DNA of 64,000 nucleotides. Source: Dromaius novaehollandiae. Lineage: Eukaryota; Chordata; Aves; Casuariiformes; Dromaiidae. The DNA lies in NCBI RefSeq assembly GCF_036370855.1, contig NC_088103.1:34203904-34267903 (forward strand), written 5' to 3'. Positions 1-64,000 of this stretch are shown here, piece after piece. The notes under the pieces were generated by a model. The model was given only the letters and a program-made list of their open reading frames with translations, did no database searches and was not told where the DNA came from. Both the position numbers and the translations under genes were made by a program. Each line of letters opens with the position of its first letter. The stretch's first letter is position 1.

Positions 1-1810
1 CATCCCCAATCTCTCAAATTAGGTGACTAAAGTAGCACAAGGCAAGAGACTCTCAGCTGAATGCTCAGGAGACACTGCACTAGATAACACTGAGATGAGG
101 AAGCTATCCAAATGATAAGAAAAGAAAACAAGCATCTCCATATAATCAATCTTTTGTCCTCCTTGGGAAAAGAGGGCATTCCCTCCATGGGAAAAGATCT
201 GATCAGTCTATGTTGGGAAGTTCTCCATCCAAAGCAAACAGCTTTTGTAATGATAAGTTGCACAATGCAGACAACTGAGGCAGAAGCAAATCCTATTAAT
301 CTGCCTCAAATTGCTATGAGTGAAAGAGCCATAGTTTCCATTTAAGCTTTTAAAATATTAAGAATCCAAAAAACAAGAGCAACCAGGACAATCAGTTAAC
401 TTCAAACCATGTAAGCTTATTGTCATCCAGTAAGTCATTTGGAAGCATGGAGATGCTTCGATCAGCTGTAAGCTCTGTGCTTGGTAGGACATTCATGCTG
501 CTGAGGTCTTCTACAGCCAAGTTGGTACTGGTGCTCAAGACATTTTAGGATGATATGTCATAACAGCAAAAGAGTTAAGTTAGGCTAGTTATGACAAGAA
601 TCAGCTACTGCACTACAGATAACTTCTTTCCCTTCTATCAAAAATACTTAAGTGTCACAATTCTGCTCTGTTGAACCATTTCATATTTTAGATAAAACAA
701 GTCATTGTATATGTTTTATTACTCCAGCCATAACACAACATCAACTTCTGTTACAGTGACACAGATGGGAAGTTCAGTCATGCCAGCAACCTGCCAACAG
801 AAGAGAGATCAACCATAGCAAGTCTTGCACAGTGATACTAGTAACCAAGCATCCCTCTCCCTTTAGCCCAAACAATTTTAGTTAAGAGCAAGCAAACTTG
901 ACCATACCCAAGACAAAAAGTGACAGATATTCTTTTAACATGCTAAGCTTATTGTTCTCCAATTACTGCAGATAAGGACAGCCCACAGGTTTTTTTTTCT
1001 TCAAATGCCATTTCAGTGGGAATTTTGTATTTGAAAGCAGACTCCAGTACTTGTTTGTTGCTATACCAGAATATAAAAGTCTACTAAGCTTTATCAGATT
1101 TGGCCACATGGACCTTCTTTTTAACATGCTCTAATTCACATGTCAAATGCTTATGCTACAAAATAAAAAAAGATAGCCACCCATACAGGCTTAGTTCACC
1201 CTTGCAGGGATTCACTATATTAGTCTAAGCACTCTTCTATAGGACCCTTCCATAATCAGGTGTGCAGAGTAGATAGAGTAAAGGAGCACCATACAAAGAC
1301 TGTTTAAAGCAAGGTTTGAAGAGGATGCATTAATTTCTTCTTGGAATTCTCTAATACTACTAATAAATGGGTCTTGAAATGTTACTTTATTACTTCTATA
1401 CCCTATGAAGTGACAGGTTAGCCACATTTTACAGCAAAACATCAGGCTAGAGGTACCAAACAATTTTAGGCAAAACTTGACACACCTAGCTGCAACACCC
1501 TTTAATTCCCCCTTTCTTGCTTGCTCTTCCTCCCCTCTATAAGGTCTCCAGCCCTCTCCACCATTCCAGAAGAGAAATTATGGGTTACCAGGATTGTTAC
1601 TACATCCCCCATTAGCAACCTATTTCTTTCAAAATACCCCAAAGCAAATGGACTTTGTACTTACCATTTTAAACCTCAACTGAACTATGAAGTTCATGTG
1701 CCTACGCTTCTATCTCTAATCATATTTTGTTAGCAACTTATCCTTCATCACTCTTTCTTCTTGGACTAGCATCGAATCATTTTGGTCCTGGAAGAACACC
1801 AGCCACTTAC
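1..1810. other. Non-coding flank downstream of ATP5MK coding exons
   Basis: AT-rich sequence with no exon I can recognise. It lies 3' of the ATP5MK stop codon. Because the last coding exon ends in a splice donor within its 3' UTR, this stretch should include an intron and a terminal untranslated exon of ATP5MK, which I could not place. A minus-strand AATAAA (TTTATT at about 714-719 on the plus strand) is one possible polyadenylation signal. In human the convergent TAF5 gene would be next, but I see no TAF5 C-terminal coding sequence here. Confidence 0.4.
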
Positions 1811-1813
1811 CAT

Positions 1814-2080
1814 TTACTTCTCTGCCACGGCAGGAGTTTTCTTTTTAGGCCTAAGCTTGAAGTACAAGATGAGCATTGCAATGCTTGTATACGTCGCTAT
1901 TACATACTGAAAAATATAAAAGTTTAGTTTCAGTCTAAAACCCAAAAAACACCATTATGCTACATCACAAACGTTAATTTACATAATACATACATTCCTC
2001 CTGCCTGTGATGGTATAGGAATTGAAGTATTTCTGAAATCCAGTGAATTGGTGTTGAGATCCTGAGTCATGGCCTGCCAT
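1814..2080 (-). CDS. ATP5MK: ATP synthase membrane subunit k (DAPIT/USMG5)
   Basis: ATP5MK is a small single-pass subunit of mitochondrial F1Fo ATP synthase, involved in stabilising and dimerising the complex in the inner membrane. Two coding exons are visible on the minus strand. Exon A (2080-1994) starts with ATG in a good context and encodes MAGHDSGSQ, then the family motif FTGFQKYFNSYTITGRRN, ending at a GTATGT donor. Exon B (1906-1814) follows a TTTTTCAG acceptor and encodes a hydrophobic segment (ATYTSIAMLILYFKLRPKKK) followed by TPAVAEK and a stop. The product is 59 residues; the human protein is 58. Both exons are in phase. The 5' UTR exon(s) should lie in the CpG island at 3.1-3.6 kb. 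A GTAAGT donor right after the stop (1810-1805) indicates a further 3' UTR exon. The gene looks intact. Confidence 0.9.
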
Positions 2081-2912
2081 GGTCACTTGTCCTAACAAGC
2101 AATAAAGTTAATGAGTTTTACAGTAAGTTGGGACAGGATGAATACATAATCATATTAAACTCTACACTGAACTTAATGCTTCCATTGTTAAATATTAAGT
2201 CTGCCTCGGGACATTCAATAGACACTGAATATACATGAGGGATAGGCATATTCAGAGCACTTTATCTTAAAATATGATGCCACACAAGTGACATGAATGG
2301 AGATAAGGAAATTAGGGGTTCTGGACAGGAAGAACATTCATGATTTTCAGAATTCATTTGACTGAGTTTAAACATGAAAAAAAAAATCAGTATGATGAAG
2401 ATGCAAGGGAAAATTCTTTAAAATACTTACAAAAGAAAACTACCAGTCCTGCCTACAACCATTCAAAAGAGGCAACCTTCTACCAGTTGTTCAAGAATTT
2501 GCAATACCTAGTCAAGATAAAACTTCACTAGTTCAGCTATGACATTTTCTCAATCCCATATCAAAAACTGGTTGGCAGGCTTGGGACTAGACCACTGCTA
2601 TATTTTGTGATTCCACATCCACGGCATCTTATGTGCCCACTGTATGAACTCACAGACCTGGCTAAAAATACATATATATTTTTTCTCCTAGTTAGTTTTC
2701 AGCTAGATCAGTGAGTTGACTAAGCTGGCTACCCAGCCTTGCAGCATTATACAGCACTGTGACATGCTTTCACAGGTACAACAAAAACACCAAGTACACA
2801 GTAATGCACTTTTAAGTTCTATCTGTGTCTAGACCAAAGTTTTGGATATATTGTAAGAAGTTAGTTAACATGAAAGCATGCAGACTGGCACGGCACTAAT
2901 GTACACTTAGAA

Positions 2913-3036
2913 CCACACAACAGCTGAGGCTGGAAGGCACCTCTGGAAATTGTCGAGTCCAACCTGCTCGCAGCAGGGTCACCTACAGCAGGATTCCCAG
3001 GACTGTGCCAGAGCAGTTTTGACTACCTCCAAGGTA
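2913..3036 (-). mobile_element. CR1 LINE 3' fragment
   Basis: The plus strand carries the reverse complement of a CR1 3' end: a degraded hydrophobic-gene-free stretch beginning near a decayed ATTCT-type tail, then GCTGGAAGGCACCTCTGG, AGTCCAACCTGCTC and AGCAGGGTCACCTACAGCAG, all typical of bird CR1. Only about 120 bp remain. It sits between the first ATP5MK coding exon and the CpG island, probably inside an ATP5MK 5' intron. Confidence 0.75.
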
Positions 3037-3059
3037 TATATTTAGGATAAATATTGGTT

Positions 3060-3960
3060 ATTTGGTAACCCGGCACAGAAGCGGCACGGGTGCTGCAGGG
3101 CTACCCCCCGGACCAGAACCGGGCAGAGGTCAGCACGCTCAGGGAAGAGGGCTGCCAGACTGCTCAGCAGGTTCCTCCCCCACCGAGGCAGCCGCTAGGG
3201 CAGCCTGACCCCATCGCGTAGCCCCATCGCGCCATCGCGCCAGCCCCCCGCATCAGGCAAATAACCGCCTAGATATCGGCAGCAAGCGACGCGGGAAGGC
3301 AGGGGCATCGCCTCAGGCCGTGCCCTTGACCGCGCCGCCAACACCCGCCCGCCGCCCCAGCCCAGCCCAGCCCAGCCCAGCACTGAGGGCCGGGCCCGGC
3401 CCCCGGCCCCCAGCACAGGAGGCCGCAGCCCCAGCGCTCCCTCGGGACAGGGCAGCCTCCGCCCTACCGACACCCCCAGGTACCAAGGCCTCAGCCGCTC
3501 TCCAACTGCCGCTGCTGCGCTCTGCCCTTTGCCAGCGCCCTCCCACAAAATGGCGGCCGCCAGCGCCCCGCCCGCCGGCATCCACTGGGCCCTGCGCGCC
3601 GTACGCCCCTGCCGCGGGAGGCGCGGATTGGCTGCGCCGCCCAGGGGGCGGTCCTCCTCGCCCCCTTCCCCTCTGGTTGGCCGCCGGGCACGCCCGCTAC
3701 TTCCTCTTGCCCTTTGCCCCGCGCGCGCTGCTTCCGGGCGGCGCAGCGGCCGCACGTGCAGCCGAGGGAGGGCGGCGCGGTCGGCCCCAGCTCCGCTCCC
3801 GGCCCGGCAGCAGCGAGCGAGGGAGGGAGGGAAGCAAGCAAGCGGCCTCGGAGCGGCGGGAGCCCCGGGAGGTGAGGAGCACCCGGGGCAGCGGGTTGCG
3901 CGGCAGCGGGTCGCTGCGGGAGGGCCCGGGCGGCCCCGGGTTATCGCGCTGTAGTCAGAG
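3060..3960. promoter_or_regulatory. CpG-island bidirectional promoter of ATP5MK and PDCD11
   Basis: A block far richer in G+C and CpG than its flanks lies between the divergent genes ATP5MK (minus) and PDCD11 (plus). Visible elements are a YY1-type site AAAATGGCGGC (3547-3557), an inverted CCAAT box ATTGG (3627-3631), ETS-type CTTCCT/CTTCCGG (about 3700-3706 and 3731-3737) and an E-box CACGTG (3753-3758). There is no TATA box, as expected of a housekeeping CpG-island promoter. The pyrimidine run near 3701-3720 could host a TOP-like start site for PDCD11, but the transcription start is not determinable from sequence alone. Confidence 0.75.
3740..3871 (+). other. PDCD11: PDCD11 exon 1 (5' UTR, start approximate)
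   Basis: A GC-rich untranslated first exon is inferred from the strong donor GGGAG|GTGAGG at 3871/3872. The next exon begins after TTGCCTCATAG at 4483 and holds the start codon ten bases in. The 5' limit given here is a guess within the CpG island. Confidence 0.5.
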
Positions 3961-4482
3961 AGCGCGGGGAATCTCTTCTTGCTGATAATTTAATTTTTTT
4001 AAGGGTGTTTAATCCAAATTCGAGGCTTTCTTGGGAGCAGGGAGCAGCTTCTGTCCCTCCCCGCTCTGAGAAGAGAGGTGCAACAAGGTGGGACCCGGCC
4101 TCACTCCTGAAACCTCGGTCTGGATAGTCCGATGCAGCCGGTTCGGTTACCAGCCGGGGAAAATGTCTTACTTTTGAATGGGTCTTTGATTAAGCATGTT
4201 TTGATGAACTTTAATTTTATTATGTGCTCTCCTATTTAAAATCCTGTTTTAAATGACTAATAAACCACTTTAAAAGCTCTCAAACTAGCACATTAATGCT
4301 AATTTTCCATGTAAGGAAAATGTAGGAAAATAATAAAAGTAAGTGTGTAAAGTAGCATCTGAAGTAGCGATCTGAATTCTTCTTTAGTTTTTGGTTAGTT
4401 CACTCGTTGGACTTTTTTCAGTGTTCATGAGGAACAGTCGTAATAACTGTATATTTAATCTGTTTTGTTGTTTGCCTCATAG

Positions 4483-7400
4483 AAGTGCAAACATGGCATC
4501 CATGGAAGAAAACTTTCCTCGAGGTGGCACCCAGAAAAAACCCACGGAGGGAAAAAAGGCCAAGCCAAAGATAGAGCAAGACAACTTGTTTGATGTATGT
4601 TGGTTACATGTTCTTAATTAACTCTTCTCAGAGCTCTTTCACTGTCAGGATATGGCCTGAAAGCCTTCCTATCTCTGAGTTCTCTGGATTTGTCTGATAT
4701 AGGTTGCATTATCGAGACTTCGGGAAAGAGATGTCTGCTGACATCCACCTGTCTTGTGACCTTTTAAAGGTTTTGGATATCTGATACATGATGAATGTGA
4801 TGACAAAAAGTTCAGTCAAAATTGCTGATGAGGCTTCAACATTTTAACATTCCACAAGCATCAGATCCTGAGTTACTTGCTTCTATGTAGCAGGATTGGA
4901 CCAATACAGTATAGTTATGCTATATATACAGATATATAGATAATATATCTAGTGATACTAGAGCCAGTGGACATAGACCAAGTTTCTTAGTCTTTCTATT
5001 TAGTAGTAGATGTTGCAAATCACTTTTGCCAAATACTTTTGAACAGGAATCGTGTTTTTTTTTCCCCGCTCCAAGTTTTACAGTTTTACAAATGATCAGC
5101 CTCGGCCCAGAAGGAGATATCTTGAAAGACTTGCATGTAGACACACAGTGATTAGCAAGGGCATTCCCTTTTCTCTACAATCCTATTCTTTTCTTCTAAT
5201 TTTATTCCTAGTAGTAGAGTTCTTCCTTAGCACAGTGGTCATCTCTTCACTTATTTTTATTATTTTCCTGACTGATTTTAATCTGCTTTAGGTCCATCAT
5301 GAAGAACAAACACAGAAAAGAAAAAGGAGTCGAGGAGATCAAGGAAAGCAGAAGAAGAAGTTCAAGCCGGACAAAACAGCCACTTCTAAAGACAATGTTA
5401 CGAATTTTGAACCACTCACAGTTGAGGTTTGTGGATAAACATTTGCTTTTGTGTGCATCTGTCATTTGTGAGAAGATGGTGAGCCAGAATCTACATGAGG
5501 CTTAAAAAAAAGAGTAGATATTTTTTTGTAATAGCAACCTTGGTAGTTAATTAATGATAGCTTGGAAGAGGTACTAGTCTTTGTGTTTTCAGGATCTAGG
5601 TAAGTGTGTGCTAGAGCCCAGAGTGAGATATATGTGATGGATGTGTTGTAATGCATCAGTTGGAGTTTCTGGTGATTCTTAAATCTTTCAAAGGAACAAA
5701 AACTTCTGGTCAATCCCAGGTGGGATTCTGGCGTGGAAGGACCTGGCATATGTGCTGGTGTGAGAACTCTGTGTCTGGTTTGAAAAGAAAATCTTATTTC
5801 AGAAGTGCTCCATGAATTCTCTGAGTCAGGTGCTGTGGACTGAGGACTGTTGCATGGTTTCTACACCTGTAGCTGTTTCTCTTGAGCATAGTGAGCCCAC
5901 CAGTCATTCCTGTCCCCATGACAAGATAGAGATCTTTTTCTATCTCTTCCCATGTACTAACAAGATGTCCAAGATGTCTTCAAGGCTGTTTTGTGGCTTT
6001 CTTCTCAGTATTTATAGAGGTTCTGGAATAAGGCCTTTTCTGTTGACTCCTGTCACTTCTGATTGTTAAGTACTTATGTAATTGGTGGATCCATTTTGAT
6101 TATGGTGTGGGTTAAAGTGGTAAATGCTGATGATCTCCTTTTTGCTTTTGGTATGACATCAAAAATGGAGCATGGGACTGGAACTTTGGAGACATGAGTC
6201 TGTTCCCAGCCCTGTCATTCACCTGCTGGATAGGTTACTTTATCTGTTTTCCCCTAGCAAAATGGGGAGGAATAGTTCTGATCTGTACAGAATGCATTAT
6301 AAAATACCAGGTACAAGTATTATTTCAGCCATTTTCTTTTTTGGGCTTGGTAGATATTGCATGTTCTTTCTCATTAAACCTGTAAATAGAGCAGTGATTC
6401 AAGAGGAGAGTTTATCTATCACACTGTTATCACTGACTTGCCAAAATATCCACCAAATGCTGCTCTTTTTTGCTTTCCCAGGCACTCTGTGAAGGGATGC
6501 TGCTTCTTGGTTGTATAAAAGAGGTCAGTGACTTTGAATTAGTCATCAGCTTGCCCAATGGACTTTCTGGGTTTGTCCCAGTGACGCAAATCAGCGATGC
6601 CTACAGCAAGATGCTGAGTGAACAGGTGGCCGAAGGAGAACTCGTGGAGGTGAGACCTTGGATCTGGGCTGTGATTTGTGCCAGGGAGCTGGGGAGTATT
6701 AATAAGATCTCGGAATGAACCCAAAGGTCTTGCTGAAGAAACTGGTTTCTGGTGTCTCACAGCAGATTTCAGTTTGCCTGCAGTGGCTCACCTTAGCTAA
6801 ATGGTCCATGAACTTCATAGACCGCCTGTTGAACATGGGGAAATTTCTGCTCTCTGTTCGCTGCTGTAGCTAAATACTGATCCCTGGCTGTGTGCAATGA
6901 AGGAAGGAAGTGAAGGAAGTGTGTGGAAGAAGATGTGAGGATGCAAAGGTCTCTCAGTGGGGCTTAGGGAGTAGTACAGTCCTTGAAATTTCATTGTACG
7001 ATGTTCTGTGCAACGTGCTGTTAGGTAGTGCTGTTGTAGACTGACCTTGGTTTGGACCATGCTTTTCCAAGCAGCCTTTATAATTTCATGACAATGTTGA
7101 TTGCTGGAAAAAAGAGGAGGGAGTAATATGTTAGCCCATCTCTCCAGTGTCAGCAATCCATAAATTTTGCCAAAAAAGGTGATGTTGGATGTGTGATCTG
7201 TGCAAGGTACTAATCTTTTGTTGATGGTGCTTCCCTCTGCTGAAGAGGGAGCTGAGATCAGAGTCACTCTTGGCTCTGTAGTTGTGCTTTGATCCTCAGC
7301 GACGAGCTCCTGACGCCAGTCCCCACAGTGTTCCTTTTTGAGCAAAACCTGCCAGACTTGCTGACATGATGTAATTTCATCCTTGCCTCTATACTGATGT

Positions 7401-9406
7401 TTGCGGTATTTCTTGCCTTTTGTTGTGCTGTTGACAGAGAAACAGAGCTTTCTTAGGGGGCTTTGGTTTCAAAAGCTGCTTCAGTAACAAACTCTGATCC
7501 TCTTGAATTATTTAATGTTGTTTCCTTACTCTCCCGATCATCTTGTTGGGCAGGACTTGAACTCTCTGTCGAACATGTATTCTCCAGGGACATTGGTCAG
7601 ATGCATCGTGATCAGTGTTGAGAAAAGTGCTGATGGACGTCAGAGTGTCAAATTGTCGATCAACCCCAAAAAGGTCAATAAGGGTCTGAACACTTCAGCA
7701 CTAGCATCAGGCATGGTATGTATTCTGGGTCTGCCGCAGCCTCCCTGGGCTTTGGAGGTGCCCCTTGCACAGCCTGCCTTGCAGAGGTGCTTATTTGTTT
7801 AGTTTTTGTGTTTCCAGCTTTATGGTTGCAGGCATGTGCAATTAGAGCATCTGCTATTTCTGAGCATCCCAATTTTTTTCCCCTACTGATTTGTGGACTC
7901 CGTACATACATGGCTGGACAAGGGGAGAGTTGAGACCCCACTGCCAGATGAGCTCTGTATTAGGAACGAACATAGTGTTATTTCTGCTGCTCTGAAAAAC
8001 TCAGTACTGTGTTCTCATGAAACAGCAGACTCTTGCTCTCTCTGCAGACTCAGCCATTTCTTCACATTACTGAATTGCAGTGTTTTTCTCCCAACAGCTG
8101 CTCTCTGGCTTAGTATCTAGTGTGGAAGACCATGGCTACCTCATTGATATTGGAGTCAGTGGGACTAACGCATTCCTGCCTCGTCAGAAAGCCCAAAGTT
8201 ACATCAAATCAGTCAAGAAAGGTAAGAAGTAATCAGAGAGAAAACCACTGGGGTTGAAATGGAGGTGGAAAATGGCAATGATTAGAGCGTTTTCTATCTG
8301 TGGTACTAGTACACCTCAGTGAGATTGAGTCAAAGTGGAGTCCTTGTGAGCTGCTGAAAGCAGTGGCTCTGTGACTGGCGTGAAACAGGCTGCTAGGTTT
8401 CAGCCTGTTTTCTGACAGACCATGTTCTCCTTCCAAGACCTTCCATCCATGCTTGCAGTAGACTTCAGTTTGATGGGAAGAAGTTCACACTTGGAGAGGG
8501 AACTCTGAAAAGGCTTGGGATAGTGCTACAGGCTGAAGGGAACCCCTGAGTGTTCCTGATGGGGATTTTATGCTGTGTGTCTTGCCTTTGTAGGGCCTGA
8601 TTTGAAGGTAGGCCAGAATCTGAACTGTCTCATTGAGGAAGTAAAGAATGAGGGAAGAATTGTCCGTTTGTCCATTGATCGGTCAGAAGTAGCTGCATCC
8701 CTTGCAACAGAACGACAGAACTGGACGCTTTCTAACTTACTGCCGGGGCTGGTGGTAAAAGCTCGAGTGCAGAAGGTTAGCACTGTTTTTTTGAGTGTCC
8801 CTGAAAGTGGGGGTGCAGGTGAAATGGAGATGGAAATTTATGCCCTGGAAAATTTTGTGTTTGTGCTCAATTACTTTAGAAGAATAAATGCAACTTTCAG
8901 TTAGGTACTCCCATCACATTCACCTAAGGTCCAATCTCTGCCCTGATTGTGATGTTGCGAGTATAAAGGTTTTGGCCTGGAGATGGTGATGAACCTTGAA
9001 ACAGAACAGAATCCAGTTTATACTTCTCTGGCCATTGCCTAGGAAAAGTATTCAACAGTTTAGCAGTAGACTTCAAAGTAAACACAGTGTTAGAAAAAAA
9101 CCTGAAAGACCATTTTTACAAAGCAATGTAAGAAGATGTAAAAAGCGGAATTGTTAGCAGTTTGCCTGTCTCTTTTGAGGTCCTTGTTGTTTAGTACCAG
9201 GAGTGACTTTTTGTGAAATGTGTCCCTTGTTCTCTGAAACTGAGAAACTAAGCACAAATTTTATTTGGTATCTTGCGTAATTTCCTTTCCCTTTCTAGGT
9301 GGCCCCATTGGGGATCACTCTGAGTTTTTTGTCTTCCTTCACTGGCATTGTGGATTTCATGCACATGGACCCAAAGAAATCCATGAACTATTCTCCAAAT
9401 CAAGTG
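4483..9406 (+). other. PDCD11: PDCD11 exons 2-8: N-terminus and first S1 repeats
   Basis: Coding exons: 4493-4594 (exon starts 4483), 5292-5426, 6482-6649, 7554-7715, 8098-8221, 8594-8775, 9299-9406. They encode residues 1-327. Exon 3 is a Lys/Arg-rich nuclear-localisation-like segment ([18 protein letters not shown]). Exons 4-8 carry the first three S1 modules, for example [39 protein letters not shown] and [19 protein letters not shown]. Exon 6 ends in phase 1; the other junctions in this block are phase 0. Confidence 0.92.
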
Positions 9407-12400
9407 GTAAGGAGAGGGTGAAGCACAGCTGGAGTTGGTAATGTTACTTAGAGCATCTCTTATCTTCACCAGCAGCATTTTGGTGAAGAATTTTTTTTCA
9501 ACGGAATCATCTGTGAAATCTTACTGACGATGGCCTCTCGTATTTGAATTCTGATCGTGGCTGCTTTAGAGCTGTAAAGAGCAAAGCTGTTCTTGGGGTA
9601 ATGGAAGACTTGGGTGGGAGGTCCAAGAGACTTGTAAAGGGTGGGAAATGACTTTAGCAGTCATGTTCCTCTCACCACAGTGGTACCAGATTAGCCCGTG
9701 CAACTTGAACAATGGATAAAAGCAAAAATCTCAGATCTGTGAAGCTGTTAGAACTGAAACGATGTCTTAGTGGCAATACTGGAAAGTGCTTGTACATGGG
9801 CAAAGAGTTCAGGTACCAAAGATAACATCTAAAATAATGAGTGAGACTGCTTTCTCTGCTTCTGTTTATGAGTTCGTGTTTAACAAGCATTTTTGTCTTC
9901 TCCCCATTCCAGGTGAAAGCTTGCATCCTCTCCGTTCACCCCACCTCCAAGGTGGTGCGGCTTACTCTACGGCAGGCCTTCCTCCACGCTGGAGGATCCC
10001 CAAACCAGCTTTCCGGTGATCGCATGGGGGCAGTGGTGGAGGAGTCGACGGTGAAGGCTTTCTTCAAGCAGTTTGGTGCCATCTTTGAGCTTGATGATGG
10101 CAGCCTTGCGTTTGCACGGGTCAGTACCAGGGACTGAATGAGCAATGAGAGAACTCCTCCGTAGCTCTCTTAGCTTCTTGAGGAATAACTTTAGGAGGAA
10201 GTTTTGTTTTCTGTTTTTTATGTTCTTTGTGAGAAAAATGCAACAAAATTAGGACAAAGTGGAAGATGTTTGCTAAATCACGTTCCCCACTGTCCAGGTT
10301 TGGAATGTAGGAGAGTTACACTGAAAGAACTGGTGCAACCTGCGGCACAAAGGGAGTATATTAAAGGAAGGGTTTTGTGAGATGCTGCCACTTCAGCCTA
10401 AGCTTCAAGTCGGTGCTTCCTCTTTCCAAACACTAAATCATCCTTTATTTTTTCTAGCTGAAACACCTTTCAAAAACCAGAAAGTCCTTTAAACCTGCAG
10501 CATTTAAGACAGGATGCAAACACAAATGCCGGATAATTGACTACAGCCTGATGGATGAGATGTGTATTTTATCTCTAAAGTAGTAAGTTTCACAGACTTC
10601 CAGAAAATTGGTTGAAGGGTTAGAAGGGTTTGGTTGAGCATGGAAGATACTACATTGCTTTGTTGAACTGGAACCTGCTGTTAGGAGTTTCTGGCTTGTA
10701 TCTGTCTTGTCTCAAATCAGGGTGTCTGAGCATCTCATGTTTCTTCCCAAAACTATGGGGAGGTGGGTCACAGGGAGGCTAAATATCTTTTGCCAAAATC
10801 ATGTTGGAAGCCTGTGGTTGAACAGGGAGTTGGATCTTGGTCTTCCAAGTCCCAGGCCATTTTCCTCCTCCCTCCTTATATTTCTGTCTGTGTGGCTTTA
10901 AGCAGTGCAGGTTGTGGTTTCCCCTTTTGTGGGGCCCTGGCTGGTGGCCATCACTTTGTAGCTGTCACCTGGAATGGAGCCTGGTGAACCTGTCTGAACT
11001 TGATGTCCAGAGAGTGGTGGGAGGTGGGTCAGCTGGAGTAAAATACAACCCCAGAGTTGTGCAGCACAGGGGAAGGGGGGCGGGGATTTTGGAAGATTTT
11101 AGGACAAGACAAAGAGGGGATTGTTTCTCTTATCCTGGATTTCCTCAAGTTGACTGATTGGTCATCTCTTGCTGTGTCTCTTTCCTAGTCAAATTATCGA
11201 AGCTCAGTTTCTGCAATATCAAGATGTGCACACTGGGGATGTGGTGAAGGTGAGATCCTGAAGGGTTGACATAGTACTGTGGAACAGTTGTACTTGTTAA
11301 AGTGATCTAGCTAATTTGCATTTCTTTTGCCTAATGCTTGTTTTCAACTTCTGATCCAGACTAGTGAGACAAAAGGGAAGAAAAAATCTCTCCTTGCAGG
11401 ACTTGCTTAATGGAATCTGATACTTTTCTTTCCCAAAATATTGTTCAGGTTTTTTTCATGATGCCTCTAAGACAGTCACGTTTCAGCCACATCCAGTCCT
11501 GTGTTTAAGGCCCCGAATTCTTAGCTTCTTTCACTTAGCCTTTCTAAAACTCATTGTGTACTTGGTGAACTAGAAGTGCGCATGTGGACCATCACAATCA
11601 ACTGATGGACAGAAACAGTTACTCAGTTATGTGTCTGACCCATGTGTGACTGTTGGATATGTCTCTGGAAACATTTGCAGTCTGACAGAGTCAGTACTTT
11701 TGCAGAAGTAGCCTATGCTCAAAAATGAGGTAGTAAAACAGCCTTGTTTAACATAAAAGCTAATGGGTCAGATTGGGTGAGTGGAGTGGAGTGTACTTTT
11801 TTGGAGGGTGGTTAGATTTGGTAGCTATAGGTAGTGTGATGTGTCAGCTGTTTCCTATCTGTGCACACTCTGCTAACCATGCTGAATTTACAGATCCTTC
11901 TCCCTCTTTTGGGCTCTAGGGTAAAGTATTAGCTCTGAAACCCATTGGGATGCAGGTGAAAGTGACTGACGGGATTAAAGGGCTTGTGCCCTCCATGCAT
12001 CTTGCTGACATGATCCTGAAGCAGGCTGAGAAGAAGTACAACATGGGAGATGAAGTCAGGTGTCGGGTGAGAGCTGCCAGACAGATTCTTCAGCTGCTTT
12101 AAACTGGACTCTTTCACTTTGAGTACTTTGAGCAGCTGGATTGATCAGACAATGGCAGACATGCTTTTTGAATCTTTTCCTGCTCCGCTTTTCTAGGTGC
12201 TAGAGTGCAGACCTGCAGAAAGGAAGCTAATCCTTACTCTGAAGAAAACTCTTGTCCAGTCAAAGCTTCCAGTCCTTTCTAATTATGAAGAGGCAAAACC
12301 AGGTCTGATCACACACGGCTTTGTGGTGTGCGCAAGGGAGTTCGGCTGCATTGTGAAGTTCTACAATGATGTCAAAGGTCTGGTACCCAAGAATGAGCTG

Positions 12401-15400
12401 AGCTCAGAGCCCATATCTTGTCCAGAGGAAGTCTTTCATGAAGGCCAGGTAATTCACGCACCTAACCCTATGCCTTGTGAATGAATGCTGAAGAGAATGC
12501 TGCAGTGTAGTTGGCTCTGGCATGAGGTTTCCCCGGAGGAAGCAACTACACCAAGAGATGTTCATGTCCTTTCACATTAGGTAATAGCAGTGGTCCATTT
12601 AATAGCGGTGGTCCATTTAAACAGATTAGGTTGTATGGGAGACAGCTCCTTCTTGAGTACTTCAGAGCTGTGTTTTTGTGGGGGTTTTTTGTTTGTTTTT
12701 TTTTTAAATTTGTTTCTAGACTCTCTTCTGGAGTGCAGCAGGCACCATGCTGTGTGATATAGGGACCGTGGAGATCTTAGCAGCAGTCTGGGGTTCTGGG
12801 CTGCAGCTTCTTTTAAGGAAATTAAAGCTCTTAAAGAATCAAGAGAAAGACGTTTCCTGCCCCTGTATTGTTCTTGTTTTCTTGTTTGTTTCAAGTCTTG
12901 TGCATCCCCAACCAGGTGCTCTGGAAATGGTGTTGTGGGCAGGCTCAACCTTTTTTGCTGTTTTTCTGGTGCTCTTTCTTGTCTTTAATCCTGCTGTTTG
13001 TTGGTTGGCTAAGGAGAGCAATAATTTTCTGGTCAGGATTTATAACTGCAGGTGTGGAGATCTGAATTTTATTCTCAGCTCTGCTACAGACCTGTCAGAG
13101 TCATTTCATGACTGAATGAAAGTCATTTAATATATTTTCCATCTGTGAGATCAGGAGAATGTTTGTCTCTGGTGGATCTTATGGCTAGCAGGCCACTGGT
13201 TTTAACTTAGGTATGGCAGAAAAAATTATTGTGTATTTATTTCCCTGTCTCATATATAGGTGGTAGTACACTGAGGAGGAAGATTAACCCAGTTAAATCT
13301 TGTTTTATCTTTTTTTACCACAGGTTGTCAAAGTAATGGTCTTAAAATGTGAACCCCAGCAGGAAAGACTGCTGCTGTCCTTCAAGTTAACAACCAAGCC
13401 TGTCCCTGAGGGTAAAAGGGAACATACTCCAAAGAAGAACCAGCAAGTGAAATATGGAATAGGAGAGGTATTGAATTCAATGACTGCTCCCTTTTTTGCT
13501 GTCTTCCCAACCCGTTATTGCAGGGAAACAACTTGATATCACTTAAACAACTTTGCTTCAAGAAAAGCTGTTAGAGGTCAAGAAATAGCATTAAATGTGT
13601 ATCTCTTATTGTGTGGTTTGCCTACTGGTCAAAGGCAAGAAGGATTTGATCTGATATTGGAGGACAGGATAAAGAATTCCCGGGGCACTCTTCCAGGAGG
13701 TGCAAAAGTTAGTGCTCCTACTCCTGAAGTCCTCTCCTGGATGCTGCTGATGTTCTCACTCCAGAAGCAGCTGCTTTTTCTCTCTCGGGGGGGAAAAAAA
13801 CTGACTTCAATGAACTGGTTTGAAATGCTTCACTGTTGTCTTTGGATTGAAAAATACTTCCAACACTCCGCAGATGTTACTGGTGCAGGCAAGGGGCGGT
13901 TCTAATTTTCTTTATATGGTTCCTGCCATCTTTCAAATAGAAAGTCAAAACTAAGACGATGTTTCTGGCCCTTGATTTCTCTGGGAGCTGAGATTTATTA
14001 TTAATGTTGACATGCTTTTGGAGCTCAGCTCTGTTGGTGTGACTGTTTCTCATGTATAGCTGGGAAGTCATGTCAGAGCCCCTCCAGCACAGCATTTGGT
14101 ACCCTGTGCATCAAAAGAGATGACTTCAAAGGCACTTATCACTGTATTTGTTCTTTCTGTAGATGGTTGATGTGAAAGTCTTGAAGAAGAAAGAGAATGG
14201 GCTAGAGGTTTCCATCTTGGAAGACGAAGGCAAAGTGATTGCCTCGCTTCCCACGGTGTACCTCTCCGACTTTGTTGTTAACTGCAAACTCCTGTGGCAT
14301 TGCCTTCAAGAGGGAGATGTCCTGCCCAGAGTTATGTGCCTAAATGACAAGGGAGAGCATATTGTATCCTTTGACATCTCAGCCAGTTGAATGAAGAAAA
14401 AAACATGGACACATCTGTAAGGATGTATCCAGGATATCTGCAAGAAACAGAAGATAAGCTAGCTAGTTTGTTGAAGTGGAATTGCCTGTCAAGCTAGTGA
14501 TGCTTCAAAGAGCTGTTATAATTTGCTTATTCTAGAAGTAAGGCTCAGCTGCTGCTAGAATCCCATCAGAACCAGGACTTGGTTGTGAATTGACTAACTT
14601 TTCCAACCAGCTTCTGGGCATCAGTGTTAATAAGATCACAACTTTAGCAAAAATTCTGCATTTTTTTTCCAGTTCTGTCTTTTTGGTAATGTTAGGAAGT
14701 TTACATTTCAGCTAATGTAAAGTATGCATCTTTAATGCTGAGCAGCTTTTGAGACATTGATTGTTAAAATTTAGTGTAGAGAAATCAAGACAGTAAAACT
14801 GTGATTTTTGGGCTCTTTTACTGCTTTGCCAGCAAAGACTGTTACAGCCCAGTGGTTAGTAACACCAGGCGATTTGCTTGGCTCCTTTCATTCCTCTTTT
14901 CCCATTTTCCCTAACTGGTTTTTCAGATCTTGAGCAGAAAGTCTGCAGTGATTTCTGCTGTACAGGAGGAGCAAGTGGTGAGAAGCTTCTCTGAAATCCA
15001 ACCTGGGATGCTTTTGACTGGTTATGTGAGGAATGTGATGCCTTTTGGAGTGTTTGTGGAGTTCCCTTTTGGCCTGACAGGATTGGCCCCCAAAATGGTG
15101 AGTCACTTGACTTCAAAAACAGTGTGCGTGTAATCAGCAGGCAAGCTTGAAACATGGCTTTGAGCAGAGCTGGAGGGAACAGTAGGGCTGTAGGTCCTGC
15201 GTTCACGCTGTCTCCCCCAATAGGTTAAAAGCTGCTGTTAGGTTTGTGTTTTAATTCCCTTCCAAAATGAGGAAAAGGACTCCATTCAGATGAGCTTAAG
15301 GGTCAAGTGGGGATTTAATGTGATTTCATTTACCCATTTAAATTGACAGCTTTTCCTTGGTCTTGGCTAGCCTTTTTTGTCATTTTTCATGAAGTCTAAC

Positions 15401-18400
15401 TCTAAAACCCTTCTCCTGAACAGCATTGCAGGTGCCTGCAGTTTAGCAGTTGCGCTCAGTAACCCTTGCTCCTTTGCTTTCTCTGCACAGAGCATGAGTG
15501 ACAAGTTTGTGACGGACACCAAGGACCACTTTGTGGTGGGACAGACTGTGATCGCGAAGGTGATGAGCATCGATGAGGAGAAGCAGCGTGTGCTCCTCAA
15601 TCTGAAGGTGTCAGAGTGCAGCTCAGGCAATTCTGCTGTGGAGAGCTTTGCTCTGCTGAGCCAATACTTCAAGGAGGTGAAAGAAATCAGGAACTTGTTG
15701 AGAAGAAGAGGTAAAGATTGTACATGTTCTCCTAAAGGGGATCAGGTCACAAAAAGTGGCTCTAGAGGAATAGTAAAGCAAAACCACTTTATTTTAAACA
15801 AAAGAAAGCTCAGTTCAGGTAAAGACATGGCTTCTAGGGGAAGCATTTTAGAAGAAAGATGCGTAGTGTCTAGCACTGACAAGAGAGCTTTTTGGAATTT
15901 CTGCTGGAACAAGCCAAAGATTCTGCTGTTCTCACTGAGGTCTGCTAGGCTTCTGGCACTGATTTCAGTGAGAACTGGTTGAAACTTAGGGATTAAGAGT
16001 AAGAAGATAAAGAGAAATGAGCCGTGAAGTCATCATATCAAAAGAGGAAGGGAGATAGAATGGGACAGAAAAACTAGATTTCTTGAAGTATCTGTAATGG
16101 TGGAAATGAGAGAGGCCAGCATGAGATTGGATGCTCTTCGAATCAATGCCTGTCTCCAGCATTGGCCAGACATTTAATGATACTTCCCTTTTATACCTGC
16201 TTGGCCTCCAGCAACTTCTGGCTCAGGGACCTGCTGAGCCGAAGGTGGCAGGTTTTGTATTTAAAAACCTTCAGTGGGGTGTTTTTTCTTTTTTTGTCTG
16301 AATTTGTCTGCATGCTTTTTGAACCACTGTGAAATTTAGGCAACCAAGACATGTTGTGATGGTAGTTTCACAGGTTAATTATGTGCCCCATGAAGAATTG
16401 CCTGTTTGTTTAATTTTCAGTCTGGCACTGGATAACTTTTTGTTTAATACTCCATGGTTCTAGCATTATAAGAACCGTAGTCTGCAGGCCTGATTTCTCT
16501 GTTCAGTAAACAGATGTTAAGTTCCATAGAGCTTAAGTGTGTAAGGAATATGAGGTTTTGCAGCTTGGCCTATCCAATGTGCAAATAGAGGTATGATTAC
16601 CTGGGTTGTTCATTTTCAATGGAAAAGTCATTCTTGGAAGCCTGGAAGAAGTTTATTTCTGTGTGCCTGAGTGAATTGCCACAGAGCACCAGTGGAGCAG
16701 AACAGGCTGCCTGCTGCCCAGACCCGAATTCCTCAAATGCCCGAGAACTGAACAGCAGTAAGTCAGGCTCGTGCTGCATGCAGACTCGAGCATTAGAAAC
16801 AGGCACTGCTAATTCCTTGATTTAGGAAAAGCAGCACTGATGTCTGGATACGAGGGTGATAGGCACTTAAAAATCAGAGTAGACATCATGTGAGTTCTGC
16901 CCTGTAATCACAAGTGGTGCAAGGGCAGGAGGTAACTGGAGGTAGCCTGAGTGCGTTGATATCGTGTGCTGTGCCTCTAGAAAGGCTGGGCAAGTTAACC
17001 ACCTGTGGTGGTAAAGCCCTGATTCTTTTCCAGTGACAAACTGTGTATCTGTTTAAAATGAACGATGCTTTTGGAGAGTTAGAACAGTAAAGGGCAAGAC
17101 TTCAGTTTGAGAATAGTTTCCTTTATTGCCTCTACCTGCTGCCTGTAGTGTCCTTTATTGCATTTAAGCAAATAGAGCTAGCTTTGTCCCTCAAAATATG
17201 AAGGAATCGTTGACAACAATAACAATATATTATTCCTACACATACTTTATTTGCTGGTAACTTATAACTAATCTGAAGATATCATATCTACCTTCATCTA
17301 ACAGTGCTTTTTAACTGGGCTTTACAGTGAAGAGCCCTAGCAAGGTTTTTTATTAGATGTTCTTAACTGCTTCTACTATTCTTATGGTATAGAAATCCAC
17401 ATTTGTGCATGCTATAATCATCAGTTTGTTTGTTATGGGATGCCTCATTTTTCACAGAGGGATTTTTCAACTGCTCTGCCTTGGCCAGGATCTGCTCTAG
17501 TAGAATCTATATCAGTGCCTCTCCTAGCTTCAGTGCAAGGATCATTAGGCTGGCACTCAAGTGCTTGTGAGGACCCAGACCTAGTACTCATATGTGGATG
17601 AGTTTGTGCAAGTTATTTGCCTCCTAGTATGACGTGTTCCTTGAAGGAATCCTGCAGCAAAGTAGTTCACACATGTTGTTTTACTAATATTAGGAATATT
17701 GGAGGTCTTGCAGTTTATTTTTATCAAATTCTAGCTCTACCTTTTTTGGTTCTTTTTATATTCAGTAATTTGTAATGTTTTGTTTCCTGTAGTTGTGCAA
17801 CTCCATTAGTCCCTTTACTTTTTCCTACATGCAGTGCCATGTGCCAGTGTTTCTATGGAACTGGAGAATGTTCTCTGCAAATAAGCAATGGTCAGATCTG
17901 TAACATTACAGAAGTTTCTACTTTGATTAATCTTAGAATTTACTTCTGCATTTTTAGAGAGTCAGGAGCCTAAACAGCTGATTGTTTTTCTTTATAAAGG
18001 TGGCCATAAATGCTTGTTCATGCTCTCTTGAGGAAATGTGAAAACTGTCTTCCTTTTGCAAAGATACAGCATAGGTAAAATTAACTCCCCACTTTCTTCT
18101 CCCTTTATTTAGGGGAGTCCAGCGTTGCCCGAAGCCTATGTGAATTGGTGCCTGGGAAGGAGCTGCAGCTGGTTGTGCAGGATGTGAAGGAGGATGGCTC
18201 AGCGCTGTTCAGCAGCAGCGGTGCCACAGGCTTGACTGTAACAGCCACTCGCTACCATTTGGGAGGTGAGGGTCTTTTCTTGGACTGCTTTCATTTTCAC
18301 TCTGATACTTTCAAACCTCTATATTTAAATGAATTCTATTGCTGAGGAACCAAAGTGGGATGAGTCTGATCAGAGCAGGGATGGGCTTGGAGAGTAGTTT

Positions 18401-21400
18401 AATTTGCTGATGTGTTGCTGATCTGTTTGCATGATTCAGAACATATCACTTAAGCCTACCTGTGCCTCTGTTATCCCATCTGTAAAACAGATCTAATTCT
18501 GCCTCATCTCTTAGCCATCTTGTGAGGTTTAGTTAGTGCTTTGAGGTCCTCAGATGAATCAGCAATAGATAGACTGATGACCTTTCTGTACTAAGTTAGC
18601 ATGATCTTATTCAAAATCTACATTACCTTAAATCTGTGTTTAGTCTTGTCTGCACTGTCTAATAAAATCAATTTAGTTCTTCCATGAAAGTATCAGATTC
18701 TTTTTTCAGATAAAGGAAGCCCATTTTTTTTCCTTGCCATTAACGTTAGAGGAATCTGTCCTGTCAGAGACATGTTGTACATCTGGTACTAGCTCTAACT
18801 GTATTATCATTATGAATTTCCCCAAGCCAGCAGCTTTATTTAATCGCTAGAGCAGTCTTCTTAGCATTACAGCCTTTAGGAATTCAACTGAACCACAGGC
18901 AGCTTTTCCAATCTGTCATGGGCCACTGACACAGTTGGTCGAAATTCTTCATTCTGTCAAGAGATAATCTCTCTGTTCTCATTTGTAGACAAAAGTATTG
19001 TTCCTGGTGAGAAAGCAAAAGGATTGGTTCTTCATGTGGATGCCCTCACATCCGTGGTGTATGTTTCCCTTCGAGAAGAACTGTTAAAACAAAGAGCCAA
19101 GCAAGTATGTGTTCAATTTTTAGGCTTCTGTGTTTCTGTCTTTCTACCAAAGTCTAGCTGGTTAATTAATTGGGGCTTGGGGGTGAGGGGCTGTTTAATC
19201 CTTCAGAGCTGTGGGGAGTAGAGTGAAGGGAATCAAAATCCCGGTAGGGAAAGTCATTATCTCTATTTTTGTCTAGCGGCTCACAGAGAACTCCCAGCAC
19301 TCTGCCATCGTGCAGCACATAGCAGAAGAGTTTGCTGTTGTCTCTTTGTTGGAAACCGGCCAGCTGGCTGCTATCCCCATAGCCTCTCACTTCAATGATA
19401 CCTTCCGTTTTGACTCAGAAAAACTGAAGGTAGGACAGACAGTCTCTGTGACCTTAAAAACAGTGAAGGGGAATGACCATGGAGTCTTGTTAGCAGTACA
19501 AGACCCAGCGAAGAAGAATGTTGTCTTTGTAAGGATCCGGAAAGAGTCTGAGTCTGCATTAGAAGAGACGCTTACTGCTGTGAAACACTCGCTTTCCCTG
19601 GGGGATATTGTTACTGGTACTGTTAAGTCCGTCAAACCTACCCACGTCACAGTCGCTATTGATGACAAGCTGACGGGTTCAATCCACGCGTCCCGGATCT
19701 TGGATGAAGTGCCTATAGACTCTTTTCCAACATATACTCTGAAAGCTGGACAGAAGGTGACTGCCCGAGTCATTGGAGGCAGAGATGTGAATACTCACAG
19801 GTAGGAAAACGTGCACCTAATACTACTTCTTGGGGAGCGCTAGGGATGGGACATTTACTTAATTCAGATGATCTAGGCTCTTCCCTCTGTCACCAGACAC
19901 TTACAGCTACCCTTGCTGGAGTTGTTGAGGTGCTGAGGGAATCTGTTACCATGTTCCATCCTGGATCAAGGTTTCAATGAATTAGTTCTTTTTACCTGTG
20001 TTACCAGATCTATCTTGGGTATAGATTGCAAGAAAAAAGATGTCTAAACTCTTGTTAAGGTCCAGCAGAAGCCTTAAATGCAATGTCTCTGCAAATCTGC
20101 AAACAGGTTTGTCTCCAGGGGCTAGATTTGTGAAAGTACTTTTGGGTACCTAAGTTGCCACTGAAATAGTCCTGGGAAGAGCTGGAACTGGAAGGCTTTG
20201 GTAGTTTTAGAAGAGGGCTTAACACCTGTTTCTTTTGTCAATGCAGAGGGAATACAGGTGACTGGAGCCTGGGGAGGTGGCGAGAAATTGTTTGATCCTT
20301 TTCCTGTTCTTCAGGTACCTACCCATCACCCATCCACACTTCACACAGTCTGTCCCGGAGCTCAGCATTCGACCAAGGTAAGTATTGTTTTTTGTGCTCT
20401 CTGCGGATAATTCACAAGCCTTGTATCTGTATGGCTTCCCTCTCTTGTTCCTCCCACTTGTGCAGGGTCTGGACATGAACAAGGAGTTCTATGTGAATGC
20501 GGTGTGGCAAGGCCTATTACTCCCACTTTCACCCCATCTCAGATCTGGGAGCTTTGTTAAAGCTCCTGGCGCTCTTCTAGCGCACAGTTTCCTTGGAGTG
20601 TCCTTTGGCATCAGGTGTTGCCAGCTTGGACTCTAAGATTCCTGCATGTTGGAAGGATACCCTCTCAAGCGCTGGGAAGTACTAATTGCCTGCAGAAGGA
20701 TGCAGTAAGGGAGAGGATGGGCGTGAATGTTACAGTAGTACTGGCTCAACATAATCTCTCGGGTTTCTAAGTCTGATCTTCATCACCAGGATTCAAAACT
20801 CTGTAACTGACGTCCTTTTTGTTTGTGCTCAAACAGTGAAATAGAAGGGCAAGTCGCAACAATGCTGAACCTTAAAGGGGACAGTGCCCTCAAGAAACTC
20901 GGACTCTACAAAGTTGGGCAGACAGTGACCTGCTTTGTTAAGAAGGTAAGGTCAGAGGCTTTCTGAGAGATGTACTGGGCAAGCAGCAAGTAAGGTGACC
21001 TCAGGGGTCTCGGCTCAAACCTGTAGACTGACACTACTATGTTCTTCATTAGTCGTGAAGGTGGCCCATGTAAAGTGCAGTATCTTGTGGTGCCAGTAGG
21101 AGAAAGAAACAGCATTTTCTATACCTGCAAGAGTAGAGCTAACTGATCCTCACTGACAGGTCTGTCTGTTGCCAGCTCATGTTTTCCACCCTGTACTCTA
21201 GCAAGAAGACCTTTTGAGAAACTGCCTATGCCACCTGCACAAAATACACACAATGCCGAATGCCTCTGTACGCTTATATGTGAATCACAGCAGCGTTATG
21301 CCTGTAATATGAGTAGAAGTTAAATTACTGTTTTTGTGTGATGCAAGAGCCCAGGCCAGAGTGGTCCTTTCTGGCCTTAAAAATCAAGGAATCCACTGGC

Positions 21401-24400
21401 AAAGGGTTTTTTTCAAGGTCTCATGCTCTCTTCTCCTGCTGTTTGGTGTCTTCTCAGTATAACACCCTCAAAAATTGGCTGGAGGTAGAAGTCACACCTG
21501 ACATTCGAGGAAGAGTTCCTCATCTGCTGCTATCTCTCAACACCAAGGTAAGAGACTATTACAGATAAGCTAAGCAAAAATTTTCTGTGCTCGTGGCTGC
21601 AAGTAACAGCCACAGACACTTTTCAGTCATCCGTGTGAACTCACGTGGATGTCCGGTGGTCTGCCCATTACATGTTGCTGCCTCTCAATGACAAGCAAGT
21701 ACTATGTCTGTTGTTAGTTTAGCCCAAGGTAACAGCTTGGAGCTTAACTTACCTTGAAGCAACACTGAGCTCTTTGTCAACTGTATGTGTCAAAGGTGCG
21801 TTTTGAAAGTATAAAGCTCCATAGGAGAATACAGCAGTCAGAGCTGGAGTTGCAAAGGTCCTTGTCTGGTAATAAGTAGAAGTCTGTTTTTTCTTTCAGG
21901 TTTTAAAGCATCCAGAAAAGAACTTCAAGAATGGCCAGGCATTATCTGCTACAGTGACTGGAACAGATGTCACCGAAACCAACCTCTGCTTGTCGCTTAC
22001 AGGTATAGTGGAGTCTTAGCAGCAGGACCCCACTGCCTATGATGCTCTTCTCAGAGGTGGGCTTGCACTGACCCCCCAGGTGAAGATGTTATGCTCCCAA
22101 GCCAAACTGTACCTCCCTGTAGGGAAGAATTAATACCTGGGTCCCTGACCCAGTTGTTGTAGCAGCATGCAAGGTGAGAAGGGATCAGACCTTTAGTCTA
22201 AAGAATTGCTCTCAGATGCGTCTCTGAAGCCTTTCTCTGACCTCTTGTGAAAATGTTTCCTTCAGATCTCAGACATGAGATGGCAGAGAAACCATTTCTC
22301 AGTTTTTCTGGGCCCTGGAATTATGCGATTAGGGGACCATGTCTGGGGTATCAAGGCAAACACGTTGCTGTGAACTGACAGAGTGTACAGACTGCACCTT
22401 GCCAAAAGTTGATAGGTTTGATATGTGACTAGGAAACTGATATCAGCCTCGCTAACTCGTTAGTCCTATTATTTTGGTTGTGCACATTTGGAGTATTATG
22501 AAACCCCCTCCTTCCTTTGCTCTTCCCAGGAATCCAGTCTCTGGAGCAGGGCATCATCACTGTAGGCACGGTAGCAAAGGTGACTCCACATGTCGGCTTG
22601 ACCATTACACTGCCTGGAGGGAAGACTGGCAAAGTCAGTATCTTTCACCTGAGTGATACGTACACAGAGAAGCCTCTGGGTGACTTCAGAATTGGCAAGA
22701 TTGTCAGGTCAGTAATTCTTTTTGTTCCTTCAAATAGGTTTAGAAATATCCCCCTTTGGTGACAGGCTTTTCTCTGCTGTAAGATGGCAACAGACACATA
22801 GGGTTCAGTCTTCAAATAAGAAGTGATGCTGACTTCTTGCGTCAGGCGTATTTCCATCTCAGCTTTTTTAACAGCACTTTAGAAGACACTGGGGCTTATG
22901 AACACTAATTTATATGGTTGCTAGGCCTGTGTAGAAGAGAAGATTATAACCTTATATACGTGTGTGCCTGAAATGGTATTGTACTTTCAATGTATCAAGG
23001 TGCCTCTCTTTAGCTGCGTTTTTGGACTCTGTTTTGGGAGAAGATACTCTCATAGCTAAGGTACTGAACAGGACTGAGGGAGCTCAGTTATCCCAGCTTT
23101 GCCATGGTTTTGAGGGCTGTTCGGCAAGTCAGGTGTCTTTACACCATATCTGTAACATACGAGTGATTTCATTTCCCTGCTACACAGGCTTGTTGGGAAT
23201 GCTGGAGGTTGCAACAAGCCAAGTGATTCAGATGTAATGATCTTCAAGTTCTTTGTACCAGTAATAGAGACTGGGTAAAGCAAGTAGCTTTGTTTCAAAA
23301 AGCCAACCTTCAGCTGGTTTCATGAATCCTTCTGTCATGCTGATTTGTGTTAGACTGTAAGTGTTCCAAGCGACAGCAGTTTGTCTCTTCAGAGCTTCAT
23401 TCTGTTAGTGTAAATATTATCTATTTTCTGCCTATAGCTTTTTTCTTAATTTTTTTTAAATCGGGTAAAGCTTTCTGTTCTCTCCCCTTACTCTGCCATG
23501 CAGGTGTTACATCCTTTCCAATGAGAATGGCAAAATCCAGTTATCTCTCCGGCAGTCCAGGTAGGCATCTTCCTTCCGGACCGTGGATCTCCTGCCAGTG
23601 ATAAAAATTTGTGAAAATCCAGTAGCTAACAACTAGTCTGCCCTGAAACCTGTTGGTTTGGATATATCAATGCAAAGCATTCAAAGGACAAAGACTAGGT
23701 GTTTTTGTTGTTGATGATGATGTGTTTTTTTTGTTTTTTTTTTTTTTTTAAGGCATGAAATTTGTTCCTACTGCATGAAGGTTTTGTTGTGTATCAGCAA
23801 ACATGGGATGTCTGGCATTTAGTGTAGAGCTGAACAAATGGGTGCAGATTTCAACACTTTTATCATCATTCTAGACCTGACTTAACTTTTTAATTTGGGA
23901 ATAAAGAAAGGTTCCTCTGTTGCATTTGCAGTATAAGCAAGTTGCTTTTAATTTTCAGGCTGTATTTTCAACTCCTTGGAGTAAAGAGCAGACCTAGTCT
24001 TAAATGTGTGTTAAAACCAAGCCTCTTGCTTTGTCTTTGTTGTGTAACAAATGTATATAAATTCTGTGGAATGAGGTATCTTAGAAACAAGCGGAAAAAA
24101 ACAGGCCAATGTTTCTCAATTTCAGACATCATTTCATTTAGCTCTCATTTTCTTAGTGTCAGAGGAAACCAGACCAATCTGTTTTGTTTGGCTTTGTGGC
24201 AACATGTGTGTCCTCTAAAGCTGTGTACATATGTATGGCTGGGCAAAGATGCAGATAGTCCATTAGTACAGTTGAATAAAGTGAAGAGTGTCTCAGATAC
24301 AGGATGTTTTCCAGAAAGTGCTAGCTAATCTCTTTTTTGGTATCCAGAGCAGAATATGGATTATTCAGATGAATGATTTTTTTTTTTTTACCTTCTTCCT

Positions 24401-27400
24401 CTTTTCTTTTAGGCTAAATCCAAAGAGCAGCAACAAAGTGGAAGATGCTGAAATAACATGCATTAAGGATGTTAAAAAAGGCCAACTAGTGAGGGGCTAC
24501 ATCAAATCAGTCACTCCATCAGGTGTATTCTTTGGGTGAGTAGCATAAGATGAGAAGACTGCATTGGGATGTGATGGGTCTTGGTGAACTGTCGTCTTTT
24601 GGATTTGTGAATCTGGAATTCTGTTTGGTGGAGTCTCTGTTGGTGTAATACGATGCTGCAGAATGAATTTCCTCCTGGAAGTCAAAATTTCATTGCTAGT
24701 TTTCTTGAGCTCATGAAATTGAAGTAAAGAATGTTTATGTGACACTATATAGGACTTGCTGTGCCACAGAGAAATGCAGAGCAGTTTTTCTGATTGTGTT
24801 TTGTTTTGTTTTGCCATGGATTGTTAACTTTTCTTTTTTTCTCCTCTCCTCAGCCTGTCCACTTCTCTTCTGGGTCGAATCCTGTTCCAGAACGTTTCCC
24901 CTTACTTTGTACAGAAACACTCCTTATATGAGAGATACCTACCTGAAGGAAAGCTTCTTACTGCCAAGGTCCTTGGGTAGGTTCCAAGTTCTTGAAAAGG
25001 GACCATGAATTAGCAGAAAGGAGATAAGAAAAGGGGTGGAAAGAGGGAGAGTAAAAGGTAGGAAGATTTTGGAACAAGTTCCGGTCCTTGCAGGCATTGT
25101 AAATGTTTTCTATTTTTATTTTTCTCTCCTATTGTCCCTTCCCTGCTCCTGGCAATGCACTACAGTGTAAATAGAGAAGAAAACCATGTTGAACTTTCTC
25201 TCCTGCCTGAGGACACTGGGATGCCAAGCATCTTGCCTGAGTCCCTAGGCCTACCACGCTATGATGCAGAGGAAGAGAGAAAAGAGGGAGAAGAGAGTGA
25301 GAAGAGAGAAGAGATAAAGAAGCTGAAGACAAAACGGACAAGAGGGAACTCTGCAAGTGAGCAGGTATGGATGTGATTGTACAGGACTTGCTCAGGGGAT
25401 GGCTGGCCCAGATGCCACAAGGGACTAGGAAGATCCACTGGCATCAGGCTGGGAAAGAAGTGAGAAATTATACCACGTGGGAAGGGAAGAGGGGAACTAA
25501 ACCATGTTGGAGACAAGCAAAGATCAGAAACTCTGCTCCATTTGAGTAAAAGTTAACTGAATTAACAGCCTGATTGTGTTGCCTGAGTGGCCCATCCTGC
25601 TGGTCTTGACAGTGTGTTGGTAAGCAAGGCTTATTATCTGTTGTTTCCATTATGTGGGAGAAGAGTGGGGGATGCTGTGCTGGGGCACTTCCCTCTCTCT
25701 GCACTCAGGATCATTTCTTTGCTGTCAGAATTGCTGGTAAGATTCATCCCAGTGATTCCCTTCTAACATGCACATTTTTTCCCCTTTGTTGCAGGAGGTA
25801 AAGCCAAAAAAAAGGAAGATCCGTCCAGCAGATGAAAATGACAGTGGAATTGAGGTATATTGCCGGGAGGAGGAGGAGGATGACCAGGAAGAAGAGGAGG
25901 CAGCTAAAAAGAAATCTAAGGTGAGAAGTTTGATGGAGAACCTGAGCATGGGGATGGAGAATATACTCATATTTAGTCAAGGGTTACCAAGGTTGCTTAT
26001 CAGGGTATGAGAAATGACTTTCCAGCCCTATTGAGATACATCAATTTTGACTTGGATGACAAGATTGCAGCAACACAGATTGGTCTTCATGTCTGTTATG
26101 AATGATATGAGAGACATTGGCTTTAAATTGCAGTAATGGTGACCCAAGTTAGATATTTTGGCTGGTGGGCTGTTTGTGAGCATGAGAAGTCGATAGTACT
26201 GGCCAGAGAGAAGCCACAAGCAGGCAGCAGCTGTGTCCAGTCTCAGTGAAAAACTTTCAGATTAAAACCTGTGGCATTCCCTGTCTTTCTCCAAGCAGGT
26301 AAAGAAACGCAGTGAGGCTCCCAGGCTGCAGGTTTCCACTGGTTTCACCTGGGATGAGGACATGAACACAGTGGATGTGCCGGTGCTGAGTCAGAAGGAG
26401 AGTTCAGAGAGCGAAGAGGAGGAGGAGGATCTGCGGTCTAAGGTACTGTGTACTAGCGCTGCCTGCATAGGAGACACCACATGGGGGCTCTAATGTGTTG
26501 TCTTGATACTTGCACATATGTCTGTGTGGCAACATTTGCCACATATCAAAGCCTTTTAACCCAAGGGACCATCTTTGCCAGCTAATATGGAACTTTCTTT
26601 AACTACTTTGAGTATTAGGATTATCAGCAGGTATCTCTGAAACAGGGGAGAGAAGGCCTCCATTCTAGCGTGGACGCATGAAGAATGGGGGCTTCTCATA
26701 TTGGCATCCAAAAAAAACCCCAGGTTATTTAGGGTGAAACTTTTTTAAATGAAACTAAAATTTTCTATTTGATTTCAGCCCTGTTTTGGCTGCTGAGTGT
26801 TTTTGTAAATGTAAAGGAAATCCTGGAGATGAAAAGCCTTTTCACATAAAAGCAGTTTTATTTAGAAAAATACCAAAATAAAATAATTCTTTTATTCTGA
26901 GATTTTTGGAGAGGTTTCCCAATGTGAGCAATCCAGCAAAATCAGAAACAAGCTCATGAAACACTGATATATGCTCATTGGGTTTTTCCCTGCCCCCATA
27001 ACTTACCTCTGTAAAGGGGGCCTTAGGTCGTCTGGATGCCATTGCACGGCTCCTTGGTGCAGAGAACTGTACTGCCCTGTATTCCCCATTTAGTCCTGAG
27101 TCACCCTAGTGATCCAGCGACATGCCCAGCCTTACAGCATTTCTCCCCATACAGCCTGAATTTTTTTTATGGAGTTGGGTGGTAGTGGTGAGCACTGGCC
27201 TGGAAGGTAGAGAGGAAGGAATGAGAGAGAGGAGGGAAGCGTGAATATGCCATTGGTGTGCAGGACTAGCAAAGTACTTTTAGTCCATCAAAGTATTTCA
27301 TTAAAGGAAACCAGATTTCTTTCAACTGCTTTTCTCAGAGGTCTGAACTATCTTTGTGTGTGTGGCGGAGGGGAGGGGCAAGGGGTTTGTTTTCCTCCTC

Positions 27401-30400
27401 TCTAAAATAATTGGCACCATTTTGTCTTATGGAAGCTGCCCCGCTTTGAACATACTGGGGTCTGGCTCTGCTATAACTGCGCCTGTCTGTTCACACGTTA
27501 AGCGCCTGCTTTTCACCAATCCTCCTCTTTGCTCTTTCAGCCGAAGAAACAAACAAAGAAGGAGAAGGAGCTGGAGAAGGAGAAGATGGAGAAGGAGCTC
27601 TGCAAATTAGAGGCTGCCCTGATGGACCCCAGTCGACAGCCCCAGACAGCAGATGATTTTGACCGCCTTGTGCTGAGCAGTCCCAACAGCTCCATCCTCT
27701 GGCTGCAGTACATGGCCTTCCACCTCCAGGCCACCGAGATAGAGAAGGCCAGAGCTGTAGCAGAGAGAGCGCTTAAAACCATCTCTTTCAGGTGATTGCA
27801 GGGTTTTGCCTTTTCTTTATCCCAAATAGTAAGTGATGCTGGGGGGTGGTGATGGAAAAGGAGCATTGGGAGCGCCATCAGTGCTCGTGTGTAGGCTGGG
27901 AAGGGCTGTTTCAGTGAGCGCAAAGGGACTACGTGGCTGCAGTTGCCAGCTGGCCTTGTGAAGGTCTAACCTGAGTCACCACGCTTGGCCTGCTGCAGCC
28001 TGTGAGCACACTGACTCCCCAAGGTACCACTGAGCATGCAGTCATACCTCTGAGCAGTCAGAAGGGTTTGGAGGGCATAGCACTGTCAGTGATGTCCTCC
28101 TTAGATCAAAACAAACTGAAACTCCTGTCGCCGTTTCTACAGGGCCTTGGGTACTGAAACATCTCCACAGCATGATTAAATGTGTTACGTTTTCTTGAAT
28201 CATCCCTGTGTTTTTAAATTACAAACAGTGGTTAAAACTTGCAGTGTGAAACAGCTATTGTGCTCTATCCCAGGAGTGGTGTTTCAGTGGTGGGGTATGC
28301 CCCCTTCCTATGTCTCAGAGACATGCTATGCATCAGTGAATCTTTGTAGGGTGCTTTGCAAAAACCTGATGACGGCTGGTAAAAAGCTAAACGTTCTTGT
28401 TTGCATCTGCTTTAAGGGAAGAGCAGGAGAAACTAAATGTCTGGGTAGCTCTGCTGAACCTGGAGAACATGTATGGCACTGAGGAGACACTGATGAAGGT
28501 TTTTGAGAGAGCTGTTCAATACAATGAGCCTCTGAAAGTCTTCCAGCATCTGTGTGACATCTATGCCAATTCTGAGAAGTACAAGGTGAGGTATCCCCGG
28601 TTTTGTGTTTCAAGCAGCAGGGGCTTGAGTGCTCCAGGATAGGCCTGAAAGACCTTGGGGAAAGGGGAGGAAGAGAACTCATTTTCTGCCTGGGTCTATT
28701 TGTGTTCCCCCATGCCATGGCTTGCTACGCTAGTTGTGTCCTTGGAGAATCTCTGTAATGGGTATGATTCCTTCTGTATGTTTGCTCTTGAAAAGATTTG
28801 GAATGAGGAGCACTGATTACAGGTAGTGCAGGCAGGTCCCAGGCAAGTATCCTATCCAGTCCTGCCAGTAAACCACCACTCCTGGCTTTGTAAGCTTCCA
28901 TTTGTCAGACATTATATCTATCCTATCCCTAACTGGGACTAACAGTTATGATGGGCAGCAGGCAAGGCACTGTTGATACTTTCTTCTCTCACAAATGTTT
29001 GAAGATACCTGGGCAAGACAAAGAGTTTCTTAGAGTTACAAGGCTTTCTCATGAATCCGTGTGATCTAATCCAGTCTCCCTCTGCCTTTCCAGCAAGCAG
29101 AAGAACTGTACCACACCATGTTGAAGCGTTTCCGTCAGGAGAAATCTGTGTGGCTGAAGTATGCCTCCTTCCTCCTGAAACAAGGCCAAACTGAGGCTAC
29201 ACACAGACTTTTGGAGCGTGCTCTCAAGGCTTTGCCCACCAAAGAACGTAAGTGCTCTCCTCCCCACCTGTGATGCAGTCTGTCTGTTGACAGGTCTGGT
29301 AGATTAGCTGCTCTCTGATATCTCTATCTTCCTGTGACAGCGTTTGTAGGAGATGCAAAATGCAATCAGCTGAGCCTACTGCACTTGTCTATAAGGGAAG
29401 GGGAAATTTCAGCCTGGTATCAATTTTAAACCCTCTTGCAATAAAATTTGCTGTGATGGGCAAAAGCAAAGCACCTGAAGCGAAGATGACTTTGGGTCTT
29501 CAAGCTCTCTGTAAAAGCTCAGTTGTTTTGGTTCCAGGTTTGTGGGGCTGGGCCTGGCCCATGTGTGGTGCCGTTTGAGTGTGAGAACGAACCCCTCTCC
29601 TGCAGAGAGCTGAGATGGAAAGTGAACCATGACACCTTCCCTCCCCCACTTTGGTCCCAAACCTCTTAACAGCAGGGTCTTTTGTCTCTGGGTAGGGATG
29701 GTGCTCTCCCTGTCCCTGCCTCTGTTCTGTGTAATTGCTGCTCACCTGTATTTGTTCATAGGGGAGAGCGCTGCTATGATACCTTAGTGTGTCGTTACTT
29801 GTTCCAGATGTGGATGTCATTTCAAAGTTTGCACAGCTCGAGTTCCGCTTCGGGGACCCGGAACATGCTAAGGCCCTTTTTGAGAGCACCCTCAGCAGCT
29901 ACCCCAAGCGTACAGACATCTGGTCCATCTACATGGACATCATGATCAAACATGGCAGCCAGAAGGAAGTACGGTGAGTCCTGCCGGAGCAGGTGGGGAG
30001 CAGCAAGTCCAGTGCTTGGAGTAACACTTGCAAAGAGCAGACACCCTGCAGCATGTGGTTGTCGAGGGCCTTCTAGAGCAAAGGAGAACTTGTATCACCT
30101 GGAGAAGGAAAGCCAGGGTGTGTGGAAGGGCTTATCCCTGCCAGGACAGAGGAGACTCCAAGGAGCTCCACAGGGCAGAGGGGGGCTGATTCGTAAGGGG
30201 TGACCTGCATGACGAAAACAAGGTGACTTGCATTGAGGGCATCAGTGAGGCCAGTACTGCACTTAGTGGGACTGCTAGGTTGGTGGTGGTCTCTCCTTGG
30301 TTTGTCAGGATCTGTGATGTGGTTCTGCCAAGCTGCTCTGAAGTTCAGGTACCTTGGCAACTGCAGTGCTGTCATAGCTGCTTGTCATGCTGTTTGTTTA

Positions 30401-31059
30401 ATTCTGCTGTTACTAACTCTGCACAGATAGTCTGTGAGCATACTGATCTCCCAGGCTGAACTGTCCCCACAGAGACACAACATTCCCCTGTTGTATCTTA
30501 GGAGTGAAATTAAGCATTGCTTTCTGGCATATCTTGTAATATAAAAATGGAGAGATCAATCACTCTCTTTTCGCTGAGAGCTGACAAAAGGAAGTCTAGC
30601 TTCCCACACTGTGGATCTAGCTTTGGCTCTTCATGAACAGAGTGTCAAATGAAGTGGCTGGATCTTCACACAAGTTGACCAGCAACCTTTGAGCTCTGCA
30701 GGCAGATAGAAGCCCTCTGCTTTGAGGTATTGGCCAGTTCTTAGGAATCTCTTGCTTCAAGCACCAGCACTTTGCAGCAGGTCAAATGTCTCTCCTGAAT
30801 TTGCTCTTTATTCAGAGGCAGGATATAGAGCTTGTGTTGAGTGCTGTCGCCAACACAGTGATCTGAATGGCCTTTGGTTTCTTGCAGGGACATCTTTGAG
30901 AGGGTCATACACCTGAGCTTGGCACCCAAGAGGATGAAATTCTTCTTTAAACGCTACCTGGATTATGAGAAGAAATATGGTACAACAGAAACCGTCCTGG
31001 CTGTGAAAACAGCAGCACTAGAGTATGTGGAGGCGAAGAGTTCCCTTGCTGAGAGCTAA
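4493..31059 (+). CDS. PDCD11: PDCD11 / RRP5 homologue, ribosome biogenesis protein
   Basis: This nucleolar factor is needed for 18S and 5.8S/ITS1 pre-rRNA processing as part of the U3-containing processome; it is also known as NF-kappa-B-binding protein NFBP. I place 35 coding exons (listed in the exon-block entries) totalling 5529 nt, giving 1842 residues; the human protein is 1871. All junctions keep phase and none introduces a stop. Order of parts: a Lys-rich N-terminus (1-79); a long series of S1 RNA-binding repeats (about 85-1400), recognisable from segments such as [19 protein letters not shown]; an acidic/basic low-complexity linker (about 1400-1560); then HAT/TPR-like repeats (about 1565-1842) with the near-invariant [20 protein letters not shown]. 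The start codon matches the vertebrate N-terminus ([13 protein letters not shown]). The stop follows [12 protein letters not shown]. The neighbours are the same as in human. The gene looks intact. Confidence 0.96.
9913..15710 (+). other. PDCD11: PDCD11 exons 9-17: central S1 repeats
   Basis: Coding exons: 9913-10119, 10458-10582, 11189-11249, 11920-12066, 12197-12448, 13324-13467, 14163-14363, 14927-15097, 15491-15710. They cover residues 328 to about 836. Recognisable S1 segments include [40 protein letters not shown] and [20 protein letters not shown]. The donor of exon 15 (14363/14364) is GTATCCTTT rather than a U2-type site; see the U12 intron entry. Exon 17 ends with one base of a split Gly codon. 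Confidence 0.9.
14364..14926 (+). other. PDCD11: U12-type (minor spliceosome) intron of PDCD11
   Basis: The intron opens with GTATCCTTT, the exact U12-type GT-AG donor consensus. It closes with TTCCCTAAC (14907-14915) about 11-12 nt before the AG at 14925-14926. That is one mismatch from the U12 branch-point consensus TTCCTTAAC and lies at the short spacing typical of this class. The other PDCD11 donors I read are U2-like. Codon phase (0) and similarity to human PDCD11 across the junction support the placement. Confidence 0.8.
15711..18112 (+). other. Largest PDCD11 intron (intron 17), no internal gene seen
   Basis: This 2.4-kb intron runs between a GTAAAG donor and the acceptor TTTATTTAG. 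It is AT-rich and free of recognisable CR1 or coding sequence. No box C/D or H/ACA RNA could be convincingly made out by eye. Confidence 0.5.
18113..24976 (+). other. PDCD11: PDCD11 exons 18-28: C-terminal S1 repeats
   Basis: Coding exons: 18113-18265, 18989-19104, 19277-19800, 20315-20377, 20837-20945, 21458-21547, 21900-22002, 22530-22707, 23504-23560, 24413-24535, 24854-24976. They cover about residues 837-1382. Exon 20 (524 nt) is the largest and contains the conserved [17 protein letters not shown] and [15 protein letters not shown] segments. Later S1 segments include [20 protein letters not shown] and [17 protein letters not shown]. Many junctions here split codons and every split codon reconstitutes correctly. 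Confidence 0.9.
25166..26442 (+). other. PDCD11: PDCD11 exons 29-31: charged low-complexity linker
   Basis: Coding exons: 25166-25364, 25795-25920, 26299-26442. After closing the last S1-like segment ([17 protein letters not shown]), these exons encode runs rich in Glu, Lys and Arg, such as [20 protein letters not shown] and [18 protein letters not shown]. This is the poorly conserved hinge between the S1 and HAT halves of RRP5. The reading frame stays open, but sequence conservation gives less support for exact splice sites than elsewhere in the gene. Confidence 0.82.
27541..31059 (+). other. PDCD11: PDCD11 exons 32-36: HAT-repeat C-terminus
   Basis: Coding exons: 27541-27791, 28417-28585, 29094-29247, 29808-29973, 30888-31059 (including TAA). 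They encode about residues 1540-1842, the most conserved part of the protein. The HAT-type helical repeats carry aromatic landmarks, as in [52 protein letters not shown] and [20 protein letters not shown]. In yeast Rrp5 this half is sufficient for the early 18S pathway. Confidence 0.94.
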
Positions 31060-32285
31060 ATACTGAGCAAGTAAAACCAGAGAGACTCAGTTCTCCATGC
31101 GGTGTGGGAATCAAGAGGTGTGGAGTTCAACTGTGGGTGTCTATGGACAGCAAGTTTCCTGAGAGTATCGGTGTAGGACCAAACCAAACTGGAAAAAGGA
31201 ATCATCTAAAGGAGAGATCCGAAAAATGCTTGCAGCTTTCTCCAGCTGTTACAAGTTAGCCTAGTCTGTTGATGACTTTGAAGCCAGTTATTTAAATATA
31301 GACTATTTTATAATCAGTTTGAGCATCAGCCCTGCCTGTTCTGCTTTCCTGTGGAAATGGTGCAGTTATGGCCCCTTATTTTTAAGTACAATGGTATCCT
31401 ATAAATTAATTTCTCTCTCTGTCAAATGGCAGAGAAGATTCTTGCCTTTTGCATGAAATTGATGTTTCAAAAGGTTTGTCTGAAGTGCCTTTGTGCTGCC
31501 AGCAGTTGGCAGAAGAACATGGAATCACAGAATGGTTGAGGTTGGAAGGTACCTCTGGAGATCTAGTCTCACCCCCCTGCTCAAAGCAGGGTCAACTACA
31601 GCGGGTTGCCCAACACCATGTCCTGTTGAGTTTTGAGTATCTCTAAGGATGGAGATGCCACAGCCTCTTTGGGCAACCTGCTCCAGTGTTCAGTCACCCT
31701 TACAGTAAAGCTTTTTCTTATGCTTAAACAGAACTTCCTGTGTTTCAGTTTGTGCCCGTTGCTTCTTGTCCTTTGACTGGACACCACTGAAAAGAGCCTG
31801 GCTCTGTCATCTTTACACCCTCCCATCTGGTATTTATACATGTTGATAGGATCCCCCTGAGCCTTCTCTTCTTGAGCCTAAACAGTCCCTCTCTGTGTAT
31901 GTCAGATATTCCAATCATTCAGTCATCTGTGTGGCCCTTTGCTGGACCTACCCCAGTATGTCCATGTCTGTCTTGTACTGGGGACCCCAGCACTGGAACC
32001 AGCAGACCAGGTGTGGCCTCAGCTGTGCTGAGTTAGAGGGGAAGGATCACCTTCCTTAACTTGCTGGCAATGTTCTTCCTAATGCAGCTCGGAGGGGCTG
32101 TTGGCCTTTTTAGCCACAAGGGCACATATCTTTAAAGCCCACAGCATCCAATTATGATGGGTCTCATGAGGTCAGACATCTCCGATAACAAATTGCCAGT
32201 GATGGCTGACAAAAAATAGTGATTTTTTTCAGTAGCGATTGTCTCTTGAGAGAGATCAATAAAGTCAGACAAGAAAGCTTTTTCC
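31060..32285 (+). other. PDCD11: PDCD11 3' UTR and possible poly(A) signal
   Basis: No canonical AATAAA occurs between the stop and the CR1 insertion. The first is AATAAA at 32258-32263, with a second near 32295. If either is used, the CR1 copy at 31.5-32.1 kb is part of the mature 3' UTR. A non-canonical signal nearer the stop cannot be excluded. Confidence 0.4.
31521..32130 (-). mobile_element. CR1 LINE 3' end, about 0.6 kb
   Basis: The plus strand starts with GGAATCACAGAATGGTTGAG, the reverse complement of the CR1 3' terminus, and continues with the usual landmarks: GGTTGGAAGGTACCTCTGG, CTCAAAGCAGGGTCAACTAC, GGGCAACCTGCTCCAGTG, then the decayed end of the second ORF (plus-strand CAGTTTGTGCCCGTTGC, AGGTGTGGCCTCAG). 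It is 5'-truncated, as most CR1 copies are, and antisense to PDCD11. Confidence 0.9.
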
Positions 32286-32289
32286 TGTG

Positions 32290-35200
32290 CTGAAAAATAA
32301 ACTGATTCCGATCTAACCTTCCACTTGGAAATAGCTAAGCATCTTGCGCATTTATGTAGGCTTTATCACTGGTGTCAGTGCCTTATGATCCTTATTCTTG
32401 TAACTTTCTGCTATGATGCGGATGTGATCATCCGTTTTACAGATGAGGAACTGAAGGAGAGGGAAAAAGCTGAGTAAGCAAACCCATGTGGTTATCCAGT
32501 GAGGAATCTAGGTTGTGCCTCGCTTCAAAATATCAAACTTAAAGTCTCACTGTAGGGCCTCTGACCTCAAAACCAGAGCTCCTAAGGACCCAACTGCTCT
32601 GCCTCTGTGGATACCCAGTGTTCGTACGGCTGAATGATTCAGCATTTAATTCACTCCCACATCCGTTGGGATTTAGAAACAAGTCATTTCACTGCTTACC
32701 CCGGGGGACAGCTGGGTACTGTGCATATTCGCAGAGTTTGCCTAATGCTCTCCTACGGGAGGAGGTTGCTTGCGACACCCAGTAGCAGCTGCTGCTTTCT
32801 TTTAAAACGTAGCTGGAGAGATTTTTTTTGGTTTTTGTTGTTTTTTTTAGATGAATTTGTTGCAGAATGTAATACATAAGCATTGCAATAGAAACCGAAA
32901 TCCCTTTGAGGTATTATTTTTTTTACAGCTACTGGCGTTATTTTAGCCTCTACAATAGTCAGCAAGGCAAATGAAAGAGCTGTGTGTAATTCTCTCTGCT
33001 GGAGGAGCCTGGTTTAAATCCATCTTGCTGCTGGGAAGAGTGCCCTAATGAACAGCTGAACTTCCCTCTTGGCGCTTCAGCGGGAGATCTAGTCCATTTG
33101 CTTACACTGGGGTAAAAAGCCATGTGGCTTAACATCCTACTTTCAGTATTTTTGCAGAAGTTAATCAAATCTTGACTCCTTCCCTCCCTCCCTTGTTTTC
33201 CTCTTTGCCTCCAGCCTTTCCCACACCTCTGTAGCCCTTGCTCTGACTCCTTTCCTGTCTCAATACTTTCTCCCTTGTGCTGCCATTGCTGGGGAAGGAT
33301 GAGTGACTGTGTCAGCAGGGGTATTTGGGAGCGTGTTGATGGGCTAGGGGAGTCGGAAGCCCAGGGCTGCAGAGGAGGGGAGAAAAAATTCCCAACAGTT
33401 GCAAACATTTCTGACTGCAGTAGTTTGCTCCACTCCTGTCAGCTGTCCACTGAAACGTGCCTCACAAATGAGGAGGGAAAATGGACAAACAGGACAAATC
33501 TCTGGCCCACCTCAGCAAAGAGAAAGCTGCTGGAGTTAATGCAGAAGAGAGAAATGAACAACCGGGGTGAGAGCAGAGTGCAGCAGAGAAATGAGAGAGT
33601 AAGTGACCCTGACACTAAGGACAAGTTCATAAAAGCACTAGTCTGCCTCCTTAGTTCGGGTGGTGTCTGCACGCAAGAAAGCTAAACAGAGCAAAGGCTG
33701 GGTTATCCTCATGGTTTATTCTTAAGATAAAGTCTTTCCCAAGCATTACGTGTCATGCCCCTTTCCTTCAAAGGAGGGAAGAGGAGAGAAGGAACTGGCT
33801 ATGGAAGTGGTTCAAAGGAACAACTAGGAGTATCGAGGAGGGAGACAGGAGAAATAAAGGAAATAAGAGGCACAGGCATATCTTCATGCTACTGTGTGTC
33901 AGCAAGTTACTTTGCATCTGCTGACCTGCATGCGGGGGTGGTATGCATGTTTGTACCTGAGGGCCAGGTAGAAGAAATGCAAATTAACTCTCTCTCATCT
34001 CAAGTTAATGCAACTCTAACTCACATCTGATGATTTCTGCAGATTAGTTGATGGTGTTGATGGGAGCCAGGCTTCCCCACAAATGCCAGGCAAATCTGTG
34101 AAGAAGCCTAACAGGGATCCTGGGATTTCTTGCCCATTAAGTAGCGTACGCACCTGTTTACAGAGATGGAGTGCCCTCCAACTCTTTCTTGCAAAGGGAC
34201 ATATTTGTTAATAGGTTTATAAATACATTTTCCTTCCTTTGCTGCAAACACGTACCTTGACTCTACACTCCTTATTGCAAGAATGACTAAAAAACAGTGT
34301 TACTAACTTGTAATATCTGGTAATGCTTTCAAATTTCAGGTCCTGAAGTCATCTGAATAAGAGAGGATCTGAATGTTTAATAGAAAGAAAAAGTAAGTTC
34401 CTATCCTTGTGTTCATTAATATATGCCTTCTGTGCCCCCCCCCCCAAAAAAAAACCTGAAAGGCAATGAAAAAGGATTCTCATTTAAGAATTTATTTCAA
34501 ATCTCCCCGTGTTTAAGCCCATCTGAGTTCAGTGGGGTTGAGTCATGCTTTTTGAACAATTTAAGGCTTTTCAGCAGAAGGCACAGTATAAAACTAAAGG
34601 AAGCTTTATCTATAAAGAAACAGTACGAAGAGGAAAACCAAACTGCATTGTTCTGCCAGCTCTGAAAAAGGGTATTGGTAAAACAAGGTTGACCTTTAGG
34701 GGCAGGAGACTGCAGTGCCACAGGAACAGCCTTGAAGTCTCAGTCAGCACAACGGCACAGTGAGAGCCGTAGTTTTATACCTCTCTAGCCTCACTTTCAG
34801 AGTACAGCTGAGTCCCTAAAACAGACTGTCTGCTGCAGGGACCACTTAAGGCAATGGAAGGAGTTTAAGGAAGTTCAGTGGTGGAGGGCTAGGGAGAGGG
34901 CTGCTCCCCCCATCCCATTCCCACTGATCCTTGTCACTGCAGGGTTGCAGTGTCTGCATAGCAGAGAGGTGCACGTAATGTCGTCTTTTGGCTAGCAAGT
35001 TTCTGATCTCGTTCCTTGGGAGAAAGATGCTTCATTCTTATGGCCAAAGAACCATGCTTATATGGTATAGTTACATGTATATAACTGAATCCAGTTGGGA
35101 TCTTGCTACAACTCGCAACCCAACTGGGACCTCGTCAGTGGTTGGATGAGAAATTCAGTGAGCTACAGACAACGGTGTGGTTCACTCCAAGTGCTGTTCC

Positions 35201-36011
35201 CTCTGAGCCTCCACCAGCTAGCTCGGCTGAGAGCTGTTCTGCTGATGGTGCTGACTTCCAGGTTTGTAAACTCATAGTTGTCACCGTTTGGACTCTTTTA
35301 AAATTCTAAGGCACTTCCAGTAAGAACAAAGGGAGTTTGGTGTCCTACCCAAATTCCAGCTTGGCAATTACAGAGTGTCTCTCTAAATACTGGGAATTTC
35401 AGTGGTTCCTCCTGCCTTAGTCTCTCAGATATTCGGTGTGTTGGTGTGTTACTGACCCATTCCTTCCCAGATGCAATTGCATCCCAGTTGCCACAGGAAT
35501 TTATCTACTGCTTCCCTCTCTCCCTGCACTGTGCAGTCTGTACAAAGTGCTCTGCATAACAGGCACTGCAAAACCATGTAATAAGATACTGGTGTCAGAA
35601 AAACAAGCAGGTGTGTGGGATGAGCTGATGCTAACTCTGCTTTGGAGGAGACAAGTGGGACTTGCAGCAGTCATAGTTAAAAATGAATTGTGCCCACCTT
35701 TCACTCCCCTGAGGTTTCTGCTGGTGCAGTAGACAGCAGGGCGCACCGGCAGCCCGAAGGTAAGGTGCACGTCTGCTCTTTGCTCCAATCATCTCTCCGA
35801 GAGAAGCAGCAAGATGGTTGTCTCCAAGGGAGGGGTTCCCCAGCTTAGTGAATTGCTTATCACTCTCCACCTTGAGGCTGTTAATCGCTTTTCAGCCGCA
35901 GATGGAAATAATCCTGCTGGGAAGAATATTCCTAATGAAACAGTCAGCCACACACCGATACTGATAGGCTAATCAGGTGGTTTAGGGAACTGGTCCCAGC
36001 GCCTGCCTGTC
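32290..36011. other. Intergenic region between convergent PDCD11 and CALHM2
   Basis: No coding exon recognised. The region includes a C13/A10 homopolymer junction (about 34434-34456) and a 9-bp perfect inverted repeat (35091-35099 with 35119-35127). The CALHM2 3' UTR must occupy the right end, but no minus-strand AATAAA or ATTAAA was found within 500 bp of its stop. Confidence 0.5.
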
Positions 36012-37391
36012 TTAGGAAGCCAAAAAGAGCATTTCGTGGCCTTCGGGGGCTGGCCCATTGCCTTCCACCCCTTTGGCCCATTTATGGAGCCGGCTGTAGA
36101 GAGGGAAGCCCTTGTTTTCCCTATAGATGTAGACTCCAGTGATGGCGTTCCACTGGGGGCTTGGCTGGACGCCCTCCACGGGAAACTCCTGCACCAGCTC
36201 CTTCTCTTCCTTGTCCAGCGCCACGAAGCCAAAGAAGTGCTTCACGTTCTCGGCCGCCAGGACCCTGGAGTGGACCTCTGCTGTGCGGCGGAAGAGCTTG
36301 TCCTCGTTGGAGCGGTACTGGTCCCAGTAGGCCTCCTGCCGGTAGCTCAGCGGGGAGCAGCAATGCTTCAGGCACTTGGTGAGGAAAATCAGGACTGCAA
36401 CTATCCCGATGAGCAGCCAGCCGAAGAGCTGAGAGAGAGAGGCTGCGTTACAACATGGTGAGATGGCCTTCCCCTTCCCCACACCTTCCTAGCTTGGGTG
36501 ACCCCATGGGTGTTGTGCCTTCACCGGCAGTGGGAATCACTAGCTGCTTTGGAGAGAGGAGGGTGATTGGCCACTGGGGCTGCCCAGGACACAGCAAGGC
36601 GGTGGGGTAAACCCTAGGTGTCCTCCCCCATCCATCAGCCCTGCTAGGGGGGGACGTGAGAGGCTGTAACGCAGCCTCATCTCCGGAGCAGCAAGAGCCT
36701 TGTGGCTGCTGGTCCTCTCTCTCCTCTCTGTGCTTTTGCCCCCAGCTGCGAACCCACCCCCTTCAGCCAGGGACAGGACCTCAATGGCTGCTAACGAGCC
36801 TCCACTGGTCGTCAGTGCTGCCTATAGCCTTTGCCCCAGCGTACTTACCTGGGACTCGTATCTCAGCCTCCTGGTCACTTCATCCCTAAACCTGGTCAGG
36901 TTTGCTGGGATGTCTTTACAGGGGAACCTGGCCAGGGCCTCGGCCCCATACTCAGCTGGAAACTTATCCAGGGAGGCGGGCTTGACGAACTCGCTGAGGG
37001 CGCAGATGTAGGCCTCCCCGCGGAGCAGCGAGATGACCGACCAGGTGACGGGCGCCACGGCAGCCCGGCCCATGATGGAGCCGAAGAGGAGGAAGGTGGC
37101 CGCAGCAGAGAAGTTCTTAGTGCCTCGCTTGTGGCACTCGGCCACCACGTTCCAGGTGTGGTTGTTCCAGATGACGCCGATGAGGAAGAGCGCCAGGGCT
37201 GGGACACCGATGGCAGCTAGGCCGTAGATGTAATTGCGGGCTGGGGAGCAGGGGCAGTGGAAGGCCACAACTGAGAAAAGTTCCTCGCTGCCCACTGTGC
37301 CCAGGGCCACCAGGCCGTTAAAAATCATCACATCTTTACTCTTGAAGAATAGGGAAAGGAAACGGAAGTTTTCAGTAACGAAGGCAGCCAT
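36012..37391 (-). CDS. CALHM2: Calcium homeostasis modulator 2
   Basis: CALHM2 is a four-transmembrane large-pore channel subunit of the CALHM family, at the plasma membrane. Two coding exons: 37391-36849 and 36428-36012, joined in phase 0 through AG|GTAAGT and CTCTCTCAG. The product is 319 residues; the human one is 323. The N-terminus MAAFVTENFRFLSLFFKSK and C-terminal block PQWNAITGVYIYRENKG identify it as CALHM2 rather than CALHM1 or 3. The FHCPCSPARNY cysteine pair of the extracellular disulphides is present. Where CALHM1 and 3 have LLDGK, CALHM2 has LLRGE, as in the human protein. A good acceptor (GCCGCCCCAG) 7 bp before the ATG indicates an upstream untranslated exon. The gene is intact. 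Confidence 0.95.
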
Positions 37392-37399
37392 CTCGTCCC

Positions 37400-38279
37400 T
37401 GGGGCGGCAGGGGAGAGAAGGTGCGTGCTGCGGTCAGAGGCCGTGCTGGCCCACCTCGTAGCACCTAGGGTAACGCTGCCGGGGATGAAATATCCTCGGG
37501 TCTGCTAGTGTCCAAGGATCCGCTCTGGGAGTGCAACACCTCTTCTGCCACCTCCTCCTGCCTTGCGTCCCATGTGCCCCTTTGGAGGGCGAACAGTGCT
37601 GATTGCTAATGCCTGGGATATTTGAAGAGAGACCAAAGAGGGATTCAGCCTAAGTGACAAGGAAAAGCTCAGTCTTTTCAGTTTCCCACTAAACTCTCCA
37701 GAAGAGTATCTGCAGCAGAGGTCACTAACAGGACAGTTGAAGGAGTTGTTTCTGCCCCTGTCATCTGCATGCTCTTCTTTCCTTCTCTTTGTCTTTAGTC
37801 ACCTACCACACAGGCAATTACCATGAGCATTGCCATCTCCCAAACCTGCAACAAAGAACGACGCCGTGTTATTGAACACCTGGGCCAGAGCACTGGGGTT
37901 TGAGATGTGTCCCTAACTCTGCCACTGACTCACTCTCCAGCCCTGACGCAAATGGCACTTGCTCGCTGGTGACCAGCTTACAGGCGCTGTGGGATTTACC
38001 TCCCTCTTTAGACCTGATGAGTTAATATTTAGTAATAGGTACAGGTATGTGGAGGAAATAGCAAGAGAGTGGGCCTACTGCGTGGCTTGAGTTTGCCCAG
38101 GAGGTTTGGGTGCAGGAATGTTTCCCAGCTGGTGGGACGCATTTTGTTCAGCCAAGCTGCACTCGCTGAGCATGAGGCTGGTGCTGGCTGGCCACATTTC
38201 CAGTGCATCGAGTCATGAGAAGCTGAGGCCAGGCTGGCCAAGGGGTCACTCTTGCCATGGGATGGGGCAGAGCTGGACT

Positions 38280-38340
<61 letters not shown>

Positions 38341-39450
38341 CCTCTGTCCTGCAGCCAGCCAGCACGAGTCACCTACCAGGGACCCTGTGCTAGTGCAGCC
38401 TCAGATCCCATTGGCGCCTGTGCCCATCTCCTTACGATGCAAGTTGCAACAGAAGGCAAGGGGATACCCGTGGAGCTGTTGATACCAGCAAGAGAAATTA
38501 TTTTCTGGAAAAATGAAGCTGTCTCCCTTGATGACACAAGATATGAACACCAAAAATGATGATTGTGCCGACAGAGCTGGGCCAGCAATTACATCAGAGT
38601 TTTTGCTAGCACTGTGCAGAGCATCGTGCTGTGCCCTGGCGATAACGCACCTAACGCAAAAGTGTCTGCTGACGGTAGGCACGCAGGATCAGGCATGGGA
38701 AAGTATATCCGCTCATTTTTTTTGAAGGGCAGAAACCTCGCTCGTGTGTCGAAACCCGCTGGCCTCAGGGGAACTGCTGTTTCCTTGGTTTGCAGGATAC
38801 AGGAAGGACCTTGTGAAAGTGGCCTGACCTTCCTGCTTTAAATCACTGTTGCGCTTTGGCTCATCCTCTGCCCCCCTGAACTCTCCTGTACTCTGCTGCT
38901 CTGCGGGATGGTTGGGGGGCAGAGACTGTTCCCTGCATTCCCAAGCCAGGGTCCTTGAATTACAGTTAATAGTGAGTCATAGCACCGAGTTTCAGACGCA
39001 AGCAGCCGAGGCCTGTAATGTCTTCCTGCATCTCCCCAGTTTTCCGTATGCAAAATTCACTTGGCAAAGGAGACAGATCAGCCTCAAACTGGAGCCACAC
39101 GACGGCGAGTCAGGCCTAGAGCCTGGGCCGCCGCTGCTCGCAGCAGACACTAAACCTGCAAGCTTGCTCCAGCGCGTGCGGTTCAAAACCCTGTTATTAG
39201 AGGGAGCAGCAAATGCTACTGCTAAAACACAGCCCTACAAGAGCTGGCCACAGAGCAATCAAAAATCAGAGGGGCCGGAAAACAGCAGCATGCCATTTTG
39301 GGGAGTTTTACTCTTCCTCCGCTTGTGGGCTATGTGGCCTGTTTGGGGGGTTCAGAGGGCTGGCGAAAGGATGTTTGCAACAGTCAACTTTTAGCAGCCT
39401 CTGCTAAACGCCTTCCCTGAAACAAACCTAAAAGCAATAAAAAATGAAGT
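37400..39450 (-). other. Probable CALHM2 5' intron, including a TG microsatellite
   Basis: No coding sequence recognised. If the upstream exon donor at 39459 is used, this stretch is the first CALHM2 intron (about 2.06 kb). Confidence 0.45.
38286..38340. repeat. (TG)n microsatellite
   Basis: About 27 uninterrupted TG dinucleotides, preceded by an interrupted TGTGTTTG. Alternating purine-pyrimidine runs of this length can adopt Z-DNA and are usually length-polymorphic. Confidence 0.97.
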
Positions 39451-39458
39451 CACTTACT

Positions 39459-39545
39459 TGAAAGGTTGCTTTAAACCAGCGCTGGAGCCTTCTCAGCGTC
39501 TCATGTGGTTTCCGGGGGGGCTCCAGGGGCGGCGGGTTTCCCTAG
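39459..39545 (-). other. CALHM2: Probable CALHM2 5' UTR exon
   Basis: On the minus strand a consensus donor TTTCAAG|GTAAGTGA falls at 39459/39458, at the edge of a GC-rich block. It is the natural partner of the untranslated acceptor at 37398, 7 bp upstream of the CALHM2 ATG. The 5' limit is not determined. No coding potential is claimed. Confidence 0.5.
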
Positions 39546-41130
39546 AGCAAACGGGCGGCTCAGATGTGGGGGCCCCCCCCGAGACCCGGCTGCTGGGCGA
39601 AGCGAAAGCTGATAAAAGCAGCGGTAGGGTTTGGCAGCTTCCTTTTTCAGCTTGTGGCGCGTCCTCGGCTGCCAGCTTTTTGGCGGAGGGAGGGGATTGC
39701 TCTGGGCCGTGCCTGCGTGGGGCGGAGAGCAGGCACCCCGCTTTGCTGGGCGCCAGTCCACGGCTGCGCCTTTAACCAAAAAAAAAAAAGAAAAAAGGAA
39801 GGCTGAGAGTGAGTCAGTGGAAAAGCCACATGGTCCCTTCTCCAATCTGCGACGCAGCTGTGCGGAGGCCAGCCGAGGGGGCCAGCGCGGCCTGCAGCTG
39901 CAGCTCCCGGGCTGCAAAATGCGGGAGGAGGCGGCACAGGAAAAACCCGCTGTCCCGGACGAGGTGGTGAGAGCTGCCGACGCCGGCTCCAGGGGGGAGG
40001 GACGAGGCTCTGGGGGGCTTTTGGAGTCGATTAGGCTGGGTTTCGTGCCTCCCTGCGACGGGCCGTGGCGATGGGTAGGCTGGACGGGACGGGAGCCTGT
40101 GCCTGCAGTGCCCAGGGCCCGGGGGAGCGAGGTGCAGCCAGCGCTTTGGCAAGAGCACCTTCCTGCCCGACTCAGCTTCTCCGCTTCCTCTGCAGACGCA
40201 TGCCTGCGAGGCAGTGGTGGCAGTGGCCTCCCTCGCTGCCTGCGTCTCTCCTGTCCCACAGCCGCAGTGGGCTCGCAGCGCCTGCTCAGCCGGCTGCCAG
40301 GTGGGAGCTGGTCCTCCTCCCTGGCTCCCTCCCTGCTGTGGCCCTGGGGTCAAACTCAGCCCTCCCTGGAGGGCATCTTCGCAGGAGGCAAATTTTCGGC
40401 GACACCCATGTTGCCTTTTGCTTGGGGCAAGATTAAGCGAAGTGTGCTGTCTGCAGCTCAGCTGGGAGGAGCGAGTCGGGGGCTGCTGCTTGCGAAGGCA
40501 GGGAGCTCTGCCCGGCCTCCTCGCTTCTGCCAACATCGCTGCATGGGCAGGGGGGAACCTCTGAGCCTAAAAATCTAAATTAAGATGTGGCAAAGCGCCT
40601 CTTTGCAAAGGCGTGCTGGCTTCTTGGGATCTCAAGGGCTCTGCTCCGGAGCCGGCCAGCCCGGCGTGTGGATAGTCACGGCGGCGGGGCTGAGCATGTG
40701 CCTTTCTCAGCGAACCACTGACACTGCGGAGCCCAAAATAATAGGAGTGGAAACCGCCTCTATCTTTTAATCTCCTTTGCTTTGTAAATCAAGTTTTGTG
40801 CCTATTAATTTCTGGGCAGGTGCCTTAATTAAAGTTTGGGGTGTGAAGATTGATGCTCCGTCCACGTCATGCTCCTGTCTCCCGGGAGTCAGCCGCATTC
40901 ACCCTGCCCTTGCCGAGGCGCTCGCCCGGGTCTGCTCCGCACAGCTCGCAGGGCTTCATGGTTACTCGGTTGGTTTGGAAAAGCATGCTGCGAGGCCAGC
41001 TGACCCCGGCCACCTCACGCGAGCAGAGCGCCCGGCTCACACCGGGAAGAGCTGCTAAGCCCCCGCCGCTCCTGCCGCTGTATTCGGTAAAGAAACCCCA
41101 GAGGCTTTTTATAGACAGCTTTTGTGAACT
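39500..41130. promoter_or_regulatory. CpG-rich block upstream of CALHM2
   Basis: Strongly GC- and CpG-rich DNA without recognisable coding sequence. It is open in several frames on both strands because of base composition. By position it is the likely CALHM2 promoter region and extends toward the 3' end of CALHM1. Confidence 0.45.
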
Positions 41131-41545
41131 CGTGTGCCTAAGTGCGGTGCTGGAACGGCAAGCCTGAATTATTTATCCGGCTCCTTAAACAAACAGCCGG
41201 GCGGTTTTGTAAGATGGGCCGCATGCCGGGGAGGAAGCCGGGCTGAGTGGGGCGTCCCGCAGCAGATGCAGTGCAGCGCCACGTCCGGGCCCTGCCTCCT
41301 GGGGCACCTGGCGAAACGCTGCCTGCAACACCCCCTGCCGCCGTTCCTGTCGCCCGTAGCACGGCTGGGACCCCCCAGCCACCCTGCTGCTGGGGCTGGG
41401 CTGATTTTAAAGCTTCTTATGGCCTGGAAACTGCATGTGCATGGGGGGATGTTGCGTGGAGAGGGTACTGGGGAGACCGGGCGCCTTTTGGGAGCGGATG
41501 GGCTTTGGTGTGGGACGAGCCCGGCGGGCGCCCTTCGGGCAGGCG

Positions 41546-43617
41546 TCACACGTGGCTGCAGTAGGCGGCCGTCTCCCTCCGGGGCGCCCTGGCCAGGCCG
41601 TCGGCACGCGGCTCGGCGTCCAGGTGCAGGCACAGCGGCGGCTTGCGCTCGTGCCAGCTCCGCAGGGCTGTGTCCACAGCACCCCGGTCGGTGATGCCGA
41701 AGAGCTTCTCAGCTGCCTCGGCGGTGCTGGCGGGGGCTTTCACGGCGGGTGGCGAGCAGCCCCCAGCCACCAGCTCCTCGCTGACGCCCGCGAAGAACTG
41801 CTGGATGCAGACGCGGGCGAAGGTCCGGGCGTGCTCCCGGCAGGTCTCGTCGAAGAGCCGGCGCTCGATGTCGCCGTAGTGGGACCAGTACTTGCTCTTC
41901 AGGAAGGCCGCCTGGGTGAAGCAGGGCCGCAGCGATCTGACCAGGAAAGCCAGCAGGGTCACCAGCAGCACGAAGCACCAGCCCAGCGCCTGCAGGGGCG
42001 AGGGGGGACCGGGGCGTCAGGGCGGCAGGAGCGCGTGACTCCGCTTGGCACATTTGGCTATGTTTACATTGCAAACGCAGGTGCCCTGTGTGAGTGCGGG
42101 CACTGAAATTTTGTTGGATGCGCACCCGGTTGCAGCACCCCTCTGCTTTCGGGCCGTGCATTGCATCAGCCCCCGTGGGGCACCCGGCCCGCGGCCCTGC
42201 CTCGTGGGGCCCTGAGTCCAGACACGTTTCCCTAGGGAGCCAGGAGGCAGCGTGCCTTCGACTCCCTAGCAAACATCACTGCGGATACGCTCCTCATGCA
42301 GGCAGCTGTCTAACATCTTTTGCCAAGATGTTGGCCTCGGTAACATGCATCTTCGGTGAGCGGCAGCAGCAGGCTCCCCCCACATTAATGAAATCTGACA
42401 GGAGGAGAGAGCCGTGGCCCCAACTGGGACCTGAGCCGCCGGCAGAGCCCGGGTCGTGCGGCAGAGCTCGCGCGAGGAGGCGGCGGTGCAAATGTGGCCC
42501 TATGGAGCGCCTGGGTGGAGGCTGCACTGTGGCACCGCGGCTCCCCGCGAGCTCTTCCCGGCTCTGTCTGCATGGGAGGATCTGCTGGGTATCCATGGGG
42601 GAGTCACCGTGCCTCAGTTTCTCTTTTTAAATTGGGGATAATAACTCCTATCTGCCCTAAAGAGCACAGGGAGGGGGTGAGGATGAAGTGCTGAATATCC
42701 CATCTCCATGTGAAGATATTTAATACCTAGGCTGGGCATTTAAATAGTAATTGTATATGAGCGAGTGCCTTGGGTCAGACCATCCTGTCACCAACGGTGA
42801 CCAAATGCGGAAAGCACGAGAAGGACTCAGCATGGGCCAGGCAGCTGGTGACCCTGCTTCATCTGTGGCTAAGTAACTGCTAGGGGTAATAGACAAGTGC
42901 TGGCGGTAGAGAGGGTCACCAGCACATCGCTTGTGCGCGGTGTAGCAAGCAGCTGGAGCAACCACCAGTGACCGACGAGTTAGGAGAGTGGATTTCCCCC
43001 CAAGGGAAGAGATGCAGCTGGCAGTGTCCGGCCTCTCACCGCGGCCGCAGGGGCCGCTTGCCTCTTACCTGCGAGATGCAGCGCAGGTACCTGACCGCCA
43101 CTTCGCCGGTGATGAGCTCCTGCCCGTCGTAGAGCTCCCGGCAGGGGATCCGGGCCAGCATGCGCCTGATCTCCTTGTCGGAGAGGCCGGAGCGGCTGCT
43201 ATTGCCCAGCGCTTCCACGGGCAGCATGGTGCAGAAGGCGCACAGCACGCACTTGCCGTCCAGCAGCGTCACCGAGACCCAGACCGCCGGGGCGACGAGG
43301 GCCCGCTGCGCCATGGAGCAGAGCATGTAGCGCAGGACAGCCGGGTCCTTCCCCCTTCGGCCCCGCGGCCGCGTCCACTCCTCCGCCAGCACGGACACGT
43401 TGTTGTTCATCACGAAGCCCAGCAGGAAGAGGATGAGGGGGGGCACCAGCAGGACGCCCAGCCCGTAGGCCAGGTTGTACCATGGCAGGCAGGGGCAGCT
43501 GAAGTCAAAGGCTGAGTACATCTGGGCACTGGCGAGGGCCATGATCCCGCAGATGCCGTTCATGAACGACTCCTGGTTGGACTGGAGGAACTGGAAGATC
43601 ATCCGGAATTTGTCCAT
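41546..43617 (-). CDS. CALHM1: Calcium homeostasis modulator 1
   Basis: CALHM1 is the voltage- and extracellular-Ca2+-gated ATP-permeable channel subunit that mediates non-vesicular ATP release in mammalian taste cells, where it assembles with CALHM3. Two coding exons: 43617-43069 and 41989-41546 (AG|GTAAGA, CCCCTGCAG, phase 0). The product is 330 residues; the human one is 346. The N-terminus [20 protein letters not shown] is nearly identical to human. Also visible are the CPC cysteine motif (residues 41-43), the pore Asp in VTLLDGKC (residue 120, equivalent to human Asp121), an Asn-Ser-Ser sequon near residue 139, and the C-terminal run [18 protein letters not shown]. The C-terminal tail is shorter and GC-rich. 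A non-ATG extension upstream is open for two codons but the ATG is preferred. The gene is intact. Confidence 0.96.
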
Positions 43618-43767
43618 CTTCACCTCGGCCCCTCACGCCCCCCACCCTTGCCGCGATCCACACCGAGACCTCGGTTTACTTCATTAGTTCAGGCTCCCTC
43701 TGCAAAGACGGACACCAGCAGGTCTCTCTGCAGGTGACTGCTTCACTTGTGCAGTCTCACACCCCAG

Positions 43768-43775
43768 TATTTAAA
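43768..43775 (-). promoter_or_regulatory. Possible CALHM1 TATA-like element
   Basis: TTTAAATA on the minus strand lies about 150 bp upstream of the CALHM1 ATG, with no acceptor visible between them, so a short unspliced leader is plausible. The match to TATA is imperfect. Confidence 0.3.
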
Positions 43776-43789
43776 GCAGGGGACTGAGC

Positions 43790-46700
43790 TATTTTTTTTG
43801 AGCTCATCCTGCCACTTGCAGAAGTTCAGCGCCGGCCGGCGAGCACAGGTGTCCCCGCGGCAGTGCTTCCCGCGGCGCGCTGGGTGCCACCAGCAGGAGC
43901 CGGCTGCTCGGCCACTGTGAGCCTGTTTGCAAATGCGTTGGGGCAGCGGGTGCTGGCGCTGGGGGCTCCTCCCCGGGCAGCAAGGGCCGCCCTGCGGCGC
44001 GGGGCCGGAGCCTCCCCTGTCCCGGGGACCGGCTGCTCCGAGCACCCTCAGAGGCCTCCCAGCCCCCTGACCTGCTGCTTCTGCCTTGCTGGGAAACGGC
44101 TTTTTTTCTAGTTTTATTCAGCACAGGGAGAAGGGGAAAATCCGTTCCCGGTGCTCGGGGGTATTTGTGTCGGTGCAGCCAAGGTTTCTTATCGCCTCCC
44201 CTCCGTCTGGCCAAAGATGCACATTTCAGCCAGACTTGCAACACGACACACTTGCAGCACCTTGGTTTTCACAGCCCTGTGCCCTCAGGGCTTGCTAAAG
44301 TACCTTTCAAACCCTGGATCACACAGTCTTGCAACAGCCACAAATGCAACGGCAAACGCCATGCTTTTCCTGGTTTTAGGGCTGGAGAAAAGCAGGTGGA
44401 GAAAGGAAATAGTGCAGAGGCGCTGAGCGCTCCACGCTCCAGCCCCAGCGTGCCCCAGTCCGCAGACTGGTCTCCCGAAAGCATTGGCTCCCCGGGCACC
44501 TCCGCTATCTCAGGGGGTGCTCCCTGCTCCGCAGAGCTTTGAGATTCATTTTTTTCCCCTGAGATTTGTTCCTTTCACCTGCTTTCAATAAGCATTTCTG
44601 AAGTGTCTGAGTACAATTTGCTCTGAGCAAGATGCTCCTGAGCAATGGAGGTTGAATGATTTTCTTGCAGCTGCCTCTTATGGGCGTAATCTTGGTCCCC
44701 CCATAAATTTGGGATGTTTGGGGATTTTGAATATGACAGGACGGGTAAATGCTGTCAGTGGCCTCCCTGGCCTGACAGGCAGCTGCTGTGCCCCGAGGGC
44801 CCGTGCTGCACCGTGATACCAGGCCACCCGCAGGCACAGACTCTTTACCCCCCTGCCTGCCTGTCAGGCATCCGATGCACCCTGGCCTGGGTGTCTGAGG
44901 GTGCAGTGGAGCTGCTGCTCTTTTAAAAATCGCTCAGGTCCAGTGATGAAGTGCAGAGCAAGGACCACCGGAGGCAGCAATGTGCTTGATTGAACGGGAG
45001 GGGCTGGGGCTGGGATTTGGCCATATGCCTTGGCTGAGGCCACATTTCCCACGCAAACAGAGTGCGTTGCAGGGGACCCTGAGCTAGCTGGGCTCCAGGT
45101 TGGTAGGTCCCTACGGCACGGATTTACTGGCAATCCAGCCATGCCATTTTAACAGGGCTTATTAATTCAGTAGCAATGCTGAGTAATGCAGACCCGGCAG
45201 ACCTGAACGCCTGCGTTGCTCTCCCTGCTCTCCGTGTACCAGGAGCAGCACGGGCAGAGCCAGCTCCAGTTGCCAGTGGACACGTCCCATGTCCCTTTGG
45301 TGTCAGCTCTGGGGTGCAAAGCTTCCCCGTCACTTTCATCCCTCTCTCCTTTCGTACAGGCATGGCTCAGTTTGTCTCATCACTGCCAGCTTTTCAGACC
45401 TGGGGGCTTTCCAGTGCAGAGCAAATGAAGAGATCTTGTATGCATTTGTTAGCACAGAGCCAACTAGACAGATCCCTCCCAAGCTGCCCAGAAATGAGAT
45501 AAAAACATTAATGATATGTGATAGTTGTGGTTGGGCCAAATTTAGCTTCCATAGCACAAATCAAAAAGAAGGGGATTTGTTGTTGCTGGTTTTGTCCTGC
45601 ATCTATATTGCCAGCTTACAAAGCAGCTTCGAAGCACTAGGATGCTCCCTCAAGCTGCCCAGAAGATGGGGGGATATTTGGGCTACAAGTGGCGGTAAAA
45701 AAGACCGTGTCAGTGCACTCTCGGTGTGAACCCCGGCAAGGCGTTCAGTCACTCCAACCCCGGCACCCCCTGCGTTGCTGATGTGGCACCGAGATCCATC
45801 TGGGCTTCCGGTGAAGCATGAGGCACCTTCCTCATGTGAGCCCTGAGCACGTGGGCAGCGGGGAGAAGATACAGGTTTTCCCCAAGGTTTTGCAGTGGGC
45901 CAGTAACAGAGGTAGGAAGCTAAGCCAGGCCTTTTGACCACTAGTCAACCCCCCCAGCAAGGCACTGTGGATAATGCAACGTCCTCCCTGAGATGTCACC
46001 TCTGTGGGGCTTTTCAGTGAACGCTGACTCCAAAGCACATTGGTATTACCTGGGCAGACTTAGCGCTGCCTGCTGTGAAGAGGTTAATTGCATGGTCTCA
46101 TCAAACGGGAGGAGATTTGACTGCATGAATATAGATGAGGCTTATTGTATTGCCAGCTAAGAGCTCAAACTGGCTTCCCCATTCACCTGACAAGTGACTT
46201 TTTGAAGGGCAGTTCACATCAAAGCCTGAATGAATCAACCCCTGAAAAACAAAGAGGTTTTTTGATCTCCAGGAAAACTCTGCCTTTCATTAAACATGAA
46301 TTTGGAGCCTGAGTCTGTATGATGTACAGCGCTGGCAGCTCTCATTGAAGTCAGCAATGTCAGTGGGATTCAAAACAGAGCCCATCAAAGCCAATGTCTT
46401 GGTCTTTTCTTCCCTTGCTGTTCTGTTAGCTAAGACCTTGTCTTGGTGATCCTGCCCACAGAAAGCCAACTCCAAACAGTTTGCAAGGGAAGGCAGAGCC
46501 AGTACTTCTCCCCAGGATCCCATCTGCTCACACTTTGGAAACAGGCCCTGGGACACATGGCATGTGCTCGAGTCCATCCCAGCATGTCATGGTTCCAATA
46601 TAACCAGGACAGCTGAAGACTGGGAACATTGCCTTTGCAGTCAGCCCTGCCGTTTCACTTGCTCTTGGCAGATGAGGATCCCTGAGCACTTCAAACACAT

Positions 46701-46790
46701 CCGTAAATTAAGCATCAGAACAGCCCTGTGAGATGAAAAAAAGTTTATGAACACCCCCCCCTCCCTTCCCACTTCTATAGGAGAACACAG
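43790..46790. other. Intergenic, CALHM1 upstream
   Basis: GC-rich to about 44.1 kb (CALHM1 upstream), then average composition. I recognise no exon, RNA gene or repeat family here. Confidence 0.45.
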
Positions 46791-46797
46791 ACTCCCA

Positions 46798-46895
46798 TTG
46801 GAGCTGGTGGGAAGGCGCCTCTGGAAGGCTCTAGTCCAACCCCGCTGCTCAAAGCAGGGTCAGCTGGAGCAGGTTGCCCAGGATCCTTCTTGTTG
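46798..46895 (-). mobile_element. CR1 LINE 3' fragment (antisense)
   Basis: GGTGGGAAGGCGCCTCTGGA, AGTCCAACCCCGCTGCTC and AAAGCAGGGTCAGCTGGAGC are the standard reverse-complement CR1 landmarks. The terminal repeat tail is lost. Confidence 0.75.
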
Positions 46896-47045
46896 TGTGA
46901 GGCCCAGGCCTGGACATGGCTCTGGGCACAGCCTCCACAGCACCATCATAACTTCCCCGGAGCTGCTGGCCGCAGCATGGCACAGTGTTGTGCTGCAGAC
47001 GCATGGGGGAAGGCCTGGCATCAAAAGGGTTCACGACATGGGGCT

Positions 47046-47112
47046 GGGCTAGGCAACCTCCTGAGGTCCCTTGCAACCAGAATTACCCGATAATCCTAAG
47101 GCTCCGTGATGT
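47046..47112 (+). mobile_element. CR1 LINE 3' terminus (sense)
   Basis: GGCAACCTCCTGAGGTCCCT, then GCAACCAGAATTACCCGATA and decayed ATTCTATG-like repeats, form the sense-oriented CR1 3' end. It is oriented opposite to the fragment 150 bp to the left. Confidence 0.7.
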
Positions 47113-47114
47113 GA

Positions 47115-49890
47115 CTCTCCCACCAGCGAGCCTTTGCGAGTCTGCAGAAAGGCCTATGGCAGCACCCTTAAAGCCTCTGTTTTTCTCCCTTCCGAGACAA
47201 ATGACCAAGCTCCTCTCCCCCTTTTTGCATATTGTATTTTGTGGTCACTGGAAAGACTTAAAACCTGAGAACATGAAAAGCAGTATGCAAAAGGGAGCTG
47301 TGGACTTCTGCTCTGAGCTGGGTTAGGAAAATAACTGATTTGACTAGCGCAGAGTGGTGAAGCTGAGCAGAGTCTCAGTCTGAGATTTGCAGTGTCACGT
47401 CTGATAAAAGCAAACCAGGACAGTCCCCTGCTCCCTGCAGCATGTTCATCCTGTGCACGCTTTGAGGAGGCACTAGGAGGGCGAGTGCTCACTAGCCAGC
47501 AGGCTGCTGCCAACCAGCACCTATCGCTCCCCGCGTAGGCGCAGATTTCTGCTCCTCTTCTTAAGCCACTTGCACAGAATGTGTTGAAACATAATTACCT
47601 TGGAATTTTTTACCTAAATTTGGTTGAAACCAGCCAGTGAATTCAACACGATTAGGAGCAAGGACAGACAGCCCAGGCAAAGTCATCTACCTCATTTTTT
47701 CAGGAAAGCAGGCCAGGAAACTTTGGATCCTGTTTCAAGTTGAAATTCAAAGTGAAATGTCTATTTCAGAAGAGAGCACAGAAAATGTTCCCTTGGGCTA
47801 AAGAGAGTGTGAAGACTGCAGTATTTTTCCCAACCAGCGTGGGTCAGAACTGATACCAGGAGTGTGAGCTGTCAGGTGCAGACCTCTGTACACAACTCAG
47901 TGCATCTCTAGGGTGGTCCAGGAAAAATGGGCTTGTGACAAGCTGATGTGAGGGAGCGAATGCAAAAAAGTGCATTTTGGGGGACCTGGAATAGGCAGCG
48001 ATGAAAGGGAATGATGACAGATTTTGTGATGAGAGCTCTGTGCTCTCTCTGAGCACATCTAGGGGAGCTCAGGGATTCAGCCAGGTCACTGCAGTTGGGT
48101 GGTTTTGCTATGAAAATAAGAAAAGCTCAAAATGGGGTGGACTGATGAGGAATGGAGCAGGGCCAGGCAAGAGCAACCACGTTGTGCATGGTGGGATGGA
48201 GAGTGGCTGTTGCATTCGGCACCTCCTTGGGGCGCGAGCCCTGAGGGACCTCAGCCTCAGCCCGTGTGCAAGCTCCTGTTTGGGTGCACGGCGAGCACTG
48301 CAGGACCAGCCTGCAAACTGGGATGGGTGCAGAAAGGAGAGGACTGCCCACAAAGCAGGCCATGGTTAAAGCCCCAGATGTGGGTCAGAAAAGCAGTCAG
48401 CAATTTCATTCATCTACTCATTTCCAACATTGATTTCTAGCTGCCTTCTCTGCAGAGCAGAAGCTTGGACATGTGCAATGTGTCCTCCCCGCCAAGCCCT
48501 GGCTCCTTCTCCACGGCTGGCCTCGCACTGCCTCTGGCCCCCGCACGGGGAGGACGGGGGCCAGGGCACGAGGGGTGACGCTGGCCCAGCCAGGCTCCTC
48601 AGGGCTGCGGGGTGAGCGGGGAGGGTGCCGTGGAAGTGCATTCGCTCATGGGTAGGTGGCAGTTATTGGGCTTCCCTGTGTTTTGCCAAGCGTCTCCCCG
48701 TTCCCCACCCTCAGAAACATCCTTCCTGAGGGAGGAGGTGGCCCACCGCCCCCTTTTAGCAGCCCTAGGAGCTAATTCAGGGCCGTAATGTCTGTTTTCA
48801 GTTCGACCCCTTGTTTTGTATTTAGTCACAAGGTGGTGGCAGGTTTCTTTGTCCCTTCTCCCACCCTCCAGTTTCCTCCTGGAGGCCCGGCTTGCCCTCA
48901 TCCAACTTTGCAGAGCTGAGGAGACTTTTCTTCTTTGCCACCCGTCCACCCTTCTTGTGGCCCTCGCTTCCAGGGACCAGCCGAGTGTCCATGTGAGCCT
49001 CAGCCTGGAGGGATACATTAGCCTGCACTGGATTACTTGGGGTAAAAAAAGTTTAATATATCCAAGTAGCAATTGCCAACATAAACATTAGTCAAACTGG
49101 CAGGATGGCTGAGACTAAATATCTACAACGGGGGCTGGAAAAAGGCAAGTAAGAAAATAACTAGTGTTACAAGCCCAGAGATAAGGTTATATTTAAACAA
49201 TATTGAAACTAAGGATGGAAATGCCCAACTAAGTGATCCAAGGATGATCCTCCAGACAGAGGGTTTTGAACTAAAATCTTGCAGGGTATTGTTTAAAATC
49301 TGGATTCAGACTTTTCTGGTAGAGTCCATGTGTCTGCTGTCCTTTCCGTGGCCAAATGCCCACTCTTACAGCAGCCAGCTGAACCTGAGCACAGTCCCAT
49401 GGCTTTGGGTACGTTAAGAAAAGCCTCCATATCCTTGTCATTCTGCAAACCCAACCCAAACCAGGGTCACCTGGTGCTGACCTGAGAGTACCTTCAATTA
49501 ATTTTACGCCCCTCTATAAATTCCAGTGTGTTGCCATATTTTGTTTTGAAAATGCATAGATGTATTGATGGGTTCTTAGAGAGAGGCTGAATAGTTTGGC
49601 AGCTGGGCTGGGGGCAGCCAGAGCTCTCAGCAGATGGGAAGATGTAGGAGGTGCGTTTGCGTTTTGAGTAAACATGTTGGCGCGGTATTAAAAGAGTTGC
49701 CAATTAAATCATTTCAGTGTCAGCAATGCTAACTGTCCTAATCAGATTTCACTGAAATGGGCAGGAGCTACTCACACCTCCTTTAAGCTGCTGTTTCAAT
49801 GTGTTTGCACACACAGCCAGATGTTGCTGCGTAGGTTAAATTCCTCCTGGAGCCAGAAGGGTTTTAGCACAGCTTTAAAAGCTGCCAACT
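47115..49890. other. Intergenic between CALHM1 and CALHM3
   Basis: No exon or repeat recognised by eye; composition is unremarkable apart from a GC-rich patch at about 48.48-48.65 kb. Confidence 0.45.
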
Positions 49891-49891
49891 C

Positions 49892-49897
49892 TTTATT
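49892..49897 (-). terminator. CALHM3: Probable CALHM3 poly(A) signal
   Basis: AATAAA on the minus strand, about 150 nt past the CALHM3 stop codon. Confidence 0.6.
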
Positions 49898-50045
49898 ATG
49901 ACAAAGAAGCTATGCAGAGCCCTCGGACAAGAAATGTCATTAATGGCAGCTGTGTCCCTTGGATCGTAAGGACCTCACTAGTTCAGGCTGGAGATTTTGC
50001 TGGCAAGGCTGGGCACGACGGTGCCCCTTGGGTGCAGAGCCCCCT

Positions 50046-52696
50046 CTAGACATCAGTGTGCTGGGGGGGTTGGGGCCAGGGTGCCGGCGATCGCTCTCCC
50101 TCCAGAGGATGCCGTTGGGTCACCTGGCTCACATCCAAGGGCGGTTTCTCGTAGTACCATGTTTGCAGAAGCTCGTTCACCTGATCCTGGTCTGTGATGC
50201 CCCGGAGAAGGTCTTCCTCTCCTTCAGCCTCCTCCTCCCTGTGCAGGTTGAAGCTATGCAATTTGATCTCTTTCCGCATGCTTTCAAAGAAGTGGAGGAT
50301 GCACTGGTGAGCAAAGTGCTGGCTGTGCTCGCAGCAGGTTTCCTCAAAAATCTTCTGCTCAATGTCAATGTAGTTGCTCCAGTAACGTGTCTGCAGGAGG
50401 GCGGCCGGGCTGAAGCAAGGTCTCAGCCAACGGGCAAGGAAAGCTGCTATGATCAGGATCAACAAAATGCTCCAGCCAAGTGCCTGGGTGATAAGAAATA
50501 AACAGTTACACCAGAAACGTTCCTCTGCCACCTACATGGGCTTCAGCAGTGAGGTGAAGGCTGTCTAGACTATACACAACTCCCTTTAGTAGGAAGTAGC
50601 ACCTATTTTCAGTGCCCTCCCACCAGCCTGATCCCTGACCTGGCATGATCCTGGAATGGGAGCAGGGAATGGTGGGCCAGCATTTCGCTGCCAGCCATGT
50701 CCTGCTCCCATGTCAGTCTTGCGCAAGCTGCTTCTGGTCTCTCAGCTTTCACTGTCGTTAAAGCAGCAGGCCCTACCTCCTAGGAGAGCTGGGAGGTCTG
50801 CAGATGGAAAAGTCTTCTCATTCTGAATGGAAAGGGCCTTAGGACACCCAGATATTCCTCACAACTTAGTTTTTACTCTGGGTTTAGAAGTTACTGCTTT
50901 TTTTCTAGAAACAAAGTTCTGTTAATTAAACTATGTTTTATTTCCTTCCCTTTTCCTACCTGAGTGACTCCCCTGGAGATTATCACTGAGGGGGTCACCC
51001 TTAGGGGCACAAAGAAGCAAAGAGCAGTCTTTCTCCCTGTCTGGCCCTGGCAAAGCTCTTGCTGACTCAAGGATGAGTAGGAGCAGCTGAGACTCCCCTG
51101 AGTGTCTCCAGTGGCACCAGGGAGCCGCGGCAGGAACTCACCTGGGACCAACACCGCAGGTACCTCGACACTGCCTTTCGGGACGTGTTGTTCCTCATGA
51201 ACTCGTCATCTTTGCAGGGCACTTTGGCGAGAAGCTGCTGCACTTGCGCCGGGGTGGCATTGGCAAAGCCCGCAAACTTCTCGGGATCCACAGAGCCGCT
51301 GAAAGCACAGATAAAGCATTTCCCATCCAGGAGGGTGACTATGATCCAGACGACAGGGGCAATCATGGCTCGCTGCAGGACGGAGGAACACATGTACCTG
51401 GGGCAGAAGAGAGACCTGTGAACAGGTATGCGCTGCAAGCTTTCTCCCTGTCTGTGGGGCTGGATGGACATGGACTGCCCTGGCGCTCAACAGCCCCTCC
51501 CTGAGCTAACTGATTCACAGGACTTTCCCCAGCCTTGCTCCAGCTAATGTCTTCTCTGCTCTAGGTCTCTTTGCTGGTGCTACCAGTGCACGGTAGCACT
51601 TTGCATACTGTCTAAACCTAGTGCAGTGCATGGTCCTGTCATTTCAGCTGGAAAAGAAAACATGCTTAATCTGCTTAATCCTGCTTATATCTGAAAAAGA
51701 AAATTAATTGCTGGCAGGACTGGGCTGGTCTCTGAGAGATTGCTCTCTCAGGCCCTCAAAATAAAAAGCTCTCCCATGCACGATCCATGTACTTTGTAGG
51801 ACATGAAAGTACCGCGTGTCTTTACAGGGCTGCATTGAAGCCACATCAGACTGCTGCTGTTCCCCCCTGGCAGCGTGGTGTATTGTGAGCATCCTCCTGG
51901 GAAGCAGGGAAGGCAAGATGCCTTTCCGGGAACTGATTTCCCAGAGACAGCCTCTGGCTGCTGGAAATCCCCAAAGACTTGCAGACCCTGCCGAGCCCAA
52001 ACCTGGGCCAGGCAGGTGAGCGCTGCTCTGTGTGTCTGAGCTGACTTTGAACGGCTTCTGTCCTGTGCGTGCAGTAGGAGTTTGTATGTAATACAGTGGA
52101 TCTGAGTCTCCTCTCTTTGACCAGTGTAAAGGGGTTGTAACTCCGCCGAAGGAAGAGGAGTCACGGTGCTGCCGATAAGGAACAACAGGGACAAAAATGC
52201 CCCTCGCTGCATCTTTTCGTGCATTTAAGCGACTGGGCAAAACCTCTGTGTGTGCTACAGGGCAGTGGCGTGGCTTCCCGGCAGTGCAGCACACATACAC
52301 GCTCCCGCCCGCCTCGCCAGGGACGGGGACCAGCTGCTTGCAAGGGCCAGATCTCTAGAGATGAGTTTAGACGAAAATGAAGTGACGGAGAGCGCAAGGT
52401 GATCCCCACCTGATAACAGCTGGGTCCTTCCTCCTGCGCCCCCGTGGCCTCCTCCACTCCTCCAGCACCGCCACGGGCTGCCGGGTGAGCAGCAAGCTGC
52501 AGAGCAGGAGGGCGATGGGGGGGATGAGCAGGACCCCCAAGCCGTACGCCTCATTGTACCGCGGCAGGCAGGGACAGCTGAAGTCAAAGCAAGCGTACAT
52601 CTTCACGCTAGCCAGGGCGAGCAGCCCGCAGACGCCGTTCGTCACAGACTCTGAGTTGGACTGGAAGTACTGGAAGATCATCCGGAAACGGTCCAT
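50046..52696 (-). CDS. CALHM3: Calcium homeostasis modulator 3
   Basis: CALHM3 is the partner subunit of CALHM1 in the fast ATP-release channel of taste cells in mammals. Three coding exons: 52696-52410, 51397-51142, 50483-50046. The first intron splits an Arg codon (ATCAG|GTGGGG ... CCCCAG|G). The second is phase 0 (CCCAG|GTGAG ... CACCCAG). The product is 326 residues; human CALHM3 is 344. Identifying segments are SSVLQRAMIAPVVWIIVTLL, VDPEKFAGFANATPAQVQQL and the C-terminal PQHTDV, which matches the human C-terminus. The CPC cysteines and the LLDGKC pore motif are present. Unlike CALHM1 and 2 it has an additional intron, as in human. The gene is intact and in tandem with CALHM1. Confidence 0.96.
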
Positions 52697-52699
52697 GGT

Positions 52700-53480
52700 G
52701 TGTTTTGGGTGAGGGCTGCTGTTCCTGGGAAGCAGCCGAGCTTCGCAGCCCTTGCCGCAGCCTCAGGGTGGGCGGTGCAGCAGTTCAGCCTGGCGCAGGA
52801 GCAGAGGGAAGCAGGGCTGCGGCGGCCGCGTGCAAACCTTCCTGCGGCCACCGGCTTGGAAGCAAAGCAGCTCCTCCGCCTCCTCGAGCTTCCCACCAGC
52901 CCAGCCCCGGAGTGCGCCGTTTCTGCAGCTCCGTCTCCAGCCAGACGCCTCTCTTTCAGGACGAGGACTCAGCGCTCGGTGGCTTTTCCAGGCAAGCGGA
53001 TGGATTTGGGTGCCAGGTGCCAGTGACCGGCTGCCCCCTTTCCCAGGGGCCGCTGCATGGCCGCTGCGGGAGCTGCCTCCCCCTCCGCGAGCACAGGCTG
53101 CCGAGCGGCTGCGAGAAGCCGGGCCAGGCAAATGAGCTCATTTGCATCCCTGCTGCCTCCCGGCTCCTTCCCAGCCGAGGGCTGGCTCCTGGCTCCTGGC
53201 TCCTGGCTCCGGCGTCGCCGGTCCCCAGCTGGAGCGGGCAGGGCCAGGAGGAGCACACGCACACGGCTTTGGCATATCAGGTCACCTCTAGCTCAGATTT
53301 CCCTATAAAAGTGGGCCGAAAGACCCAGCCCTCTGGCTGGGAGAATTAGTAGCTGTGAAAGCCTGCGGTGCGGCTTCGCAGCAAATGTCGCTGTCGATAC
53401 AGAGCCTGCGTGTGCCACGACCCCCACGGCAGGCGTCTGCAACCCACCTGCGCCTGCGCCCGAGACCTTTGCACAGGGGC
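52700..53480. promoter_or_regulatory. GC-rich block upstream of CALHM3
   Basis: CpG-rich region that should contain the CALHM3 promoter (minus strand). It includes a fourfold GGCTCCT tandem (about 53185-53211) and a plus-strand TATAAAA (53304-53310) pointing away from CALHM3. The open frames here are compositional. Confidence 0.45.
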
Positions 53481-56400
53481 AGCTCATATTATCCGCACGT
53501 GATGCCTTTCATGAGGCTGGTGAATGTTAAAAGCTGCCATTTGGTGTAGCAGAGGATGTTATAGCGGGAAAATTCATGTGTGCTTGCTTCTAATACTGGG
53601 CACATATTGTGGCTCGGTGCGTGCTGCCGCGACCCGTCAGAGCTGCACGTGGCAGGCTGTGCACGGGAAGGCTCCTTCTTGCTCCCCATCAGAGACCACA
53701 GTGCAATCACAGTCACTTGCACAGAAAAAACACTTAGAAAGCTCCAAGTGAGCGAGTTTCTCTCCTGTGGGACTGCATTATAATCTCTGGTCATTGTTGT
53801 CATTTTAAATATCCCAAAAGCAATCTCACCTTTCCTCTCAAAAGCTTATTTTATGGATAAATACAGCTCATTGACACACAGGAGATCTCAGATTTTTTTC
53901 CGACGTATTCAACATCCCTGTTGAATCATTCATTCTCACCATTCCCATCATCCATTCCCATTCCCTACTTTCATTTGAAAGCATTTGCACACTTCTTCAC
54001 AACTCAGATTTCCATGTGTGTTCAGGAAAAAAAAAGTGTTTCATTTACTTGTTTTGTTAAAAAAAAGAGAGGAACCACCTCCACCAAAGTCCACTTGCTT
54101 TCAGTGCTAAGGTTTCTCAGCCCACCGCAGCAGACATACACTGCCTGCTACAGGCAGGCGCGTGCTCCTTTTACTGGCCTGACTGGTTTGCCAGGATCAT
54201 ATGGATGGGGGCGGGGGAGGGTCTGTATCGCTGCTCGCAGGCACATGTACATACATATACATGCACTGGGTATGTGACCCGCGCTGACAAAGTCGTCTCC
54301 TCCAATCTATACAGCAACACGCACAATTGCTTTAATGAAATGCAATTGCACCAGCCATGAGGTTTGTATTGTTTTTTGCTGGTGAATGGAAATGACTGTT
54401 AAAAGTGCACCCATCAGCAGTAAAAGCCCGCAGCTAATCAGCCACCCTCTCCACTTTGCTGTTACGTGGTGGTGTCAGGACGCCTCGCTGAACTCTGCAG
54501 GCCTGCCAGTTCCCAAACTGCTATAACGCCAGTTGGGTTTCTCATTTAAGTTCTTGAATTTCTATGCTGACTTGGGTTCAGAAAGTTTTGTGAGCTCTCA
54601 GTGGAGCAGTTACTCCAGACAAATCATTTGCCTTCCAGCTCTCCTGGGAAAAACATAGTAAAGGCTAAATAGTTCCTCACAACTCAGCAAAATAAGGTGT
54701 AAAAAAAGTGGGAAGTACCCTCTGTACAGTACAAGCTACAAGGGGATTTCGGTTCTCCAAAACACAGCCGCCTGGACTGGACATTTGGGATCTTTAAAGG
54801 TTGCTTTGTGGTAATTATTGCCAGCCGTCATGAGCTGAGGTCTTACTGTAACTCAGAGCTGAGCTGTGGAGCTAGTGAGTTACAGAAAGAAGAAAATGTT
54901 CCTTAATTTGTGGCAAAAGCCATAGGGAGCTCAGTGGGGTGAGAGAGGAAGGGCCCCTGAGGTATGCAAATTGTTAGACACCAGCAAATGTTCAAAATGA
55001 GCTGCAAAGATAAGCACATTTTTTTTATGCAGCTTGTTCTTCTTTAGAGTGAAAGCAAAAGGGAAAAAAACATGACTGAAATTATCCATCCCCTCTCTTC
55101 CAGCAAGGCGAACTGGTGCTGCATCGCCAGCAGCATCCTTGCCACCCAGACCTGCAGTGATGCTGCCCGTGTCTTGACAGGAAGGAGGGTGCAAGCACAT
55201 CTGCCCAGCACTGTCTGCAAGCTTTGCTTGCAGCCTGTGCCTGTAGCAAGGCTGAGGACGCCGGGGTCTGTCACACTGATTCCGTGTGTGCTGCACGCGC
55301 TGGGAACCGGCGATTTACCCTGTCCAGAGCTTGCACCCACGAGAGCAGGCCGCCGCCAGGACCGCGAGCAGCACGCGGTGGCCCACCAGCTGAAACCTCC
55401 TGGGCTATGGTATGGGGCATGCTGAGTTACCTCATTAGGAGCCTGTTTGCAGTTGTTTATAACTTTGACACATTATTTAATTATCCAGGCTGGAATTTGC
55501 TGTCCTCAACATCTGCCTCTGGCTAAATATTTTTAGGAAACTGCTACACAGATTGCTCAGCTGCTCCTGAGAACGATGTAAGGGCAAAAAAGGGACTTCT
55601 CTTCCCCTGTTAAAAATGGGGGGTTGTGTCAGCTTGTGGCTTTCCTGTCCTGGAGAAAGGTACTGAAATGAGGAATTTGCTTGCATGATCTGTGTAGAGT
55701 TCTGGTAAGACAGATTTCTCCCATTACAGCTCAAATATTTCCCCATGTCTTGTGCGAGATTTTTCTCCCGGATTATTGCCTTCCTTTCAGACAAAGCTAA
55801 ATAACTAAATACATGAATGACCAGAACCACCTCAAGGTAGACAGCAGCATGGGGAGCTTCTGCACCAGTCTTGGCAAAGTCTGTGCATCTCTTACTGTGC
55901 CACATGTCTGGCAAGAGCAGCAGCAGGAGTTTTAATCAGCTCTGGCAATTTAATTTAGGAGACAGTCAGCTCTGGAAGAGACTACAAGTGGAATAGGGGA
56001 ACTATGTTGGCACCGGGAGCCAACAAATGAAAACACGCCACTGGCAATATCCTTTTAATAACCCAAAGCTCGACCACCCAAAGCCACAGCTGGCCCTGTC
56101 TGCAGCTAGTGACCCTCCTGTTTCAGTGGGTGGCCAGAGCGGAGACCTTGGGAGGCCCCTTCCCACCAGCGTGGCCGGCAGTGACTTCTCGCCTCGCTCC
56201 CCCTTGCGATACTGCTGCTGGCCAGCAGTCACCCAGGAGAGCTCAGGAATTCACAACCAGGCTCAGCACATTTTCTGATTGCAAAGAGGGCTATTAAATT
56301 AACGCAGCTTTGAATGTCTCTTCCTTCCCAATGTCTTGGCTCATTACCAGCCCCAACGGGAATGGCAGCTCCGTATGGCGCTGGGTTAAAATGTGTGCCG

Positions 56401-57160
56401 TACAAGAGCGGGGAGCTGAGTGTGCTGCAGCGCAGGAGCCTGCCCAGGCGGGAGGGTTTCAGTCCAGAAGCAGCTGCAGGGTCTGGGCTAAGGGTTTAAA
56501 GACGAACATTGGGCCACCTGCGACTTGCATTCCTTGCCTCAGTTTCCCTCCACGATATGGGGGACGTGTGTATCCACACTTATCCGCCACGTTGGGACAC
56601 TGGGAGGATTAACTAATTCGCTTGTAAGTGCTGCGTGTCCCTGGGGTAGGGGCTGCTCTGTCTCCTCCTGGCGAGGGTGAATGTTCCTGCAAGGCTTAAA
56701 GAAAATCTGTCACCTTCTATTTAAGTGAAGGGCGTTGAAAGCGTAAATCACCTTTACTAGCAGAAATGCCTGCAGACCAGTGTCTCTTTGTTTCTCTGTA
56801 ATTCGGAGGGGACTCCTGCTCACCCCTGAAGCGCACAGGTAAACACCCTGGACAGCCTGAGCATTGATTTTATTACCATTACTCCAGACCGCTTGGGGAG
56901 CGACATCCCAGCGGTGTCTGAGGAAAATGGAGCAGGCATCTTTGCCTTCCTCTGGTGGAAGAAAACAGCTGCAAAGCTGGCAGAGGATTTTACCCCTCAG
57001 TGACTGGAAACCTTCAGCATCTTAGATACATTGCAGTGGAAATCACCTTCCATTCCCACTGCCCACGAAGGAAGACATGGGCAGTAGTTCCTCCCTTGAT
57101 ACTGTGCAGACCCCGAATGGTCACTGGCAGCAGAGACAAACTGGAGCCCTGTTAGCTCCT
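53480..57160. other. Gene-free stretch between CALHM3 and the satellite
   Basis: Mixed composition. No exon similar to NEURL1 (the expected neighbour) and no CR1 copy recognised. Confidence 0.5.
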
Positions 57161-57182
57161 TGGGGCTAACCCTAACCCTACT

Positions 57183-58090
57183 CCTAATGTCAGCCAGAGC
57201 CCGAACCAGAGCCCACCAGCCCCACTGCTGGCCCTAACAAAAAAGTCACCCTGGTGTAAGAGACTATTAGGGACATGCCAGTCATTAATGCCTCAAAAAT
57301 TGTCACAAGAGAAGTTTTTGTAAGCAGGTTCTGCATGGCCATGGCAGGCCATGAAGGAGGCATGTAAAAAAAAGAAAGAAAGAAAGAAAAAGCATGGCAC
57401 AGCGCTGCGCCTGCCCGGGAGAAGCTTCTGGAACCCGGCAGCGCAGCTGGGCAACGCCGGGGGGGGGGGGGGTAGTGCGCCAGGGGGCGCGCAGCCCCGC
57501 TTTCTGATTGGCCCTGACATGGCAACGGCGGGGGCGGAGACCGCCAGACACCCTGAGAAGGCCCTAGGGGGTTTCTGGAAGGTTCTGGGGGGGGTGCGTC
57601 AGAGCTAACTTGCATGGGAAGCAAGGCAGCGCCCTCCTGGGATGCGGCGAGAGCATATAAAAACCTCAGACTCCATGAAGCACCTGTGTGCCGCCACATG
57701 AGGATTGCCACACCTGCGATTGGCACCGTGGGATCCAAGGGTAGTGAGTATCTCTTTATTTTTCACTTCTATTCTCTGTTTCTTCTTCTAAAAATTTCCA
57801 TAGAACCCATCATGGACCATTTACGCTTTACGGGTTCAGGTTGCCTCCAAGTTAATGTTGTTTCTAAGTTCATGGTAATGGTGAAAGCAGGTAACAGATC
57901 CTTTGGTGTCATTTCACCTTAATTTAGCCCAAGAGAATCACGGAACCTGGATCTCCACAACCCTGGGCTGTAACACGTGGGAGCAGTCTTGGTGCAGCCC
58001 CCCATTTCCTTTGGCATGCCCTTTGCAGCCCCACTCCACATGGGGCTCTGCGCTTTCTCTCTCTCCTAACCCTAGCCCTAGCCCTAGCCC
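57183..58090 (+). repeat. Long satellite unit L1 (about 906 bp)
   Basis: Contains the satellite flank (CCAGAGCCC, CCCACCAGCCCCACTGCTGG), then about 0.7 kb absent from short units, then the shared core (GTGGGAGCAGTCTTGGTGCA at about 57977) and a hexamer run. The extra block begins after AAAAAGTCACCCTGGTGTAA, includes A/G-rich and G12 homopolymer tracts (the latter about 57461-57472), and carries the promoter-like layout described separately. The pair L1/L2 is clearly homologous along its whole length. Confidence 0.85.
57421..57752 (+). promoter_or_regulatory. Heat-shock-type promoter and short leader exon in unit L1
   Basis: In order on the plus strand: a perfect heat-shock element GAAGCTTCTGGAA (57421-57433); an inverted CCAAT box ATTGG (57507-57511); a GC box GGGGGCGGA (about 57529-57537); a second perfect heat-shock element TTCTGGAAGGTTC (57573-57585); a TATA box TATAAAA (57656-57662); and, about 85 nt past the TATA box, a strong 5' splice site GTGAGTA (about 57745). 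This is the architecture of an HSF-responsive polymerase II promoter with a short first exon. No protein-coding exon is seen after it. Derivation from a heat-shock or polyubiquitin gene promoter, or from an LTR, is possible but unproven. Confidence 0.6.
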
Positions 58091-59024
58091 TAAGGTCAGC
58101 TGGAGCCCGGAGCAGATCCCACCAACCCCATTGCTGGCCCTAACAAAAAAGTCGCCCTGGTGTAAGAGACTATTAGGGACGTGTCAGTCATTAATGCCTC
58201 AAAAATTGTTGCAAGACAAGTTTTTGTAAGCAAGTTCTGCATGGCCATGGCAGGCCATGAAGGAGGCATGTTAAAAAAAAAAAAAAAGAAAGAAAGAAAG
58301 CATGGCACAGCGCTGCATCCGCCAAGGAGAAGCTTCTGGACCCTGGCAGCCCAGCGCAGCTGAGCAACGCAGGACGGAGTGGGGGGGGGAGTTGCCCCTG
58401 AGAATGCACCGTCCTGCTTTCTGATTGGCCCTGACATGGCAACGGCAGGGGCAGAGACCACCAGAGACCTGGAGAAGCCCCTAGATAGTTTCTGGAAGGT
58501 TCCAGGAGGAGGGAGCGGGGGCTGCTCGTGGGAGATAATTTGCATGAAAAGCGAGGCAGCACCCTCCCAGGGGTGGGGCAGGAGCCTATAAAAATGGCAG
58601 AAGCTGTAAAGCACGTGTGTGCTCACCAACGGGGGGACAGTGACATGTGTGACTGGCACTGTGGGACCAAGAGTGGTGAGTACCTCTTTTTCTATCTTTG
58701 ACTACTTTTCTCTGTTTCTTCTAAAAATTTCTGCATAAACCATTGCCGACCACTTATGCTTTATGGGTTCAGGCTCCCTCCAAGCTAATGCTGTTTATAA
58801 ATTCATGGTAATGATCAAAGCAGGTAACAAATCTGTTGGTGTCATTTGACCTTACTATAGCCTAAGAAAAAATGGAAGCTCGATCTCCACGACCCTGGGT
58901 TGTAAAAACCTGTGAGCGGTCTTGGTGCAGCCCCCCATTTCCTTTGGCATGCCCTTTGCAGCCCCACTCCGCTTGGGGCTCTACGCTTTCTCTCTCTCCT
59001 AACCCTAACCCTAGCCCTAGCCCT
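58091..59024 (+). repeat. Long satellite unit L2 (about 933 bp)
   Basis: Second copy of the long unit, diverged from L1 by many substitutions and small indels. It retains the same order of blocks: flank, AAAAAAGTCGCCCTGGTGTA, poly-A/GAAA tract, GC-rich promoter-like segment, leader, AT-rich tail, then the short-unit core and hexamers. Confidence 0.85.
58329..58686 (+). promoter_or_regulatory. Heat-shock-type promoter in unit L2
   Basis: Same order as L1: a first heat-shock element with a one-base mismatch in its third module (GAAGCTTCTGGAC, 58329-58341); ATTGG (58424-58428); a second, perfect heat-shock element TTCTGGAAGGTTC (58490-58502); an exact octamer ATTTGCAT (58538-58545; only a variant in L1); TATAAAA (58587-58593); and GTGAGTA near 58675. 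Conservation of the key motifs between two otherwise diverged copies suggests the layout is not accidental. Confidence 0.6.
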
Positions 59025-62000
59025 AAGGTCAGCTGGAGCCTATAGCAGAGCCCACGAGCCCCATTGGTTGCCCTACCGAAAAAGTTGCCGTGGGAGCAGT
59101 CTTGGTGCAGCCTCCCATTTCCGTTGGCATGCCCTTTGCAGCCGCACTCCACATGGGGCTCTATGCTTTCTCTCTCTCCTAACCCTAACCCTAGCCCTAG
59201 TCCTAAGCCTAGCCCTAGCCCTGAGGTCAGCTGGAGCCCGGAGCAGAGCCCACCAGCCCCATTGCTGGCCCTACCGAAAAAGTTGCTGTGGGAGCAGTCT
59301 TGGTGCAGCGCCACATTTCCTTTGGCATGCTCTTTGCAGCTGCACTCCACATGGGGCTCTGTGCTTTCTCTCTCTCCTAACCCTAACCCTAACCCTAACC
59401 CTAACCCTAACCATAGCCGTAGTCCTAAGGTTGGCTGGAGTCTGGAGCAGAGCCCACCAGCCCCCTTGGTGGCTCTCACGAAAAAGTTGCCGTGGGAGCA
59501 GTCTTGATGCAGCGCCACATTTCCTTTGGCATGCCCTTTGCAGCCGCACTCCACATGGGGCTCTGCCCTTTCTCTCTCCCCGAACCCTAATCCTAGCCCT
59601 AACTCTAACCCTAGCCCTAGTCCTAAGGTTGTCTGGAGCCTGTAGCAGAGCCCACCAGTCCAGTTGCTGCCTCCACCAAGAAAGTCGCCATGGGAGCAGT
59701 CTTGGTTCAGCCCTGACATTTCGTTTGGTATGCCCTTTGCAGTCCCCCTCCACATGGGGCTCTACGCTTTCCCTCTCTCCTAACCCTAACACTAGCATTA
59801 GCCCTAAGTTCATCTGGAGCCCAGAGCAGAGCCCCCCAGGCCCATTGGTGTCCGTAACAAAGAAGTTGCTGTGGGAGCAGTCTTGGTGCAGCCCTGACAT
59901 TTGCTTTGGCATGCCCTTTGCAGCCCCACTCCACATGGGGCTCTACGCTTTGTCTCTCCCCTAAACCTAGCCCTAACCCTAGCCCTAAGCCTAACCCTAG
60001 CCCTAGTCTTAAGGTTGGCCGGAGCCTGCAGCAGAGCCCACCAGCCCCATTGGTGGCTGAAACGAAAAAGTTGCCGTGGGAGCAGTCTTGGTGCAACCCC
60101 GCATTTCCTTTGGCATGCCCTTTGCAGTCTCACTCCACATGGGGCTCTACGCTTTCTCTCTCCCCTAACCCTAACCCCAGCCCTAACCCTAACCCTAGCC
60201 CTAGCCCTAGTCCTAAGGTTGGCGGGAGCCCATAGCATAGCCCACCAGCCCCATTGGTGGCCCTAACAAAGAAGTTGCCGTGGGAGCAGTCTTTGTGCAG
60301 TGCCACATTTCCTTTGGCATGCCCTTTGCAGCTGCACTCCACATGGGGCTCTGTGCTTTCTCTCTCTCCTAGCCCTAACCCTAACCCTAGCCCTAACCCT
60401 AACCCAATCCCTAGCCCTATCCCAAGTTCAGCCGGTGCCAGGAGCAGATCCCACCAGCCCCATTGTTGGCCCTAACGAAAAAATTGCCCTGAGAGCAGTC
60501 TTGGTGCAGCCCCGCATTTCCTTTGGCCTGCGCTTTGCAGCCGCACTTCACATGTGGCTCTACGCTTTGTCTCTCTCCTAACCCTAACCCTAACCGTAGC
60601 CCTAACCTTAGCCCTAGCCCTAGTCCTAAGGTTGTCTGGAGCCTGTAGCAGAGCCCACCAGTCCAGTTTCTGCCTCCACCAAAAAAGTCGCCGTGGGAGC
60701 AATCTTGGTGCAGCCCCCGATTTCCTTTGGCATGCGCTTTGCTGCCGCACTGCACATGGGGCTCTACGCTTTCTCTCTCTCCTAACCCTAACCCTAACCC
60801 TAGCCCTAACCTTAGCCCTAGCCCTAGTCCAAAGGTTGGCGGGAGCCTGTAGCAGAGCCCACCAGTCCAGGTTCTGCCTCCACCAAAAAAGTTGCCGTGG
60901 GAGCAATCTTGGTGCAGCCCCCGATTTGCTTTGGCATGCCCTTTGCAGCCGCACTCCACATGGGGCTCTACGCTTTCTCTCTCTCCTAACCCTAACCCTA
61001 ACCCTAGCCCTAACCTTAACCCTAACCCTAGTCCCAAGGTTGTCTGAAGCCTGTAGCAGAGCCCACCAGTCCAGTTTCTGCCTCCACCAAAAAAGTCGCC
61101 GTGGGAGCAATCTTGGTGCAGCCCCCGATTTCCTTTGGCATGCCCTTTGCAGCCGCACTCCACATGGGGCTCTACGCTTTCTCTCTCTCCTAACCCTAAC
61201 CCTAGCCCTAGCCCTAAGGTTGGCCGGAGCGTGGAGCAGAGCCCACCAGCCCCATTGCTGACCCTAACAAAGAAGTTGCCCTGGGAGCAGTCTTGGTTCC
61301 GCCCCCCGCATTTGCTTTGGCATGCGCTTTGCAGCCGAACTCCACATTGGGCTCTGCGCTTTCTCTCTCCCCTAACCCTAACCCTAGCCCTAACCCTAAC
61401 CCTAAGCCTAACCCTAGCCCTAGTCCTAAGGTTGGCGGGAGCCCATAGCATAGCCCACCAGCCCCATTGGTGGCTGTAACGAAAAAGTTGCCGTGGGAGC
61501 AGTCTTTGTGCAGCGCCGTATTTCCTTTGTCATACCCTTTGCAGCTGCACTCCACATGGGGCTCTGTGCTTTCTCTCTCTCCTAGCCCTAACCCTAACCC
61601 TAGCCCTAACCCTAACCCAATCCCTAGCCCTATGCCTTAGTTCAGCCGGTGCCAGGAGCAGATCCCACCAGCCCCATTGTTGGCCCTAACGAAAAAGTTG
61701 CCCTGAGAGCAGTCTTGGTGCAGCCCCGCATTTCCTTTGGCCTGCGCTTTGCAGCCGCACTCCACATGGAGCTCTACGCTTTGTCTCTCCCCTAACCCTA
61801 ACCCTAAGCCTAGCCCTAAGCCTAACCCTAACCCTAGTCCTAAGGTTGGCCGGAGCCCGGAGCAGATCCCACCAGCCCCATTGCTGGCCCTACCGAAAAA
61901 GTTGCCGTGGGAGCTGTTTTGGTTCAGCCCTGACATTTCCTTTGGCATGCCCTTTGCAGCCCCACTCCACATGGGGCTCTACGCTTTCTCTCTCTCCTAA

Positions 62001-64000
62001 CCCTAACACTAGCATTAGCCCTAAGTTCATCCGGAGCCCAGAGCAGAGCCCCCCAGGCCCATTGGTGTGCGTAACAAAGACGTTGCTGTGGGAGCAGTCT
62101 TGGTGCAGACCCGCATTTCCTTTGGCATGCCCTTTGCAGTCCCACTCCACATGGGGCTCTACGCTTTGTCTCTCCCCTAACCCTAACCCTAGCCCTAAGC
62201 CTAACCCTAGCCCTAGTCCTAAGGTTGGCCGGAGCCGGTAGCAGAGCCCACCAGTCCAGTTGCTGCCTCGACCAAAAAAGTTGCTGTGGGAGCAATGTTG
62301 GTGCAGCCCCCCATTTCCTTTGGCATGCACTTTGCAGCGCCACTCCATATGGGGCTCTACGCTCTCTCTCTCCCCTAACCCTAAGCCTAGCCCTAAGCCT
62401 AACCCTAGCCCTAGTCCTAAGGTTGGCCGGAGTCTGGAGCAGAGCCCACCAGCCCCATTGGTGGCTCTCACAAAAAAGTTGCCGTGGGAGCAGTCTGTGT
62501 GCAGCCCCCGATTACCTTTGGCATTCCCTTTGCAGACCCACTCCACATGGGGCTCTGCGGTTTGTCTCTCCCCTAACCCTAACCCTAGCCCTAACCCTAA
62601 CCCTAACCCTTACCCTCGCCCTGGTCCTAAGGTTGTCTGGAGCCTGTAGCAGAGCCCACCAGTCCAGTTGCTGCCTCGACCAAAAAAGTTGCCGTGGGAG
62701 CAGTCCTGGTTCAGCCCTGACATTTCGTTTGGCATGCCCTTTGCAGCCCCACTCCACATGGAGCTCTACGCTTTCTCTCTCCCCTAACCCTAACCCTAAG
62801 CCTAGCCCTAAGCCTAACCCTAGCCCTAGTCCTAAGGTTGTCTGCAGCCCTGAACAGAGCCCACCAGCCCCATTGGTGGGTGTAACGAAAAAGTTGCCGT
62901 GGGAGCAGTCTTGGTGCAGCCCCGCATTTCCTTTGGCATGCCCTTTGCAGTCCCACTCCACATGGGGCTCTACGCTTTGTCTCTCCCCTAGCCCTGGCCC
63001 TAACCCTAACCCTAGCCCTAGTCCTAAGGTTGGCCGGAGCCTGCAGCAGAGCCCACCAGTCCAGTTGCTGCCTCGACCAAAAAAGTCGCCGTGGGAGCAA
63101 TGTTGGTGCAGCCCTGACATTTCGTTTGGCATGCCCTTTGCAGCCCCACTCCACATGGGGCTCTACGCTTTCTCTCTCCCCTAACCCTAAGTCTAGCCCT
63201 AACCCTAGCCCTAGCCCTAGTCCTAAGGTTGGCCGGAGCCTGGAGCAGAGCCCACCAGCCCTATTGGTGGCTGTAACGAAAAAGTTGCCGTGGGAGCAGT
63301 CTTGGTGCAGCCCCGCATTTCCTTTGGCATGCTCTTTGCAGTCCCACTCTACATGGGGCTCTACGCTTTGTCTCTCCCCTAGCCCTTGCCCTAACCCTAA
63401 CCCTAGCCCTAGTCCTAAGGTTGGCCGGAGCCTGCAGCAGAGCCCACCAGTCCAGTTGCTGCCTCGACCAAAAAAGTTGCTGTGGGAGCAATGTTGGTGC
63501 AGCCCCCCATTTTCTTTGGCATGCCCTTTGCAGCTGCACTCCAGAATGGGGCTCTACGCTTTCTCTCTCCCCTAACCCTAACCCTAACCCTAACCCTAAC
63601 CCTAGTCCTAAGGTTGCCTGGAGCCTGTAGCAGAGCCCACCAGCCCTATTGGTGGCTCTCACGAAAAAGTTGCCGTGGGAGCAGTCTTGGTGCAGCGCCA
63701 CATTTCCTTTGGCATGCCCTTTGCAGCCCCACTCCACATGGGGCTCTGCGCTTTCTCTCTCCCCGAACCCTAACCCTAGCCCTAACCCTAAACCTAGCCC
63801 TAGTCCTAAGGTTGGCCGGAGCCTGCAGCAGAGCCCACCAGTCCAGTTGCTGCCTCCACCAAAAAAGTCGCCATGGGAGCTGTTTTGGTTCAGCCCTGAC
63901 ATTTCGTTTGGCATGCCCTTTGCAGCGCCACTCCACATGGGGCTCTACGCTTTGTCTCTCTCCTAACCCTAACCCTAACCCTAACCCTAACCCTAGCCCT
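59025..64000 (+). repeat. Short-unit domain of the satellite (about 198 bp period)
   Basis: About 25 tandem units. Each has: a linker (GGAGCCTGCAGCAGAGCCCA, CCAGCCCCATTGGTGGC); the junction AAAAAGTTGCCGTGGGAGCA; the core; then 4-9 hexamers ending CCCTAGTCCTAAGGTTG. Variants recur (for example CCAGTCCAGTTGCTGCCTC versus CCAGCCCCATTGGTGGC linkers), and some blocks are repeated at multiples of the unit length. The frames CTA-ACC and CCT-AAC, and their complements, contain no stops, which explains the long open frames on both strands. Confidence 0.92.

Follow-up and report, generated by a model that had tools for sequence, protein, structure and literature searches.

The promoter-like block that occurs twice at the head of a CCCTAA-bearing satellite in the emu genome is probably a solo long terminal repeat (LTR) of a retroviral family with an HSF-type promoter, inserted once in a satellite unit and later duplicated. 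The evidence comes from the junctions between the block and the satellite, from dispersed copies of the same LTR elsewhere in the genome and from the conservation of its heat-shock elements (HSEs).

Two solo LTRs in an interstitial satellite

The window, as the whole 64,000-nucleotide stretch is called here, corresponds to C6:34203904-34267903 of a 1.47 Gb genome. Near its right end two long units stand among shorter satellite units, and each of them is a satellite unit of about 200 bp split by a solo LTR flanked by a 5-bp target-site duplication (Table 1). At the equivalent place the unbroken short units have GT(T/C)(G/A)C and then, for example, CGTGGGAGC, TGTGGGAGC or CCTGGGAGC; 44.7 kb of sequence contained 207 such unbroken junctions, of which 24 lie in the window. 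The first long unit splits this stretch, so that CCTGG is followed by 721 bp running from TGTAAGAG to CTGTAACA and then by CGTGGGAGC. The arrangement is that of a TG...CA element bordered by a 5-bp target-site duplication.

With 81% identity the two long units are duplicates of one another and therefore count as one observation, not two. Their LTRs are sisters with a support of 0.999, computed among 30 LTR copies after 11 near-identical ones had been left out, which directly implies, as far as the aligned copies tell, a single LTR insertion in the satellite followed by tandem duplication. LTR 1 and LTR 2 differ at 18–19% of sites. Since this compares, at 19%, with only 8% between the two LTRs of a provirus on contig C1 (see below), the satellite duplication is probably older than that provirus.

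Table 1. Features of the two LTR-bearing units and of the array (window positions)
Feature	Position	Strand	Basis or remark
Satellite array, ~180-210-bp units with degenerate CCCTAA/CCCTAG patches	57163..64000, on to ~C6:34320738	+	sequence reading
Left target-site duplication, LTR 1, CCTGG	57250..57254	+	stretch present once in unbroken short units
Solo LTR 1, 721 bp	57255..57975	+	genome search and copies read
HSE1 of LTR 1	57421..57433	+	perfect, GAAnnTTCnnGAA
CCAAT box of LTR 1 (ATTGG on +)	57507..57511	-	in second most conserved 13-base LTR window
HSE2 of LTR 1	57573..57585	+	perfect, TTCnnGAAnnTTC; top conserved LTR window is HSE2 shifted one base
TATA box of LTR 1 (TATAAAA)	57656..57662	+	sequence
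GTGAGT of LTR 1, possible splice donor	57744..57749	+	private to the two satellite LTRs, 2/41 copies
Site of lost polyadenylation signal, LTR 1 (GTGAAA)	57881..57886	+	column is AATAAA in 34/39 dispersed copies
Right target-site duplication, LTR 1, CGTGG	57976..57980	+	4/5 bases as left
Left target-site duplication, LTR 2, CCTGG	58156..58160	+	sequence
Solo LTR 2, 748 bp	58161..58908	+	tandem-duplicated sister of LTR 1; alignment and tree support
HSE1 of LTR 2	58329..58341	+	GAAGCTTCTGGAC, 8/9 core bases
CCAAT box of LTR 2 (ATTGG on +)	58424..58428	-	sequence
HSE2 of LTR 2	58490..58502	+	perfect, TTCTGGAAGGTTC
TATA box of LTR 2 (TATAAAA)	58587..58593	+	sequence
GTGAGT of LTR 2	58676..58681	+	sequence
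Right target-site duplication, LTR 2, CCTGT	58909..58913	+	4/5 bases as left

The promoter motifs described in the original prediction were recovered. Both units carry three-module HSEs, GAAGCTTCTGGAA and TTCTGGAAGGTTC being perfect and GAAGCTTCTGGAC matching at eight of nine core bases, and the HSEs, the CCAAT box (in reverse), the TATA box and GTGAGT follow in the same order in both copies. Judged by its sequence, the block is an RNA polymerase II promoter of the heat-shock type that faces into the array along the CCCTAA strand, and the orientation of the TATA box gives a C-rich (CCCUAA) predicted RNA, as had been proposed, unlike TERRA.

The description of the satellite itself had to be revised. 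The array is about 60 kb long, from ~57163 in the window to ~C6:34320738 (C6 34267700-34307600 and 34318000-34325000 were read, with matches listed across the intervening gap), in place of the roughly 5 kb of hexamer satellite first described. Hexamers are confined to short patches within the ~180–210-bp units, and in the part of the array that was checked the longest uninterrupted stretch of (CCCTAA)n has five copies. Because C6 is 49,993,374 bases long (49.99 Mb) and the array lies at about 34.26–34.3 Mb, the array is interstitial and not telomeric. Among the matches listed the unit was also seen elsewhere on C6, at 25.9–27.9, 31.6, 35.6 and 39.0 Mb, and at least six times off C6 (C7, C8 and C33; best candidates scored). 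On C6 there are several interstitial arrays of the CCCTAA-bearing satellite, and the matches listed there all share one orientation.

The window also encodes RRP5-type S1 domains (PDCD11) and calcium homeostasis modulator exons. Three Ca_hom_mod genes lie in tandem on the minus strand (36.0–52.8 kb), with PDCD11/RRP5 adjoining and the satellite immediately past them; going by order and likeness they were named CALHM2, CALHM1 and CALHM3. Exon 1 of CALHM1 differs at 32 of 183 residues from the best-scoring PDB CALHM1 (8gmq), which we take to be the chicken protein. An open frame on the minus strand (31596-31877) presumably resembles the end of a CR1 LINE reverse transcriptase; the CR1 tail pattern was not above chance in the window, and scans of the window with Rfam (gathering scores) and for tRNAs gave no match. 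Exact-pattern scans of viral contigs with a satellite 19-mer and a promoter 30-mer returned no matches.

A dispersed family of LTRs and its provirus

A search of the same genome with window positions 57300-59050 returned 41 rows on 16 contigs, 22 of which end at query position 676-677, that is, at the satellite junction. Copies of the LTR were read at 39 further loci. TGTAAG or TGCAAG opens 32 of these 39 copies and TAACA closes 26, the remaining ones being truncated, changed or aligned short of the end. Of the 24 copies with complete ends, 12 have flanking 5-bp sequences that agree at four or five positions; for flanks paired across different copies the figure is 3 of 552. This comparison leaves out the 15 of the 39 copies with incomplete ends or in several pieces. 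Among the 12 complete-ended copies without a duplication, four resemble provirus-side LTRs, six are copies on C49 with identical flanks, as if from one duplicated locus, and two (L018 and L042) are unexplained.

On C1 two LTR copies on the same strand start 5.8 kb apart and share the outer flank ACTGT on both sides. The interior of this provirus shows a PBS-like TGG and ends in GGGGTGG ahead of the 3' LTR. A Pfam comparison of 17 short stretches from inside the C1 and C4 copies left 15 without a match; the other two, both within the C1 provirus, matched RNase_H (E 3e-8) and the reverse transcriptase RVT_1 (E 1e-6, 29.1 bits, just under the cut-off of 29.6). Against the PDB the RNase H piece gave weak matches, to cellular-type RNase H chains only. 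This piece (L006 2374-2880, minus strand) stops about 170 bases from the 3' LTR, with no space for an integrase after it, which would point to either an internal deletion or an unusual gene order. Within the LTR, 34 of the 39 dispersed copies have AATAAA about 210–230 bases past the TATA box. AATTTA had also been considered as the LTR polyadenylation signal and was rejected because almost every copy has that stretch; the signal is instead the AATAAA that aligns with position 57881.

Taken together, the LTR ends, the 5-bp duplications, the provirus, the reverse transcriptase and RNase H pieces and AATAAA establish the element as an LTR retrotransposon or endogenous retrovirus. ERVL elements make a 5-bp target-site duplication. 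A stretch TGG(C/T)(T/G)T(C/T)A follows the LTR in three copies and may be a tRNA-Leu primer binding site. The duplication length and this putative primer site suggest a class III (ERVL-type) element.

Several copies fall into groups more than 90% identical on small contigs, with six on C49 (L020, L022, L025-L027, L030), five on C121 (L028, L029, L031, L034, L035) and three on C216 (L014, L015, L017), which looks like local amplification. In addition, loci of 3,023 bases round C33:23496517 (L070) and C35:37168670 (L071) are 99.9% identical, flanks included. Both contigs are large (71.8 and 86.0 Mb), and the pair appears as if homologous, possibly representing little-differentiated sex chromosomes.

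Promoter motifs in the satellite copies and across the family

A closer comparison of the two satellite LTRs showed that HSE1, CCAAT box, HSE2 and TATA box together differ at 2 of 43 bases (P=0.021 against random segments of the same size), and the HSEs alone at 1 of 26 (P=0.064). The retention of the HSEs within the pair is not clearly beyond neutral, and that of the promoter motifs argues at most weakly for constraint at this site. GTGAGT lies just downstream of the expected start site in both satellite LTRs and is present in none of the 39 dispersed copies (2 of 41 overall), so it is not an inherited module of the promoter. AATAAA has been lost at the same hexamer in both satellite LTRs; it is lost as well in five of the 39 dispersed copies, none of which combines this loss with a gain of GTGAGT. 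In the array, AATAAA and ATTAAA are absent from both strands of 44.7 kb and of the last 2.7 kb (47.4 kb in total). For the 44.7 kb an order-2 model expects 2.1 and 1.0 occurrences (minimum 0) and an order-1 model 7.4 and 10.4, which makes the absence not significant under the former and low under the latter.

The kept promoter, the GTGAGT, the lost AATAAA and the AATAAA-free array fit a promoter that could read through into the array, and fit drift too. That the solo LTR was taken over as a stress-inducible promoter of the satellite, with heat acting through HSF to produce a long C-rich (ARIA-like) RNA from the array, appears unlikely. We lean slightly towards the view that the satellite LTRs are wholly dead, that is, relics methylated or otherwise silenced and with no present transcription. 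The divergence of 18–19% between them agrees with this, as do the mismatch in HSE1 of LTR 2, the near-neutral retention of the HSEs and the CpG observed/expected ratio of the LTR 2 promoter part, which at 0.39 equals that of unique DNA in the window (0.39). Against it stands LTR 1, whose TATA box, CCAAT box and both HSEs are intact and whose promoter part has a CpG ratio of 0.61 versus 0.31 in the short units. Old and mostly silent relics would be the most likely description of both.

Conservation of the HSEs in other copies of the block, on which the original prediction had made itself depend, was found. HSE2 is perfect in 38 of 41 LTR copies and in 27 of 29 clusters (90% identity). HSE1 is perfect in 32 of the 41 aligned copies and 21 of the 29 clusters, a count in which one miss, L005, is an alignment artefact, its HSE1 being perfect. 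Scored as mean pairwise identity over the 27 dispersed clusters, the best of 709 windows of 13 columns is 57574-57586 (0.989), which is HSE2 shifted by one base; the HSE2 core ranks third (0.983) against an overall mean of 0.768, and the next separate conserved window contains the CCAAT box (0.949). After removal of CpG-prone columns HSE2 ranks 5 of 446, HSE1 20 of 446 and the CCAAT box 13 of 562. The TATA box does not stand out for conservation, its score being reached by 148 of 714 windows. An X-box/RFX motif adjoining the CCAAT box was dropped as a candidate, with 270 of 710 windows scoring as high and no conservation beyond background.

These figures describe one genome and 41 copies that were found through similarity to the window copy. 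A search with the first 23 bases of the LTR, which hold no HSE, found 40 copies against none for the reversed pattern. Thirty were read, with HSE2 perfect in 23 and HSE1 in 22; in the 14 copies new to the analysis HSE2 is perfect in only nine and HSE1 in eight. Among the seven copies of this sample without a perfect HSE2, L057 and L066 have one mismatch, and in five (L055 and L075-L078) the HSE2 part has no alignment to the window LTR. The conservation of the HSEs and the CCAAT box across the LTR family is shown, and the U3 can be described, by its motifs, as an HSF-type promoter.

This conservation likely arose because transcription of the element depended on HSF binding. The HSEs might then serve HSF2 or other HSFs active in germ cells or embryos and not heat, which we regard as possible, if doubtful. 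A retroviral element needs expression there to be inherited, and the conservation of HSE2 and the CCAAT box suggests that the sites were used, without telling which HSF or which condition was involved.

A dedicated heat-shock promoter made by the host within a telomeric-type satellite unit, as first proposed, is very improbable. The HSEs, the CCAAT box and the TATA box do all point into the array, but the block is found on 16 contigs outside it with LTR ends and 5-bp duplications, and is thus the solo LTR of a dispersed element, inserted once. BLAST with the LTR found no copy in the 40 kb of array beyond the window, nor in the array's last part. A query spanning the LTR-satellite junction gave, among the matches listed, the window as the single joined place; the window's own second copy is absent from those matches. 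Chance matches have next to no probability, short as the HSE modules are, since the three HSEs of the 64 kb with all nine core bases (57421, 57573 and 58490) all fall in the two long units, two in the first and one in the second, where 0.58 would be expected per window and 0.005 per insert length (two arose in 0 of 4000 simulated inserts), and HSE2 lies within the most conserved stretch of the LTR family. The parts of the array read beyond the window (40 kb and the last part) hold no perfect HSE. That the most conserved part of an LTR should contain a perfect three-module HSE is difficult to explain by chance.

Proposed origin and related systems

The solo-LTR origin can be laid out as a series of steps. 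A retroviral element with LTRs of ~720 bp and 5-bp duplications, dispersed in the genome, inserted once into an interstitial CCCTAA-bearing satellite unit. Recombination between its two LTRs left a single LTR, and the enlarged unit was later duplicated in tandem; the sequence shows these steps or directly implies them. By its motifs the U3 is an HSF-type promoter, with a pair of three-module HSEs together with CCAAT and TATA boxes. Transcription of the element would have depended on HSF binding, with heat, proteotoxic stress of another kind or germ-cell HSF activity as the presumed switch. From the two satellite LTRs a C-rich RNA that extends into the array may still be started.

HSF-dependent transcription of the element would have parallels in ONSEN and in the LTR of bovine leukaemia virus. 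ONSEN, an LTR-copia element of Arabidopsis, is reported to carry an nTTCnnGAAn element in the LTR of all copies, with heat activation and HSFA2 binding proven by experiment (PMC3907296). Both families have an HSE in the LTR that is conserved across copies; ONSEN, however, is a plant copia element, whereas the emu element is an animal one with retroviral-type reverse transcriptase and RNase H pieces. In bovine leukaemia virus HSF1 is described as raising transcription through an HSE in the U3 in reporter assays (PMC10236774). There too a retroviral U3 bears an HSE, but the virus is exogenous and has one short HSE, in contrast to the two full three-module HSEs of a dispersed endogenous family. 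HSE-bearing Helitrons of Caenorhabditis, at which occupancy by HSF-1 and polymerase upon heat shock is reported (PMC6927752), likewise form a transposable family that spreads HSEs through the genome; they are DNA transposons with occupancy shown, whereas here the family is one of LTRs and the motifs are read from sequence.

On the side of the satellite, human satellite III RNA is described as HSF1-driven and TERRA as HSF1-dependent (PMC9032817). HSF control of a repeat RNA is the possible likeness, but those repeats are pericentric or telomeric, while the present one is an interstitial satellite with an inserted LTR. The features of a TERRA promoter are not found here, as the site is not subtelomeric (34.3 Mb in a 50-Mb contig) and the TATA box is oriented towards CCCUAA, not UUAGGG. 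ARIA, a C-rich telomeric-repeat RNA reported mainly from interstitial arrays in hamster cells (PMC13403905), agrees in strand and in interstitial origin with the RNA predicted for the satellite LTRs; in hamster the RNA was observed, whereas here the hexamer patches are degenerate and the RNA is predicted. If fired, the satellite LTRs would give the C-rich strand, as in ARIA and not as in TERRA.

The picture of a heat-shock promoter native to a telomeric satellite is replaced by a testable retroviral one, and what is new and of interest is the LTR family with its HSEs. No earlier report of an HSE-bearing bird LTR was found in open-licence PMC papers. An animal retroviral family appears to have an HSF site as the best-kept part of its LTR, like ONSEN in plants. 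If this is true, every intact copy of the LTR would be a portable heat-shock enhancer, and it could be asked whether the family was mobilised by stress and rewired genes in its neighbourhood. The two LTRs in the satellite would offer a natural experiment on whether a repeat array can come to be transcribed under stress through an LTR inserted in it.
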